Shown piece after piece: positions 1-64,000 of a DNA stretch of 64,000 bases. Within the stretch, counting starts at the first letter, position 1. Each line of letters opens with the position of its first letter. The notes beneath the pieces are model-generated. The model was not told where the DNA came from, did not search any database, and was given only the letters and a program-made list of their open reading frames with translations. A program made the translations under genes and the position numbers. Where the stretch lies: NCBI GenBank assembly GCA_039545275.1, contig BCHS01000003.1:558001-622000 (forward strand). Reading direction: 5' to 3'. The stretch is from Pseudomicrostroma phylloplanum (taxonomy: Eukaryota > Basidiomycota > Exobasidiomycetes > Microstromatales).

Positions 1-3000
1 TCCTCCAGATACTTGGCTACTGCCTCCTCCCAGTTGGCCAGAGGTATATCCCTCGGTGCTGGCTACGAAGCACTTGACATGAGAGTCCATCTTGATGCCG
101 GCTGCAGTCTCTGCAACGTAGGGGTCGTTCTCAACAGCCGCCTCGGCCTCTCTCGCCTCCCTCCCGCGTACTAGCTGCTCGATCGCAGCCGTGGCACTGG
201 ACAGACCCTCCATCTGAGCAGTGGTTGTTTCTCGTGGGGCGGACCTGATGCTCTTCGAAGCGCTTGCTCCAGTCGCGATCTCGTATGACTCCACCATCAC
301 GCATCTGTCGATGTCCCAAGTTTCGATCAACGTTTGTGTGCTCATCTTGGCCAGTGATTGCTCCTCGTAGCTGATCATGACCCACCGTCCTCTGCCTTTG
401 CTGGGATGCAGACGACAGTCTGTCACCTTGACAAGACTAGACTCGTACGGGCGGCTGCTGCTTCCCACCCGCCAGCTCTTGACAAGGAGCCCAAAGCGAA
501 GGTCCCAAAATACCATGGATCCCCCTAGGGTACCAGCAAGCAGCCAGATGCCCTGTTTGTCTCGACACATGCAAGTGATGGGACCGAAGTGAGACGGATT
601 CTTCAAGGCTTGCAGGACCTGCATGGTCCTCAGGTCCAAGATCGTGATACGTGAATGCGATGTACCCAGAACGAGCTTGGCAGAGGGAGAGTCAGAAGAG
701 CTTTGCAAAAGAGAAACAACGTACTCGCCGGGTGTGCTCAGCTGAAAGTTACTGATCAAGCGAGGCTTTCCATACCGAGGTAGGCTAGCCGAGCTCAGGT
801 CAACTCGCCAGACGTGCAAGCTCCCATCCGTAGCTGTGCTGACAAAGCAATGCGTCGATTCGAGGGCGATCAAAGCGGTGATCTGGCCTGAGTGAGCCGA
901 GTAGGTGGTCCGCGAGCGAGAAGTGACATTCTTCTCTAGTCGAGCCGTGTCCCAGATCTTTACAGTACCGTCCTCTGACCCGGAAGCGAAGAAGGCGTGA
1001 TCTGGTGAAACAGCGATAGCGCTGATTGGTCCTGTGTGCTCGTTGAAGTATGCAACCAATTTGCCTTCGGGGCGGCGACTGCCTCCGCTCGTATTGGAGG
1101 TTGCCGCTTCACGAGCCGTTCCAGTCGGCGTCACACCCGAAGAAGACGCTTTGCCACCCCTCTTTCGAGATGCAGGGCCCGAGCCGACCCTTGGGCCTAA
1201 CTCACCAGAGCGGTCTCTGAAGTTCTTCAAGAACACCATTTCCAGATGAGCTAGGATGTACGGGTCCGTTCCTTCGTACGTCGAACGGAAGAGAGGGCCC
1301 TCGTTGTCTTCACCTCCTCCAATCCCAGCACCTGGTCCGCCGCGCACCGTAGGCGTGACTGACCCCGTCGGTGTCGGTGCCTCTGAAGGAAGTGTACTTG
1401 TCATGCTGATCGAGCGTAGCTTCGCTGCTAGGTCTGACATTGTGCCAGTCGCGTTTGCAGACGACTCAGCTACAGAAGCAGGTGCAGCTTTGACGATGCC
1501 CAGACGAGCTTGCCCCGAAGCCGACCGCTGACTGGCCAAGGAGATGGCAGTGCCCTCGAGTCCAGCACTAGGGGCTGAGCGTGACGGTCGGCGACTGCCG
1601 CTTCCAGGTGCATCAGATCTTCCAGCAGGCGATGTAATACTTGCTCGCCGGCTGGACTCACTTGCAGCAAAATCGATCGAGCCTGCACTGAAGACGCGAG
1701 CTTCGCTGATGCGTCGTCTGGCGACTTGACCAGAGAATCCGGAGCGGATCGTAGGGGAGCGAGCAGAGCCGATCGGTTGCTGGTCAATATTGCCTTGGTC
1801 CCCGGCAGAGGAAGCACCTGCCTTGTTGAACGAAAAGAAGATGGTCTGTGGAGTGACCTCTTTCAGTTCCTGCACCTCGGAATGCTGCCTCGTAGGAGGT
1901 AGAGACGGATCGTCGGTCGAGTAAGGGCGTTGTCTAGCAACATGCTTGGAGACCTTCCAAATGTACTCCCTAAGTCCCAGCAATTTGACTTCGTCATCGG
2001 ACCCAAATCCGAGTGCACGAAGCTTGTCCATGAAGCCATCATCCTCATCGCTGCGAGGCAGCGGCCGCCTGATGATCTGCTGGGCGTCTGAATCGGGGGA
2101 CTTGACCATGAGTCTCAGACCCTCAAGAGCAATTGCATTGCCTACGCCAGCCTTGCTGCCAAGGGCAGCAGCGCCGTCGCCCTTCCAGAACGCCGTTTTG
2201 CTTGCCGTTGCAGCCCAAGTCAGAGCAGCTTGAAGAATATTGCGTGACAGCGGGGCTTTGGCAGACTCGATGATACTCAGAGCTGACAGATCCTCGAGTT
2301 CGTACTTGAGAAGCGGTCTGATGGATGGGTACACAATGGCCCAAACGTCTGTTGCATCGAGATGGGCCGTTGCATCCACCAGAAAGCGTGCAGCAGCTTG
2401 TCGGATCCACAAGTTCGAGTGACACAAGAAACCAGCGGTGGCACCAACCAGATCGAAGATTTGGAACTTGGAAAGCAGCAGAGACGAGCCTGCTGTCACC
2501 ACTTGGCCAAGTCCGGCTAGGACTCTGACAACTACGAAGTCTTCGGGATCTGATAGGGCCTGTACCATTAGGGGAACGATGTATTCTTCCACACTTCTGG
2601 AGCCAGCCACAACGGCGAGATGCGGTATGGCTTCGAAGAAGGCGTCTCGTAGCTGCCAATCTCGATCGTTGAGGTAAGTGATCATATGGCTGAGCAAGAC
2701 ATCATTGGTAGTGACGTTGCCGAGGAGAGTACACATCGGTGCGATGCCACTCAGAAGCGATCTCTTCACTGCTGGATCGGAATCTGTCAAGAGTGCAGTG
2801 ACTTGTTCCTGTGCAAAGTCGCGGATATCTTGCAATTGGGCATCGTAGCTCGCCTCTTCAGACTGCTGGTCGAAGTCTTCGAAAGTCTCCTGCTCAGCTA
2901 CGAAGGCCCCAGACGCTCGAAGTGCTTGAGTCTGCTGAAGGAAGCGCTGTGCGCATGCCACGAGCGTCGGGAAGCATGACGCATACGCCCTTCGGACTGT

Positions 3001-4819
3001 CGTGGATGTATCGCTAGCTATGCGGCGCAAGTTGGGAAAGACGTACTCAACGCAGACGCTTTCGTTGGCAGGCGTGATAGTCTTGACGAGCAGCAGGAGT
3101 TGTACCGTGGAGCGTATGGCGGCGGCTCTGACTCCAGCGCTGAGATCGTCGATCAGAGCTACGAGATATGGCAGCACTCGGTCGAGTTTTGCCTCGTCTG
3201 TCAGCCATCTCGCAGAGAGATGAAGTAGTAAATCGAGAGCATGCTCCTTTGAAGATGCTCTCAGCGCATTCCGCAAATTGCTGAGGATGACGGACAGAAC
3301 GATGAGACCGGCTCCATCGGTGGTGACGTGGCGGCGGTGATGGCTCAAGATCGAGCTGCTGAGGCGGGGAATATTCAGCTGGACCGGTATTGACTTCTCA
3401 GCAGCATGCACTGAGCCTTGCACCAGAGGCTCTCCGCTTTCGAAATCATCCTCTTCGATCATTGCATCAAAGTCGCCGTCGCCGCAATCCGCGTCCAAGT
3501 GACGCACGACTACTGACCATTCCTCGTAAAGGTGTTCAAGCCGCAGATCAGCTTGACGTTGTGTTTCACGTGCTGGGTCCTCCGAGCCAGAGAGATGGCG
3601 ATCGGACTCTGTGCCTGACAGCTGCGACGCGCCGGAGCTATTCATTTCCTTGTGCTGCTCGCGAAGTGTGGTAGCTTTTGGGGTGTACCGCTGTAGATCA
3701 ACCAGGTACGGATGGAGGAAAGATTCAAAGACCTGAGGGAAGAGGCCTGACTGCTCCTGAAGACACTGTGTGAAGGTGGGTCTTTGGGTAGGATCTATGG
3801 AGAGCATCGCCCGGATCATCGATCTTAGGGGCGCATCCTGTATTTCGGCCAGAGGCGTCTCAAGATCGTAGCGTCCTTCACGATACTTGAAGAGTTGACT
3901 TAGGGTGAACAGGGGTGCGCCGTCCCTCCAGAGTTCCGAGATGACGCAGCCAAGAGAGAAGACATCCATGGCCTCTGTCACTTTGCCATCCCTCTTGCCT
4001 AGACCGAGGATCTCATTATAGGGATCTCCTGAGCTGGTGATCGAGGTGTTACCGGCGCTGCTGGATGCAGATGCTCCGGAAGTTGAGGCGCCAGACCGAA
4101 GACTAGCTTTCTGCCTCGCAATGTCCGATCCGGCAGAGTAGAAGCGCTCCGGAGCAACGTAGCAAGTCCTCCGCCCTGACGCATCGAAGAAGAAAGAAAA
4201 GTCGGCGGGGTCATCAAGAGGTAGGTAGGTCGGCTTGAAGGAGGCGGCGAAATCGGTGACGAAGACGGACAAGGAGGACGTCACGAGGACATTCTCTGTC
4301 TTGAGATCACCATGGGGAATCTGTGATGCGACGAAGCGGATCAGGAGGTCAGTTCCGTGAGCAGCTGGCTGTGTCAGCTGGCCCGACTGGACTCACGTCC
4401 TTCTCTCGTGATGCTCTCATAGCAGAGAGCAGCTGGTAGGTGATCCACTTCTTCTCCACCACTGTCAAGAAGGGTCGAGTACTGATACGATCATACAAGT
4501 TGCTCGAGACCCATTGCCGGATGAGATAGCCGGCTCTGTCTGTCTCTCGCGTCTGCTGATATGTCAAGACGTTGGGCACAGTAGCGAGGGTTTCCCTCTC
4601 CTTCTTCAACCTGCGAAAGAGATGACGCAAGGGCAGAGAGCCATCCGGCTTGACGAAGGTCTTTACGACTATGCGACCTTCTGTGTGTCGAGCTCTGACT
4701 GCCTTGAGAAAGCGGGACGAGCCCATGCTCTTCTCATACTGGACCTCATTCTCGCCCAGCTCGGCCAGTGTACTGACTCCTAGGGTTCCCCTCGCAGCGG
4801 CCGAGGCAGAGTTGCCCAT
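1..4819 (-). CDS. VPS15: Vps15 regulatory pseudokinase-like subunit of PI3-kinase (3' end beyond window)
   Basis: Regulatory subunit of the class III phosphatidylinositol 3-kinase (Vps34) complex on endosomes and autophagosomes. Exon 1 is 4397-4819 (141 codons) and exon 2 runs from 4320 past base 1; the 76-nt intron 4321-4396 is GTGAGT..CAG. The start MGNSAS carries the conserved N-myristoylation glycine. The kinase region follows family order: NLYDRISTRPF, the Vps15-specific HGDLKTEN catalytic loop spanning the junction, DFAASFKP in place of DFG, and YVAPERF. The middle should hold HEAT repeats. The C-terminal third has WD40 units, for example SGSEDGTVKIWD near 960-1000. About 1,581 residues are present, close to full fungal length. 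A Ser-rich insert follows the APERF motif. It is divergent from the cystathionine gamma-synthase gene. Confidence 0.93.
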
Positions 4820-5359
4820 CGTCTTGTCAGCAGACGTCTACCTCGGCATGTGCTGGCGGCAAGATGAAGTCTGTCCAGGATGTGACGAGGAAGTACCGGG
4901 TAGTGGCTGGTCGCAGTAGAAGAGGTGGGCAATTAGTAGGACTTATGCGAGGAGCGAGGCAGGCGAGGTGACCTACAACACCTCTATGCACGGCCCAGCG
5001 CCTGGACCACGCGCCGAACGGAACGGAGGATATCTGTAATCCTGGTCTCAGAGCTCGTAGGACTCACGTACCTTCTCTTTTCTCCGCACGAGTAGTGCTC
5101 CTAGCATCAAATCATAATTGTGTAATGTTTGTCAGAAATATCTTCATTGACATCCTGCGAATATCCATGCGCCCCCTCCCCAGACGAGTCGGCATGATCC
5201 GAGCTGTAGCGACTGCCAGAAGGCCGATGGAAGGCGGAGTTAGAGTATTTCGAGAAGGAGTGACTGAGTCAGGCACGACATCGGAAACAGCAATGGCATG
5301 GCGCCGCCTCTTCTTCCTGCCCTAGACTCCCATTGCTACCTCTCCACCTCCGGCTCATC
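4820..5359. promoter_or_regulatory. Divergent promoter region VPS15 / cystathionine gamma-synthase
   Basis: A 540-bp stretch between two divergent start codons with no supportable gene. It contains a perfect TGAGTCA at 5265-5271 (listed separately) and the partial palindrome ATGGCGCCGC at 5299-5308, which matches 8 of 10 bases of the sulfur-regulator (CYS3-type) consensus ATGGCGCCAT. Confidence 0.5.
5265..5271. promoter_or_regulatory. Gcn4/Cpc1-type TGAGTCA site upstream of cystathionine gamma-synthase
   Basis: Perfect TGASTCA heptamer 89 bp before the start codon of an amino-acid biosynthesis gene. Gcn4-family bZIP factors bind this sequence under general amino-acid control. The match is seen; binding is inferred. 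A second TGAGTCA lies in the first intron of the same gene at 5639-5645. Confidence 0.4.
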
Positions 5360-7588
5360 ATGACTGCCATGACCGCAACTTCGAGACCTCAGGCAGCAGC
5401 CAGTCGGTCCCTCGATGGTGGCTATGACTACTCTGTGGGCACTTCGATCCCGGCAAACATGCCTCACGCCGTGTCGGTGAGCCTGCCCAAATGGAAGGAC
5501 AATGTCGATTACGAGGAAGGCAGATTGGGGGATGTCATGGAGATCGGCTATCCCAGATTCTTCATCCACAAGAGCATTCAACAGGTCAGTCGGAGGCATG
5601 CCGCAGATGCTTGCCTGCAGAACGATTGAGCTGACTCTTGAGTCAGCCTCGTCCTCTTTCTTCTCTTCTAGCTCGCGGCAGTGCTCGTCCGCAAATTCGG
5701 TACCCCCGCATTAGGAGCGAACGAGGCCGAAAGCTGCCTTCTGCTACCCTCTTCCCGCTCGGCTGACCGGTGTAGAGCTTTCATGCAATCGCAGTACGCA
5801 AAGAACCCGCCTGGGAAAGGAGAATCCTCCCAGCTACCAGTCCGAGTGGTACAATTCAGCCTTGTCAGCCCATCTGCAGCTGGCGAGGGATCGATGGCGA
5901 GCTCTCAAGAGCTCTCGCTCAGCTCAGCTCCTGTATACCTCTATATTGTCCTATTCCCAGCATCTGCCTTTCCGCTAGCGAAAGCTTTCTGGCAACATAC
6001 AGGGGACGGCATCAGCAGTCGCTTGGCAGAACACAGTCTGCGGATCCTAGCAGAGATGGGTCGTGTGGGTGATGACACGCCATCTCCGGGCACGCGGACA
6101 CCTGCTCGCAAGGTGGAAGACGATACATCTGAGCCGGTTCATCGCCGCTACTCGAAGAATAGGCACTACTCGAGAGCCAGCTCCTCGAACGCTGCTCCTT
6201 CGGCCCTTGCCGCCTCTGCCCCGATCACGGCTGCTATGCCCGCTCTCAGAGCTGCCCAAGATACTGCCGACCCCGATGCTGAGCTGGAGAGCGGCAGCCA
6301 GTCTGCCTATGTAGAGGAGAGGTATGGCAGAAATTTGCCCGCCAGTTCAGCTTCCCTTGCGAAGAAGGTGCTCAAGCGAAGAATTGCCGGTACACTGCTA
6401 GCTGATCGCTTACCACCTCCAAACCCGGCAGAGGACGGCTTGCAGTCCAAAGAGCATGAAGTTGGCACAACTGCAAGAGAGGGCACTCAGCTGAGCGAAG
6501 ACGACGTCTTCCTCTTCCCTACTGGTATGAGCTCGATCTTCCATGCTCATCAGACTGCCCTGCGGTGGCGGAAGCGCTCCGCCGGGGCTGACAAAGTCGG
6601 GAAGAGCGTCTGCTTCGGCTTCCCATATACCGACACTCTCAAGATCCTACAGAAGTGGGGACCAGGCTGCCACTTCTACGGCAATGGACAAGACTCTGAT
6701 CTCGATGACCTCGAAAAGTTGCTGCAGGCACAGTCCTCAAGCTCGGGCGAGGCACCCGTACTGTCTCTCTTCTGCGAGTTTCCCAGCAATCCGCTCCTCC
6801 GCTGCCCTGATCTACCTCGGATCCGCAGACTGGCTGACGAGCACAACTTCGTCGTCGTGGTCGACGAGACGATTGGCAACTTCCTCAATGTAGAAGTTTT
6901 GCCTTATGCGGACATTGTCGTGTCGTCACTCACAAAGGTCTTCTCAGGCGATGCCAATGTGATGGGTGGGTCGATGGTCATCAATCCTCAGTCGGTCCAC
7001 AAGCAGACGCTGAGGGCCGCCCTGGAGGAAGAGTACGAGGACAACTATTGGGGAGTAGACTCAGTCTTCATGGAGCGTAACTCTCGTGACTTTGCTTCAA
7101 GAGTCGAGAGAATTGACCTCAATGCCGAAGCCTTGGCGGACCTCTTGCATGGGGAAATGCTCAAGGAGCGAAAGGACGAGGTAGACAAGGCTCGTCAGGT
7201 GATCAAGAGAGTGTACTACCCGAAGTACATCACGAGGAACCACTACGATGCCTGTCGACGAACGAAGAACCTTCTTGGCTCGGGGTCGACATCTCTCAGA
7301 GAGGGAGGAGGGTATGGTGGTCTCTTCTCTATCATCTTCACATCGACGCAGGCCTCTACTGCCTTCTACGACGAGCTCAAGTGCGCTAAGGGTCCGAGTC
7401 TCGGGACCAACTTCACCCTCGCCAGTCCCTACGCCATCTTGGCTCACTATACGGAGCTGGAATGGGCTGCCCAATTTGGTGTGGACAGTGCGCTGGTGAG
7501 GGTCAGTACGGGTCTGGAGGAGACGGAGGAGCTGAAGACGATGTTCAGCAGAGCATTGGAAGCGGCTAGGAATGCAATGAGCTGCTAG
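5360..7588 (+). CDS. STR2: Cystathionine gamma-synthase (STR2-type)
   Basis: PLP enzyme of transsulfuration that makes cystathionine from cysteine and an activated homoserine, feeding methionine synthesis. Exons are 5360-5584 and 5672-7588 (713 residues); the intron has donor GTCAGT and acceptor CTAG. The start is the first in-frame ATG (MTAMTATSRP). Exon 1 ends in GYPRFFIHKSIQQ and exon 2 opens with LAAVLVRKFG, the usual N-terminal block of fungal Str2. The catalytic fold shows FPTGMSSIFHAHQ, EFPSNPLLRCPDL, VVVVDETIGNF and the PLP-lysine motif SSLTKVFSGD. About 250 residues, partly low complexity, lie between the N-terminal block and the PLP fold; fungal Str2 proteins also have a long N-terminal region. 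TGAGTCA sites in the promoter and intron suggest amino-acid-starvation control. Confidence 0.9.
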
Positions 7589-7663
7589 AATCGCAGCAGT
7601 CAAAGAAGACGTCTTCTATTCCAGATGTACTTGCAAAGACATGAAATCTATCACATTGCCCCT

Positions 7664-8430
7664 CTATAGCTCTCCTTCTTCGACAAGCTCTCCCACTACG
7701 GGGTACTTGGCACTGAAATGACCTTCCCACTCCCTCATGCTCGTCTTTTCCCCATGGCTGAGATCTGCTAGCGAGTCGATGGGCTTGTCCAGAGGTGTGA
7801 GCATTTCTGTAGCAGCAGTCACGGTCAGAAGGTCATGTTAAGCTCGGCGTCCGCGGGAGACGAAGCAAACTATGGGCGCCGGCGTGGGTCGTCTCACCTA
7901 AGTCGAAGGACTGTTTCGCCATGCCTCGTGAAGCATCGCGTCCTGCAAAGTTGCCATATGGTCCGCCTGTCATTGTAGAAAGAGGGTGGGCATTGGAGGC
8001 TCAATTGTCAGCGCTTGCACCCACACAGAATCCATGTCGCCACACTGTGCTACTGACCTGGTCCGTAGAAGCGTCCCCCGGTCGTCACATCAAACACCTT
8101 CCGATTGATGGAGAGAAGGATCGTCGCTCCGCCCCCTTTACTGCTCCCATCAAAGATGGCCAGAGACTTCGGAGTGTACTTCTTCCATTGTGCAGACTGA
8201 GGATGCTGAGCTGGCAAGTAGTTGTATGCTTCCGAGGAGGTGATTCGGCTTGCCTCTTTGACCGTTGGAGTGAGGCGGGAGATGGAGGTGGGAATGAACA
8301 GCGGGAGGAGGAGGTAGAGGAGGATGCCGCTCAGGGCGAGGTTGAGCGGATTGTGTGTCAGGGCTTGGACGACTGGGTGACTCAAAATGCCTGCGCTAGC
8401 AGGTGGTGGGCTGCTCTTGAAGAAGTCCAT
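7664..8430 (-). CDS. DAP1: Dap1/PGRMC-like cytochrome b5-fold heme protein
   Basis: Member of the MAPR family. In yeast, Dap1 binds heme and supports the sterol P450 Erg11, affecting azole tolerance. Exons are 8058-8430, 7898-7966 and 7664-7806, giving 194 residues; both introns are 91 nt. An N-terminal membrane segment (about residues 30-47, LNLALSGILLYLLLPLF) anchors it, probably in the ER. The heme-binding core reads FYGPGGPYGNFAGRDASRG, with the family tyrosines (FYG and PYG) split by intron 1. It ends EWEGHFSAKYPVVGELVEEG, the normal C-terminal helix. It converges on the cystathionine gamma-synthase gene with a 75-bp gap and diverges from ALA1. Confidence 0.92.
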
Positions 8431-8759
8431 CTTGTCTTGAGCGTGTGGTACGATGATGATACAGCTGAGGTGAAGACCGGGAAGGTCTGATCTTCCGGCC
8501 CCGGCAACGTCGTCACCTCAGTCGGACTTCTACGGAAAGGGAGATGGAGGCCCCGCGTGTGTGCTTTGTCTTGTGTGCGTGGCTGGCTGCCTCGCCTCGG
8601 CTGCCGCGCGCCCACTTCCTTCTTTTCGAAAAGACGCGGGGCACAGAGGCGAGTCAGTCAGTCAGTCAGTCAGTCAGTGCTCACTGGCACACCTTCGAGG
8701 ACCATCACCACCTTCTGGCCATCGATCCTACCACACCTCTTCGCCTACAACGTTCTTGT
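8431..8759. promoter_or_regulatory. Divergent promoter region DAP1 / ALA1
   Basis: About 330 bp between DAP1 and the upstream in-frame ATG of ALA1. It holds the AGTC tetranucleotide tract at 8652-8678. The ALA1 frame stays open up to an ATG at 8544, but residues encoded before 8760 include the repeat and look non-coding. Confidence 0.45.
8652..8678. repeat. (AGTC)n microsatellite
   Basis: Between six and seven uninterrupted AGTC units in the ALA1 5' region. Confidence 0.85.
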
Positions 8760-8948
8760 ATGCGATTGAGCACAACACCGCTCTCACATCTATATAGACT
8801 CAGGCCATCTTCTACCCCCCTGCCTCTTCCGAGCCCCACACCAACGCACACTCACCTCGGCAGGGCAGCACTTCCCCCCGCCCTCGTCTCTCTTCCCCCT
8901 TCGCTGCAGCACCTGCGAACAACCTACACCACTCGCACCTCTTCCAGC
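8760..8948 (+). other. Probable alternative mitochondrial presequence of alanyl-tRNA synthetase
   Basis: In-frame extension of 63 residues from ATG 8760 ([14 protein letters not shown]..) to the cytosolic ATG at 8949. It is rich in Arg, Ser and Thr and has no acidic residue, as expected of a mitochondrial targeting peptide. TATATAG at 8791-8797 lies inside it and could help make shorter transcripts. Targeting is inferred. Confidence 0.55.
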
Positions 8949-11942
8949 ATGGCCGCCGACAGCAACAGCTCGCGCTTCGCCACTACGTCGAAGTTCGGCG
9001 AGTGGCCAGCCAAGAAGGTCCGACAGACCTTCATGGACTACTTCACAAAGGACAACGGCCACACCTTTGTTCCCAGCAGTGCGACCATTCCCTACGATGA
9101 CCCCACGCTCCTCTTTGCCAATGCCGGAATGAACCAGTACAAGTCCATCTTCCTTGGCACAGTCGACCCTTCGACCTCATTTGCACAGCTCAAGAGGGCT
9201 GCCAACTCACAGAAGTGCATTCGAGCTGGTGGTAAGCACAACGACCTGGACGATGTGGGCAAGGACACCTACCACCACACCTTCTTTGAGATGCTGGGTA
9301 ACTGGTCCTTCGGAGATTATTTCAAGGCGGAGGCTATCCCGCTCGCTTGGAACCTGCTCACGAAAGTGTACGGGCTCCCAGCTGATCGGCTGTACGTCAC
9401 CTACTTCGAGGGAGACCCGGCCAATGGCCTGGAAGCAGATATCGAGGCTCGAGACCTGTGGCTCAAGGTTGGTGTGCAGGAGGACCGCATCTTGACTGGT
9501 AATGCCAAGGACAACTTCTGGGAAATGGGAGCGACTGGTCCTTGTGGACCGTGCAGTGAGATCCACTACGACCGAATCGGGGGCCGCAACGCATCTCACC
9601 TCGTCAACCAGGATGATCCTGATGTCTTGGAAATCTGGAACAACGTCTTCATTCAGTACAATCGCGAGCCTGATTCATCGCTCAGGCCGCTGCCTGCTAA
9701 GCACATCGACACTGGAATGGGCTTCGAGCGTCTCGTCTCCGTTCTGCAGGACAAGCGGTCGAATTACGACACGGACGTCTTCGAGCCCATCTTCGCCAAG
9801 ATCCAGGAGCTGACGAATGCTAGGCCATACACCGGCCTGCTAGGCAAGGAGGATGCCGATGGAATCGACACTGCCTACAGGGTGGTTGCCGACCACGTCA
9901 GGACATTGACAGTAGCCATGACCGATGGAGGAGTGCCCGACAAGGATGGAAGGGGATACGTCCTGAGACGTATCCTGCGAAGGGGTACTCGATTCGTTCG
10001 CAAGTACTTCCAAGTGCCGATCGGAGACTTCTTCAGCCAGCTTGTCCCCGTCGTTGTGACGCAAATGGGCGACTTCTTCCCGGAACTGCACAACAAGGTG
10101 GACGACATTCGCGCCATCCTGAAGGAGGAAGAGGAGTCCTTCTCGCGCACTCTGGACCGAGGAGAGAAGCTCTTTGAGCAGTATGCTGCCAAGGCTATCG
10201 AGGCAAAGGCCACGTCACTGTCTGGAGAAGACGTCTGGAGGCTGTACGACACATATGGATTCCCCGTCGACCTGACGCTGATTATGGCTCAGGAGAAGGG
10301 TCTGGGCGTCAATGATGACGAGTTCCAGGAGGCGAAGACGAAGAGCTACGAAGCTAGCAAAGGAGGCGCACGCACGCAGGAGGAGGGCATGCCCCGCTTC
10401 GATGTTCATGATCTGGGTGCCCTGGAGAAGATGGACGAGGTGCCGAAGACCGATGACTCTCACAAGTTCGGCAGGGGCAATGTCTCTGCTACGATCAAGG
10501 CCATCTACCAGAACAAGGGCTTCCACCCCTCTTCAAACGGGCCAAATGTGGATACATCGAAGCCCATCGGACTGCTCCTCGACCGCACCAACTTCTACGC
10601 CGAGTCTGGTGGTCAGCAAGCTGACACTGGCAGCATTGTCATTGATGGCAAGAGCGAGTTCGAAGTGCTCGATGTACAAGTCTTCAACGGCTACGTGCTG
10701 CATTCGGGTTGGTTCAAGTACGGCGAGCTTGCCGTTGGAGACGCCGTCGTTGCTGGCTACGATGAGCTCAGGAGGTGGCCGCTGCGCAACAACCACACCG
10801 GTACCCACATCCTGAACTTTGCTTTGCGTGAAGTGCTCGGAGACCACATCGACCAGAAGGGCTCCCTCGTTGCCCCCACCAAGCTGCGATACGATTTCTC
10901 GCACAAGGCTGGAGTAACAAACGCTGAGATGGAGAAGATCGAAAAGATCTCTCTGGATTGGGTCAAGAAGAATGTGCCCGTCTACAGCAAGGAGATGGAC
11001 TTGGAGAGTGCCAAGAAGATCCCTGGCCTGCGAGCTGTATTCGGCGAGTCTTATCCTGACCCAGTGAGGGTCGTCGTGATCGAGTTCGACCCCAACGAGA
11101 TCGAAAAGGACCTGACAAACTCAAAGTGGGCCAGCACATCGATCGAATTCTGTGGTGGTACACACGTCGCAAAGACTGGAGACATCGGAGACTTTGCAAT
11201 TGTCGAGGAGGGCGGCATCGCCAAGGGGATTAGGAGAATCGTCGCCGTCACTGGTGAAGAGGCACAAGCGGCTGCGCGGGTGGCAGACGAGGCCTCTGCC
11301 CGTCTGGACACTATTGCCGCGCTGAAGGACCGCTCGACCAAGGACGCCGCGCTGAAGAGCTTCTCCGTCGAGATTGGCCAGCTGGAGATCTCAGTCCTGA
11401 AGAAGGCCAAGCTGAACGAGCGCTTCACCAAGGTGAGGAAAGACCACGATGCCGAGCAGAAGAAGGTGGACAAGGAGCAAGGCACAATGGTCTCCAATGC
11501 CATCACTGCTTACTTTGCCAAGGGCGGCGAAGGAGAGAACAAGACTTTCCTGGTCAAGCAGTTCGACGTAGGCTCCAATGCCAAGGCGCTGGCTGCAGGA
11601 ATCCTGACCGCCAAGAAGCTTGAAAAGGCCGTCTACCTTTTCTCTGAGCAGGTGGACGAGGAGGCCTCTGCGGCTGCCAAGAAGGAGCTCGGTGACGAGA
11701 GGATGGTCAAGGCCAAGGTGCCGCACTGCAACTATGTGCCCAAGGCGGACCAGGAGAAGGGACTCGACGCCCGTCAATGGGCGGATCTGGTCACGAAGAG
11801 CATCGGAGGTAAAGGAGGTGGTAAGGTCGACGGAGCCAATGGTGTTGGAGAGGATGGAGGACCTGCTATGGAGGATGCGCTCCTTGCTGCTGAGAGGTTC
11901 TACATCTACCAGACGGAGGAGAGCGCCATGCCTAGGCAATAG
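8949..11942 (+). CDS. ALA1: Alanyl-tRNA synthetase
   Basis: Class II synthetase that charges tRNA-Ala. One exon; 997 residues from the ATG at 8949, close to the usual eukaryotic length. The frame extends upstream through an ATG at 8760 that would add a mitochondrial presequence. The N-terminal catalytic domain has [23 protein letters not shown] and NWSFGDYFK. The editing domain carries HTGTHILN, and its second metal site is CGGTHV followed by KTGDIGDF. The C-terminal C-Ala region is short. Eukaryotes commonly make cytosolic and mitochondrial AlaRS from one gene; yeast uses weak upstream starts, whereas here a normal upstream ATG is present. It converges with RRP3 across about 100 bp. Confidence 0.96.
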
Positions 11943-12045
11943 ACGACGATGACAGACGAAGGCAGGCGAATGTGGAAGGATAAGCAATGTCACAATTTGC
12001 TCGTTGCTATTGACTCTGTTGTGACGCTGCGAGTATTTGAGATCC

Positions 12046-13808
12046 TCATCTACCACCCCTGCCTCGCTTGCCACCACCTCCCCTTCCTCTACCTCGCCCA
12101 CCGCCACCACCTCCTCGGCCTCTGTGACCTCCTCCGCCGCCGCCTCTCGACATGCCTCCTCCTCCGCCGCCTTCATCATCATCACTGCCCACATCCTGAT
12201 CATCTCCAGCTCCTCTCTTCCTCCCCCTCTTGCCTCCTGCTCCTCCCAGTCCTTTCTCTCTGATCTCTCTGGTGGCCTCCCGTGACGCCTCCTCGACCCT
12301 CTCCTGGAGGACGGCGACCTGTTCCCTAGGTGCTCCATAGTCGGTCAGCTTCGTGTCAATGACCTGCTCGATGCGCTGCAGGAGCTCCACGTCGTACTGC
12401 GTCACTAGGGTGACGGAACGGCCGGATCGGCCCGCACGGGCGGTTCGGCCGACGCGGTGGATGTAGTCCTTTGAGTGTGTAGGGATGTCGAAGTTGACCA
12501 CCATGTCCACCGCAGGGATGTCCAGACCGCGGGAGGCCACGTCGGTTGCTACAAGGATGGAGCGTCCGCCCGCCTTGAACTTGCCTAGGGCGCCCAGACG
12601 GGCAGATTGGCTCAGTTGACCATGCAGGGGGATGGCGGGGAAGCCTAGTAGGCGCAGCATGATGGCGATGCGCGAACAGTCGACGACAGTGCGGACAAAG
12701 ATGACGGTAGAGGTTGCGGAACGGGAGGTGTCGTTCATGAGGTAGACGAGGTAGAGGTCTTTCTGTGCAAAGGGGAGGAAGAGGTAGTGCTGCTTGAGAG
12801 TGGAGACGGTCGAGTATCTAGAGGAGCGAAGTGAAGATAGTAGGGTACAGCAACGGGGGGCATTAGCGTACAAATCCTGTGCAGTACCTGTGTCACTTTG
12901 CACTTTACTCACTTTGTGCCCACCTCGACCCTGACCGGATTACGCAGACTGGCCCGTTGCAGCTTCGCCACCTTCGTAGTCATCGTCGCACTGAACAACA
13001 TGGTCGTCCTCTCCTTTGGGATGTTCTGCAGCAGCTTGTCGATCACGGGTCCAAAATCCATGTCCAGCAATCGATCAGCCTCATCCATTACTAGGAACTT
13101 GAGCGTCTTAAGATTGAAGCCTTTGGTGTTCTCGAGGTGATCCTGCAGTCGACCGGGAGTTGCAACAATGATGTGCGGTCGCTTGGAGAGGGCAATGGAC
13201 TGAGTCATCATGTCCATACCACCCACGATTGTCACACATCGCACGCCGATTGTTGAGCCCAGTGATGAGAATTGGGCGGTAATTTGGTAGGCCAATTCAC
13301 TGAAAAGGGACAAGGGGCAAGCAACGGTCAGTGAGCTACTTAGTCAGGCTACTCGACTCAGTCAAATTGCTCGCACTCACCGAGTCGGAGCCAGCACGCA
13401 AGCAAAGCCTCCCCGAGGCTCGTCCCACAATGCCTGCAAGATGGGAATGGCAAACGCAGCCGTCTTTCCAGACCCGGTCTGGGCGAGGCCAATGACGTCT
13501 CTTCCCTGCAATGCCTCTGGTATAGCCTGCGACTGGATGGGCGTGGGGGCCTTGAAGCCGAGCTGATCAATTGCCTCGCAGATCTGAGGATAAACGCCCA
13601 GCTCAGCAAACGACTTGACTACCTCGTGCTCTTCTGCCTCTGCTTCGGCTTCAGCCTGAGGACTGGCTTTCTTTGTGGATGCAGCATCTAGCGAGGCGGA
13701 AGAGGGGCCTGCGACGGCAGAGGTGGAGGATGATGCTGATGATGCTGATGATGATGCCGAAGATTGGACGTCATCGTCATCGTCGCTGTGAATAGAAGCT
13801 GGGGCCAT
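12046..13808 (-). CDS. RRP3: DEAD-box rRNA-processing helicase (Rrp3/DDX47)
   Basis: ATP-dependent RNA helicase of the nucleolar pre-18S rRNA pathway. Exons are 13381-13808, 12913-13299 and 12046-12817, giving 528 residues; introns are 81 and 95 nt. Motifs occur in order: Q motif with [13 protein letters not shown], Walker [15 protein letters not shown] (split by intron 1), [22 protein letters not shown] and [10 protein letters not shown]. The N-terminus is acidic and Ser-rich (SDDDDDV). The C-terminus is a long Gly/Arg tail ([12 protein letters not shown]), probably RNA binding; it is longer than in yeast Rrp3. Rrp3 is preferred over other DEAD proteins because of the [14 protein letters not shown] opening and the spacing of the core. 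Confidence 0.9.
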
Positions 13809-14332
13809 GGTGAATGGTGGATCAGACGTAGGATGAGGTCGAGGTCAAGGTGGTATGGCAGGCTGACGCTTGCCGCGAAGCTTTGCCATGCCCGGCAGCG
13901 GAAAGGGACTAAAATCTTGGCCGGCGGGAAGGAGGGCGTGGGCGTGGGCGTGGGCGTGGCTGCCTGCGCGGTGAGGGCGGTGATGGCCAGGCGCGGGCGT
14001 GTGTGTGCATGAGGCCAGATGGAGTAGGAAGCACACCTCGCGACTCCTGGACCATCACCAACCTCACGCCTTACCAGGAGGGGAAGCTCAACCTCACGCA
14101 TTGGCATCGGCCTCTTCCCACCCTTCACTCCTGACGACACAGACAACGACACGAAACCTCCACGATCCTCTGCAACGACTACCAGCCAACACTCTACGAA
14201 GCCAACGCGGCGAAACACTCTCCCTCTTGTGCACCATCTGCTACGACGAACGAAGTCCTACTGTCCCTCATCATACCATACAGCCACGATTTCTTTTGCA
14301 AGCTACAAGCCATCTCGCCTTTGACCTAAGCC
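13809..14332. promoter_or_regulatory. Divergent promoter region RRP3 / SH3-RA gene
   Basis: A 524-bp divergent spacer. It holds a short GGGCGT repeat near 13935-13960 and pyrimidine-rich DNA before the SH3-RA start. No gene is supported. Confidence 0.4.
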
Positions 14333-17300
14333 ATGGCAGCTTTCGCGTCACAGCAGCGCCCCAACCTCTCCGTAGACGTGGGATTGGCGCAGACCTCTGG
14401 CAAACACCCCCGGCAGAGCAGCAGAGCCCAAGTACACGCCGACAGGTCGGCTCAAGCGCCTCGTGCTCAGCCTCGCCAGCAGCAGCAGCAGCAGCAGCAG
14501 CATCAATACTACCAGCAAGATCAAGGCGGCTTTTACTCGGACGACGATAACTACAATGGAAATGGTCAGTCTCAAGGAGTTGCAGGTCAATACGATGACC
14601 CAGTAGACTCGTCAGACGAGGAAGAGAGGCGCGCAGCGCAAGCTCATGGCTCACGCTATCAAGAGCATCAGCAACAGCGCAGACGGGCCGACCAAGACGC
14701 TTACGATGCCCAGTACCACAATGGGGTAGACGAGCAGCAGCACTACGCCAATGAAAGTGACAGCATGATCCGACAGCAGGGAGGCAGCAGCATGGATCAC
14801 GATCAGGAAGAGGAAGAAGACGGATTCGAGGACGACGACATGGAAGAGGAGGAGGAAGAGGGCGATGACGACGAGCTGTCGAGCAGCCCGTCCATCCCGG
14901 ATGAGAACATCAACTTCGATCTCGTCTACGCCCTTCACAATTTCCCTGCCACAGTGGAAGGTCAAGCGACAGTCATCAAAGGTCACAGCCTGACTCTTCT
15001 GGACGACTCTAACAGCTACTGGTGGCTGGTCAGAGTTCTGCGGACTCAAGAAGTAGGCTACATCCCTGCCGAGAACGTCGAGACTCCCTTTGAAAGGCTG
15101 GCAAGGCTGAACAAGCACAGAAATGTGGACATCACAGTCGCTACCGATGACGATGTGATACAGGTACCGAGCCGTATCTTCTCATCCCATCTCGTCAAGC
15201 AGCGGGATGCAACAGCCGAAGCTGGTCGGTCCAAGCATTCTGGCAAGCTTTCCGCTCTATCACGACGAAGAGACGGAGCTCCCATGGTCTCCTCTGCTCC
15301 TAGGGGAATCGGAAAGCCCTCTGTCGTCTTCGGCCCTGATTCTTACGTGGAACACAGCGGCGACGAGTACGAAAGTGATGAGGAGGGGGAGTACGAGGAA
15401 GAAGAGGGGGATTACGAGGAAGACGGAGAGGAAGGGGAAGAGGGAGACATGGATGAAGACGAGATGAGGGCGCAGATGGAGCAAGAGCATAGCTACGATA
15501 CCTCAGAGACGTCGGATCCAGATGTCCGTGGCAGGGGTGCGGACGGGGAACCAGGCGAAGCATCGACTTCGGAGCAGTCAGGTCCAACCGCTTCTGTGAT
15601 CCCTGCAACGGCTGCCGGAAAGAAGGCTTTCCTTGATAGGATGGAACCTGACGATGGCATGGACTGGGATGCACACGAAGGCTTGAAGCAGCAGCAGCAG
15701 CAAGGCGAAGCAGGGGCTGGTAGAGGACCAAGTAATTCCTATGCCGATGCTTCGGCCCAGCCGCAAGAGTCACACCCTCGTCAAGATCCAGCCTTGCAAC
15801 AAACGCCGCAAGGTATGGCCGGAGATGATTCCACTGGTATGGCGCACGGGATCTCCAATCGCTCCATCGCCTCAATTACTTCGAGCGCCGGGGAGTCGGC
15901 ACAGTCACAAGTTGGCCGAGATCGCGCTGTATCGAATGGGTCCGAGATGAGCCAGCTTTCTTCGACTACGAGCACAGTGTCGGTCAAGGACATGGATCAA
16001 AAGCGAAAGTCAAAAGGAGGTTCCGTCGATGGCGGTGAAGAGACAGCTTTCAACGATGATAAGTCGACAAAGAAGCGGTCGGGTGTCTTTTCAGGGCTGT
16101 TCTCCCGCAACAAGGACAAGAAGGACCGCAAGTCCGGCTCGTTCTCGTCTGCCGGCGGCAGTACGCTCGGAGGTCAACAAGACAACATCGTCGTCACGAG
16201 GCCCTCGACAGAGAGCGCCAGAGCTCGCGAAGCTTCGCCGAGTGTTGGCGGTCCAACGGGGCTTAGCCGAACGGTGCAAGAAAGAGATCGGGCGACACAG
16301 GATGCCTACTCGCGGCAATTCCTTGGCGACCGCTCAGGGTCGTTGTCTGATTCACTGTCCCCTAGACAAGGCAAACAGAGGCCAGGGTCATTGATTGCCA
16401 CCCCCAATTCAGCGCCTATGCTCAACGTCGTACGAATCTTTGCTGGTGAAGGAATCCACTCCGACTCGACGTTCAAGACGGTCCTGTTGAACGATACTAC
16501 TTCAGCCCGGGATCTTGTGAAACAGGCAACGCAGCGTTTCAGATTGCACGAGGAGGATGCTGAGGTCCATTATCAACTTACTGTCAAACTTCTGGAAGGA
16601 AACGAAAGGGCTCTAGGAGCCGAGGAAAAGCCTCTCCAAGTCTTCGATCGTTTGTGTCAGATGGCGCCTGATGAGGCAGCCTTCATGCCAAGCATCAAGC
16701 GTTCCTCCATTGGGTCTATCTCGTCTATCTCGTCCAATCTGAGCCTCAACCCTGCTATCGCTCGAGTCAATGGGGATTTCAGCGATGATCATTCTGTGAA
16801 ATTCTTCCTGACCAAGGTAGTGCCAGGCAGTCAGCGCGACCTTGCGGCAGAACAGGGCTCGGATACAGGACCATCCTACGCCTACGGAGACCCTAGCTAC
16901 CATGCCGATGCAGCAAAGCAAAAGGGCATAGCTCCAGCACTGTCATCAGCATTTGGGAGACCACAGAGTCTGTCGACTTCGAACCCGGATTCGACTCTTC
17001 TCCAGGCGCCCACGGCGAGGTTCGCTCTACGACTGCTCATCTTCCCATCTGAGCTGCCGGAGGGTACAGTCTTCGATCCACAGACAAATGCGCTGATCCC
17101 GTCCTCAGCCCTTGCCGAGCGAGGGCCGGGGGGGTCAGTGCCTTCAGAGTACGTGGAGCAGCGCTTCCGCGAAAAGGTGCTGTCTCTCGCGAACAACGCC
17201 ACTGTTGCCGAGGTGATAGAGACTGGACTTGATCGTTTTGGTATCATGGAAGGCGTCGTCGAGGGTGGAGACGATGTAGGAGACCGATCTTCACGACGGA

Positions 17301-19141
17301 AAACCCGAGGCAGAATTCAGTATGGTCTTACGGTTGACACCTCGAGGGGCGGACCTGCCCAGGAGAAGTCTCTGGCTCCGAATTCGAAGATCATAGATGC
17401 TTATGCGGTCCCACCCATCTTCAAGACATCGACCGCTATGAAGAGACGATCGACGGACTCGGCCATGCTGCTGAATATGGCAGAGGAGCAGATCAGAAGC
17501 GACGACCCCGTCTTTGTCTTGAGGGCCGTGAGCTCACATGCTCATGCTCATGGTAAACACGGCAAGGCAGTCAGAGCACTGAGCCCCACTGAAGATAGGC
17601 TCGCCAACAAACAGGAGCAACAGCGCCAGGCAGACATCAATAACTACAAGGCAGCAACGTCTGAAGGCGATGACAGCGGTACTGTGCGAGGTGAGCAGTC
17701 GCCACCGACCCAGGTCCTCGGCCAGTCCAACGGACCGGTCACACCTCGTAGTAAGCAACAAGAAGTGATCGCAGCTCAGCGTGCAGCCGCCAAAGAGCGC
17801 AAGGCCGCCGTATTGGGTGCCCAGCGCAACGATGTTCGAGGAGTAGATCTCTACTTGGACAACAAGGCCAGGATCCGTTCATCGAGGTCACTCGAAGGCA
17901 CCGTGCGATACTCGTACATTCCGGATTCCGTGCAAGAGTCGGAGCTGGACATCAGTGCAATCGTCGAAGATGTGCTTGCTGATCAAGACCCAGCACGGTC
18001 GGGAGATTATCTTGATGCAGGCAACGCTCGTCCTGCTGGTCCAGCCAGAGGCGCAAGCACGGTGACACTGAACACCTTCCACAGTCCTCCCTCTACCCCT
18101 TCCGGCCTCGCTGCGCCCATGGACCCAAAGGACGCTCACATCGAGTGGCGATCGCGAAGTCAGGCAGGAGCTACTGCACCGCTCTCCCTGGGCAGTGGAA
18201 AGGGCGCAAAACCCTCCGGACCGAGCAACAGAGATCTCCTGGAGACGTTTGTTCGCAATCCCAATGCAGAAGAGTCCACGATCGAGGATCGCATCGATTC
18301 GGTCCTGTCTCGCGTTGCTCACGACAGTGGTGCTGCTCGGGGAGCAGATGGCGCAACTCAGAGTGGACGGATACCGGGACGCCGGACGCCGACGACTGGG
18401 CAAGCAGCGGCCGAAGAAGCTGCCCAGGGAGCTAGTACCTACAAGGCCGCTGGTGTCCCCACAGAAGCGTCGGGCGACACCTTCGGAGGACGCAATACCG
18501 CTGACACGTATAGCGGCAAGTCAGGGCTTGATTCTGAGGTATCACACGATGGGACCTCGACTACCAGTCCAACGCCGGTCTCGACGGCGGCGCCGGTGAC
18601 TGCTGCTACGGCTGCTCCCCGTAGTCTGCCTGCAGGTGCAATTGTCGCCCCAAATGCCCCCAACGTCACTCGAGGCCAAGAGGCGTCGAACAGTCGGGGC
18701 ATGCCTCCCCCGCGGCCGTCATCACCGATGCGCATTTCTCCCTCTTCATACGGTCAAGCGGCATACATACCCACTGACGATTTCGGTCTGGATCACCTCT
18801 ACACCATTGTGGACGCGGCCATGCGCCGAGACCCCGCAAAGTATATCCAAGTACCCACACGATCCAGATCCACCACTCCGGGCAGCAAGAGGCTCAGCGG
18901 CCTGGGTTCGCCTTCGCTGGCGTCTCCGCATCAATTCATCCAGCCGATGACTGTCCAGCTTGCGCCTGCACGGGAGCCGCTGCGAGCACAAGATGCAGGA
19001 CTCTTCTTTGTTCCGCCTGCGTCAATGACAGACTGGGAAGACAAGACAGGGGCGGAGCGGTATGCACCTCTCAATCGGCAATTGGGCCAAATGGAGGACA
19101 CTCTAGATCAGCTGCTGGCAGACGTGATGAAGACCTTCTGA
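14333..19141 (+). CDS. Large SH3 / Ras-association scaffold protein
   Basis: Single-exon protein of 1,602 residues. A Gln-rich and acidic N-terminus leads to an SH3 domain at about residues 195-255 (FDLVYALHNFPA, YWWLVRV, GYIPAENVE) followed by a basic ERLARLNKHRN segment. Another acidic stretch (about 340-385) and Ser-rich linkers follow. A ubiquitin-fold Ras-association-like domain starts near residue 696 (LNVVRIFAGEGIHSD, TSARDLVKQATQRF). A second RA-like region lies near 890-1060. The last 120 residues are well ordered and end in a helix (LGQMEDTLDQLLADVMKTF). This suggests a cortical polarity or signalling scaffold reading a Ras-type GTPase. A Tea4/Bud14-type role is possible but not shown. 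No catalytic motif is visible. Confidence 0.8.
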   Translation: MAAFASQQRPNLSVDVGLAQTSGKHPRQSSRAQVHADRSAQAPRAQPRQQQQQQQQHQYYQQDQGGFYSDDDNYNGNGQSQGVAGQYDDPVDSSDEEERRAAQAHGSRYQEHQQQRRRADQDAYDAQYHNGVDEQQHYANESDSMIRQQGGSSMDHDQEEEEDGFEDDDMEEEEEEGDDDELSSSPSIPDENINFDLVYALHNFPATVEGQATVIKGHSLTLLDDSNSYWWLVRVLRTQEVGYIPAENVETPFERLARLNKHRNVDITVATDDDVIQVPSRIFSSHLVKQRDATAEAGRSKHSGKLSALSRRRDGAPMVSSAPRGIGKPSVVFGPDSYVEHSGDEYESDEEGEYEEEEGDYEEDGEEGEEGDMDEDEMRAQMEQEHSYDTSETSDPDVRGRGADGEPGEASTSEQSGPTASVIPATAAGKKAFLDRMEPDDGMDWDAHEGLKQQQQQGEAGAGRGPSNSYADASAQPQESHPRQDPALQQTPQGMAGDDSTGMAHGISNRSIASITSSAGESAQSQVGRDRAVSNGSEMSQLSSTTSTVSVKDMDQKRKSKGGSVDGGEETAFNDDKSTKKRSGVFSGLFSRNKDKKDRKSGSFSSAGGSTLGGQQDNIVVTRPSTESARAREASPSVGGPTGLSRTVQERDRATQDAYSRQFLGDRSGSLSDSLSPRQGKQRPGSLIATPNSAPMLNVVRIFAGEGIHSDSTFKTVLLNDTTSARDLVKQATQRFRLHEEDAEVHYQLTVKLLEGNERALGAEEKPLQVFDRLCQMAPDEAAFMPSIKRSSIGSISSISSNLSLNPAIARVNGDFSDDHSVKFFLTKVVPGSQRDLAAEQGSDTGPSYAYGDPSYHADAAKQKGIAPALSSAFGRPQSLSTSNPDSTLLQAPTARFALRLLIFPSELPEGTVFDPQTNALIPSSALAERGPGGSVPSEYVEQRFREKVLSLANNATVAEVIETGLDRFGIMEGVVEGGDDVGDRSSRRKTRGRIQYGLTVDTSRGGPAQEKSLAPNSKIIDAYAVPPIFKTSTAMKRRSTDSAMLLNMAEEQIRSDDPVFVLRAVSSHAHAHGKHGKAVRALSPTEDRLANKQEQQRQADINNYKAATSEGDDSGTVRGEQSPPTQVLGQSNGPVTPRSKQQEVIAAQRAAAKERKAAVLGAQRNDVRGVDLYLDNKARIRSSRSLEGTVRYSYIPDSVQESELDISAIVEDVLADQDPARSGDYLDAGNARPAGPARGASTVTLNTFHSPPSTPSGLAAPMDPKDAHIEWRSRSQAGATAPLSLGSGKGAKPSGPSNRDLLETFVRNPNAEESTIEDRIDSVLSRVAHDSGAARGADGATQSGRIPGRRTPTTGQAAAEEAAQGASTYKAAGVPTEASGDTFGGRNTADTYSGKSGLDSEVSHDGTSTTSPTPVSTAAPVTAATAAPRSLPAGAIVAPNAPNVTRGQEASNSRGMPPPRPSSPMRISPSSYGQAAYIPTDDFGLDHLYTIVDAAMRRDPAKYIQVPTRSRSTTPGSKRLSGLGSPSLASPHQFIQPMTVQLAPAREPLRAQDAGLFFVPPASMTDWEDKTGAERYAPLNRQLGQMEDTLDQLLADVMKTF

Positions 19142-21290
19142 CGACGTACGGAAGATGCTGCTACGCTAACGAGTTTGTAATTAGATTTCCTTGCCCATTC
19201 CAACACGCTTCCCTTTGTTTACTGTCCCCCATGCCTGCCCGCCGGCCCACATTAGAGGCTGTTTCGACGTGCAGCGATGTGCTGCACGTTGCTGTGCTGT
19301 ACAATCTGATGCAAGCCATGAACGTCACCCGGCTCATTAGTCTGCGATGCGGGAGATCTTCAGCGGCCCACGTATGTAGAAACCAGGTCAATCAGTCATG
19401 TCCATCCCCCGCATCGCATCTCTACGCCCGCCCAAGATGGCCGCTGAATTCCACCTGTCACGCCCGCTGAGTTCTCCCTTGGGCCCTTGCGCCCTTGCGC
19501 CCGCTCGGCCGAGTCTAGGGAAAGGCGTGGCGCCGAGGCATGGAGGCAGGGAGCAGGCAGTATGAGAAGGTTCCACACAGGCTCTCATCACACGAGGAGG
19601 TCAAAGGGCTTGGAGATCGGGAGCTAAGGCGCTGGAATGCAGTACCCACCCCCACAGATCGTTATCCCTCAAGGACAAGGTAGCGAGGCAGGGGCGGAGC
19701 CGATGGGACCCGGATTTCGATTGCCGTGGACCTAAGCCACAAGTTGCTACGATCGTCAGTGGCTGGAGAAAACCAAGGGCAATTACCCCTTCGGAGCACG
19801 TTGTCCGAGATATTTTGACACACGCGCGTGTGCAGGCAGGCAGGCAGTAAAGGTGGAGCCAAATTGAACAAGCGCAGGGAGGAAAGTGGAGCCCGAAGTG
19901 GAAGGTGGGCGAAGCGAAGCCGAAGTGGACGCCCTGCGTGTCTGCGTGTGCGTGTGTCTGGCTGGCTGTTCGGCTGCCTCGTGCCTGCCTGCCTACGTCA
20001 GGCGCATCTTATCTACGGGTAGACATTCGTTTGCAAATCGTTGAACTCAAAAGTTTTCATTGCTGCTTCGGTTGCGGGAACCGGGCCGCGGTGCGCCTTC
20101 CCGCTGCCAGGACGGAAACAGTCAACAAAAATCCACGACCGCCTCCAAGGATCCTCTCCAAGCTGCTCCTGAGGGCAGGAGGGCTTCTCCTGGGTACCGT
20201 ACAATTGACATGAGGGCCGATCGCCACGGGATTCCGCGGTAGGTCTTGTGTATGCCGGCTGGACTTGGCCAAGCAATGACCAATTGGCACAGCCGCACGC
20301 ACAGATCCGACGATAGACAAGGACGTGGCGTACGGAAAGGGCTCACAGCCAGCGGCTTGCGTGCGTAACTGCAAGCGCTGACCTAGACTTGTGCGTACTT
20401 TTTTCGACTCTATTCCGTCGGCATCGGCGTCTGTCGTCTGAGCGGGCGATCAGAAGCCGAGGGAGGAGGAGCAGATGCTGAGTCGTGCGTGCATCATCAT
20501 CGTACGTGCGAGGTTAACACTGTCGGTGGAGCCTTTGCTGCCCGACGGAAGCCTAGAAGGGTCCTTTTTTCTCCTCTTGGTCCTCTTGTTGTCCCCTCAT
20601 TCGTAGGCCTTCTCTGCTGACCTTCTTTTGCGTGCAAGAATGGGCGGGGCATTTGCCCGGTTTCGAGGAGAGCAACACCGAGAGGGGTTTGAACTGCTTG
20701 CCAAGGCGTGCGTGATGGTCGCAGAGGACGACACTGGTCCAGTGGCCCATCGCAGCCGGCTCTGCCACTTCCGCAGGGGGGGCCGGACTTAGCATCGCAC
20801 GGCAGCAGGGGCAGGCATAGGGGCTGGGCAAAGGCCAGAGGAAGCCTCTGCGTCTCTGCCGCCTGGCTGCCGGGGCTGAGCTGAGTAAAGCAGGCAAACC
20901 AAACGGGCAGCCGAGAGTTGCAGCGCGATTCTCTTCGAACACGCACCGCACGCACTGCACACGCACGCACGCAACCACGCCCGACCGCCCACCCGCCCGC
21001 CACAAGGGCCCACGCCGGAGGAGGAGGCGCTCTGACCGGAGAAATCGCGTGCAGGCGAAGGGGGCCGAATGGGAAAGACAGACAGAGGCAGGAGGAGCGT
21101 GAGCCGCCCGCCGAAGCCAGGGGCTGCTCCCCCCCCCCCCAACCGAGCGTGCTGGCAGTATAAGTTCTCCTCGTCATCGCGTTGCCACTCGTCGGCTTCC
21201 CTCCCTTCCATATTCATCAACACTCTCTCCGGTATCTTCCCTATCCTCACTCCTCAACACCACCAACACCCCTTCTTCAATCTCGACAAG
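19142..21290. other. Long gene-poor stretch before the first Knh1-like gene
   Basis: 2.1 kb without a supportable gene. Reading frames on both strands are low complexity (for example a 226-codon minus frame at 20497-21177 full of Pro, Arg and Cys) and match no family I know. The right end contains a 12-C run (21129-21140) and a TATA-like box. It may be an extended promoter or hold a non-coding RNA; nothing diagnostic is visible. Confidence 0.4.
21159..21164 (+). promoter_or_regulatory. TATA-like box of the first Knh1-like gene
   Basis: TATAAG about 130 bp upstream of the ATG at 21291, followed by a pyrimidine-rich leader. Position and sequence suit a core promoter of a strongly expressed secreted-protein gene. 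Confidence 0.35.
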
Positions 21291-22188
21291 ATGCAGTTCT
21301 CTACTCTCCCTCTCGCCGTTGTTGCCGCCATCGCCGCCACTCTGGCCATTGCCCAGACCACCATCACGGTGAACACTCCCACCACCTTGATCGAGTGCCA
21401 GCCCGCAGCCCTGACCTGGTCCGGTGGAACAGCTCCTTACTACCCTCGTGTCACCGCTGGTGGCGACGTCTCTTCGACCCTCAACACCTTCGACACCACC
21501 TCCGCAAACACCCTCACTTGGACTGTCAACATCGCCTCTGGCACCTCGGTGACCATTGCCCTCACTGACAGCACTGGTGCCACCGGTGCCTCTGCTCCCG
21601 TCACTATCCAGGCCGGTTCTTCCTCTTGGTGAGTATTTGAACCCCATGCTGTACTCTCTCCTACGCGCTTGTCTTCTGGGCGCGTTCCTCGTTCTCCAGA
21701 AGCGAGCCCTCGTCAGCGGCGCCACGCGTCTCGTAGCTCGTGCTGTCCCTTGAAACCCATTTGCTGATTTCTTTGCCCTATGTCCTCCTTGCACCTTACA
21801 GCCTGAACTCTTCCAGCAGCAGTGGTTCGTCTACTGCTGCCGCCGGCGGCGCAAGCAGCTCCTCGGCCTCTTCTTCCAGCTCCAGGGCTTCCTCCAGCTC
21901 CTCGGCTGCTGCAAGCTCCTCGTCTTCGTGAGTTCATGAGTCTAGACCATGTGCCTCCTATGTCCCTGTCTCTGACCATCGCGCCTTTCCTTTCCTCTTG
22001 CCTCCAGTTCTTCGAGCAGGGCCTCCTCCAGCAGCGCTCCCGCCTCGTCCTCTTCGGCTGCCGCTACCTCCACCTCTGCTGCCGCTGCCGCCACCTCCAG
22101 CGCTGCTGCTAGCGGAGCCGAGTCTCTCCGAGGCTTCCCCGCCGCTGTTGCTGGTCTCGTCGGTATCGTCGCTGCTGCTCTCCTTTAA
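21291..22188 (+). CDS. Secreted Ser-rich Kre9/Knh1-like protein, probable GPI anchor (copy A)
   Basis: Small cell-surface protein. Exons are 21291-21628, 21802-21927 and 22008-22188, giving 214 residues. A signal peptide (MQFSTLPLAVVAAIAATLAIA) precedes a Kre9/Knh1-type N-terminal beta domain with ITVNTP, TLIECQPAALTW and the WTVNIASGTSV strand. Exons 2 and 3 encode an almost pure Ser/Ala stalk, expected to be O-mannosylated. The C-terminus is a hydrophobic stretch ending at the stop (FPAAVAGLVGIVAAALL) after small residues, as in GPI signals. Intron 1 is long for this window (173 nt). The family is linked to beta-glucan and cell-wall organisation; the exact role is unknown. A second gene of the same design lies at 56692. 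Confidence 0.85.
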
Positions 22189-22982
22189 GCAGCTCGGTAG
22201 CTTCGCAACCTCTTTGGACCTTACAAGAGAATCACCCGAGCGCGGTCAGCGTGGTCAGCATGCTTCTGCAAAGCTCCCGCTACTTTCCTCATCCCGAATT
22301 TTCTTCAGCCCCCCCCCCTCCCCCCGCTCGCGCGCGACATAGCAGTATACCTCAGCAGAAGAGGCTCTGGTCTTTTCCACTAGGTCTCTGACCTGCTACC
22401 AGCCATATCCCCCCACACCCCTACTACATATCTACCCCTACGCCCATGGCGTTCGAACCCTATCCCCATCCCAAAGATGGCTTTTCCGTTCCCTCTGCAA
22501 ATATCTCATTACCCATCTTTAATTCTGTCTATGTTGATTTTCGTCGTCTGTGTGATACTAGTGGAGCCGCTCCTCTCGAGAAGGCGCGTCCGGTGCTGTC
22601 GGCTAGGTGATTGTACCTGACACTTTGCCCCTGAAATTTCGGCCCGCAACCTATAGTCTATACAACGGGCTACCGACGCTCGTTCCTCTTGCGCTTCATC
22701 TCTCAACTGAATCGCACGTATACGCACATCGGTCCTACCAGTCGCACCAAGAATGAAGTCAGGTCAGGAGGCCTCGCTCGCTTATCATAGAGGCACGTCA
22801 GCCCCAGCCAGCCCAGTCAGCCACACGCGCCCTGTCTCTGTCAGAGCGTGGCAGCTGAAGCCCCGACGTTCACCCTAGTCCTACTGTAGTCTCGTTGCTC
22901 GCACCTCCTTCGATTGAGGCCAGGTGCAGTGCCAGCAACGGAACCGATACCACGAGGGTTCTGGGAGACTGCTCAAGACGCC
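22189..22982. other. Spacer between Knh1-like gene A and the 2H phosphoesterase gene
   Basis: About 790 bp in which I see no gene. It contains a C-rich run near 22308-22325 and AT-richer DNA near 22500-22560, plausibly the 3' UTR of one gene and promoter of the next. Confidence 0.4.
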
Positions 22983-23942
22983 ATGTCCTCTTGGCGTCGG
23001 ACCGCTCTGAGCAAGATCGGTCGAGGTGGAAGTCGAGGGGGTGGCCCCAGCACACGGACTACCAGCGGCGCCAGTGATGCATACATTGCTGTCGTAGCCT
23101 ACCTTCTGCCAGTCGCATCTAACGCTGCTGCACAGCCAAGGGTGGAATCAGATCCACCACGTAGTGCCGTCGTCTTCGATGGTGCTCATGGTCATACCGA
23201 GGCGGAGACCCGCGCATACGAAGATTGGTATGAACAGCTGCAAGGTGTGAGGAGGCAATGGGACGATGCCTTCCCGCGCTGGAGCCCACACATCACCCTC
23301 ATCCCGCCCTTTGTCGTACCCAAGGACCCTCCCAATCAGCTAGACGCCATCGCTGGCAAAATCAGGACAGTGTGCGAGCGGAAGTCGAGCTTCAGACTGG
23401 CTCTGGATGACTGTGGTCGCTTCAAGCTGCGAGCGTACAGCAATATACATCTTCGACCATCTCTGGCCCAGGGGCGAACGCAGGGCAAGGATACGATTGA
23501 CAGAGCCAGTGAAGCAAGAGGAAGATCAGAGCTGATGGCGTTACAAGGAGAGCTTCAGGCGGCTCTGCCCGCAGCCAGTACCAATAAGCGGGGAAAAGAT
23601 GACGGTAGAGGAAGGGGCCAGCAGCGAGGGAGGGGTAGCAGTGCACAAGGTGCAACGGGTACGCAAGGACAGCAGCGACAACCTCGGTCCTTCAATCCTC
23701 ACGTCTCTCTTGGTCAAGCTCGCAACCGAGAAGAGATCGATGAGCTGACCGACGCTGGCCGCAGATTGAGCAGTGGCTACCTGAGTGGGGATCGCGCCGA
23801 AGGTGTGACGGAAGATGGTCCGAAGCCGAAGATTGAGCTACCAGTGCAAGAAGTGATGCTACTGTATTTTCCTCAGAGCCAGGGCGGTCCCTACAGCATC
23901 TGGCAGCGATTCGAGCTGTCAGGACTTCCGGCAATGCCCTGA
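22983..23942 (+). CDS. 2H phosphoesterase-superfamily protein
   Basis: Single-exon protein of 319 residues; the start is the ATG at 22983 (MSSWRRTALSKIG). Two histidine motifs spaced about 135 residues apart define the 2H fold: HITLIPPFV near residue 103 and HVSLGQ near residue 239. Superfamily members open or make 2',3'-cyclic or 2'-5' phosphodiester bonds in RNA or nucleotides. The segment between the motifs carries an insert of Lys, Arg, Gly and Gln (GRGRGQQRGRGSS), an RGG-like patch that suggests RNA binding. The Arg-rich N-terminus could be a targeting sequence. The substrate cannot be told from sequence; tRNA-splicing or cyclic-phosphate end processing are options. Confidence 0.78.
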   Translation: MSSWRRTALSKIGRGGSRGGGPSTRTTSGASDAYIAVVAYLLPVASNAAAQPRVESDPPRSAVVFDGAHGHTEAETRAYEDWYEQLQGVRRQWDDAFPRWSPHITLIPPFVVPKDPPNQLDAIAGKIRTVCERKSSFRLALDDCGRFKLRAYSNIHLRPSLAQGRTQGKDTIDRASEARGRSELMALQGELQAALPAASTNKRGKDDGRGRGQQRGRGSSAQGATGTQGQQRQPRSFNPHVSLGQARNREEIDELTDAGRRLSSGYLSGDRAEGVTEDGPKPKIELPVQEVMLLYFPQSQGGPYSIWQRFELSGLPAMP

Positions 23943-25031
23943 GAAAGGGGTTGCGGTGCATACCGTCTTCAGCGTCCGCCTCGCTTAGCCGTTACACAAT
24001 CACCACCGGTGGCTCAAGCCTCGATGATCCTACGCCGCCTTCTTCGTCTTACCCTCCCCCACTGTTCCTCCGGCATCCGAGTCTGCCGGTGTGGATGAGC
24101 GATACCGGACTTCTTCAGCATGACTGTGCGCTACCCGTATTGCTTTTCAAAAGACGACGAAGGGCGACTACCAGATGCGTTCAAGTCGATTTCATACCCA
24201 GAAGCTGTCTCTTTCCCCGATTCTGCCCCGGCAACGGGAGGCTGGCCGTCTGGAGTTGGGCTGGCTGTTCTGACTGGCGGCGTGTCTGGCTGTGGCTGTC
24301 TGTGCCTTCAAGCTCCGGGCGCCTCGCGGTTTTCTCTTTTGACTTCCTGGGCCCCTTGCTCGGAGCGGAGGTCGAGGTGCAGCAAAGGCGACAGGTGGGG
24401 CCATGCGCCGCCCCCCTTTCCCGATGTCCGCTCACCACACACGCACACACACATACACACACAGGGACACACGTACCTCGCCCCGCCTCGCCCCGCCTGC
24501 CCTGGTCGTGATCGATCGAGATCGTGCGTGCCTCCCTTCACCTTGACCTATCTGCCGTCCCGACTTGTGTTTCCTCTTCATCTCTTCAACCCCTCCTCCT
24601 CCTCCTCCTCTTCCTCCCTCGTTGTAACGGCAACCCTTCTTGGTCGTCTCCATTCCTTGAGCGAAGCAGTAGCGTGCGTGTCTAACACAGCTTCTGGACC
24701 TCCCAAAGCCTAAAAGCCTAAAGGCCACTCGTCCTTCGCGTCCCTTTGCTCAACGCAAACCAACACAGCACGCAGCAAAGATCGGCTCTCCCTGCCAGCC
24801 CCCATTGACCTCCAACCGCAAACGACCATAGCAATCCTGCCAGCCGCAATGGTTGCAGAGCAATAAGACACGGCCCCACCATACGCAACAACCTACGCCC
24901 CCATGCACAGCGTCTGTGACGCATACATCTGACTGCACATCCAAGGAACCTCTAGGAGCCTCTAGACTTCTTCCACCTAACGCATACTCGATCACGTCTG
25001 ACGTCTCGCCATCCATATCTGCTTGGACGCC
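23943..25031. promoter_or_regulatory. Upstream region of the adenylate cyclase gene
   Basis: 1.1 kb without a supported gene. It holds a CA-rich tract (24432-24472) and a CTC-repeat pyrimidine tract (24592-24611), then A/C-rich DNA up to the ATG, typical of a long fungal promoter and leader. Confidence 0.45.
24432..24472. repeat. CA-rich microsatellite
   Basis: Interrupted ACAC tract on the + strand (GT on the other), about 450-600 bp upstream of the adenylate cyclase start. Confidence 0.7.
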
Positions 25032-28000
25032 ATGCAGAACAACTCGCCCTCTGGCACGTCGCGCACCACGCGCTGGGATGACATGCCGTCCCCAAAGTCA
25101 ACCTCCCCCCCTGGCCCAAGCCTGCCCGGCAAGCCCATCCCCGCTGCTGCTTTGGACTCGTCCTTGACAGGTGTACTCGGCGACTCTTCCGTTCGCCTCG
25201 ATAGCGCTCTCTCGAGCTCACCGTCTCGTCCGCCCATGGCTGGGAGGGTACTCTCGCACTATGGGTCCGTCAACCAGTATCAGCCTAGGGACAATCAGAG
25301 GCCCTCTTCAGTCCATCGCCAAGGCTCGAATCTCTCCTCCCCCGTTAAGAAGGCTTCAGATCTATCTTCCTCGGCGCAAAGTGAAGCTGCAGATGACCGC
25401 GGCATCGTCGAGAGTATCATAGATGAAGACGAGGATGCACTTGACATCAGCGGTGTTGGACTGCATGCCGGAGACCTCGCACCGGCAGGGGTGACTCCAT
25501 CGGAATCCTCACCGGCTTTGTCTACGCCTGCCCTAGGCGATGAGAGTGCTGGTACAAAACACGCTGATTCTTTCCAATGGGGTGGATCTCCTCTAGCAGC
25601 TCCGACAGAGGCCATCGTGCCTTGGGATTACATGGGGCACAACGACAATGGAGGTTCGGGCTCTGCACATCTCCCGGCCTCAGCAAGCTCGCCTCCAGTC
25701 CGCACTCCTCTTTACGAAAAGAGTGACCCCGTCGAGAACACAACCCGACATGCCTCGATGAATCTTTCCCCCACCAAGACGATGATCCCGCTTGATTCCC
25801 CTGGGCCATATGCTGGTCAGCAACGCTCCAGCTCCGCCGCTAATGGTCGATCCTCAAGCCTCACAGCTGCCGGCACTCCGGCTTTCAGCAACATGCCGGG
25901 TTCCAACAAGAAGCTCAAGAATCCATTTGCCTTCCTTCGCAAAAGGAGTTCCCATCTCCTGAGAGATGGAGATATGTCAGGTAGTGGCATCTCTTCAGGC
26001 TCCAATTTCGACTCACAGCGTAAAGCCAGCGCCGTGTCTGCTAGCTCACGCTACTCATCGCCACCGCCCTCGGCCACCGCTTCGCGTCCTGGCTCCTCTT
26101 CTCAGTCTCCTTCCATGGCCTTCTTTACGGGCCGTGGTAGTCTGGAAGGGTCTGCCCCCTCAGCGGTCCCTTCAGGTGCGGTGTCGGCGAAGGGCAGACC
26201 ACTCAACAAGGCCGGAGATATGCAGGCTCTCGGCATTGATGAAGAGGTTGAGTACGCCGAATATAGCATGGCTGGCAACGCATCAAACGGTCCTACGAAA
26301 GAGAAGAAGAGGAGGCTCGGGAGACCTCTCACTCGAGACAAGGAGGCACGACGAACCGGGTCTCATGATGACTTGATGGGCCTGACTGGGGCCATTCCGA
26401 GCGCATCAGCGAAGCGGACCAGCGAAGGAACAGCCAATAGCTCAAAGAAAGCATCGGTCGATGCAGGCCAGGAACAACAGGGCGAGATTGGGATGACCCT
26501 CGATATGAACTTCGACCAGATCGACGACATCGTTGACTCAACAGTCCACAGCAGTGGCGCTAGCGCTAATGTAGGCCCAAAGGACGAGCCGCTAAGCGAT
26601 GAAGCTTGGGGACAGCAGCATCAGCCTCCTGGCAAACTCTCACGTCCTGTCAGCCGGCATCAGTCCGGTGGGCACACTGTCGATGCACCTCTCGGGCTAC
26701 ACAAGACCCTAGCTGCGGACGCGGGAACTACGAGGGCGTCAGCACCCAACATCTCTCTCTCTGCTGTTGCATCTTCCAAGCGCAGCGCTAGCCCATCCTC
26801 TCCAGCTGGCCCTCTCGGTTATGGCGAATTCAACCGGGCTGGCCTCCGCAAAATCTCTTTTGCAGAAGTGCAGAAGCTGTCTCAGTGGGATGGCAAATCG
26901 GATCATCGAGGCAGAAGAAGCTCAGCCGTTTCACCTCTTGGTCTCGGCAGTCTGCCACCGCGCTCTACGGACCACTTCTCTGCGACGGCTATGCAAGCTA
27001 GCAGATGGAGCAATGTGAATGGATCGATCAGCGGCGACGGAGATGCGGCGGCAAGAGACCTTAGAAAAGCCTCGGCCATCAGTCGCACCAGTGCTAGAAG
27101 TGGGGTGTCGCCAAAGTCATCTGCCGCCAGCCTGGCCCTACCTCCGTCAGCAGAACTGTCCGAGACAACGGCCCACTGGTCCAAGCAAGGCTTTGCGGAT
27201 CCCAGTTACGAGTTTCCGCCCTCGGGCGTCTTAGCAGCGATGGCTGTCGATCTGGAGCAAAGAAAGGGGTCTGCCGGGTCCACCGGAACAGCGGGTAATG
27301 CCGCCTCGTCCTGGGCAGCGCCTGATTCATGGGCAGTCCAGACAGACAAGGCCGACGAGACCAATGCAGGCGACAACAGCAGCGACAACGACAGTCAGGA
27401 GGCAGAACAAACGCTGCGATCGCCTCAACAAAGTCGCAAGGGTTCGATTCTCAGCCTGGGCTGGTCTCGTCAGTCCGTCTCGTCTGGTGGCCACCCCATG
27501 GCAATGTCCAGAAGTAGAGGTAACAGTAGTGCCGGGGGCGATACTGATACAGCGTCGAGCAATGCTATGACCCCCAGTGCCTCGATGATGGGCGGTGACA
27601 CCAACGGCGACCTTGCTCATATCAGGGAGCAATCTAGCGTTGAGGCGCTGACACCTGCAGAGGATGACGGAAGCACCTCTCCCTCGATACTGTCACCAAT
27701 GTTGTCTCGCGGAGGGGTTCTCGCCAGCGCCGCCAACAATGGTGTCGATGCGGGTGATGCTGCTTCAAAGGGCGTCTTTGGTCGTGGAGGTAGACAACGG
27801 GCAGGTCCCCGTCCAAGCACTTCTGGGGCGGCCGGTACCTCCGCCAAGTCATCGATGTCGGCGCCAAACGCGGCAGAAGAGGCCGATGCTACGAGCCCTG
27901 CCAATGTCGGTGCCACAGCCTCGAAGAAGCCTGCCTGGGCAGCTCAATCCAATCAGCTGAACGCTGCGCTCGCACGCAACTACATCTTGAGGATCGACAC

Positions 28001-31000
28001 ACCCTTTGGCACTCGAACCGTTTCTGTGCCCCTCTTTGCCAACGCATCCGAGATACGATCGATCATTGCACGAAAGTCGGTGAGCGCCACAGGTGCGGTA
28101 GCTTACCGTCTCTTTGTCCGAGACAAGGGTTCGGAGAGACCGTTGGGAGAGTCTGAGAAGCCTGCTCTGTTGCAGAGAAGACGAATGGAGCAAGCCGGCT
28201 ACACCGAGGCTGATGGTCTGGAAACACTCGGGCGAGAAGACCACTCTTATCTTCTCAAGTTCGTCTATCGCCCTGATTCGGTCCCCAACTTCGACTCGGA
28301 ATCATTCGGCAACACTGAAGACAGATTTTCGCACCTCGACCTGTCCAACCGCAACATTGAAATGGTGCCGATCTTCGTCTACCGCCACGCAGATTGGATC
28401 AGTTTCCTCGATCTGTCCGCCAATCCCATGTCGGATCTGCCCACCGACTTCATACAGCTCTGCTCCAACCTGCGCACGCTTCGTCTGTCCGCCTTGACTC
28501 TCAAGAGGGTGCCCCAAAGTATCCGCAATTCGGAGACCCTGACGCATCTGGATCTCTCGAATAACCGCATCCCCGAATTGAATCACATCGCTCTTGATCA
28601 AGTACCTCAGCTTCGATCCCTTAAGATTCAGAACAATCGACTCGCGGAATTGCCACCTTATTTCAGTCGCATGAAGGCGCTCAAGCAGCTCAATATCTCC
28701 AACAATCGATTCGACGCATTCCCATCGGTCATATGCAGTCTTTCTGCTCTGTCGGATCTGGACATATCCTTCAACTCCATTCCCTCGCTCGATCCTGGAC
28801 TTGGAGATTTGAAGCAGCTAGAGTCGCTGATCATGGTCAGTAATTCTGTGGAAAGCCTGCCAGAGGCCATCAGTGGCTTGTCGAGTCTGCGCAAGATCGA
28901 TCTTCGGCGTAACGGCGTCCAAGATGTGTCGGCCTTGTTCCGCCTCGAGACACTGTCCGAAGCTCATTGCGAGCACAATTCCATCAAAGCACTGGATGCC
29001 GTGTTAGCTGGCAACCTGAGAAGTATCACTTTGGGCCACAATCCTTTGAGCAAGATGACGATTGCTACAAGTGCTAGGTCGCACCTTGTGAAGTTGGATC
29101 TCTCTGCAGCCAACTTGTCCAGATTGGACGATGATCTAATTGGTCACCTTCGCGCTCTCCGCGATCTGAACCTGGACGACAATCAGTTTCTATCACTACC
29201 AGACACACTTGGGCAACTCACAGAGCTTCAAGTGCTCAAGTGTACCAACAACCATCTTGCCAGTCTGCCTGAGTCGATTGGCTCATTGCACAATCTAAAA
29301 TGGCTCTTGGTCCACAATAACAATCTCAAGAGTCTTCCCAGCAGCATTTGGCAATGCGGCAAACTGGACACCATCAACGCCTCTTCGAATCTTCTCGAGA
29401 GCTTCCCACTGCCGCCCATATCCACAGAGAGCAGGGGCTCCGATCCGTCGTCGAAGCAGGCTGACGTCCCGGTTGCCTCTGCTGTGAGCCATACCTCCGC
29501 TGCTCTAATGGATCCGGTCGCTAGCAGAAAGGGATCGGTGATCTCTCTGAGCGCCGCTGCAAACGCGCCTTCAGGCAGAAAGCTACCGCCTCTTGTCTCG
29601 GCGCTCAAGAAGTTACGATTGGCAGACAATCGTCTCACCCACGACGTCCTCGACGTCCTCGGCTTCTTCGTCGAGGTCGAAGTACTGAACTTGAGCTTCA
29701 ACGAGATCTACGAAGTCCCTCAGATGTCACTCGCTAAGCTCACAAAGCTGAGAGAGCTGTATTTGAGTGGCAACAGTTTGACCAGTGTGCCCACAGACGA
29801 CTTGGTGTACATGAAGCGGCTCCGCATTCTGCACATTAATGCGAATCGTCTACTCACCCTGCCTGCGGAGTTGGGTCAATTGACTGATCTCGCCAACCTC
29901 GATGTCGGAAACAACACCCTCAAATACAACATTGCCAATTGGCAGTTTGACTGGAACTGGAACTCGAACCCAGGCCTGCGCTACCTCAATCTGTCTGGTA
30001 ACAAGCGTCTAGAGATCAAGACCAAGGTGACCGGAGTGACCGGTGGGCGCAAGACGGATGCAAGCGACTTCCAGCGTTTGCTCAACCTTCGAGTGCTCAG
30101 TTTGATCGATGTCACTGTCCTACTCCAGACGATGCCAGAGGAAAATGACAATCGAAGAGTCAGGACCTCCCTTTCACAGATCAACAACATGTCTTACGGA
30201 ATGTCAGACGCTTTGGGACGCTTCGACAACCTCAACGTGGTGGATGTAGTCATTCCGCAATTCCGCGGTGATATCAGGCAGTGCGTCTTTGGACTCTTCG
30301 AAGGCAGAGGGCATAGCTTGCAGAGCGGTAGTCGCATCGCCAAGTTCCTGAGCGACTGGGTGAAGAGCCGCATTGAGCGAGAGATGGCCGAGGCTTTGGC
30401 TCACAAAGAGGAAGAAGGTGTCGGTGATGACATCAGGTTGCCAGACCGTGATCAAGTAAGCGATATCCTGAGGAGAGCTTTCCTGCGGCTACAGCAAGAG
30501 TACGCCTTGCTGCTCATGGCTGAGACTACACGCAAAGCGGCGGAAGCGAAGGCAGCGGCATCGGCCAACGAGAGCAAAGCGGCTGCTCCTGCCATCGCGG
30601 CTTCTACTGCCAAAGGCCAGTGGCAAGCTGGCGCGGCTGGTGTCATTCTTTACATCGCCGATCGCACCCTGTATTGTGCCAACGTCGGAGACGCTCTTGC
30701 GGTCTTGTCACGAGCCGGCACTGCACAATCAGTCTCCACGCGACACAATCCCTTGGACCGACCAGGGACAGAGCGCATCCGCGCCTCAGAAGGTTGGGTC
30801 TCGCTGCGAGGATACGTCAACGACATGCTGGACGTGTCTCGCTCTTTCGGGTACTTCCACCTAAACCCTATCCTCACGGCTGCTCCAATGATTGCCTGTG
30901 TCGAGCTGGAAGATTCAGACGAATTTGTCATCGTGGCTAGTCGGGCTCTGTGGGAACACATGTCCTTCCAGACGGCGGTAGACATTGCCCGAACGGAGAG

Positions 31001-32513
31001 GGGAGACCTGATGATCGCTGCTCAGAAGCTCAGAGACTTTGCCATCTCCTATGGTGCTGAAGAGAGTATCATGGTCATGATCGTCGGAGTCGGCGACCTC
31101 TTCCAGAACCGCACTACTCCAGGCGGCACTCTGGACACATCGATGGACTACTTCAGGAAGGCGCACAATCGCAGGGAACGAGGTGCCAATCTGGTGGGAG
31201 ACCGTACCCTTGCGCGTCTGGAGCGAGAAGTAGCGCCTCCTGTCGGTCAGGTTGCCTTGGTCTTTACCGATATCAAGAACTCCACGAGTCTTTGGGAGAC
31301 CAACGGTGGAATGCACTCGGCAATGCGTCTCCACAACGTCCTTCTTCGAAGACAACTGCGAAGCGTTGGTGGTTACGAGGTCAAGACGGAAGGTGACGCT
31401 TTCATGGTCTCTTTCCCCACGGTCACCTCAGCTCTTCTGTGGTGCTTCAACTGCCAACTTGCCCTACTTCGAGAGGATTGGCCTCAAGAGATCCTTGAAT
31501 CCGAAGACGGCAAGGAGATTCTGGATGCATCAGGTGATGTCATCTATAGAGGTCTCTCGGTTCGAATGGGAGTGCACTGGGGTCGCCCAGTATGTGAGGC
31601 CGACCCCATCACACGAAGAATGGACTACTTCGGTCCCATGGTCAACAGGTCTGCCCGTGTCAGTGGAGCTGCCGACGGAGGTCAGATCATGGCTTCGAAG
31701 GACTTCATCAACGAGCTTACTAGCCTGCTTAGCGCTTTTGACGAGGCTGGTGGCAATGGTCAGGTGGATCTCGACGAGACAGACCTGACCATCGAAGAGG
31801 ATCACATGCGTCTGCTACCTTCCAACGTCAGAAGGGACGTCGTACTCCTCCGCCGTATGGGTTTCGGTATTTCCGAAGTCGGTGAACGAAAGCTCAAAGG
31901 TCTCGAGACGGCAGAGGTGCTCAATCTGGTCTACCCCAAGGCGTTGGCGGGACGAATGGCAACGCGTGAGGATGCGCCAGCTCCTCAGGTCTTCGAACCG
32001 ACGCTGTCCCTTCTCAGTATCGACGAGATCAAGGCTCTTGGCTTGATCTGTGTGCGACTGGAGGCATTGTCCAATGCTCAGCTCTGCCAGGGTCTGCTCA
32101 TCGAGGGCCCTTCGGACAGTACAAATGCAGGTCCTTTGGCGTCTGATGCCGCTAGCATCGCTTCTGCGTCGACGTTCAAGACGATTGCAGCGGCTACCAG
32201 CAATGCCAACGGCGACAACGGCGCTCCTAACGTGACAGCAACTGCGCTGACCTTGGTTCCCGCTGCGAGTCGTCAAAGGACGATGGAAGAGTACCTCGCG
32301 CGACGACCCGAGATGCTCTCCTTTGCCGTGCGCGACGATGCTACCGATGAGGAGCTGGCGGCGATTCTGCAACAGCTGGTCACGAGGACCTGCAACGCCC
32401 TCGCGATGATCATGATTCGTCTCCAGGTCTGCGCCGCGAGGAGGGAACTGCCCGCCGTGGATGCCCAGCAGATCATGGCCCTCGTGGCGCCCTTCCGCGA
32501 GCTGTTTGGATAG
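25032..32513 (+). CDS. UAC1: Adenylate cyclase (Uac1/Cyr1-type)
   Basis: Makes cAMP for protein kinase A, which controls dimorphism and virulence in smuts. Single exon, 2,493 residues. Order: long Ser-rich N-terminus; Ras-association domain about 980-1075 (YILRIDTPFGTRTVSVPLF); some 20 leucine-rich repeats about 1100-1690, broken by a Ser-rich insert at about 1460-1520; PP2C-like domain about 1720-2025; class III cyclase about 2070-2240; helical C-terminus. The cyclase has both metal aspartates (FTDIKNSTSLWE and KTEGDAFM), RMGVHWG and DYFGPMVNRSARV. The PP2C-like part has lost its metal ligands (EGRGHS for DGHGG, SRALWE for SDGLWD). The start ATG lies just after an in-frame TTG; no upstream ATG fits better. 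Confidence 0.95.
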   Translation: MQNNSPSGTSRTTRWDDMPSPKSTSPPGPSLPGKPIPAAALDSSLTGVLGDSSVRLDSALSSSPSRPPMAGRVLSHYGSVNQYQPRDNQRPSSVHRQGSNLSSPVKKASDLSSSAQSEAADDRGIVESIIDEDEDALDISGVGLHAGDLAPAGVTPSESSPALSTPALGDESAGTKHADSFQWGGSPLAAPTEAIVPWDYMGHNDNGGSGSAHLPASASSPPVRTPLYEKSDPVENTTRHASMNLSPTKTMIPLDSPGPYAGQQRSSSAANGRSSSLTAAGTPAFSNMPGSNKKLKNPFAFLRKRSSHLLRDGDMSGSGISSGSNFDSQRKASAVSASSRYSSPPPSATASRPGSSSQSPSMAFFTGRGSLEGSAPSAVPSGAVSAKGRPLNKAGDMQALGIDEEVEYAEYSMAGNASNGPTKEKKRRLGRPLTRDKEARRTGSHDDLMGLTGAIPSASAKRTSEGTANSSKKASVDAGQEQQGEIGMTLDMNFDQIDDIVDSTVHSSGASANVGPKDEPLSDEAWGQQHQPPGKLSRPVSRHQSGGHTVDAPLGLHKTLAADAGTTRASAPNISLSAVASSKRSASPSSPAGPLGYGEFNRAGLRKISFAEVQKLSQWDGKSDHRGRRSSAVSPLGLGSLPPRSTDHFSATAMQASRWSNVNGSISGDGDAAARDLRKASAISRTSARSGVSPKSSAASLALPPSAELSETTAHWSKQGFADPSYEFPPSGVLAAMAVDLEQRKGSAGSTGTAGNAASSWAAPDSWAVQTDKADETNAGDNSSDNDSQEAEQTLRSPQQSRKGSILSLGWSRQSVSSGGHPMAMSRSRGNSSAGGDTDTASSNAMTPSASMMGGDTNGDLAHIREQSSVEALTPAEDDGSTSPSILSPMLSRGGVLASAANNGVDAGDAASKGVFGRGGRQRAGPRPSTSGAAGTSAKSSMSAPNAAEEADATSPANVGATASKKPAWAAQSNQLNAALARNYILRIDTPFGTRTVSVPLFANASEIRSIIARKSVSATGAVAYRLFVRDKGSERPLGESEKPALLQRRRMEQAGYTEADGLETLGREDHSYLLKFVYRPDSVPNFDSESFGNTEDRFSHLDLSNRNIEMVPIFVYRHADWISFLDLSANPMSDLPTDFIQLCSNLRTLRLSALTLKRVPQSIRNSETLTHLDLSNNRIPELNHIALDQVPQLRSLKIQNNRLAELPPYFSRMKALKQLNISNNRFDAFPSVICSLSALSDLDISFNSIPSLDPGLGDLKQLESLIMVSNSVESLPEAISGLSSLRKIDLRRNGVQDVSALFRLETLSEAHCEHNSIKALDAVLAGNLRSITLGHNPLSKMTIATSARSHLVKLDLSAANLSRLDDDLIGHLRALRDLNLDDNQFLSLPDTLGQLTELQVLKCTNNHLASLPESIGSLHNLKWLLVHNNNLKSLPSSIWQCGKLDTINASSNLLESFPLPPISTESRGSDPSSKQADVPVASAVSHTSAALMDPVASRKGSVISLSAAANAPSGRKLPPLVSALKKLRLADNRLTHDVLDVLGFFVEVEVLNLSFNEIYEVPQMSLAKLTKLRELYLSGNSLTSVPTDDLVYMKRLRILHINANRLLTLPAELGQLTDLANLDVGNNTLKYNIANWQFDWNWNSNPGLRYLNLSGNKRLEIKTKVTGVTGGRKTDASDFQRLLNLRVLSLIDVTVLLQTMPEENDNRRVRTSLSQINNMSYGMSDALGRFDNLNVVDVVIPQFRGDIRQCVFGLFEGRGHSLQSGSRIAKFLSDWVKSRIEREMAEALAHKEEEGVGDDIRLPDRDQVSDILRRAFLRLQQEYALLLMAETTRKAAEAKAAASANESKAAAPAIAASTAKGQWQAGAAGVILYIADRTLYCANVGDALAVLSRAGTAQSVSTRHNPLDRPGTERIRASEGWVSLRGYVNDMLDVSRSFGYFHLNPILTAAPMIACVELEDSDEFVIVASRALWEHMSFQTAVDIARTERGDLMIAAQKLRDFAISYGAEESIMVMIVGVGDLFQNRTTPGGTLDTSMDYFRKAHNRRERGANLVGDRTLARLEREVAPPVGQVALVFTDIKNSTSLWETNGGMHSAMRLHNVLLRRQLRSVGGYEVKTEGDAFMVSFPTVTSALLWCFNCQLALLREDWPQEILESEDGKEILDASGDVIYRGLSVRMGVHWGRPVCEADPITRRMDYFGPMVNRSARVSGAADGGQIMASKDFINELTSLLSAFDEAGGNGQVDLDETDLTIEEDHMRLLPSNVRRDVVLLRRMGFGISEVGERKLKGLETAEVLNLVYPKALAGRMATREDAPAPQVFEPTLSLLSIDEIKALGLICVRLEALSNAQLCQGLLIEGPSDSTNAGPLASDAASIASASTFKTIAAATSNANGDNGAPNVTATALTLVPAASRQRTMEEYLARRPEMLSFAVRDDATDEELAAILQQLVTRTCNALAMIMIRLQVCAARRELPAVDAQQIMALVAPFRELFG

Positions 32514-32915
32514 GCGGCTCTGGAGTCAACGCATTTCCTCCCTCTGTTCTTGCCGCTTGCTTGCATATACTGTCTCATCGTACCCCTTATAGCTTGCCCC
32601 CACATCTGCCTCCTATCCCGCACATGTACATAGAAGGACTTTCTTCTTCTTCTTCTTCAAATTCTTCCTTTGCTTCATTTTCCCAATGCTTCGCTCTCCT
32701 TTTCTTAAGCAAATGACATGTACACTTCAGCCTGCATCCGCCGCCCTTTTTGCCTGATGTCGGACGTGGATGTGATAAAGGACCAGTGACATTGTGAATT
32801 GTGCAGGGAACGCGGAAGCTCTACTCTACTAATGCTTGTCGGGGGGCCGCTCCTGCCCTTCGTCATCTACTTCTCACGCGCCCCCTTCTACCTCTCTCTC
32901 TCTCTTCCTTACTTT
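32514..32915. other. Convergent spacer adenylate cyclase / GMP synthase
   Basis: About 400 bp holding both 3' UTRs. A short TTC repeat at 32640-32657 is the only structure seen. Confidence 0.4.
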
Positions 32916-34556
32916 CTACAGCCACTCAATCGTCGCCGGAGGCTTAGAGCTGATATCCAGCACGACCCTATTAACTCCCTGCACCTCATTCGTGATCCTA
33001 TTGCTAACCTTGCACAAGAACTCAAATGGGAAAGGGAACCAAGTCGCCGTCATAAAGTCGGTCGTCTGAGCCGCCCTCAGGGCAATGACTTGATCATAGG
33101 TTCGCTTGTCACCTTGAACGCCTACAGCGCGGACGGGGAGGAGGACGGCAAAGGCTTGGGAAATGTCGTCGTAGAATCCTGCGGAGCGGATCTCTTCGAT
33201 GTAGATCTTGTCTGCCTGCTGTAGGATGGCCACTTGAGACCTTGTTACGGGTCCTAGGATGCGGATTGCGAGACCTGGACCAGGGAAGGGGTGACGACCG
33301 ACCAAGTGGGCGGGGATGCCGAGGAGGCGGCCTAGGGCGCGCACCTCGTCCTTGAAGAGCTCGCGCAGGGGCTCGATGAGCTTCAGCTTCATGTCCTCTA
33401 GCAGGCCTCCGACATTGTGGTGCGTCTTGATCGTCGCCGAGGGTCCCTTGAAGGAGATGGACTCGATGACATCTGGGTAGAGGGTACCCTGCAGGAGGAA
33501 CTCGTACTTGCCCTTTGCCTCGTGGGCCTTGCCCGCCTTGAGCGCTGCTGCCTCTTCCTCCTCGGCCTGCTTTTCCAGCTTAAGACCTTCCTCCTCGAAG
33601 ATATTGATGAAGGTGTTGCCGATGATCTTACGCTTCTTTTCTGGGTCGTCTACACCTTCTAGGCGGGACAGGAAGAGGTCCGAAGCGTCTACGACGGTGA
33701 GTGCGACTCCGAGGTCCTCTGAGAGCATCTTGTGAACCTGCTTTGCCTCGTTCTCCCTCAACACTCCATTGTCCACCACGACCGCATGGAAACGGTCGCC
33801 AATGGCCTCGTGCATGAGCTTAGCCGCCACAGACGAGTCTACACCGCCGGAGATGGCGCCGATGACCCTTCCCTTGGGCCCGACGATGTCCCTGATGCGC
33901 GCAATCTCCTTGTCGATGAAGGTGCTCATGGTCCAGTTCCTCTGGCAACCACAGATCTTCAAGAAGGCGTCAAAGAGCTCCTTACCCTTTGGCGAGTGAG
34001 TCACCTCGGGGTGGAACTGAATGCCGTACATGGGCTTGCTGCGGTGGGCGATGGCTGTGTAAGGGGAAGTGGCCGTCTTTGCGATGATCTCGAATCCCTC
34101 TGGCATCTTGGACAGCTGGTCTCCGTGGGACATCCAAACAGGCACCTCGTCCCCTTGGCCGGCAAAGAGGGCGTCTATGCTCTCGTTGCCCGTCTTGACC
34201 ACGCTGATCGTCGAGTGGCCGTACTCCCTGCGGTCGTGCGGGTCCACCTTGCCGCCGTGATTCCAGGCCATCTCCTGGAGTCCGTAACAGATGCCCAGCA
34301 CAGGCACCCCCTGATCGAACACGGCCGGGTCGACCCTGGGAGCTCCCTCGTCGTAGACGGAGTAGGGAGAGCCGGAGAGGATGATACCCTTGGGAGACCA
34401 GTCTAGGTCTGCGATCTTCTGAGTGCAGGGAAGCATCTCACAGTAGACGTTGAGCTCTCGACATCTTCGGGTGATGAGATGCGAGTACTGGGATCCAAAG
34501 TCGAGGATGAGGATGGAGTCGTACTGACTGTGGATGGCTTCGGTCGAGGCGACCAT
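32916..34556 (-). CDS. GUA1: GMP synthase (glutamine-hydrolysing)
   Basis: Converts XMP to GMP using glutamine and ATP. Single exon, 546 residues, full family length. The class I glutaminase domain has [11 protein letters not shown], the catalytic cysteine in [15 protein letters not shown] and the His-Glu pair in [11 protein letters not shown]. The ATP pyrophosphatase domain has the P-loop [13 protein letters not shown]. The C-terminal dimerisation domain has [16 protein letters not shown] and ends [17 protein letters not shown], the canonical terminus. It diverges from the pterin dehydratase gene. A 224-codon frame on the opposite strand is a shadow. Confidence 0.97.
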
Positions 34557-34944
34557 CGTGGGCGGATGGGGTGAGGTGGTTGAGATGAAGGTGCGGGATT
34601 GAGGGATATGAGCACTGGTAGCCTGGTATGATCCCTTCTAACAGACGTACTCTGGTCTAGCGTTGTACGAGCGCGATAGAAATTTAACTTGAGCCTGACT
34701 GACTCTTCCCGCTGCCGCCAATCTTCCCGCGGGCCGCGCAATTTCAAAAGGGGAGGACACGCGCCGCGCCTCGCCGCGCCCAGAGAGAGAGACAAGATAA
34801 CTGCTAGACTACAGCCACGACGGAAGCAGCAGCAGCAGCAGGCAGCGGGCAATGCAGGGTAGGGCAATAGGGAGGTCTGTATCGCTGCCATCGCCAGGAG
34901 CAACGCCGCACCGCTGCTATACTTGATCATCCCCTCTTCCCTCG
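34557..34944. promoter_or_regulatory. Divergent promoter region GUA1 / pterin dehydratase
   Basis: A 388-bp spacer with G/C-rich palindromic patches near 34725-34780 and a TGACTGACTCTT element near 34696-34707 resembling an imperfect Gcn4 site. Confidence 0.4.
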
Positions 34945-35656
34945 ATGCTCGCCTCGCCCCTGCGCAGTCTCGCACGCTCGACTCTACCCATCGCACCACC
35001 TCTCCGCTCCGGATACATCGCCGGCTCCACGCAGACCCGCCAGGCGCGAAGTATCTCCTACTCCCTCCACCTGATGAGCTCCTCCCAGCTCGCATCGGGG
35101 AAGTGCGAGCCGTGCAAGAAGGGCTCGCCGAAGCTGTCGGAGGAGGCGATCCAGAGCCACTATGAGGAGCTGGGAGGTACACAGTCCGGTTGGCGGATAG
35201 AAGGCGTGGGCGCTAACGAGGAGCAGGCGTGAGTGTCTCCACGGCCAGGAGGAGGGCGGATAGTGCGATAGTGGAGCTACTTGCAGCGACTGATCCTTAA
35301 ACCTTCTCTACCTACCTCTGTCTCCTTCCCACTCCATGTACGCAGTCTCCTCAAGTCCTACCGCTTCAAGAACTTCCGCACCGCACTCGCCTTTACCGAC
35401 TCCGTAGGCTCCCTCGCAGAAGAGCAGAAGCACCACCCGCGACTCATCACAGAGTGGGGATCGGTAGAGGTGGGATGGTGGACGCATGCTATTGGTGGGG
35501 TGAGTAGACGAGAGAGTGAACGAGCGAGGTAGCCGAGGGAAGACCGGTGATGACTCAACTCTCCTCGTGGTTTGCTCGCAGCTGCATACAAATGACTTTG
35601 TCATGGCGGCCAAGACGGATGAGATTGCAAAGGAGGCAGAGGGGCACAAACCATAG
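34945..35656 (+). CDS. Pterin-4a-carbinolamine dehydratase (PCD/DCoH)
   Basis: Dehydrates 4a-hydroxy-tetrahydropterin, recycling oxidised pterin cofactors. Exons are 34945-35228, 35346-35499 and 35582-35656, giving 170 residues. The domain shows GWRIEG, YRFKNFRTALAF and the active-site set HHPRL, then [21 protein letters not shown], with intron 2 between IGG and LHTND. The first 43 residues are Arg-rich with no acidic residue and look like a mitochondrial presequence; a second in-frame ATG at 35074 (MSSSQLASGKCEPC) would give a 127-residue cytosolic form. The family also occurs where aromatic amino-acid hydroxylases are absent and has been linked to molybdenum-cofactor enzymes. It converges with the hydrolase gene. 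Confidence 0.9.
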
Positions 35657-35771
35657 CTGGTCACTGTCCTGCAATAGAGAAAAGAGCATATGAAGTCTGA
35701 AAACCAGAAGCACATTTCCGCGGTCTGATGGCAGAGTTGTTGAGCACTCTTGCGCATTGCTACTCCACCCT

Positions 35772-37654
35772 TCACAGCCGAGGTCGTGGTGGCTGGTATA
35801 CGCTACTGCTTGTGACACCGCCGCACATCCTCTGGATCGCCTCGGCCAGCTTGAGACCTATCGAGTCAGACAGGTAGAAGTGAAAAGTCAGCGGCAGTCT
35901 CGCGGCAAGGAGCAGCTGCGCTCTGCGCCTCGCCCAACTCACCAATCATCTTGGGCTGCTCCTGTACCACCAGGTGTCCCCCATGTAGCATCTCGAATGC
36001 CCCGCCCATTTCAGCAATCGCATCATTGATGGCCTTTGTATCCTTCTCCCCCTGTACACCATTTGTGTCCATTGTAAAGTGATGCAGCTTCCCCTTGAAC
36101 TTTCTTGAGCGCAAAGAAGCCAGGGCAAAGGGACTCTGCATAAGCGTAGAGGCAAAGTAATTTGCTTCGTCCCATTTGCTCATGCTGAGGGTGCTGCCGT
36201 GGGAGGGAGCATCGGGGAGGGAAGTGGTCCCGAAGCGAGCATAGGAGCGAAGGACTTGCCGGTCCCAGCCTGCAAAGAAGGGGCGGCTGAGCAGGTAGTC
36301 GAAGGCTGCTTGTCTGTTGTGTTGAAAGGATAGAGGAATCAGGTGTGTGTACTATTAAGTAGTAGTCACAGCCTCGGACGCGCAGGCACTCACTGGTCTG
36401 TCCAGATGTCTCTTCTCACAATGGCGCCCGTAGCGAGAGGTTGTTCCAACGCGCCTCTTCCTTCTCTGATCCATTCTTCACCTGTCAGAATACAGCAGAA
36501 AGGGGCTGTCAGCCTTTGTGGGAGTCTATCGTAGCATGTCTCTCCGATGAAAACTCACGAGTCTCGTGATGCACTGACACTGGATCTACCAGAATGATGC
36601 CCTCGAACATCTCCGGTCGGGCACCCATGACAAAGCTCAGAGCACCCCCACTGTACGAATGACCCACGGCGATGATCCTCCTCCTTCTCCTCTGGTTCGG
36701 CGATGCCCCTCCGGATGAAGAAGAGCCGAGCGTCTCCGCCGAAGGCTTGAGAATGGTTGGCAGCCACTCTGGTCCGAAGGCAGCAGGTCGAGCACACCCG
36801 CGTGGTTTGCCGCTCGTGCTCACGCTCGCAGGCAGGTATCGTTCGATGAACTGAATGATGTCCCTTCCTCCATCGAACCAGGAGGCAAGCTCGCCCAAAG
36901 AGCCTCGATTCAGCGGACCACTCTCACCCGAGCCCATCGTATCGAGTGTCCAGATCTCTTCGATCTTAATGCGCTTTCCATCTTGCGACGACAGGGCTCC
37001 GAGGATGATCTTGATCGTCTCCGCCCACGTCTCCTTGTGGAAGCCGTTGGCGTGAGCAAAGAACAGCGTGAAGACATCTTCCTCCTCTTCGCCGGCTTCT
37101 GTGCTGCTGTCTTCGTATATGCTATCAAAGACGGGCACGATGCGTTGAATTGTGCCCCAAAGCTGTGGAAAAGCCTTGGCAGCCAAGTCCGTAGCTATGC
37201 GCTCCGCCTCCTCCTCCGACTCGGGCGGCTCCAGCTCCCGGTAAGTGTATGCCTTCTTCCTGCGCTCCCACTCTGCCAGATCACCCCTCCGTCGCCGCTG
37301 CTCCTCCTCTTTCACCAGCTCGGGTCGTGTTGGCAAAGGAAGCGGGTGTGAAGTAGAGGGAGAAGGGGAGGGGCAAGGAGGCGTAGTGCAAGCAGGGTGA
37401 GAGCGAGGGTAGGCCGCAGGGAAGGTGTGGTTCGTAGAGACCCAGGTGACTCCCGATCTTGATCCTGATACTGACGAGGCAGAGGTTGCAGAGGTCTCGC
37501 TTGCTTCTTGTCGGAAGAGGATCCGCGAGGGACCTACATCGCCTCCTGGGAGACGGTGCAGCGGTGGAGCTGTAGCGTGAGGGGCTGATGCTGGAGCATG
37601 CAGGAGGGGTAGGAGCACCGGACACTGGTCGAATCTGCCTTCTTTGTCCGGCAT
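35772..37654 (-). CDS. Alpha/beta hydrolase with peroxisomal-type C-terminus (Lpx1/AKT2-like)
   Basis: Exons are 36559-37654, 36394-36481, 35943-36313 and 35772-35857, giving 546 residues; all introns are GTGAGT..AG. After a Pro/Ser-rich N-terminus of about 140 residues and a charged segment, the fold begins with FTLFFAHANGFHKETW, the oxyanion motif of the fungal Lpx1/AKT2 group. The nucleophile elbow is GHSYSGG and the catalytic His is in GGHLVVQEQP. Exon 4 ends PPRPRL; the final PRL fits the PTS1 pattern for peroxisomal import. Lpx1 is a peroxisomal lipase and AKT2 relatives are peroxisomal enzymes of fungal secondary metabolism. No metabolite cluster surrounds it, so a lipase or esterase role is more likely. 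The start is the first ATG (MPDKEGRF) of the open frame. Confidence 0.84.
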
Positions 37655-38013
37655 GGCTGCTAGACGAGCTCGCCTCTTTTGTGACACAGAGAGAGATTCT
37701 GATCGCAATAGAATCGACAAAGACGAGGAAGGATCAAGATCGCAGCACACGCAGGAAGTAGGAGGAAGCGCCTTAGACTACAGCCTCATCGTCTCGTTTG
37801 TGCCGGAAGTGCCGGAAAGCGAGCCGGATTGGGGCCCCGCCCTCGCACAGACACAAAGGCAGGCCGGTTAAGTCGCTCTCAGCCGGCCGATGAGGGCCGA
37901 TGGTGGCTAGCAAATCAAAAGATGCTACTGGATGTTCGTTATACTTCGTGAATGAGACTGAGCACTACAGGCAGATATGGTGCATGGGTAGATGTGGTGC
38001 GTGATAGGAGCAC
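37655..38013. other. Spacer between hydrolase start and SPT2 stop
   Basis: About 360 bp: promoter of the minus-strand hydrolase and 3' UTR of the minus-strand SPT2 gene. Nothing else is seen. Confidence 0.35.
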
Positions 38014-39645
38014 TCAACCCCTCTTGCCTCTGTCCAACTTCCGTCTCGCCTTCTCAAGCTCATGCTGCTTCAGACGCTCCTCCTCCCTTCTGTCCTCCAA
38101 CCTTGCTAGAGCAGAGCTGGTGGGCAAGTGGCAAGACAGAGAAATGCCGGGGTCAGCTCAAATGTTCGTAAACGCATGCTGCGACCTGCAGGACGCGGCG
38201 AGCTCACCTTCGTTGATCTTCCCGGAAGACACTGTCTGCGTCAGCCTCCATGTCATCATCACTGTCTACTTGGCGTGCAAGGTATCTGCAAAAGGGGGAA
38301 GGACGAATGAGCAAAATCAGTATGCTTTCTTGATCTCATCGTCGCCCCGTCTGTGCATGAAACTCACTTCGACTTGTCCTTGCCTGGGTTCATAATCGAC
38401 CAGATATCATAGCCACCCTCTTCATCTCCATCGTCAATGAAGCCATCGTCGTCGTCATCTTCCTCGTCGCTGTAATCCCCTTCATCCTCTTCACTGTCAT
38501 CCTCAGATTCAGAGAAATGCATACTCTTCTGCTTCTTGCTCTGGCTGTGCGGACTCTTCGCCGACTTGGCAGCTGCCGTCTTGCTCGTGCTTGCCTGCTT
38601 CCTCTCGGCCTCTTCACGGAGGAACTTCTCGCGAGCTGTCTCTGGTCTCGGTGGGCCGTCCGACAGGGTAGTACCGGAGGTCTTGCTTTTCTTGCCTGCG
38701 GTACCATTGCGGCCACCCCTCTCATCTTCGCTACTGCCCCCTTCATCGACGAGGGGCGGTAAGCCTGCCCTGATCCGAGCCAGCTGCCTCTCCTCTTCCG
38801 CTTTCCTCTCCATTGCAATCTTGCGGCGCAGATCCCGCTCTGCGCCTTCTGTATCGCGGACTTTGATGGAGCTCTCCTTACTCGCAGGCAATGACCGAGC
38901 AGCCTTGTGAGCTCTCTCGGCTTGTACGAGCTGTCGTTCGAGTGAGCGCAAGATAGCAGAAGTTGTAGCCTTTTTAGGAGGTGGTGCTTTGCTATTGATA
39001 GACGGATTTCTGGCGCTCGAGGCAGACTTCAGAGGCGTCGAAGACGAGCCAGCCGAAGCGAGTCTGGAAGGACCTGCTATGGAACTGCTCGTTGAAGGCG
39101 CTTTCATCCTTCGTATATCCAGGCCAAGGACTTCCCGTTCTCTCCGCTCTCGCTTCTCCTGCCTCGTCAGTGGCAGGTAGTCGGAAGATGATGATGTCGA
39201 TGTCGTCTGCGGAAGCGAGGGAGATCAGCGGCATCGCTCCGCGGTGGATAAGTCAGCTTCTACTCCTACTCACCTTGCTTTTCCTCCCACCAAGGCCTGC
39301 CTTCTCTCTTTGTCTGATCATCTTCGAAGTGATGAGCTTCGTCTTTGTAGTCTTAGCAACCTCTTCAGCCTTCTGTTCCCTCTCCCGCTTGCGCTTGCGC
39401 AGATCTGCCCTCTTCCTCTCCATCTCTTCTTCTGCTTCGGCTTTCCTCTTCTTCTGATCCTCCTTGAGCTTGAGCAACCGCCTGCTGTTCTCCCGCTCTT
39501 GACGCTCGCGAGCATCTCTGGCTGCCTGCGCCTTGGCGGCTTGCTGCTCCTTTGCCGCCCGCTCCCTGGCGAGATTGGCCTGGCGGTCAGCATCTTGCTG
39601 CTTTGCCAGCTGCTTCAGGGCTTCAAAATCGCCTCCGAGGGCCAT
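38014..39645 (-). CDS. SPT2: SPT2 chromatin protein / histone chaperone
   Basis: Spt2 binds H3-H4 and keeps nucleosomes in place behind RNA polymerase II. Exons are 39274-39645, 38368-39206, 38208-38285 and 38014-38116, giving 463 residues. The N-terminus (ALGGDFEALKQLAKQQDAD) runs into a highly charged coiled-coil region. The middle is Ser/Lys-rich. The conserved C-terminal histone-binding region spans exons 2-4: acidic FIDDGDEEGGYDIWSIM, then YLARQVDSDDDMEAD and a charged helix LEDRREEERLKQHELEKARRK. Family assignment rests on this C-terminal pattern (acidic run, I-WSIM, DDDMEA). It diverges from the bZIP gene. Confidence 0.82.
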
Positions 39646-40094
39646 CCCTATGTAGAGGACGTGGTAATGCTGCCAACGGAAGTGATGGTACTTGGGGAAT
39701 GCGAATTGCGGGGCCGGTGTGAGCGGACAAGGGTGTCTCTAGGTTTAACCGCCAGAGGGCCTCCTTTCCGTGGTGCTGTGGCTGGTGGGAACGCTTAGCT
39801 AAGCACCGCGACTAAGTGGGCCCTCGCTTCCTTTCCCACTTCCTCCTCCCGTTACCACTACTCTGGTACCCACCCACCACCCAGCCTGGCAACAACAGCA
39901 TCCTCCCCTTGTATGCTTTACTAGACACGTCAAGTGCAGCCGTAACAGCATCTACCGGAAGCAGAGCACGCTCCAAGCCGCGCTACATATCCGCCTAGCT
40001 TGGCGTACCTTACTATCCGGGCCCCGCACTCCGCAATCGCGTCTGGCTGCTCAAGAACTCGGCTTTCCTCATAACGTGAACATACGCGAACGCA
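39646..40094. promoter_or_regulatory. Divergent promoter region SPT2 / bZIP gene
   Basis: A 449-bp divergent spacer with pyrimidine-rich DNA near 39825-39870. No gene is supported. Confidence 0.4.
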
Positions 40095-41213
40095 ATGGAT
40101 GCCGTCATGCAGCTGGCCAGAGAGGCCAGCAACCATCAGTATCTCCCAGCTGCCGAGCAGTCTGGGTCCTCCAATGGTCCACAGAGTACCAATGGCAACG
40201 GCGATGGAGATCAAGGACACGAGCAGCCGGGCACTTCGGCAATGGGAGTAGAGCCTGCAAGCGGAGGCAGTGGCGGAGGTAGTGGAAGCGGCAGGGGAAG
40301 AAGGAAGGCTACGGCTTCGGCTTCCAATGCGTATGCTAGAGGTGGACGCAAGCGCAAGCTATCGCACAAGATCCCCACGCAGGAAGAGGGCGGGCAGCTA
40401 GCCACCCGGGACGAGCAAGGGGCGGAAGCAACCGACGAGCAGGGCTACCATCACGATGCTTCCACCGCTGCCGCCTGGATGCAGGATCGCTTGGAGGGTC
40501 AGCAGCAGGAGCAACATCAACACCAGCAGCAGCATCAATACGACTCGTACAACTACCCTGAGAATATGGCTGGTCCGTCTGATCTTGCAGCAGCGACTGC
40601 AGCCGCGGCAGCGGCAGCTGCTGCCGCGACCGCCAACAACCACCGTCTGCCCCTTCCCGAAGAGGGTGGCGAAGAAGATCAACTACAGCAGCAGCAACAG
40701 CAACAGCTCGAGGGCAGTCCTCCCTCGCAGTCTGCTTCGCCCACCAACCGCCCCCTCTCTTCATCGAAGCGAGCCGCTCAGAACCGAGCTGCCCAGCGCG
40801 CCTTTAGGGAGAGGAGGGACAAGCACGTCAAGGAGCTCGAGACGACGGCTGCTCAATTTGCTCAGATCCAGGCAGACTATGCTACGCTGCAGGGAAGGTA
40901 TGCAGAGGCGATTGCCCTCATCGATCATCTCAGGAGGGAGAATGAGGAGCTGAGGGGTGGAGACGCTGCAGAGGACGCGCAGGGGCAGCAGGGAGGGTAT
41001 GCTCATGCCGAGGAAGAGGGTGCGGAGGGGGCAAGGGCAGAGAATCCGACCGAGGGACTCGAAGCTGTTGCGAGCGCCGCGGCAGGAGCGGCGAGACTGG
41101 CCGCTGCTAGCGAGCTTCGTCAGCAGGAGGCGCAAGGCCATGAAGGACAGGAGGAGGGCCAGGCTTCGGCCGATAGGGAGCAGGAGGCTTCTGCGACTGG
41201 CGCATCTTCTTAG
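40095..41213 (+). CDS. Yap/Pap1-type bZIP transcription factor
   Basis: Single-exon nuclear factor of 372 residues. The basic region AAQNRAAQRAFRERRDKHVKEL (about 227-248) has the N-x-x-A-Q-x-x-F-R signature of the fungal Yap/Pap1 class. A leucine zipper follows (LETTAAQFAQIQADYATLQG, then LIDHLRRENEEL). The N-terminal half has Gly/Ser, Gln and Ala tracts (a 13-Ala-rich run near 168-180, Gln runs near 197-205), and a basic RKRKLSHKIP patch that could be a nuclear signal. No cysteine-rich redox domain of the Yap1 type is seen in the C-terminus, which is Ala/Glu-rich, so an oxidative-stress role like Yap1 is not supported. Target genes are unknown. Confidence 0.87.
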   Translation: MDAVMQLAREASNHQYLPAAEQSGSSNGPQSTNGNGDGDQGHEQPGTSAMGVEPASGGSGGGSGSGRGRRKATASASNAYARGGRKRKLSHKIPTQEEGGQLATRDEQGAEATDEQGYHHDASTAAAWMQDRLEGQQQEQHQHQQQHQYDSYNYPENMAGPSDLAAATAAAAAAAAAATANNHRLPLPEEGGEEDQLQQQQQQQLEGSPPSQSASPTNRPLSSSKRAAQNRAAQRAFRERRDKHVKELETTAAQFAQIQADYATLQGRYAEAIALIDHLRRENEELRGGDAAEDAQGQQGGYAHAEEEGAEGARAENPTEGLEAVASAAAGAARLAAASELRQQEAQGHEGQEEGQASADREQEASATGASS

Positions 41214-41396
41214 GCCCTGCCAAGAGAGCAGCTCTCGTCCCTACTATGTACAACCACAATCCACTGTCGCGTCTCCTGTATTGCATACCCGCTTCTTTCG
41301 CAATCTCCTCTCGCAATGTTAGCACTCGAACACTTGGACACGGTAGGTAGCGCTCTGATGCTGGTATGAAAGACCTTCTATTGTCCGCTTCTACTC

Positions 41397-42915
41397 TCAC
41401 TTGGCGCCAGCAGCGACCTTTTCAGCCTCGGCAATCGACCCAACAGTCGTGCCCGCTCCCGTCTTGCTCAACTCCTCCTCTGCTCCACCAGCCGCCTTTC
41501 GCTGGGCACCTGCTTCCCTAGGCACTACTGAAGGGTCGATCTTCCTCGAGGCGTTCATGAATTCCCGCACAACGTCGTCGGAGATTTGCGCCTTTCGTTC
41601 TTGGAAGTTCTTCACGACGGCTTGTAGCACGGCGATGCACTTCTTCTTGAGCTCGCCGGTGAGGAGCTCTCCTGAGCGGTAGTTCTGAGCGTGCATGGGG
41701 GAAAGATTGAGGGTCTGAGTCAGAGGACTTACCCTATTGGCAAGTGTGACCTGCTTCCATGGGACTCACCTTCTCGACTTCTGCCATCTCATCGTCGCTC
41801 TCCACAAAGAAGCTCATGTACTGGAAGGGAACATCCACCTCTGGCCTGCCTCCCAGCCTCCTGTGCTCCTCGGCAGTATCCCTTCCTCCACTGAATGCGT
41901 GCTTGTTGATCTTGTCCTTGATCTGCTTGGGCGTATCCGACATGTAGATGGACGAGTTGGGATTCGAAGCGCTCATCTTGGTTCCTGATCCTTGCAGAGC
42001 CGGGAAGAATTTGGCGTGAATGAGGCAGGGCTTTGGCAATTTGAGCCTCACGGCTACATCTCTATTTTGACGGAAGTAGGGGTCTTGATCGATGGCGCAA
42101 GGAATGAGGCAGGGGATATCTGTCTTGTCGCCGAAGATTTGGGGGAACGAGGAGGAGAAGGAAGGCGCTGATTGGACCGAGACGAAGTGGAGCTTGCCGA
42201 CATTGTCACTGTCGTTGAACCCGAATGTGCCCTTGCTCTGGTTGGTGGTGATGCAGCGAGCAATGCGCACGACGTTGTGGTAGAAGGGTCCTCCGACGTA
42301 GTCGAGATTGCTGAAGATGAACGTCTTCTCCAGTCTGAATCCACAAGCGATGATATCCCTGCAATTCTCAAAGGCAAACCTCCGCACATCCTCCAGGGTC
42401 AAGTTGGGCTTGAAGAGGAACTTTTCGTCGTCTGTGAGCTGCACTACGAGGGGTACGTCAAATACGTCTTGGAGCCATTTTGTGAATAGGAAAGGGATAA
42501 GATGGCCCAAGTGCATAGTATCACTGCTGGGTCCCCGTCCAGTGTAGAGGTAGAACGGCTTTCCCTGCTCATACCGTGTGAGAATAACATCGAGGTCTCG
42601 ATGGGAGAAGAAACTGCCTCTCCTCAGCAGTGGGTGAGGCCTGTGACCGGTCACGGCCTCGAAGCGCTGCAAGAGGTCTTCGCCGATATGTCTTGTACCG
42701 AACTCCTTGATGAGCTTCTCGTAGTCGATGGCAGCTACCGAGCCGTCCTCGCCAGTTGCGCCGGATACGTCCCAGGGCGTGACTTTTTGCTCGGCGGAGG
42801 AGAGGGCCGGCTGCGAGGTGGTGTTGGACGGCGCAGAGGCTGATGCAGCATCTTGTACGGAAGCCTTGGACATGCCGTCTACGAGTGCATTATCGTGAGC
42901 TGTCGACGATGCCAT
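41397..42915 (-). CDS. WRS1: Tryptophanyl-tRNA synthetase, cytosolic
   Basis: Class I synthetase that charges tRNA-Trp. Exons are 41770-42915 and 41397-41684, giving 477 residues; the 85-nt intron is GTGAGT..CAG. The eukaryotic N-terminal extension precedes TPWDVSGA. The HIGH-equivalent is HLGH in [17 protein letters not shown] and the KMSKS-equivalent is KMSAS in [20 protein letters not shown]. The sequence from [10 protein letters not shown] to [13 protein letters not shown] matches cytosolic TrpRS closely. The final 40 residues are Ala/Glu-rich and extend past the conserved end. There is no mitochondrial presequence, so a separate mitochondrial enzyme is expected elsewhere. It diverges from the PWWP gene. 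Confidence 0.96.
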
Positions 42916-43393
42916 TGTGGCGAGGTGTGAGTATATGCTGTATGCTGTCTTGGTACGATGGCTTCAGGAGCGTAAAGGTGAGGGTGACTCTGTCTGTCTG
43001 TCTTTGCCCTGGCGTGTGCGCCTGTGCCTGTGCCTCTGCTCTCTGTCTGTCTGTGCAGGGCGGCTGTGCGCGCGACGTCGGTCACGCCCACCGAGGTCCA
43101 AGTCTCCCGCCCGCGTCGGAGGAGGCACGCCTTCCCTTCCTTCCACCTCGTACCACTTCCATCAAGTCACCTCAAGTCGACGTCCGCAGGGCCATACCCA
43201 TTGCAAAATAGCGCGTGTTTCTCGTGGACAAGGACAAAGGAGCTGCCCTGCCTTGCTCAAATCCCATACTTCCAAGGACACTCTACCCCCAGACCTCTAC
43301 GCACAAGGTTAGAATTCCGTACTTTGCACCTTCTCGAACGCGTTTGCAGAGTCATTACCTCGTCACCTCGCGCCCACGAATTACTCGATCACG
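42916..43393. promoter_or_regulatory. Divergent promoter region WRS1 / PWWP gene
   Basis: A 478-bp spacer containing repeated TGTCTG and GCCTGTG motifs (42990-43060). No gene is supported. Confidence 0.4.
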
Positions 43394-44791
43394 ATGGCTG
43401 GACCATCCTCAAAGAAGGGAAAGGAGTCGTCGGGAAGCAGCGGTCACAAATTGTGAGTGAGCTACGGGGATGCGGCATCAGCGTCAAGGCAGCCGTTCCT
43501 TCGCTCCCTGCAGTCAGGCAGCTTGGCAGGCGCCAACGATGCGCGGATTCCCTGCCTGTCCAGCAGGAGCGTTCTGCTGACCATCTTCTCATCTCTTGTC
43601 CACAGTCAAGTCGGTGATGTCGTGCTAGCTAAGATCAAGGGTTTCCCAGCATGGCCCGGAGTGGTAAGTAGGAACGTCGAAGCTCTGAGTACACAGCCAC
43701 TGTCATCCATCCCGAATCTCTGACATGCTCCCCTGCTCGACTCTCTACACTTCAGCTCGTCGGAGAAGACCAGGTCCCGGAAATTGTTCTGAGCGAGAAG
43801 CCCAAGAACAACTTCATCATCCGTTTCTTTCCCAAGGCAGACTAGTGAGTTCGGCTCTGGCAGCTCGAAAGGCTGAGCTGCAATAGGACCCTGATGGCTG
43901 ACCCTCCTCCGACCCCCGACCCCTCGTAGTCACTTCCCAAGGGCCGCAGACCTGACTCTGCTCACACGAGCGGAATGCAAGGCGTACGCAGAGGACACCC
44001 ATCGAAAGGACGGGGAGCTGAAGGCAGCCTACAAGATCGGAGCAGACCCAGACGACTGGATTAGCGAGACTGACGCTGTGGTGAGGGAGGCAGAGAAGGC
44101 CAGGAAAGAGGCTCTGCTAGAGGAGGAGGAGAATGAGGATCAGCTCGCAGACGATGATGAGGAGCCCAAGCCCAAGAAGCCGGCAAGCAAGAAGAGGAGC
44201 GCAGCTCCATCGAAGCCTTCCTCGTCGGCCACAACAAAGAAGGCAAAGACGGATGCAAAGGATGCAAAAGGCGCGGCTCCAAGAAAGTCTGCTGGAGCAG
44301 AAGACGATGCTGATGATGCAGAGTTGGATGAGGCAACAAAGAAGGTCAAGGGCTGGCGGCATGCTCTGCAGCGAGCCTTCCTTCCCAAGGGCAGGGATCC
44401 GACAGAACAAGACGTCCAGGGCCAGGACGAGACCTTCAGTACCGTGGAGAAGGCCGACATCACATCGGATCAGCTCAAGGCTACAAAGATCGGCAAGGTG
44501 ATGCGCAAGATCATCAGCTTGGGACACATCCCTACAGACGATGTTCACCACTTCAAGGAGCGGGCAGAGGCCTTGATCAACAAGTGGAGCAACGTATCCC
44601 AAGCAGGAGCTGCATCAGATTCAGCGGCAGACAAGAAGCCGGTGATGGATGGAGAGGCAGCTGCTCCATCATCGGATGCACCCAAGGCAGGGGCCGGCGC
44701 CGAGACCAACGGTAACGGAGATGCGGACGTTGGAGACCTGACGGAAATCGCAGACACAACGGCTGCTCCTGTCACCAACGGGAGCGACTAG
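43394..44791 (+). CDS. PWWP-domain chromatin reader with TFIIS-N-like domain
   Basis: Exons are 43394-43452, 43606-43663, 43756-43844 and 43930-44791, giving 355 residues. The PWWP domain is spread over the first four exons: FQVGDVVLAKIKGFPAWPGV, then VLSEKPKNNFIIRFFP and YHFPRAADLTLL, as in readers of methylated H3K36. A Lys/Ala/Glu linker resembles an HMG-rich nuclear tail. The C-terminal helical unit (ITSDQLKATKIGKVMRKI ... ALINKWSNV) has the L..T.IG..V...A..LI..W pattern of TFIIS N-terminal/LEDGF-type modules that bind elongation factors. The combination suggests a transcription-elongation chromatin adaptor like LEDGF/HRP2. Intron 1 is 153 nt, long for the window. Confidence 0.84.
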
Positions 44792-45351
44792 ATCCTGGTC
44801 TTGATACTGGCAAATGCGGAGGGGGAGATTATGAAATCGAGATGGAGGTAAGATACATGCGGGACGAAGCATGATGCAGGAAATGAAGCCGGAATGTCTG
44901 GACTTGGGAGATGAAGTCTACCGCGGAAGGGCTGCATCGATATGCGACACGGAGGGACGATGCCCAGCGAGAGCATGCCCGTTGGCCTGCGTGAGAAGCG
45001 GTCCCCGCTCGTCTTCGCTGGCGGGCTGCCCGACCTTCGGTGAGCCTAGCCCTCTTCAATCTCGTCGCTTCTGCCTCGCCTCTCTTCTTGGCCATCGATG
45101 CCCTCCCTTTGTTGTCCTTGTACTACTTTGCAGCCCGAAATATGAACCACTAAGCGCAGAGAGAGATTGTGGAGGAGGTCCGGGCTGCCTCGGACAGGTA
45201 CGCAAGTAGCAGCTTCGTCCTTGGTGTCGGCCCTCGACTGACTATGCAGAGTCTATGCTGGGCAGACTGTCTTGGTTTGCACTGTATGATGAGCTAGCTA
45301 ATTGGCAAAGGCTAGCAAGGCGGAGATCCTCCACATTGTGCTGCCCCGTCC
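44792..45351. other. Convergent spacer PWWP gene / J-protein gene
   Basis: About 560 bp between two stop codons. Frames here are short, discordant and match nothing; probably 3' UTRs. Confidence 0.4.
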
Positions 45352-46569
45352 TTATATCCTGTCCCTCTGCATACCCGCACCGTCAGTATTCGGCGGAGGC
45401 AGCAGATGCTGGTACCCATGTGCCTGAGGCTGCCTCTGCTCTTGACTCCTCATCTCCAACCTCTCCACCTGCTCCAAGACTCGATTCTCCCTAGCCCTAG
45501 TGCGGAGCGCCTCGTACCTCTTCCTTCCCTCCTCACTCCTAGCCCTCCTCCTTGCCTCCTCTAAGCTCTCCACCGCATCCAGATGTCTCCGCTCAGCATG
45601 CGTCACGGCTTGATCGCTCTGCAGTCCTAGTCTGTGGAATTGGAATAGGGCCAATGTCCAGGTTACCATGGCCACGGCGGCAAAGAAGCGACGGTTGGAG
45701 GCGTAGCGCGGACCGCCCATGTTGTGCTCGTAGAAGCCCGCACCGCCTCCATTCCAAGCTGCCCTCGGTCCGCTAGAGGAGGAGTAGAAGTTCGAGTAGG
45801 AAGAGGCAGCCTCGCGCTGCCAGCCCGACTGGTCGTGAGGAGCTTGCCAAGGCCGGAACCGTGTGCGAGGGTCGCCCCCGTACCCATGCCAGAAGCCGTC
45901 GTTCTGAGGACCCGAGGCAGTAGTGAAGGCACGACGACGCTGTAGTTCCTGCCACTCGGCCACATTGGGCCCAAAGGAGGAGGAGGAAGAGGAAGAGGAC
46001 CCGCCGTCCCAGCCTAGACCGTACCGGTCGAATGCACTGCGCTTGCGAGCATCAGAGAGGAGCTCGTACGCCTTGACCACCTTGCGGAACTCCTCGACGA
46101 TGACCTCCTGCTCCGAGTCCGCCTTTGCCTTCCCCTTGTCCGCCGCCCTACTCGACCTTGCTCCACTTGTTTCGACCCCTTTGCTATCGCTGTTGCTGCT
46201 TGCTGGCGAGGCAGATCGACGATCAGGATGCAGAAGCTTGACGAGATCGTAATACCGGTCTTTGACCTCGGCCTGGCTCGCGGTCCGGGGCAAGTGGAAG
46301 ATGTCGTACGGCCCCGGATTGGAAAGGTGCGAAGGGAAGGCTAGCTGTGACGAGGAAGAGGAGGAGCTAGAAGAGGCGGCAGTTGCGTAGTAGCGGTCAG
46401 AGGAGGAGGAGGAGGAGGAGGAAGAGGAAGACGGAGCCGGGCAGCCTAGTAGACGTGCTGAGGGAGATGGCGAGGCGAGGAAGGGGTCCGAGGCGCTGAC
46501 CGTACACCCTGCCCGCCGACCACGGCCGAGGTGGCGACTATAAGCAGCACAGGTCTCTCTGAAGAGCAT
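45352..46569 (-). CDS. Mitochondrial membrane J-domain protein (Jid1-like)
   Basis: Hsp40 co-chaperone, single exon, 405 residues from the first ATG of the frame at 46569 (MLFRETCAAYSRHLGRGRR). The Arg-rich, acid-poor start fits a mitochondrial presequence. Ser tracts precede the J domain (about residues 87-190), with PYDIFHLPRTASQAEVKDRYY, the catalytic tripeptide in LLHPDRR, and KVVKAYELLSDARKRSAFDRYG; an insert of about 40 residues interrupts it after HPDRR. A membrane segment follows near 300-316 (FFAAVAMVTWTLALFQF), then a charged C-terminal coiled coil. This resembles yeast Jid1, a mitochondrial inner-membrane J protein. The start could be upstream at a non-ATG codon, which is less likely. 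Confidence 0.83.
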   Translation of the reverse strand: MLFRETCAAYSRHLGRGRRAGCTVSASDPFLASPSPSARLLGCPAPSSSSSSSSSSSDRYYATAASSSSSSSSSQLAFPSHLSNPGPYDIFHLPRTASQAEVKDRYYDLVKLLHPDRRSASPASSNSDSKGVETSGARSSRAADKGKAKADSEQEVIVEEFRKVVKAYELLSDARKRSAFDRYGLGWDGGSSSSSSSSFGPNVAEWQELQRRRAFTTASGPQNDGFWHGYGGDPRTRFRPWQAPHDQSGWQREAASSYSNFYSSSSGPRAAWNGGGAGFYEHNMGGPRYASNRRFFAAVAMVTWTLALFQFHRLGLQSDQAVTHAERRHLDAVESLEEARRRARSEEGRKRYEALRTRARENRVLEQVERLEMRSQEQRQPQAHGYQHLLPPPNTDGAGMQRDRI

Positions 46570-46827
46570 GACTGGCCGACATGAGTAGGAGAAGTAGAAG
46601 TACCGAAGGCAAGAAGCAACCAAGAAGTGTGTTATCGAGATGTGAGCCTCAGGCCTCCCCGGTCGGAGCCTTTACTGAATTTACCTAATCAGGCATCAAT
46701 CAACGCGAGCAGGCCGCTTTGTTCGCACGATCACTTCAATGACATTAGGAGACTGTTGTACGAATGAGTCGCAGATGATGATCGTACATACAGGATGGAT
46801 AAAGGATCGTCACGCACATATTTCCCT

Positions 46828-49800
46828 TCACGACTGGCCTCGTCCACCTCGTCCTCCCCTGCCTCCTCGTCCAGCGCCACGACTGGGTCCACTGGGCACT
46901 CCGCGGCCTCCACCTCGGCCTCCAGCACCATTCGCAGCCTGCCCACCGTTCATGTTCAGGCTGGCGAGCAAAGGGTTCAGAGAGGCAGCGGCAGCCGCCC
47001 TCTGCTTTGCCTGGTCGACACTCGGTCGCTCCGTACCCGCCGCGACGCGCGAGAAGTGCGTCTCGGGTCGCACCACTGTACCGCCGTTGGCCTGGCCATC
47101 TCGGTTCAGAATGTGCACTGGCGCACCACCGCGAGGGGCAGGAGCAGGATGGAAGAAGCTACTGCCCCTGCCGCTACCGCCACCACGAGTGGAGAGACCC
47201 TGGTATCCTCCACGGCCACCTCCTCTGCCGTGGCCATCGGCTGAGTTGCCATTGGCCTGGATCGGACCAATGGTCCTCTCCAGAGCATTCAGGCTTGCGG
47301 AGCTGTCGACTCCGCTGGCGCCCTTCGTACTGCTGAACTGAGGTTGAGTCAGATTGAGCACTTGTGCGAAGCCGATCGTTGCTCCGCGATGAGCAGAGCA
47401 TCGACCTCCGAGGGTGGTTCCGGCCAGGAAAGGGTTGTCAAAGACGACCTCGACGCTAGTAGAGGTGAGACCGACAACCACACCTCGGGCGCTCATGGGT
47501 ACAGTACCCGTGTCAGAGACTGCGATGACTCGGTCACCCAGCTCGAAGCGTTGAGCTTGCAGACGGTAGGGCGCATGAGCGGGCTTCAGGAGCGCCGTAC
47601 GAGGAATGCCCTTGATGATAGCTCGCTTCACGACGCTCTGGTTCGCTGAGCGAGTGCCAGCAATGCGATCGGTGAAGGCCTCGATGGACGAGATTGCGTC
47701 TTTGCCCAACTGCTCTGCGTAGAGTGGTACCGCCTCCAGGTCTCTGACGCCCTTCTCCTTGATCCACTGCTTCAGCTGTGCCGTCCTCTGAGGAGCAGCA
47801 GATTCACCAAAGAACTGCACCGCCTCTCTCAAGTCAGCCTTCTGGTTGGCCATAAGCGCCTGAGGCACTTCTGGGAACTTGTTCTTGTACTCGTTGATGA
47901 GATCAATGGCCTTGTCGGAGAACTCCCAGCCAGCGTTGTTCTTGCGACTGTAGCCCAAGACCTTGTTGCCCTTTGCCTCGAACTTGAGATTCAGGCCAAC
48001 ATTGACTCGACCTCCCTCGGGCGTCTCGATGAGCATGGAGCTAGTCAGCTTGCTCAGGGCCAACCCAGACAGACTGCACTTCTTGGAGACGACGAAGGAA
48101 GGGTAGTAAGCCTCTCGAGATCGCTGAGCTACCAGCTGGTGAAGAGCTTGATTCTCCTTGGCCTGGTTCAGGAAGAAGGCAATCTCGATGGCGAGCTGGT
48201 TGCCGGTACTTCCCACGACGGCTGCAGGCGAGCCGTATGCATGATCGCCGAGGAAGAACACCTTGGCCTTCTCGGGGAACTCCTTGTGGAGGGGCAGGGC
48301 GGGGCGCTCGACGAAGCGGTTGTCCTCCTTGAAAACGTCGGGCACGCAAGTCTGGATGGCTTGCTCCACCTCCTTGTCAGACGACTCCTCGTAATCCTTG
48401 ACGAAAGAGCCATCTTCGAGTCGCTTCAGGCCCTTGAGAGGCCTGACGTGGAGCAAAACATTGACATCTCCGACTTCCACGGCGAAGCGCTTGCTGTAGT
48501 GATGCTGGATCCGAGAAGCCTTACGCCTCCACGCCCCTTGTGCTTCCGAGGAGTGAGGGTTCTGGATGATCTTCTTCGTATTCCCGACGAGGCCCATCTC
48601 GTATCTGAACAAGCTGTCAGAAACCGCAGTGACCAGACCCTCATTGAGGTAAGGCCAAGAAATAAAAGTTCGCTTGCCCACCATAGTCTCTGCAATGTCT
48701 TGCACTTTGGTGTTCTCGTACGAGTTCTCAACATTGATGACGATACTCTCGCCCTTCGACTCTCCTTGGAAGACACTGACTCCGTGGTAGCCAAGACGAG
48801 CGTAGTGGACCAGCGTCTGGATAGACGGGAAACCGGCATGACCTTGCTTGCCCATCTCAGCGCCTTCAGGCAGACCCTTCACGAGGTGCAGACCATCCAA
48901 GGTAGGCAGATGGAAGACCTCTACCTTGGCCTTGCTGTGAACGATGTCAGGGAAGACTCCAGGAAGAGACGATGGGTAGTATCGCTCCGTCTCGGGGTCA
49001 TACAGGCACTTCCAGCTATCGCCGAATCCGTTGCGGCTCTTCTCTTCCTTGGTCAGCAGGCCAGATCGCTTGTCGAGCGCTTCAAGCAATCGCTTCTCGT
49101 CGATGAAGGGAATCTTGACGACTGCTTCCCAATCCTGCTTCTTGCCGTTCAGGTCGGCCTCGAAATTCGATGGGTAGAAGTCGATGATGGGAGAATTGGG
49201 GTCCGTCATCAGGTCGCGGAACGCAGGAGGGATATGCGTGTTGCTGAGAGCGGGCAAGACACCCATCAATTGGTCGAAGGGTCGGAAAGGCTTGCCGAGC
49301 TTGAAATCGAAAGTCATGTTACCAACGTCCAGAAGATCAGAGATCTTGGGCGCGTAATGGTAGTCGTAGAACCATCCCCAAGATGCCACACCATCGTAGT
49401 AGTAGTGCAAGACCCATTGCAGTCCTTCGACGTATCGGTACGCGAGCTGCTGCACTGCTTCCTTGTCCTTGTAGTCGATCTCCAGCTTCTCTTTGTAGTA
49501 GCTCCTCTTCCACTCGTACATCTTTTGATCCACCATCGCCTCATACTCCTCTTCCTCGTCCTTCTCTTCAGCCGATGCCTTGTGCGTGCCATTGCTGGTC
49601 TCGACCTTGGCCCCATCATACTTCTTGAGGACTCGAACAATAGCAGCCTCACTTTCTGCTGCGGCCACCTCATCCTCATCCCACAGGCCTTGACTTGAAG
49701 AGATCGCAATAGCTGGCCGGTCCTCGACTGGGTCGTACTCGTCAAAGCTCAAGCCCAGACCGAGATTGCGACACAGATCAGAGACAAAGTCCTTGTCTTC

Positions 49801-51223
49801 GTCACTAAGATCGGTCGAGAGGAAGAGGTCTCTCGAGGCACTGTGCGGATTGACGCGAAGCTCCTGCACAAACGCCTTGATGGTGTCGTACACGCTCTTC
49901 TGTGCTTCTGACATCAGCACCTGATTCTTCTTGGCACGGACCTTCTCCATGGCCTTGCTGTTCTTCTTTTGTTGATGCTTGCGCATGAAGGTGTCGCCAA
50001 ACTCCTCCTCGAATTGCTGCCTCTCGAACTTCGTTAGCTCTGCGAGGATCAACTGCAACCGATCCACGCGCAAGTTGCCAGATTCGTTCAGGTACCCTCC
50101 CGCCACAGGGAGAACCCTCTTGTAGATATTGAAGAGCAAAGGCAGCGCTCCTTCGTTGATATGCATGCCAGGAAGATGGGGCAGGAAATCGTTACCGACG
50201 AAGATGTTGAGGAGAATAAAGTCATCGATGATACGCTCTAAGCTGAACTCGAACGGCAAAACTGAGCGCAGATCCGCAAATTCAAGATTGAGGTACTCTC
50301 GGAAGAGTGATAGATGTAGCAGGAAGAAATTCTGTGACTCGAGTCCTCCACTCTTCTTCTTCTTGGGGCCAAAGCTCACTTCTTCTCGCAGGAGAGCAAA
50401 GTGAGGGTCGTGACTGAGCAGACCCAGCATAATGAGATCGGCATCCAGACCGTAGAGGCAGTGACGAACGTTAGGGTTGTAGCCCGGTTGAGCCTTTGCG
50501 AGTCGGATATACTCCATCACTTTGTGTTCTCCCTCTCCGGGCACATCGTGACCCGACAGAATGATCTCTGGGCCCTGCCATGCCGCGTCTTCGGTGACCT
50601 TCTTGGCGATGAACCACTTCATTTGCTCAGATAGACGAGCCATGAATGGTGTGCCTGAGGTGCAGGAGCATGGGAGCTTACTCTGTAAGCCGCCATACCC
50701 GAGCTCTGTAAGTGGCAACTTTTGCCCCGGCACTCACCTGGTGTGATACAATTCGAATCGAATGCGTCTTCCTCCGGTAGCTCCTCTCCTCTCTGCAAGG
50801 CCTTCTGCTTCAAGTCCTTTGCCTCCTTTGCAGTTCTGAATCTCCTACTTCTCTGCTGATTCATCTTGGCCCTTGGGGCCACTCCATCGACGGCGAGGAA
50901 GAAAAGCTCTCTCGGCTTAATCTTGAGGAAGATGTGTTCGATATACGAAAAGACCGCCAGGAAGATTTCCGTCTCTGTCATTCTGAAATGCACGTCTTCG
51001 TCATTTGGGTGGGAACAATTGTGGATAATGCCGTTCATATCCAGGTAGAGACGGTCGATCTCTGGCACCTTGTTCTCTTCGACCAGCTGACTGATCAGCG
51101 GATAGCGCTCCGACATGGAGCGGAAGAATTTCGGGATACCTGGAAAGAGGAGAGAAGTGAGGATATGAGTGTCTCATGGTACATGAGGGGGTGAGTGGCG
51201 GGAGCGCATTCGTACGTACCCAT
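46828..51223 (-). CDS. XRN1: 5'-3' exoribonuclease 1 (Xrn1/Kem1)
   Basis: Cytoplasmic nuclease that degrades decapped mRNA. Exons are 51220-51223, 50738-51139 and 46828-50654, giving 1,410 residues. Exon 1 is only four coding bases (ATGG), joined to GTATCCCG to give MGIPKFFRSMSERYPLI, the invariant Xrn1 start. The catalytic domain has YLDMNGIIHNCSHPND, AVDGVAPRAKMNQQRSRRFR, SGHDVPGEGEHKVMEYIR and GLDADLIMLGL. The junction of exons 2 and 3 restores CITPGTPFMARL. The Xrn1-type PAZ/KOW and SH3-like middle domains follow. The last 140 residues are an RGG tail that should bind RNA or be methylated. The donor of intron 1 is GTACGT rather than the usual GTGAGT. A 519-codon antisense frame inside it is a shadow. 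Confidence 0.95.
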
Positions 51224-51633
51224 GGCTGTCTATTCCGCAAAAGTAGTTGTAGTTGAAGTGAATGGTAAGGCCAAGGTTGGCGGTCCGCAAGCCTGGCGAA
51301 CAGGTGATCTTTAGGTGACAGGGGAATATACCGCACGAAGGAGCGAAGGTTCGATCCCTACTCTCGATACACGAATCAGACGCTGAGGATGACGAAGTGT
51401 TGGTCAAGTTGGTTGGGTAAGACGGTGGCAGCGATGGTCTTTCGTATGCGTCTGCACACTCGCGCTCGCTGGTGGAGTCGGGCAGGAGCGGAGCTCCAAT
51501 GTTGCAGCTTCCGCTCCGATTCCTCTTCCGTCCAAAATTTGGACCGGACCAAGGGCCTTCCCGTCCTTCCTCGGATACCACCAGTGAGGCAGACCCGAAC
51601 AGCTCTACCTGCCCTTCCATATTTCTCACAGCT
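51224..51633. promoter_or_regulatory. Divergent promoter region XRN1 / NOP16
   Basis: 410 bp between divergent genes. GGTTCGATCCC at 51348-51358 mimics a tRNA B box, but no cloverleaf can be drawn around it. Confidence 0.4.
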
Positions 51634-52632
51634 ATGGCCAACCCAAGACAAAGGAGAAAGACTCGAAGCGGAGCTGCCAACGGGCCTTCGGCTGCTGCTA
51701 AGCGTCACCAGAAGAAGAAGCTCGTGCGCGCGCCCACAGTCAAGGGACCAGAGGCGCTCAAGGACAAGTGGGATGGCAAGAAGACTGTCAGGCAGAAGTG
51801 AGTCTATTTGGCCTCATGACCCCATCGCTGAGGGCTCTTCAATTGATCTAGCTTCCCCGATCCCCTTCTGCAGCTATGCCGCCCTCGGTCTCCTCTCCGA
51901 CCTCAAGCTACGCCCTTCGGGAGGTCTGGCACCAGGCACAGAAGGAGGTGCCTCCCTCACACCCGCTGCCTCCTCCTCCGCAACTGCTTCAGGCAGCGGT
52001 AGCAGCGCCAAGCCAGCCAGAGGTATGGGACGCATCATCCGAGATGCAGATGGAAATGTGGTGGATATCATCGAAGGATCCGAAGAGCCGGAAGACACTC
52101 CTTGGGGGAAGCCATTGAAGAATTGGGAGGATGCGGAAGACGAGGCAGTGGACGAGGAGGAGGAGGAGGAGGAGACAGAAGGGCGAGCAAATGTGACTGC
52201 TGCACGGGAGGAGAGCGAGGTCGTCAAAGGTATGTATCTGCGGTGTAGGACAGTCGCATCGCGTTCCAACTCGATCTCACAGCTCCGTCTCTCTCGTTCA
52301 CGCTCGCAGCATTGCAAGCGGTGCCAGACCCGGGCCCTCTGCTGCGCCACGTCTCTGAGCTCGAGGCGCACTGGCTCCTGTCTCTCGTGAGGAAACACGG
52401 CGAAGATGTGGATGCCATGGCTATGGACAAGAAGCTGAACGAGAATCAAAAGACAAAGGGAGAAATCCGTTCCAGGTAAGTCTGACGGCTGGGGAGCAGG
52501 AGTGCATGTATAGCTCGTAGAGAAACTGATCAGATATCTGTGCTTGTGCTGTTCTTTCTCATCAGGATCAAGCGGGCTGGAGGATTCGAGCCGATTAGGA
52601 CAGCGATCGCTTCTCATGACTCGAGGAAGTGA
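51634..52632 (+). CDS. NOP16: Nop16 ribosome biogenesis protein
   Basis: Nucleolar factor of 60S subunit assembly. Exons are 51634-51797, 51874-52229, 52310-52475 and 52566-52632, giving 250 residues. The basic start MANPRQRRKTRSGAA, DKWDGKKTVRQNYAALGL and the C-terminal block HGEDVDAMAMDKKLNENQKT, then RRIKRAGGF, are the family hallmarks. The middle is an acidic linker (EDEAVDEEEEEEETEG) typical of nucleolar proteins. The four exons close exactly in frame. It converges on the Pdr16-MoaD gene with a gap of about 200 bp. Confidence 0.93.
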
Positions 52633-52828
52633 TCGTTTGGGTCCGCCTATCTTACCAGTCTCCACTTGTACATTCATCGCTTCATTTCGTCATCAGTCAT
52701 GGATCAGATCATACCTTCCGGATTCACGAAGTCGGCTGTTCTACTAAGATACATTTACGCAGAGAGGTGGCACTTCCTTGCACTTCACAAGACTAGAGCA
52801 TCAAGGCGTGCTAGCAAAGCAGTGAAGA

Positions 52829-53104
52829 TCATCCGCCGGAAACGGGTGGAATGACAGCAACATCCTCTCCTCCCTTGAGCTGTGTAGCAGCAGTATCCTC
52901 TGCGTCCACCATGACCTGATCCACACTCCAGTTGCTCCTTGCAATGACGTCCATCAGCCTCGCCGGATCCTTGATCCCCTTGCTCTGGTGTATAAGAGCA
53001 GGCACTTCGCTCAGCTTGAGAGGAGTGGCTACGAGGGGAATCTTGATCGAGGATGTACCAGCGGCATCTCGCGCAGCGGCAAAGAAGAGGATGGTGACCT
53101 GCTG
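52829..53104 (-). other. MoaD/MOCS2A (ThiS-family) domain-coding segment
   Basis: Encodes residues 593-683 of the fusion. It begins QQVTILFFAAARDAAG, a first beta strand and helix as in molybdopterin synthase small subunits. It has LKGGEDVAVIPPVSGG at the end, matching the D-E-V-A-x-x-P-P-x-[ST]-G-G terminus of the family. The Gly-Gly is adenylated and thiocarboxylated by an MOCS3-type enzyme in known systems. Confidence 0.85.
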
Positions 53105-54880
53105 TGCGGAGCTCTTGTGGAGTAGTCCACGAGAAGTGGAACTTGCGTTCCTCTTGTGCTTGCCAGTGCTATCGCTAGATTTGCCACGTCCATCGTGATG
53201 CACCATCTTGGAGATGGAGCCAAACAGTCCGCTCCGGCGGTTGGCGTCGCCTTCCTTTCTACCTCTGATGGCAGAGAGAGGCGTATCTGACCTGCTCGGC
53301 GGGTTGGTGGGCGGGTTGCTCGGCCCTTCCGTGCCATTCGTGTGTGCGTCCTCCTCTACTTGATCGAGCCTACCAGCCTTTGCCGAAGTTGGCGCAGCAG
53401 AGGCAGAAGCGGCAGCTGCACCTGCTCCCGTGTCAGCGCTCATACTGAGCGTGCTAAAGGTGCGATCGAGTGGGTCCTGATCAACGCAGCCTGTGGGTGT
53501 CTTGAATGTTTCATTTGTTTCTGACACAGTGCGTGCAAGTGGCTCCAGCGTAGATGATTCAGTTGAAGCCGCAGCGACTGCTGCATCCGCACGGGCATGG
53601 GAGGCTTTCACGGCATCTTGCCTGCTAGTCTGGGCAGGATCGATGTCTAGAATCTGCGGCGGATCGCTAACCTGAGTAGTAGGGGCTTGTGCCGGCTCGC
53701 CGGAATCGGTCCGAGCCAAGCCGCCCATGTCCTCTGCTTCGCTGATGACGTTGGCTACGTCGGTCTTTTGTAGCGCAACAGCTCCGTGAGTATCATTTCC
53801 CCCTCTGAGGACCCACTCAGATGCGCCAATTTCGCTGTTGCATTGCTCCTTGAATCGTTTCAGCATGGCGGCACGTCTCTCCTTGGTCAGCTTCACAAGA
53901 TCGGGCCAGTACTGGTCGTGGTGGTATGTTGGCTCGACTTCACCTCCGTAGTCCGAGCTGAGTTGACTGAGAGGGACTTCTTCTTTGATACCCTCGTCAA
54001 ATTTGCACTTAGACTTCGTGACTGGGTCTATGAAGCTCTGGATGGCGCTCCAGAACGCCTTGAATACCCAGGGCACGTTGATGCAAAGAGCAACTCCAAG
54101 CCTTTCCACGTAGTGATTCTGAAGGATGTACAGCATGAGCTTCGCATTGGCAATACTTGTAGGGTTGCGGCTCCTGTGATCGAAATTGATCAACAGAGCA
54201 AGCTGCTCAACGCCGGGTGGCATGAGGTCGATGCAGCTCTCCAGAATCCACACGGCAAAGCGCATCTGAGTTGGGGATTCTTTCGTGTTGTTGCGATGCG
54301 GGTGCATGTAGTGCAACGGCCGAGCAGAATTGTCGAAGCCCATGACAGTCTCCTTACCACTCTTAGCCTCTCCCTCCACTTCGTCCGGATCGATGGAGTC
54401 CACTCCAAACTCGCGCCTCCATGCAATGGTTTCGGTCAGACGCTTCTTTGCGGCATTGAGATCCCACTTGGTAGCCCTAAGATAGCGCAGCATGCTTTCC
54501 CGAGACAACATCCTCAGCTTCTCCCAGTCTGTGGGTGGCTCCTCTGCTTTCCCATCTTTTGCATTGAGAGACACGGGATAGGTCTTTCGTTCTCTGAAGT
54601 AAACGAGCATCTCCGCCAGCAGCTTCTCTTGGCTGTCAGACAGCTTTGCTGGAGGCTGTGGTCTGCACCCTTCCTCGGGGGCCCTGAAGACTCCCGTGAA
54701 GGCTCGAAGGGATGGGTTCTCTACCGCTGTCTGTTGGGAACCAGTCCTGGATGACGTGCGCTTGACAGCCTTGCCGCCCTCGCCTCCTTTGCCGTTGTAT
54801 CGACTGTACGTCTTTTCGAGGAGACTCGGCCGACCACTCGCTGACGTCTCGCGGGACCGTGTCCTTGTAGTGTTGACCAT
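52829..54880 (-). CDS. Pdr16/Sec14-type lipid-transfer protein fused to a C-terminal MoaD sulfur carrier
   Basis: One uninterrupted frame of 683 residues from ATG 54880 (MVNTTRTRSRET). Residues about 85-350 form a CRAL-TRIO protein of the Pdr16/Pdr17 group: LRYLRATKWDLNAAKKRL, GFDNSARPLHYM, LALLINFDHR, ILQNHYVERLG, FIDPVTKSK and SSDYGGEVEPTYHHDQYWPDL. These proteins move phosphatidylinositol and affect sterol levels and azole tolerance. About 240 low-complexity Ser/Thr/Ala residues follow. The last 91 residues are a complete MoaD/MOCS2A beta-grasp domain ending in VAVIPPVSGG, so the terminal Gly-Gly is free as molybdopterin synthase requires. I know of no characterised protein with this pairing. 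Alternatives are internal initiation at Met MVHHDGRG (53222-53224) or processing. The large-subunit (MoaE) gene is not in the window. Confidence 0.85.
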   Translation of the reverse strand: MVNTTRTRSRETSASGRPSLLEKTYSRYNGKGGEGGKAVKRTSSRTGSQQTAVENPSLRAFTGVFRAPEEGCRPQPPAKLSDSQEKLLAEMLVYFRERKTYPVSLNAKDGKAEEPPTDWEKLRMLSRESMLRYLRATKWDLNAAKKRLTETIAWRREFGVDSIDPDEVEGEAKSGKETVMGFDNSARPLHYMHPHRNNTKESPTQMRFAVWILESCIDLMPPGVEQLALLINFDHRSRNPTSIANAKLMLYILQNHYVERLGVALCINVPWVFKAFWSAIQSFIDPVTKSKCKFDEGIKEEVPLSQLSSDYGGEVEPTYHHDQYWPDLVKLTKERRAAMLKRFKEQCNSEIGASEWVLRGGNDTHGAVALQKTDVANVISEAEDMGGLARTDSGEPAQAPTTQVSDPPQILDIDPAQTSRQDAVKASHARADAAVAAASTESSTLEPLARTVSETNETFKTPTGCVDQDPLDRTFSTLSMSADTGAGAAAASASAAPTSAKAGRLDQVEEDAHTNGTEGPSNPPTNPPSRSDTPLSAIRGRKEGDANRRSGLFGSISKMVHHDGRGKSSDSTGKHKRNASSTSRGLLHKSSAQQVTILFFAAARDAAGTSSIKIPLVATPLKLSEVPALIHQSKGIKDPARLMDVIARSNWSVDQVMVDAEDTAATQLKGGEDVAVIPPVSGG

Positions 54881-56691
54881 GTCGAAAACGAGTGGGGTAG
54901 GGAGAGGCAGATAGTGGTCCGGAAATGGAGGGAAGAAACTGACAAGCAAGTGTCAGAGGGAATCGGGTACACTGAGCAATTGGTATGCCGAGAGGGAGGA
55001 AGCAGATTTGTATACAGGTTGCAGGTGCCTCTTTGGACGAAGACCGAGCAAAAAGCCGACAATATGCGCGCTTGTCTTAGGACCGTTCCCGATAGATGGG
55101 AGTGAGGCGGATTGCCAAGATACAAATGCCGATGCACCTAGCTGATAGGTCCAGAGAAGCGGACGATTGAAGACCTTCGTGAAGGAAACGTCAGTGGAAA
55201 GAGGTTGATAGCCACTGGCGCGAGTAGTCTGTATGGCGGGAGTTGTGAACGCGGGAGCGTGAGGGTAGAGTAGATGTATGACGGCGGGAAGCATGGAACG
55301 AGTCAGTGCCGATGCTCGGTCCGGCCTGAGCAAAGAGGGCGCATGTCATGGCCCCCGCGGCATCTTGGATCCGTCGTTTATCCCCGAGATTGGCCCCCGT
55401 TCCGCTCAACGCCGCTCAGCGCCGCCACCCGGACGGATGCCCCTCACTCACCTGAAACAAGAGTAGAAAGCGGATCGAATAGCACAAGGGAGGAGGACGT
55501 CGATAGAACAACAAAGATGGCCTATGAAGTGGCAATGTTCGTATTGGGTCCTCCTAGCGGAGGGATTGCCAAGCGAAGATGACGCCCCCGCGTGCCAGAC
55601 CCGCTGCCCGCTGTAGTCTAGTCTAGCGTGGGAGCGGGGAGGTAGACTAAGTGGAGGCGGTCCGGTCCATGCACTTCGTCTAGCCACTGCTGCGCCGGCG
55701 AAGTGAGGCCAAGGTCTACCGACGACTCGTAATGGCCACAATCGTCACAAGACTGCTCCGCAAGAGATATCAGCCGAAGAACTTGTTCTTGTGCGTCTAC
55801 GTGCGTACGATGCCAGCTATGACGGGTTACGGCTGTCTTTGTGCCACGTCGGGTGGCTCTGCAAAAGAAAGCACGTATCACGTTCTTCTTCATTGCTGCA
55901 GTAAGCCCCTTGCAACTAGGTCGGGACAGGCTACGAGTGATGGTCCGACTGTTGTTGCTCTTGAAGAAGTATTCCACGACATCTCAGCCTCAGCCATGGC
56001 CGCGCGAGAGTATGCGTTGTCCCTGGGCAGACCGGGGTGCTGCTAACCGCTCTGAGGAAATCTCTGCAATTCCCCACTGACTCGGTCACCTTACTTTGAC
56101 GACCAAGAGGAGGCGAGTCCGGTCATGGATTCTCATCAGATGCCAAGGCGATGTGCGCTCTTGTCAAGCCGTGATCAGGAGAGGCGAACGATCGCGCCCC
56201 GGGCAGTCCGGGACGGCAGGATATGGCTGTGGAGAGAGCCGACATATGTACGAGTCGTGAGGTGTCCATCGTCATCGCTGATGATCGCCTTCCGGGGCAA
56301 GCACTCGGGGCACACGATGCTGCTCCGAGGTGTCTGGGGTCGATGTGTTGCGGTGCGCTATGGAAAGAGCATGGATGAAAGGGGGCGGATGTTGATCCGT
56401 CGATGTCTTGCCGCGTATTGAGGGCAAAAGGGGGGAGACCGAGGCAGGGCGGGCGCAGCGCAGCGCAGAGGAGCAGAGCACAGCAGTCAGGGCAGTCACA
56501 GATTCATTCATGCGCTGGCTTGCCGTCGTACAGCCAAAGCTGCCTCGCCCCAGCGTCGACTTCAAGAAAGGGGCTGGTGGGGGAGGAGGCCTGCCTTCCC
56601 TCTTGTTCCATCCATAACACGAATTGTATCCTACCGGACATTCACACAGTCTCGACGCCTTACACCTTGCTCCATATCCAATCAACACAAA
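54881..56691. promoter_or_regulatory. Divergent intergenic region Pdr16-MoaD / Knh1-like gene B
   Basis: 1.8 kb with no supportable gene. Frames of about 100 codons on both strands (for example 55618-55977 minus, 55732-56046 plus) have no recognisable domain. GC-rich direct repeats (GCAGCGCAGCGCAG) occur near 56455-56470. The right end is the leader of the secreted-protein gene. Confidence 0.4.
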
Positions 56692-57681
56692 ATGCGATCA
56701 CAAAGCGTCAACGTCCTCCTTGGCTGCGCTGCTGCAGCCCTCCTCGCCACTAGCGTGCAGGCTACTCTGACTATCGACACTCCTTCTGCCCTCGCAGAAT
56801 GTCTCCCAACGGCTATCACCTGGAAAGACGCTACTCCCCCGGTCTACATCTCTGCATACCCCAAGGGTAACACTGCAGGAAAGGCCTACACCCTCATCAC
56901 CAAGGCGGACCAGGCCAGCGGCAGCTTCTCATGGACGTGAGTTAAGTCGATGGTGTGGAAGTGCACAGTAGAGAATACGATGGAAGCTGACAGTTCCTGG
57001 CGGCTTCCTTTTGCGCAACATCCCCAGCGTCAACTTGACTGCTGGTACCACCACTACTCTCGGCATTCGTGACAAGACCGGTCAGGTGCAGGCAACTGCC
57101 CCCGTTACCATCTTCGAGGCCCCCTCTGGAACCGACGACTGCAAGCCCATCAAGCCCTACGACGGTGGTTCAGACTCGACTCCTGCCAGTGGTAACAACT
57201 CGACGGACAGCGGTGATGCTCCCAAGACTCCTGCCACCCCTGCTACCCCTTCCAAGGGCTCGGGCAGCGCGACTTCTGGTGGCTCTTCGGGTGGTGCTAC
57301 CAGCGGCGCTGCCGGTGGCGCCAAGAACGCCACCGACTCTGCTGACACCACTTCAAAGAACGGCACTGCCACTGCTGGAGCCGGGTGAGTACAGAAGACG
57401 TGGCAAGGGCTTGCAGAGAGTCCTGCTAGGGCGTACTCGGCTGTCAACAGCTTGCAGTGCACGCAGACTGACCCAACAACCCCCTGTCTGTTAATCTCGC
57501 CAACAGCACCGCCAACAGCACCGTGCCCGTAGACGGAAACTCCACCACTCCCACCGACACCAACGCCAACGATGCCCCCTCGAACCTTTGGGTGGGCTCT
57601 TCTGACCAGAACTACATCCTGATCATCTCGGTGCTCCTCTCCACCGCCATGGCCGTCATGATTGGTGCCTGGAGCGAGTAA
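56692..57681 (+). CDS. Secreted Kre9/Knh1-like protein, probable GPI or membrane anchor (copy B)
   Basis: Exons are 56692-56936, 57028-57384 and 57507-57681, giving 258 residues. A signal peptide (MRSQSVNVLLGCAAAALLATSVQA) precedes a Knh1-like domain: LTIDTPSALAECLPTAITW, YISAYPKGNTAGK, then FSWTVNLTAGTTTTLGIRD across intron 1 and APVTIFEA. The rest is a Pro/Ser/Thr/Gly stalk with several N-glycosylation sequons (NNST, KNAT, KNGT). It ends in a hydrophobic segment (YILIISVLLSTAMAVMIGAWSE) that may be a GPI signal or a membrane anchor. It matches copy A in domain order and in the phase-2 intron 1, so the two are paralogues; copy A places that intron after the domain. Likely a cell-wall surface protein. 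Confidence 0.83.
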
Positions 57682-58675
57682 ACGTATGTAGGAGGGGGGC
57701 GAGAAGAGTATGCTCTCGAGGCATAGCTTCGCCGGGTGCGTTGTCCAGACAGCCAAGGATGGCAACGTCGGCCCCCTATATTTGGCTACGCCCCAAAGTC
57801 CCTTCAAAAACACTCCCTTATAGCCCCCACCCCTCATGCTTCCTCTCAATATACACACAATTCCCAACCATGCCCGCTCTCCTTCCCATCGCCATTGCTT
57901 CGTCATCCAAACCGCACCCATATGCACGTTCCTTTTCGCCACGACCCCCAAAACCACCGACCCCCTACACTTTTTTGAGATGTCACTTTGTTTTCAATAT
58001 GAGCCTTGCTTTGCCCTTTAGCCTGGCCACCTGCTGTTCGGGAGCCTTTCGTGACGCGGTGCGTGCGGTGCGGTGCTGCCCGTGTGAATCCCAAGGCCCA
58101 GCGCGGTGACTTGACTTGCAGACACTTTCGGTAGTGATGACGCGGAGCGAGACGGAGCGAGTGGTGGGCAGGGGCTTATCGCACCGAAGCGAAGCGAAGC
58201 GAAGCGAAGCGCACCCTCTAGACCTCAGCCCTTAACCTCGGGAGCTAGGCAGGTAAAGACGCTCAGCATTCAGCCAGATCCGGGGTTGACTGGCCGTCCA
58301 GACGTGTGACTTGTGACTATGACAGAGCGGAGCGCAGCAGGAGCAAGAGCAAGGGTACGGCAAGGAACGCAAAGGCAAATGTGGGTATTGTTTTGACGAG
58401 AAGAAGGAGCGTGTGAGACGTGAGGAAGTCGAGTGAGTGGACAGGGCGCGCATGCTTGTGAAGAAGAGAGAGAGAGAGATAGCGATGAGCGATGGTGTGT
58501 GGAAATGAAAGTGGAAGGATGAAGTGAACAATGATTTCGGCGAGGGTGGTGTGCAGGGAAGGGGGGCGGGGAGCTGGTGACACTTATTACCTACATACAT
58601 CAAGTGACGTTACGCGTCCAAGGGAGGATCCCGAAAGGGTCCCCGCCTTACAGACTCTCTAGACCTCCTTCTGTC
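57682..58675. other. Convergent spacer Knh1-like gene B / YANK kinase gene
   Basis: About 1 kb between stop codons. It contains the GAAGC repeat and a GA-rich run near 58465-58485. No gene is supported. Confidence 0.4.
58186..58210. repeat. (GAAGC)5 minisatellite-like repeat
   Basis: Five perfect tandem GAAGC units. Confidence 0.85.
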
Positions 58676-60515
58676 TTACCGCGATGGAGGATGGACAGCG
58701 GCAGAGGACATGTCTTGCATCGGGTAGCCATTTTGAGATCCAACGTGACTATGGCTGTGGTTGTTAGAGCCCGCAATATGGCCGCGCCTGCCTTGCGTAT
58801 GCTCGTGCTCTTCTCGGTGAGGAGAGATCATCTCTACAGCGTCCTCGTCGCCTTTCCCACCAGCGTGACGATAGCTGTCGTGCCCGGAGGCAGATCCTTG
58901 CGGGGAATGGAGTCCGTTTGCATAACCAGTGGGACTTCCACTCAACTGGCCCACGCCCGACGCCCCTGTTGCAGGGTGCGGATGCAGCAGGCCACTACCG
59001 CCTGCTACACCCGTACCAATCTGGGATCCCATCTCTGCCAGCGGCTGGTCCTGCAACGTGTACGCGCCAGAGGCAGTCTGCTGCGTGGAGGTGTCTTCTC
59101 CTGCAAACAGATTTAGGTGTTGCCGGCGAGGCTGCGGAGAGGACGGGGTTTCACCCTCCTTGCGAGGGTTCTTGAAGTACGATCGTCTGACCTGCTTGAG
59201 ATGATCGAATGGCAGGAAATGGACCTCCATCTGTTTTAGCTCCGGAGAAAGGGTGTTGATATCCCTCTTCTCATCCCTCTTCCTCGCTTTCAGTGGGTTG
59301 TCCTCCAACAGCAGCTCCTCCAGCTCATGTGTAGCATCGAAGTTGGCTTTCTTTGAGTCTGGCTCGAAAGGTGGAGTGATCTGCTTCCGCTGTAGGGCAT
59401 TGAAGTCTATCGAAGCGAACCAAGGATGCGCAACAAAGTCTGCCAGGCCTCCTTTGCAACCCATCCGCTTGCGTGTATCCCTCTCGAGCATACCGCGGAT
59501 ACAGCTGACAGTCTCACGGGAGACGAGCTCATCGACATTGTCCGGGAAGCTACACCGATCGTTCATGATCGAATGTGTCAATGCCGAGTTCGTCTTGCCA
59601 TTGAAGGGCCGGCGACCGAAGAGTAGTTCGTAGGCCAGAACACCTAAGGACCACCAGTCTACCGAAGACAGATAGCCCCTCTTTGTCAGGACTTCGGGGG
59701 CCATGTATGCCATGGAACCTGCGACGGAGGTGAGAGGACGCCGCGGAGAGAAGTGAACTGCTATGTTGAAATCCGTCAGGTGGGCATGGCCCTTCTCGTC
59801 CAGCAGAACATTGTCTGGCTTGATGTCCCGATGAACGATCTGCAGATTGTGTAGGTAGTCCAAGGCACAGGCCAGTTCGGCGACGTAGAAGCGAACGATG
59901 TCTTCCTTCATGTTGCCTGACCGTTCGAGATGGAAACGCAGGTCGCCTCCTAGCATCAAGTCGATGACCATGAACATGTTCTCATCATCTTGGAAAGCAT
60001 ACTGCGAGGGGGATGTTGGCAAGGCTCCGGTCAATCAAGAACCCTTTTACGCTATTTTGCATGCGTCCATCTCACTCACCCTGAGGTTACAAACGAACGG
60101 ACTCTCGATCTCCTCCAGCAACCGTCTCTCTTGGATAATGTTTGACACCGCCCGCATCCTGACACATTTCGTCTTGTTGATGTATTTGAGAGCATAGAGG
60201 CTCTGCACGGCGTACAATGAGGCGTTGTCAGATCCTTTCCTTCACTGGTCCTGGTTCGAACACAAGCCCTAGTAGTCGGTCGCTCACCTTTGTCTGTTTA
60301 TGCTGTACCACCCTGACTTTGCCGAAGGCTCCTTTGCCGACTGCTCTGAGAAGGTAGAAGTGATATAGGTCTACTGGACCCTCGAAGTCAATGGGCTGTA
60401 AGAGGAATGACGGAGACAGAAGGTCGTCAGATCATGGGATGGGTATAGGGGCCTGGCCGACGTGCAATGCTACCCCACATACACTCACGTCCGGCTTGCA
60501 GCAAAATGCCCCCAT
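58676..60515 (-). CDS. STK32/YANK-type AGC serine/threonine kinase
   Basis: Exons are 60489-60515, 60288-60395, 60080-60202 and 58676-60001, giving 527 residues; all junctions are phase 0. The nine-residue first exon encodes MGAFCCKPD, with Gly2 and adjacent cysteines as in dual myristoylated and palmitoylated proteins. The kinase domain has the P-loop GKGAFGKV, YALKYINK, ENMFMVIDLMLGGDLRFHL, HRDIKPDN, DFN in place of DFG (a trait of the STK32 family) and MAPEVL. After the domain, FELEELLLE-type residues (HELEELLLEDNPLKARK) match the YANK tail. The C-terminal 150 residues are Gly/His/Ser-rich and variable. STK32 kinases are poorly characterised; membrane signalling is inferred. Confidence 0.9.
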
Positions 60516-61624
60516 CTTGTGCTGCTCTGCGGCTGACCAAGTGGACAGGTCTGCCCCGCCTGAGCGGTCGAAGGCGCTAGAAGAGAGCGCCGAGGGCTCT
60601 TTGAGAAGGGTACAGAGGCGATTGTACCTGACCTGGACGCCCCGAAGCGCTGCGATAGACGAGGCGCGATATGGGCAAAGGGCGGAGATCGGTTGATTGG
60701 CGCCTTCTCGAAGGTACGCCCGTGTGGGTCACGTCTCTTGACCCGGCAAGGACGGCGTAGGCGTCTGAGCTGCTACGACACTGCGAACTGACAAAGTAGG
60801 CAGAGCAGGTGCAAGAGAATCCAGATGGAAGGGGCGGTAAAGTCGACGAGTCGCAACAAGGGCGATGTCTGAGTGACTGCTTTCTCAATTATGCCGAGGC
60901 AGCAAGGGGCGGGAGATATGCGGTCTGTGATGTACGAGGAGGATGTTTATGAGAGAGTTGTGACGAGTTCTGACGTTGTATGCGATGAAGGAAGTGATTT
61001 TCGTCGAACGATGTATTGAAGTGGTGAATGCCGGACCTTCGTCTCTGGGGTCGTTTATTTCGTCGGATGTATATCGTCAGGGACCGTGGGTGTAGGGGTG
61101 GGGAGGTGCCAGGATGCAGTCAGGGCTGCAGGGACTGAGTGGCTAGAGTAGGCAGAGCAGAGTAGTCTGGGCAGGGCAGAGCCGATGGCAGCAAAGTGCC
61201 AGTGCAGCGTGTATGGCCCAGGGCTAGGAGGTGAGTAGGCCAGGGATGGGTGTGGGGAGCAGGCAGGGGTGTGAGCCCGACGTCGCGTATGACGAGACGA
61301 GAGATTCTGGCTGGGCGTCGGTGCTGCAGGGCCGGAATAGAGTTTTGCCCGTGGCGGAGCGGAGCAGAGGAGAGCGGAGGCGCGACAGACGGACAGACAG
61401 ACAAGAAGGACAGACACACATGCACACCTGGCACATCCACCTCGGCCGTCTGTCCGTCTGTCCGTCTGTCCGTCTGCCTGGCCTTCGTTCGTCGTTCGTC
61501 CGTCGTCGTCTGCTGCGTGGCTGCACTTCGCGTCGTGTGGCTGGGCAAGTTCTTCCTGCACCCTTGCCTCCTTGTACACGCCTTGTTCCTCCGCAACTAT
61601 CGCCATTCATCACACATCCTCTTG
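60516..61624. promoter_or_regulatory. Divergent promoter region YANK kinase / WRAP53 homologue
   Basis: 1.1 kb without a supported gene. It contains GACAGACG and GTCTGTCC repeats that form an inverted repeat just upstream of the WD40 gene (listed separately). Confidence 0.4.
61384..61475. repeat. Inverted repeat of GACAGACG / GTCTGTCC units
   Basis: The left arm GACAGACGGACAGAC (61384-61398) is perfectly complementary to part of the tandem CTGTCCGT array at 61448-61475, separated by about 50 nt. It lies 150-240 bp before the WRAP53-like start, probably in its leader. Confidence 0.6.
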
Positions 61625-63419
61625 ATGGACTATGGTCGCGATGGTGGTGATGACGATGAATCGCAATCAATAGCAACACTGCAATGGCCTGAGCCACCCC
61701 AGTTCCGTTTCACCTCCGAGGAACCCCCACACCCAGCTCTGGAGATATCGGCGTCCCAATTCCAACCTCGGCATATCAAGAGCGAGGCTAGAGGAGTGCC
61801 TGCTTCGCAGAGATTCTGGAGGAGGGCCAAATGGTGAGGGGCGAGGAGGCTCGGATAGTCCTTCAGAGCGCAGCTGACCCAGCCAACACGCCTCGACTAC
61901 ATGCAATTCAGGTCGCCAGATGGAACGCATCTGTTGGCTCAGACCGAGGCCCATGAGCTCGATCTCTTCTGTTTGACCGATGGCTCATCGGCAGCGGTGG
62001 ACGACCAACAGCACGCTACGAGAACATCAGCGTCGCGTCCACAGAGCCCTGGACTACAGCATGTTTTTCGGATTGCAACCCCAACAACGATCCTGGATTG
62101 TGGCTGGTATCCTTATGCTCGCTACGATGATCCCACAAGCTGGTGCTTCATCTATTCCGCCCCTTCCATCCCTGCCAAGCTGATAGATGCCTACGACGGC
62201 TCTGTACGAGCCACCTACGGCTTTGAGAACCACATCGAGCAGTTCATTGGTCCTCAAGCGATGGCCTTCAGCATAGATGGAAGCAGTCTCTATTGTGGGG
62301 TCGATACTTCCCTCGCGTGCTTCGCAATGGTCAGGCCGGGCACAAACACCTGCTCCGTCTTGTCCTTGCTGCCCAACAGGCGCGCCCAGGGCAGTCATTT
62401 CCAGAGAGGCATTATCTCCTCCATCGCCGTGGGCCCTGCCTACACTTCATCTACATTGGCAGGAGGAGAGCTGATCGTGGTGGGTACGTTCGCGGGCACG
62501 GTAGGCATCTATGCAAGGGCCGGAGATGCTCCTCCAGGGGAGTGGACCGCTGCCGGACGGAAGCCGGATGTTGCTTATGAGCTCTGCCTGGCTGGCTGGG
62601 TCGAGCAAGATGGTACTGGGGTCACCCAGGTGAGTCAAGTATAGGGCAGCTTCGACGGGCGAAAAGCCTTGCAGCTGAGCGAATCTCTCGTCTTACCCAC
62701 GCCATCATCGAATAGCTCCTCTTCCATCCGACGACTCCGTACCTGCTCTTCGTCTCTAGCCGAAAGAGTACTTCAATCAAATGCTATGACCTGAGATACC
62801 TTTCCTCGGTCCCAGATTTCACCCAGCCTTCGCCAACTACGACGGTCGCATCCGTCTTCGAGCGCTCACCGGATACAAGCGCATCGGCGGGAGTCCAGCA
62901 GAGACTCTTCTTCGACGTGGATTGGGCTGGTAGATGGCTCGTGGCAGGAGACTCTCAGGGGAGATTGAGAGTCTGGAACTTGAAGGACGAGGAGGACGAT
63001 ACAGCTGACCTCGAACACCGCTCAGCAAAGAGGCGAGTGCCTCAATTGGACCTGGCTCTGCAGAAGGGTAAGTACGTCCCTTCGCTTCGGTGAGGCGGCA
63101 AGACAATGTCATGGCTGACGATCGTCTTTGCCTCTCCCTTTCCTCAATAGACAGCATTTGCTCCCTCGCCTTGCATCCTCTTCGTCCACTGTTGCTATCG
63201 ACTAGTGGCTCTCGGCACTGGGCCGAGGATCGGTGCGTTCGCGGACCCGCGGCTGTATGTGCTGATGAAGGTAGCGTCTCGGATTCGAGCTGCTCCGCTT
63301 CGTCCTCCGAAGGGGCCACCCTCATCCATGAGCAGGAGCACCATACGTTGCCGGCAGTCCGCGGACCTAAGTGTTGGTCTGCGAAGGACGCAAAGCTGGT
63401 GCTGTGGGAGGCGTCGTAA
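61625..63419 (+). CDS. WRAP53/TCAB1/Swt21-family WD40 protein
   Basis: Exons are 61625-61833, 61912-62629, 62716-63067 and 63151-63419, giving 515 residues. The first junction makes KWSPDGTHLL, the conserved opening of the WRAP53 propeller. Further family blocks are TTILDCGWYPYAR, IYSAPSIPAKLIDAYDGSVRATYGFENHIEQ, AMAFSIDGSSLYCGVD, IISSIAVGP, GTFAGTVGIYA and CYDLRY. The end QLDLALQKDSICSLALHPLRPLL and KLVLWEAS gives the last blade. Human WRAP53 carries telomerase RNA and Cajal-body RNAs; yeast Swt21 associates with splicing. Which role applies here is unknown. A low-complexity acidic insert lies in the last blade. Confidence 0.85.
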
Positions 63420-64000
63420 CGCGTCTAGCTCCGTACATACATACACCCACACTCCTCTCTTGTACTGCTCGCCTGACTCACACCTTTTGGCGTGAGAGTT
63501 GTTTATTCACCTGGGCCGATGTGTTGCTGACGACCTCTACGCCTTGGTGCCCCTTGTGGTACTCATCGATGCGCTACTCCGATGGCCTCGGTAGGCTTTA
63601 TTTGTTTCTCATGGCATTCGCTTCCCTTTGCCCTTGCATCGCTTCACCCCGCTCTTGCTTGCTGTGCGTCTCGCATGGACATTTATTGACAATTATTACC
63701 GTCGTCGAGAAGGAGCGGAGCAAGGGGCCCTCTCTACGCCTTGCTTCTCTCGTGGCTGAGCGATCGCCGATGGAGACCTGGCCAAGAATTTGTGCTCCGT
63801 CTGTACGATCAACTCCGCCCTGCCGATGTGGGAGCTGACCAAGTCGTACGCAAGGCGAGGAGGCAGAGGACTCTGCGTCTGCCTGCGACGCAAGGCGCGA
63901 CGCGGGGCGTGGCGGTCAGAGGAAGCAAGGGGGCCACTGCCGCTCGCCTTTACCTGAGGTGGTGCCGCCCGCCCAGAGGTTCGGTTCAGTGGGCCTCACG
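63420..64000. other. Right-edge non-coding stretch
   Basis: 580 bp after the WRAP53-like gene. Short frames only; I see nothing assignable. Confidence 0.35.

Follow-up and report, generated by a model that had tools for sequence, protein, structure and literature searches.

One reading frame joins a Pdr16-type protein to MoaD

The window, by which we mean the whole 64,000-nucleotide stretch of DNA analysed here, carries on its minus strand (52829-54880) a single frame of 683 codons, running from an ATG at 54880 to the stop codon at 52829-52831 with no internal stop. An in-frame fusion of a CRAL-TRIO protein with MoaD had been proposed here from the letters alone (the sequence-only reading), and it was borne out by the uninterrupted frame and by the presence of both domains. 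A Pfam search of the 683-residue protein, suggested in that reading as a check, found CRAL_TRIO_N, CRAL_TRIO and ThiS. The boundary at 53104 that it had named falls exactly at residue 593. The features are as follows.

52829..54880, minus strand: whole gene, Pdr16-type lipid-transfer protein plus MoaD; 683 codons and stop, requiring no intron; the architecture recurs in relatives
54431..54616, minus strand: CRAL_TRIO_N domain, residues 89-150 (Pfam PF03765, 42.5 bits)
53942..54364, minus strand: CRAL_TRIO lipid-binding domain, residues 173-313 (Pfam PF00650, 129.8 bits); best solved match yeast Pdr16/Sfh3
53105..53794, minus strand: variable linker, residues 363-592; predicted disorder begins near residue 440; methionines in frame at 385, 480 and 559
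53189..53230, minus strand: motif GLFGSISKMVHHDG, residues 551-564, immediately N-terminal to MoaD, from the alignment; contains Met559
52832..53104, minus strand: MoaD domain, residues 593-683, with the ThiS profile at 597-683
52832..52852, minus strand: C-terminal IPPVSGG with a free Gly-Gly, residues 677-683; the PVSGG end is present in 28 of 28 fusions

Two other genes lie close by. Window positions 46828-51116 (minus strand) encode a 5'-3' exoribonuclease, in which five Pfam families of the XRN type were matched and an apparent further exon near 50.7-51.1 kb was identified by eye. The ribosome-biogenesis protein Nop16 (51472-52630, plus strand) converges on the fusion gene; it was matched in two frames, and its last exon was followed by eye to about 52630.

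The N-terminal part contains both CRAL_TRIO_N and CRAL_TRIO, the latter matching profile positions 2-153 of 153. By sequence its nearest solved structure was yeast Pdr16 (E about 4e-60), which was the nearest among the solved Sec14 proteins by fold as well. These matches support membership in the Pdr16/Sfh3 group, to which the protein had been assigned in the sequence-only reading.

The tail matched the ThiS family (PF02597) at residues 597-683 with 24.3 bits, or 29 when the tail was searched alone (cut-off 22.5), and the match covered profile positions 1-76 of 76. In NCBIfam the best name was moaD, with a full-length match of 33.2 bits (37.1 for the tail alone) that lies below the curated cut-off of 66.15, so the name MoaD rests on Pfam, the fold, the ending and the context. 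Among solved structures the tail matched by sequence the MoaD/ThiS protein 6jbz_B (E 1.8e-6) and human MOCS2A, 5mpo_A (E 0.0035). Its predicted fold is the ubiquitin-like beta-grasp; in the structure model the CRAL-TRIO part was poor (28 sequences, mean pLDDT 56.3) and the MoaD part alone was relied on. The whole ThiS profile together with the IPPVSGG end confirmed that the MoaD is complete and its Gly-Gly free, as had been claimed. Being a free-standing small protein is usual for MoaD, if not defining, and this one instead lies in frame with a CRAL-TRIO protein.

The linker is the most variable part, with 71% identity to P0002 versus 95% for CRAL-TRIO and 87% for MoaD. Its blocks at 441-590 have pLDDT values of 28-41 in the predicted structure. 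Across the 28 fusions T461 and P470 are the only (nearly) invariant linker columns, the rest being poorly conserved, and the motif GLFGSISKMVHHDG is discernible in the fusions closest to the window's protein. Over the 230 linker codons the gene's frame is free of stops, whereas every one of the five other frames contains between 5 and 12, and none of 2000 mononucleotide-shuffled linkers remained open. These counts rule out a linker that is open by chance.

Spread and origin of the fusion

A search with the MoaD part, limited to proteins of total length near that of the fusion, found 11 proteins among 256 candidates, all with a CRAL-TRIO domain and all ending in IPPVSGG. A profile built on 12 fusions retrieved 90 proteins at E <= 1e-30, for which scoring covered the 7992 candidates with the most words in common; a C-terminal MoaD was present in 27 of these 90 relatives, and 27 of 27 end in PVSGG. 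With the window's own protein the count is 28 fusions among 91 proteins. The HMM used for calling MoaD was made from 12 of the 28, which match by construction, and the remaining 16 do not share this dependence. All three protein searches of this study, including that with MoaE below, took lengths of 0.55-1.75 times the query, so that free MoaD lay outside their range. The sequence-only reading had proposed looking for the join in related genomes, and the 27 of 90 relatives, from many species, supply it. This recurrence also rules out a read-through produced by faulty assembly or base calling.

The named fungal carriers are Jaminaea pallidilutea, J. rosea, Sympodiomycopsis kandeliae, Parajaminaea phylloscopi, Exobasidium rhododendri, Tilletia indica, T. 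horrida (two proteins; order assigned through its genus), Tilletiopsis washingtonensis and Tilletiaria anomala. They cover five orders of Exobasidiomycetes: Microstromatales, Tilletiales, Georgefischeriales, Entylomatales and Exobasidiales. One smut-type Pdr16-MoaD fusion, P0022, is recorded under the fern Adiantum nelumboides and groups with the Meira row in the tree; the record is probably fungal contamination.

The named records of the fusion are labelled CRAL-TRIO, phosphatidylinositol transfer protein, hypothetical or unnamed. The source records of two metagenome fusions, P0024 and P0056, give them the name molybdopterin converting factor small subunit, which shows that annotation pipelines have already met the MoaD tail. 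In the leading results of open-access full-text searches (subscription papers and preprints lying outside) no report of a CRAL-TRIO/MoaD fusion was found; the terms 'CRAL-TRIO' and 'molybdopterin' co-occur in one paper there, a Pochonia expression study that uses each of them once. As far as this literature goes, the locus is an uncharacterised, conserved gene fusion that gives a MoaD-type carrier a new partner.

Pdr16 orthologues from the sister class, Ustilaginomycetes, have no MoaD at their C-terminus. Class membership was confirmed for Violaceomyces and Testicularia, and the other genera concerned are usually placed in the class. For a first tree 65 of the 91 proteins were supplied, of which four fused fragments with short CRAL-TRIO coverage (P0010, P0063, P0066 and P0068) were dropped; 3 far outgroups were removed for a second tree of the CRAL-TRIO core, made by a careful method with 58 rows; P0055, P0057-P0062, P0064, P0067, P0069, P0075-P0087 and P0089-P0091 were in neither tree. 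In the 58-row tree, 27 unfused rows including all named Ustilaginomycetes formed one clade (support 99/95), and 28 exobasidiomycete rows, 24 fused and 4 without MoaD, fell outside it. In the free tree Tilletia sat next to the Ustilaginomycetes, a placement under which the exobasidiomycete label has to change twice. Forcing the 28 rows into one clade was not rejected (p-AU 0.367). A single gain, with or without one loss, would suffice.

The residues flanking linker T461 form a short stretch that can be aligned to the C-terminal region of orthologues lacking MoaD, suggesting that MoaD was appended beyond the ancestral C-terminus of Pdr16. The exobasidiomycete rows without MoaD are P0019, P0026, P0027 and P0047. 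Three of them are records named 'partial' (Microstroma glucosiphilum, Ceraceosorus guamensis and Meira miltonrushii) that end shortly past the CRAL-TRIO part. The other, P0026, is a metagenome Pdr16 that groups with Tilletia and terminates in the linker before MoaD, which may reflect a contig end, a frame error or a true loss. All four were counted neither as losses nor as fused.

Molybdenum-cofactor genes of the genome and a second join at MoaE

The genome (G000; 17.08 Mb in 20 contigs) was then considered as a whole. PF02597 matched it at the fusion only (E <= 0.001). A separate canonical MoaD gene, named in the sequence-only reading as part of a result that would speak against it, was looked for genome-wide: in the six-frame translation of the 17.08 Mb, in which genes cut into short exons are a blind spot, no second MoaD appeared at E <= 0.001 with PF02597 or at E <= 10 with the Exobasidium MoaD domain. 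Urm1 has its own place on contig C10. A second Sec14/Pdr16-like gene, without MoaD, lies at G000:C15:257131-257679, with 42% identity over part of the CRAL-TRIO region.

Other genes of the pathway are present. MoaC is on C1, MoaE has a single place on C9, and MoCF_biosynth domains occur on C18 and C20. A ThiF gene in two exons lies at C17:168857-169667; the best NCBIfam names for its larger part are MoeB-type, under cut-off because the part is incomplete. C-terminal to it a rhodanese domain (39.3 bits, cut-off 22.2) was matched after one intron had been removed by eye, with no match in the unspliced frame at C17. ThiF followed by rhodanese is the layout of the UBA4/MOCS3-type E1. A gene on C3 follows the domain order of a eukaryotic nitrate reductase, from molybdopterin through dimerisation and cytochrome b5 to FAD, at which point the locus ends; its best NCBIfam matches are sulfite dehydrogenases, under cut-off. 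A second Oxidored_molyb gene is on C6. Genes for MoaC, MoaE, MoCF, the E1 and molybdoenzymes imply that the cell needs MoaD, and judged from the gene content the fusion's MoaD is most likely the working sulfur carrier of the fungus.

The only MoaE place of the genome is itself part of a join. It is the C-terminal part of a 763-residue protein at G000:C9:656308-658759 (L007:809-3260), spliced at two GT-AG introns of 79 and 81 bases, whose N-terminus is a saccharopine-dehydrogenase NADP domain (Pfam Sacchrp_dh_NADP). The MoaE part lacks a start codon of its own: the 186 bases between the two parts contain one ATG, which is out of frame, and the last in-frame Met ahead of MoaE is residue 433, within the oxidoreductase part. 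The HRxG, SPHR and VPxWKxE stretches of the solved MoaE 2wp4_A are retained. PDB and NCBIfam searches with the partner gave weak dehydrogenase matches only; in view of the Sacchrp_dh_NADP domain we tentatively read it as SCCPDH-like, after the lipid-droplet protein SCCPDH.

The search with the MoaE part found five proteins among 1737 candidates (P0092-P0096). P0094, from Microstroma glucosiphilum, has the same oxidoreductase-MoaE join, in a model that ends just beyond the first MoaE exon. P0092, from Jaminaea pallidilutea, is a 440-residue MoaE without the oxidoreductase. P0093, from Tilletia horrida, is annotated as a single protein with MoaE ahead of a mitochondrial carrier; it may be a further MoaE fusion or the product of merged gene models. 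P0095 joins MoaE to ThiF and rhodanese, and P0096 is a single MoaD-MoaE-MoaC chain; these compact molybdopterin-synthesis fusions are probably bacterial. The oxidoreductase-MoaE join was thus seen in two close relatives only, whereas the MoaD fusion spreads over five orders. No report of a saccharopine-dehydrogenase/MoaE fusion was found among the leading results of the open-access full-text literature.

Possible function of the fused carrier and comparison with known systems

We consider it likely that the gene encodes a single polypeptide, and that the only MoaD/MOCS2A of this fungus is the C-terminal domain of a Pdr16/Sfh3-type protein, functioning as an ordinary carrier with its location set by the CRAL-TRIO part. 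Translated as one chain, the protein would have its free Gly-Gly end adenylated and thiocarboxylated by the UBA4/MOCS3-type E1. The thiocarboxylated end would then insert into MoaE and hand its sulfur to cPMP, as ordinary MoaD does. Both E1 and MoaE are described as working on the free C-terminus of MoaD (PMC9370521), so a load at the N-terminus need not interfere. The CRAL-TRIO part would retain its own lipid role, and its affinity for membranes or lipid droplets would fix where the carrier is located; yeast Pdr16 is described as localising to lipid droplets and the cell periphery (PMC5748980). The flexible linker, modelled as disordered, may give the MoaD part enough reach to contact E1 and MoaE, leaving the CRAL-TRIO part to deal with lipid.

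Other ways of obtaining a working carrier from this gene were weighed. Two products, Pdr16 and a free, working MoaD, a possibility raised in the sequence-only reading, could come from the one gene through an internal promoter or through an internal start, here Met559, the shared frame then being a device for sharing a transcript as in human MOCS2, which is described as bicistronic (PMC9370521). Met559 is in frame, 34 residues upstream of residue 593. In the tree 11 fused rows (P0001-P0009, P0013 and P0014) cluster with Jaminaea, Sympodiomycopsis and the window's protein, and 10 of them, all but P0009, have a Met at most 50 residues from the domain. However, in five of the 28 fusions (P0009, P0010, P0012, P0016 and P0066) the 80 residues upstream of MoaD contain no Met, and the linker is open in the protein model of 28 of 28, which two separate products would not need. 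We regard this arrangement as unlikely. Free MoaD might also be released if the fused chain were made and then cut in the linker, the join merely coupling expression. The linker is long, is modelled as disordered and keeps T461 and P470 (nearly) invariant over the 28 fusions, and the bacterial MoaD-MoaE fusion MoaX is described as requiring cutting for function (PMC4326299). That cut frees an internal Gly-Gly, whereas here the Gly-Gly is already terminal, and apart from these two columns the linker is poorly conserved; processing of this kind seems quite improbable to us.

The domain might even have ceased to be a sulfur carrier and become a ubiquitin-like tag through which the lipid-transfer protein is conjugated to targets. 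In that case MoaE and the molybdoenzyme genes would be present in a genome lacking MoaD, and we give the idea hardly any credence.

With the single-chain carrier as the preferred reading, a bolder extension concerns the whole synthase. Accounts of molybdenum-cofactor synthesis usually present it as soluble chemistry that relies on a small, free carrier. The joining of the two synthase halves to a lipid-transfer protein and a putatively SCCPDH-like protein suggests that molybdopterin synthase could be a lipid-surface enzyme, with a Pdr16-type protein anchoring MoaD across Exobasidiomycetes and the SCCPDH-like protein anchoring MoaE in the Microstroma lineage, both on the same organelle, and with cofactor synthesis responding to the lipid or phosphoinositide state. 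We hold this extension to be a long shot.

If the single-chain reading is true, the fusion is a natural case of a carrier operating under an N-terminal load of 592 residues, kept across several orders. It also connects membrane lipids with nitrate assimilation in a way that can be tested directly. The names on the records, such as CRAL-TRIO or hypothetical, may help to explain why MoaD can easily be missed in these fungi.

Compared with MoaD, MOCS2A, Cnx7 and CnxG, the domain shares the ubiquitin-like fold, the whole ThiS profile, the free Gly-Gly and a genome with MoaE and a MoeB/rhodanese-type E1. Those carriers are normally separate and small (81-106 residues in the solved MoaD chains matched here), whereas here the carrier is the last 91 residues of a 683-residue lipid-transfer protein. 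CRAL_TRIO_N and CRAL_TRIO are common to this protein and yeast Pdr16/Sfh3, a Sec14-family phosphatidylinositol-transfer protein; MoaD is absent from yeast Pdr16 (chains of 333-360 residues) and from the Ustilaginomycetes orthologues. MoaX and the Deinococcus MoaD-MoaE fusion likewise hold MoaD within a longer chain. Their partner is MoaE, and cleavage following the Gly of MoaD is described as necessary (PMC4326299, PMC8832034). Here, in contrast, MoaD is C-terminal with its Gly-Gly free, the partner is a lipid-transfer protein, and MoaE lies on another contig, which is not the MoaX arrangement of one chain cut after Gly-Gly. Human MOCS2 is alike in having an unusual gene arrangement around the small subunit. 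It is described as encoding both subunits of one enzyme in two overlapping frames of one mRNA (PMC9370521), whereas the present gene has a single frame and an unrelated partner.
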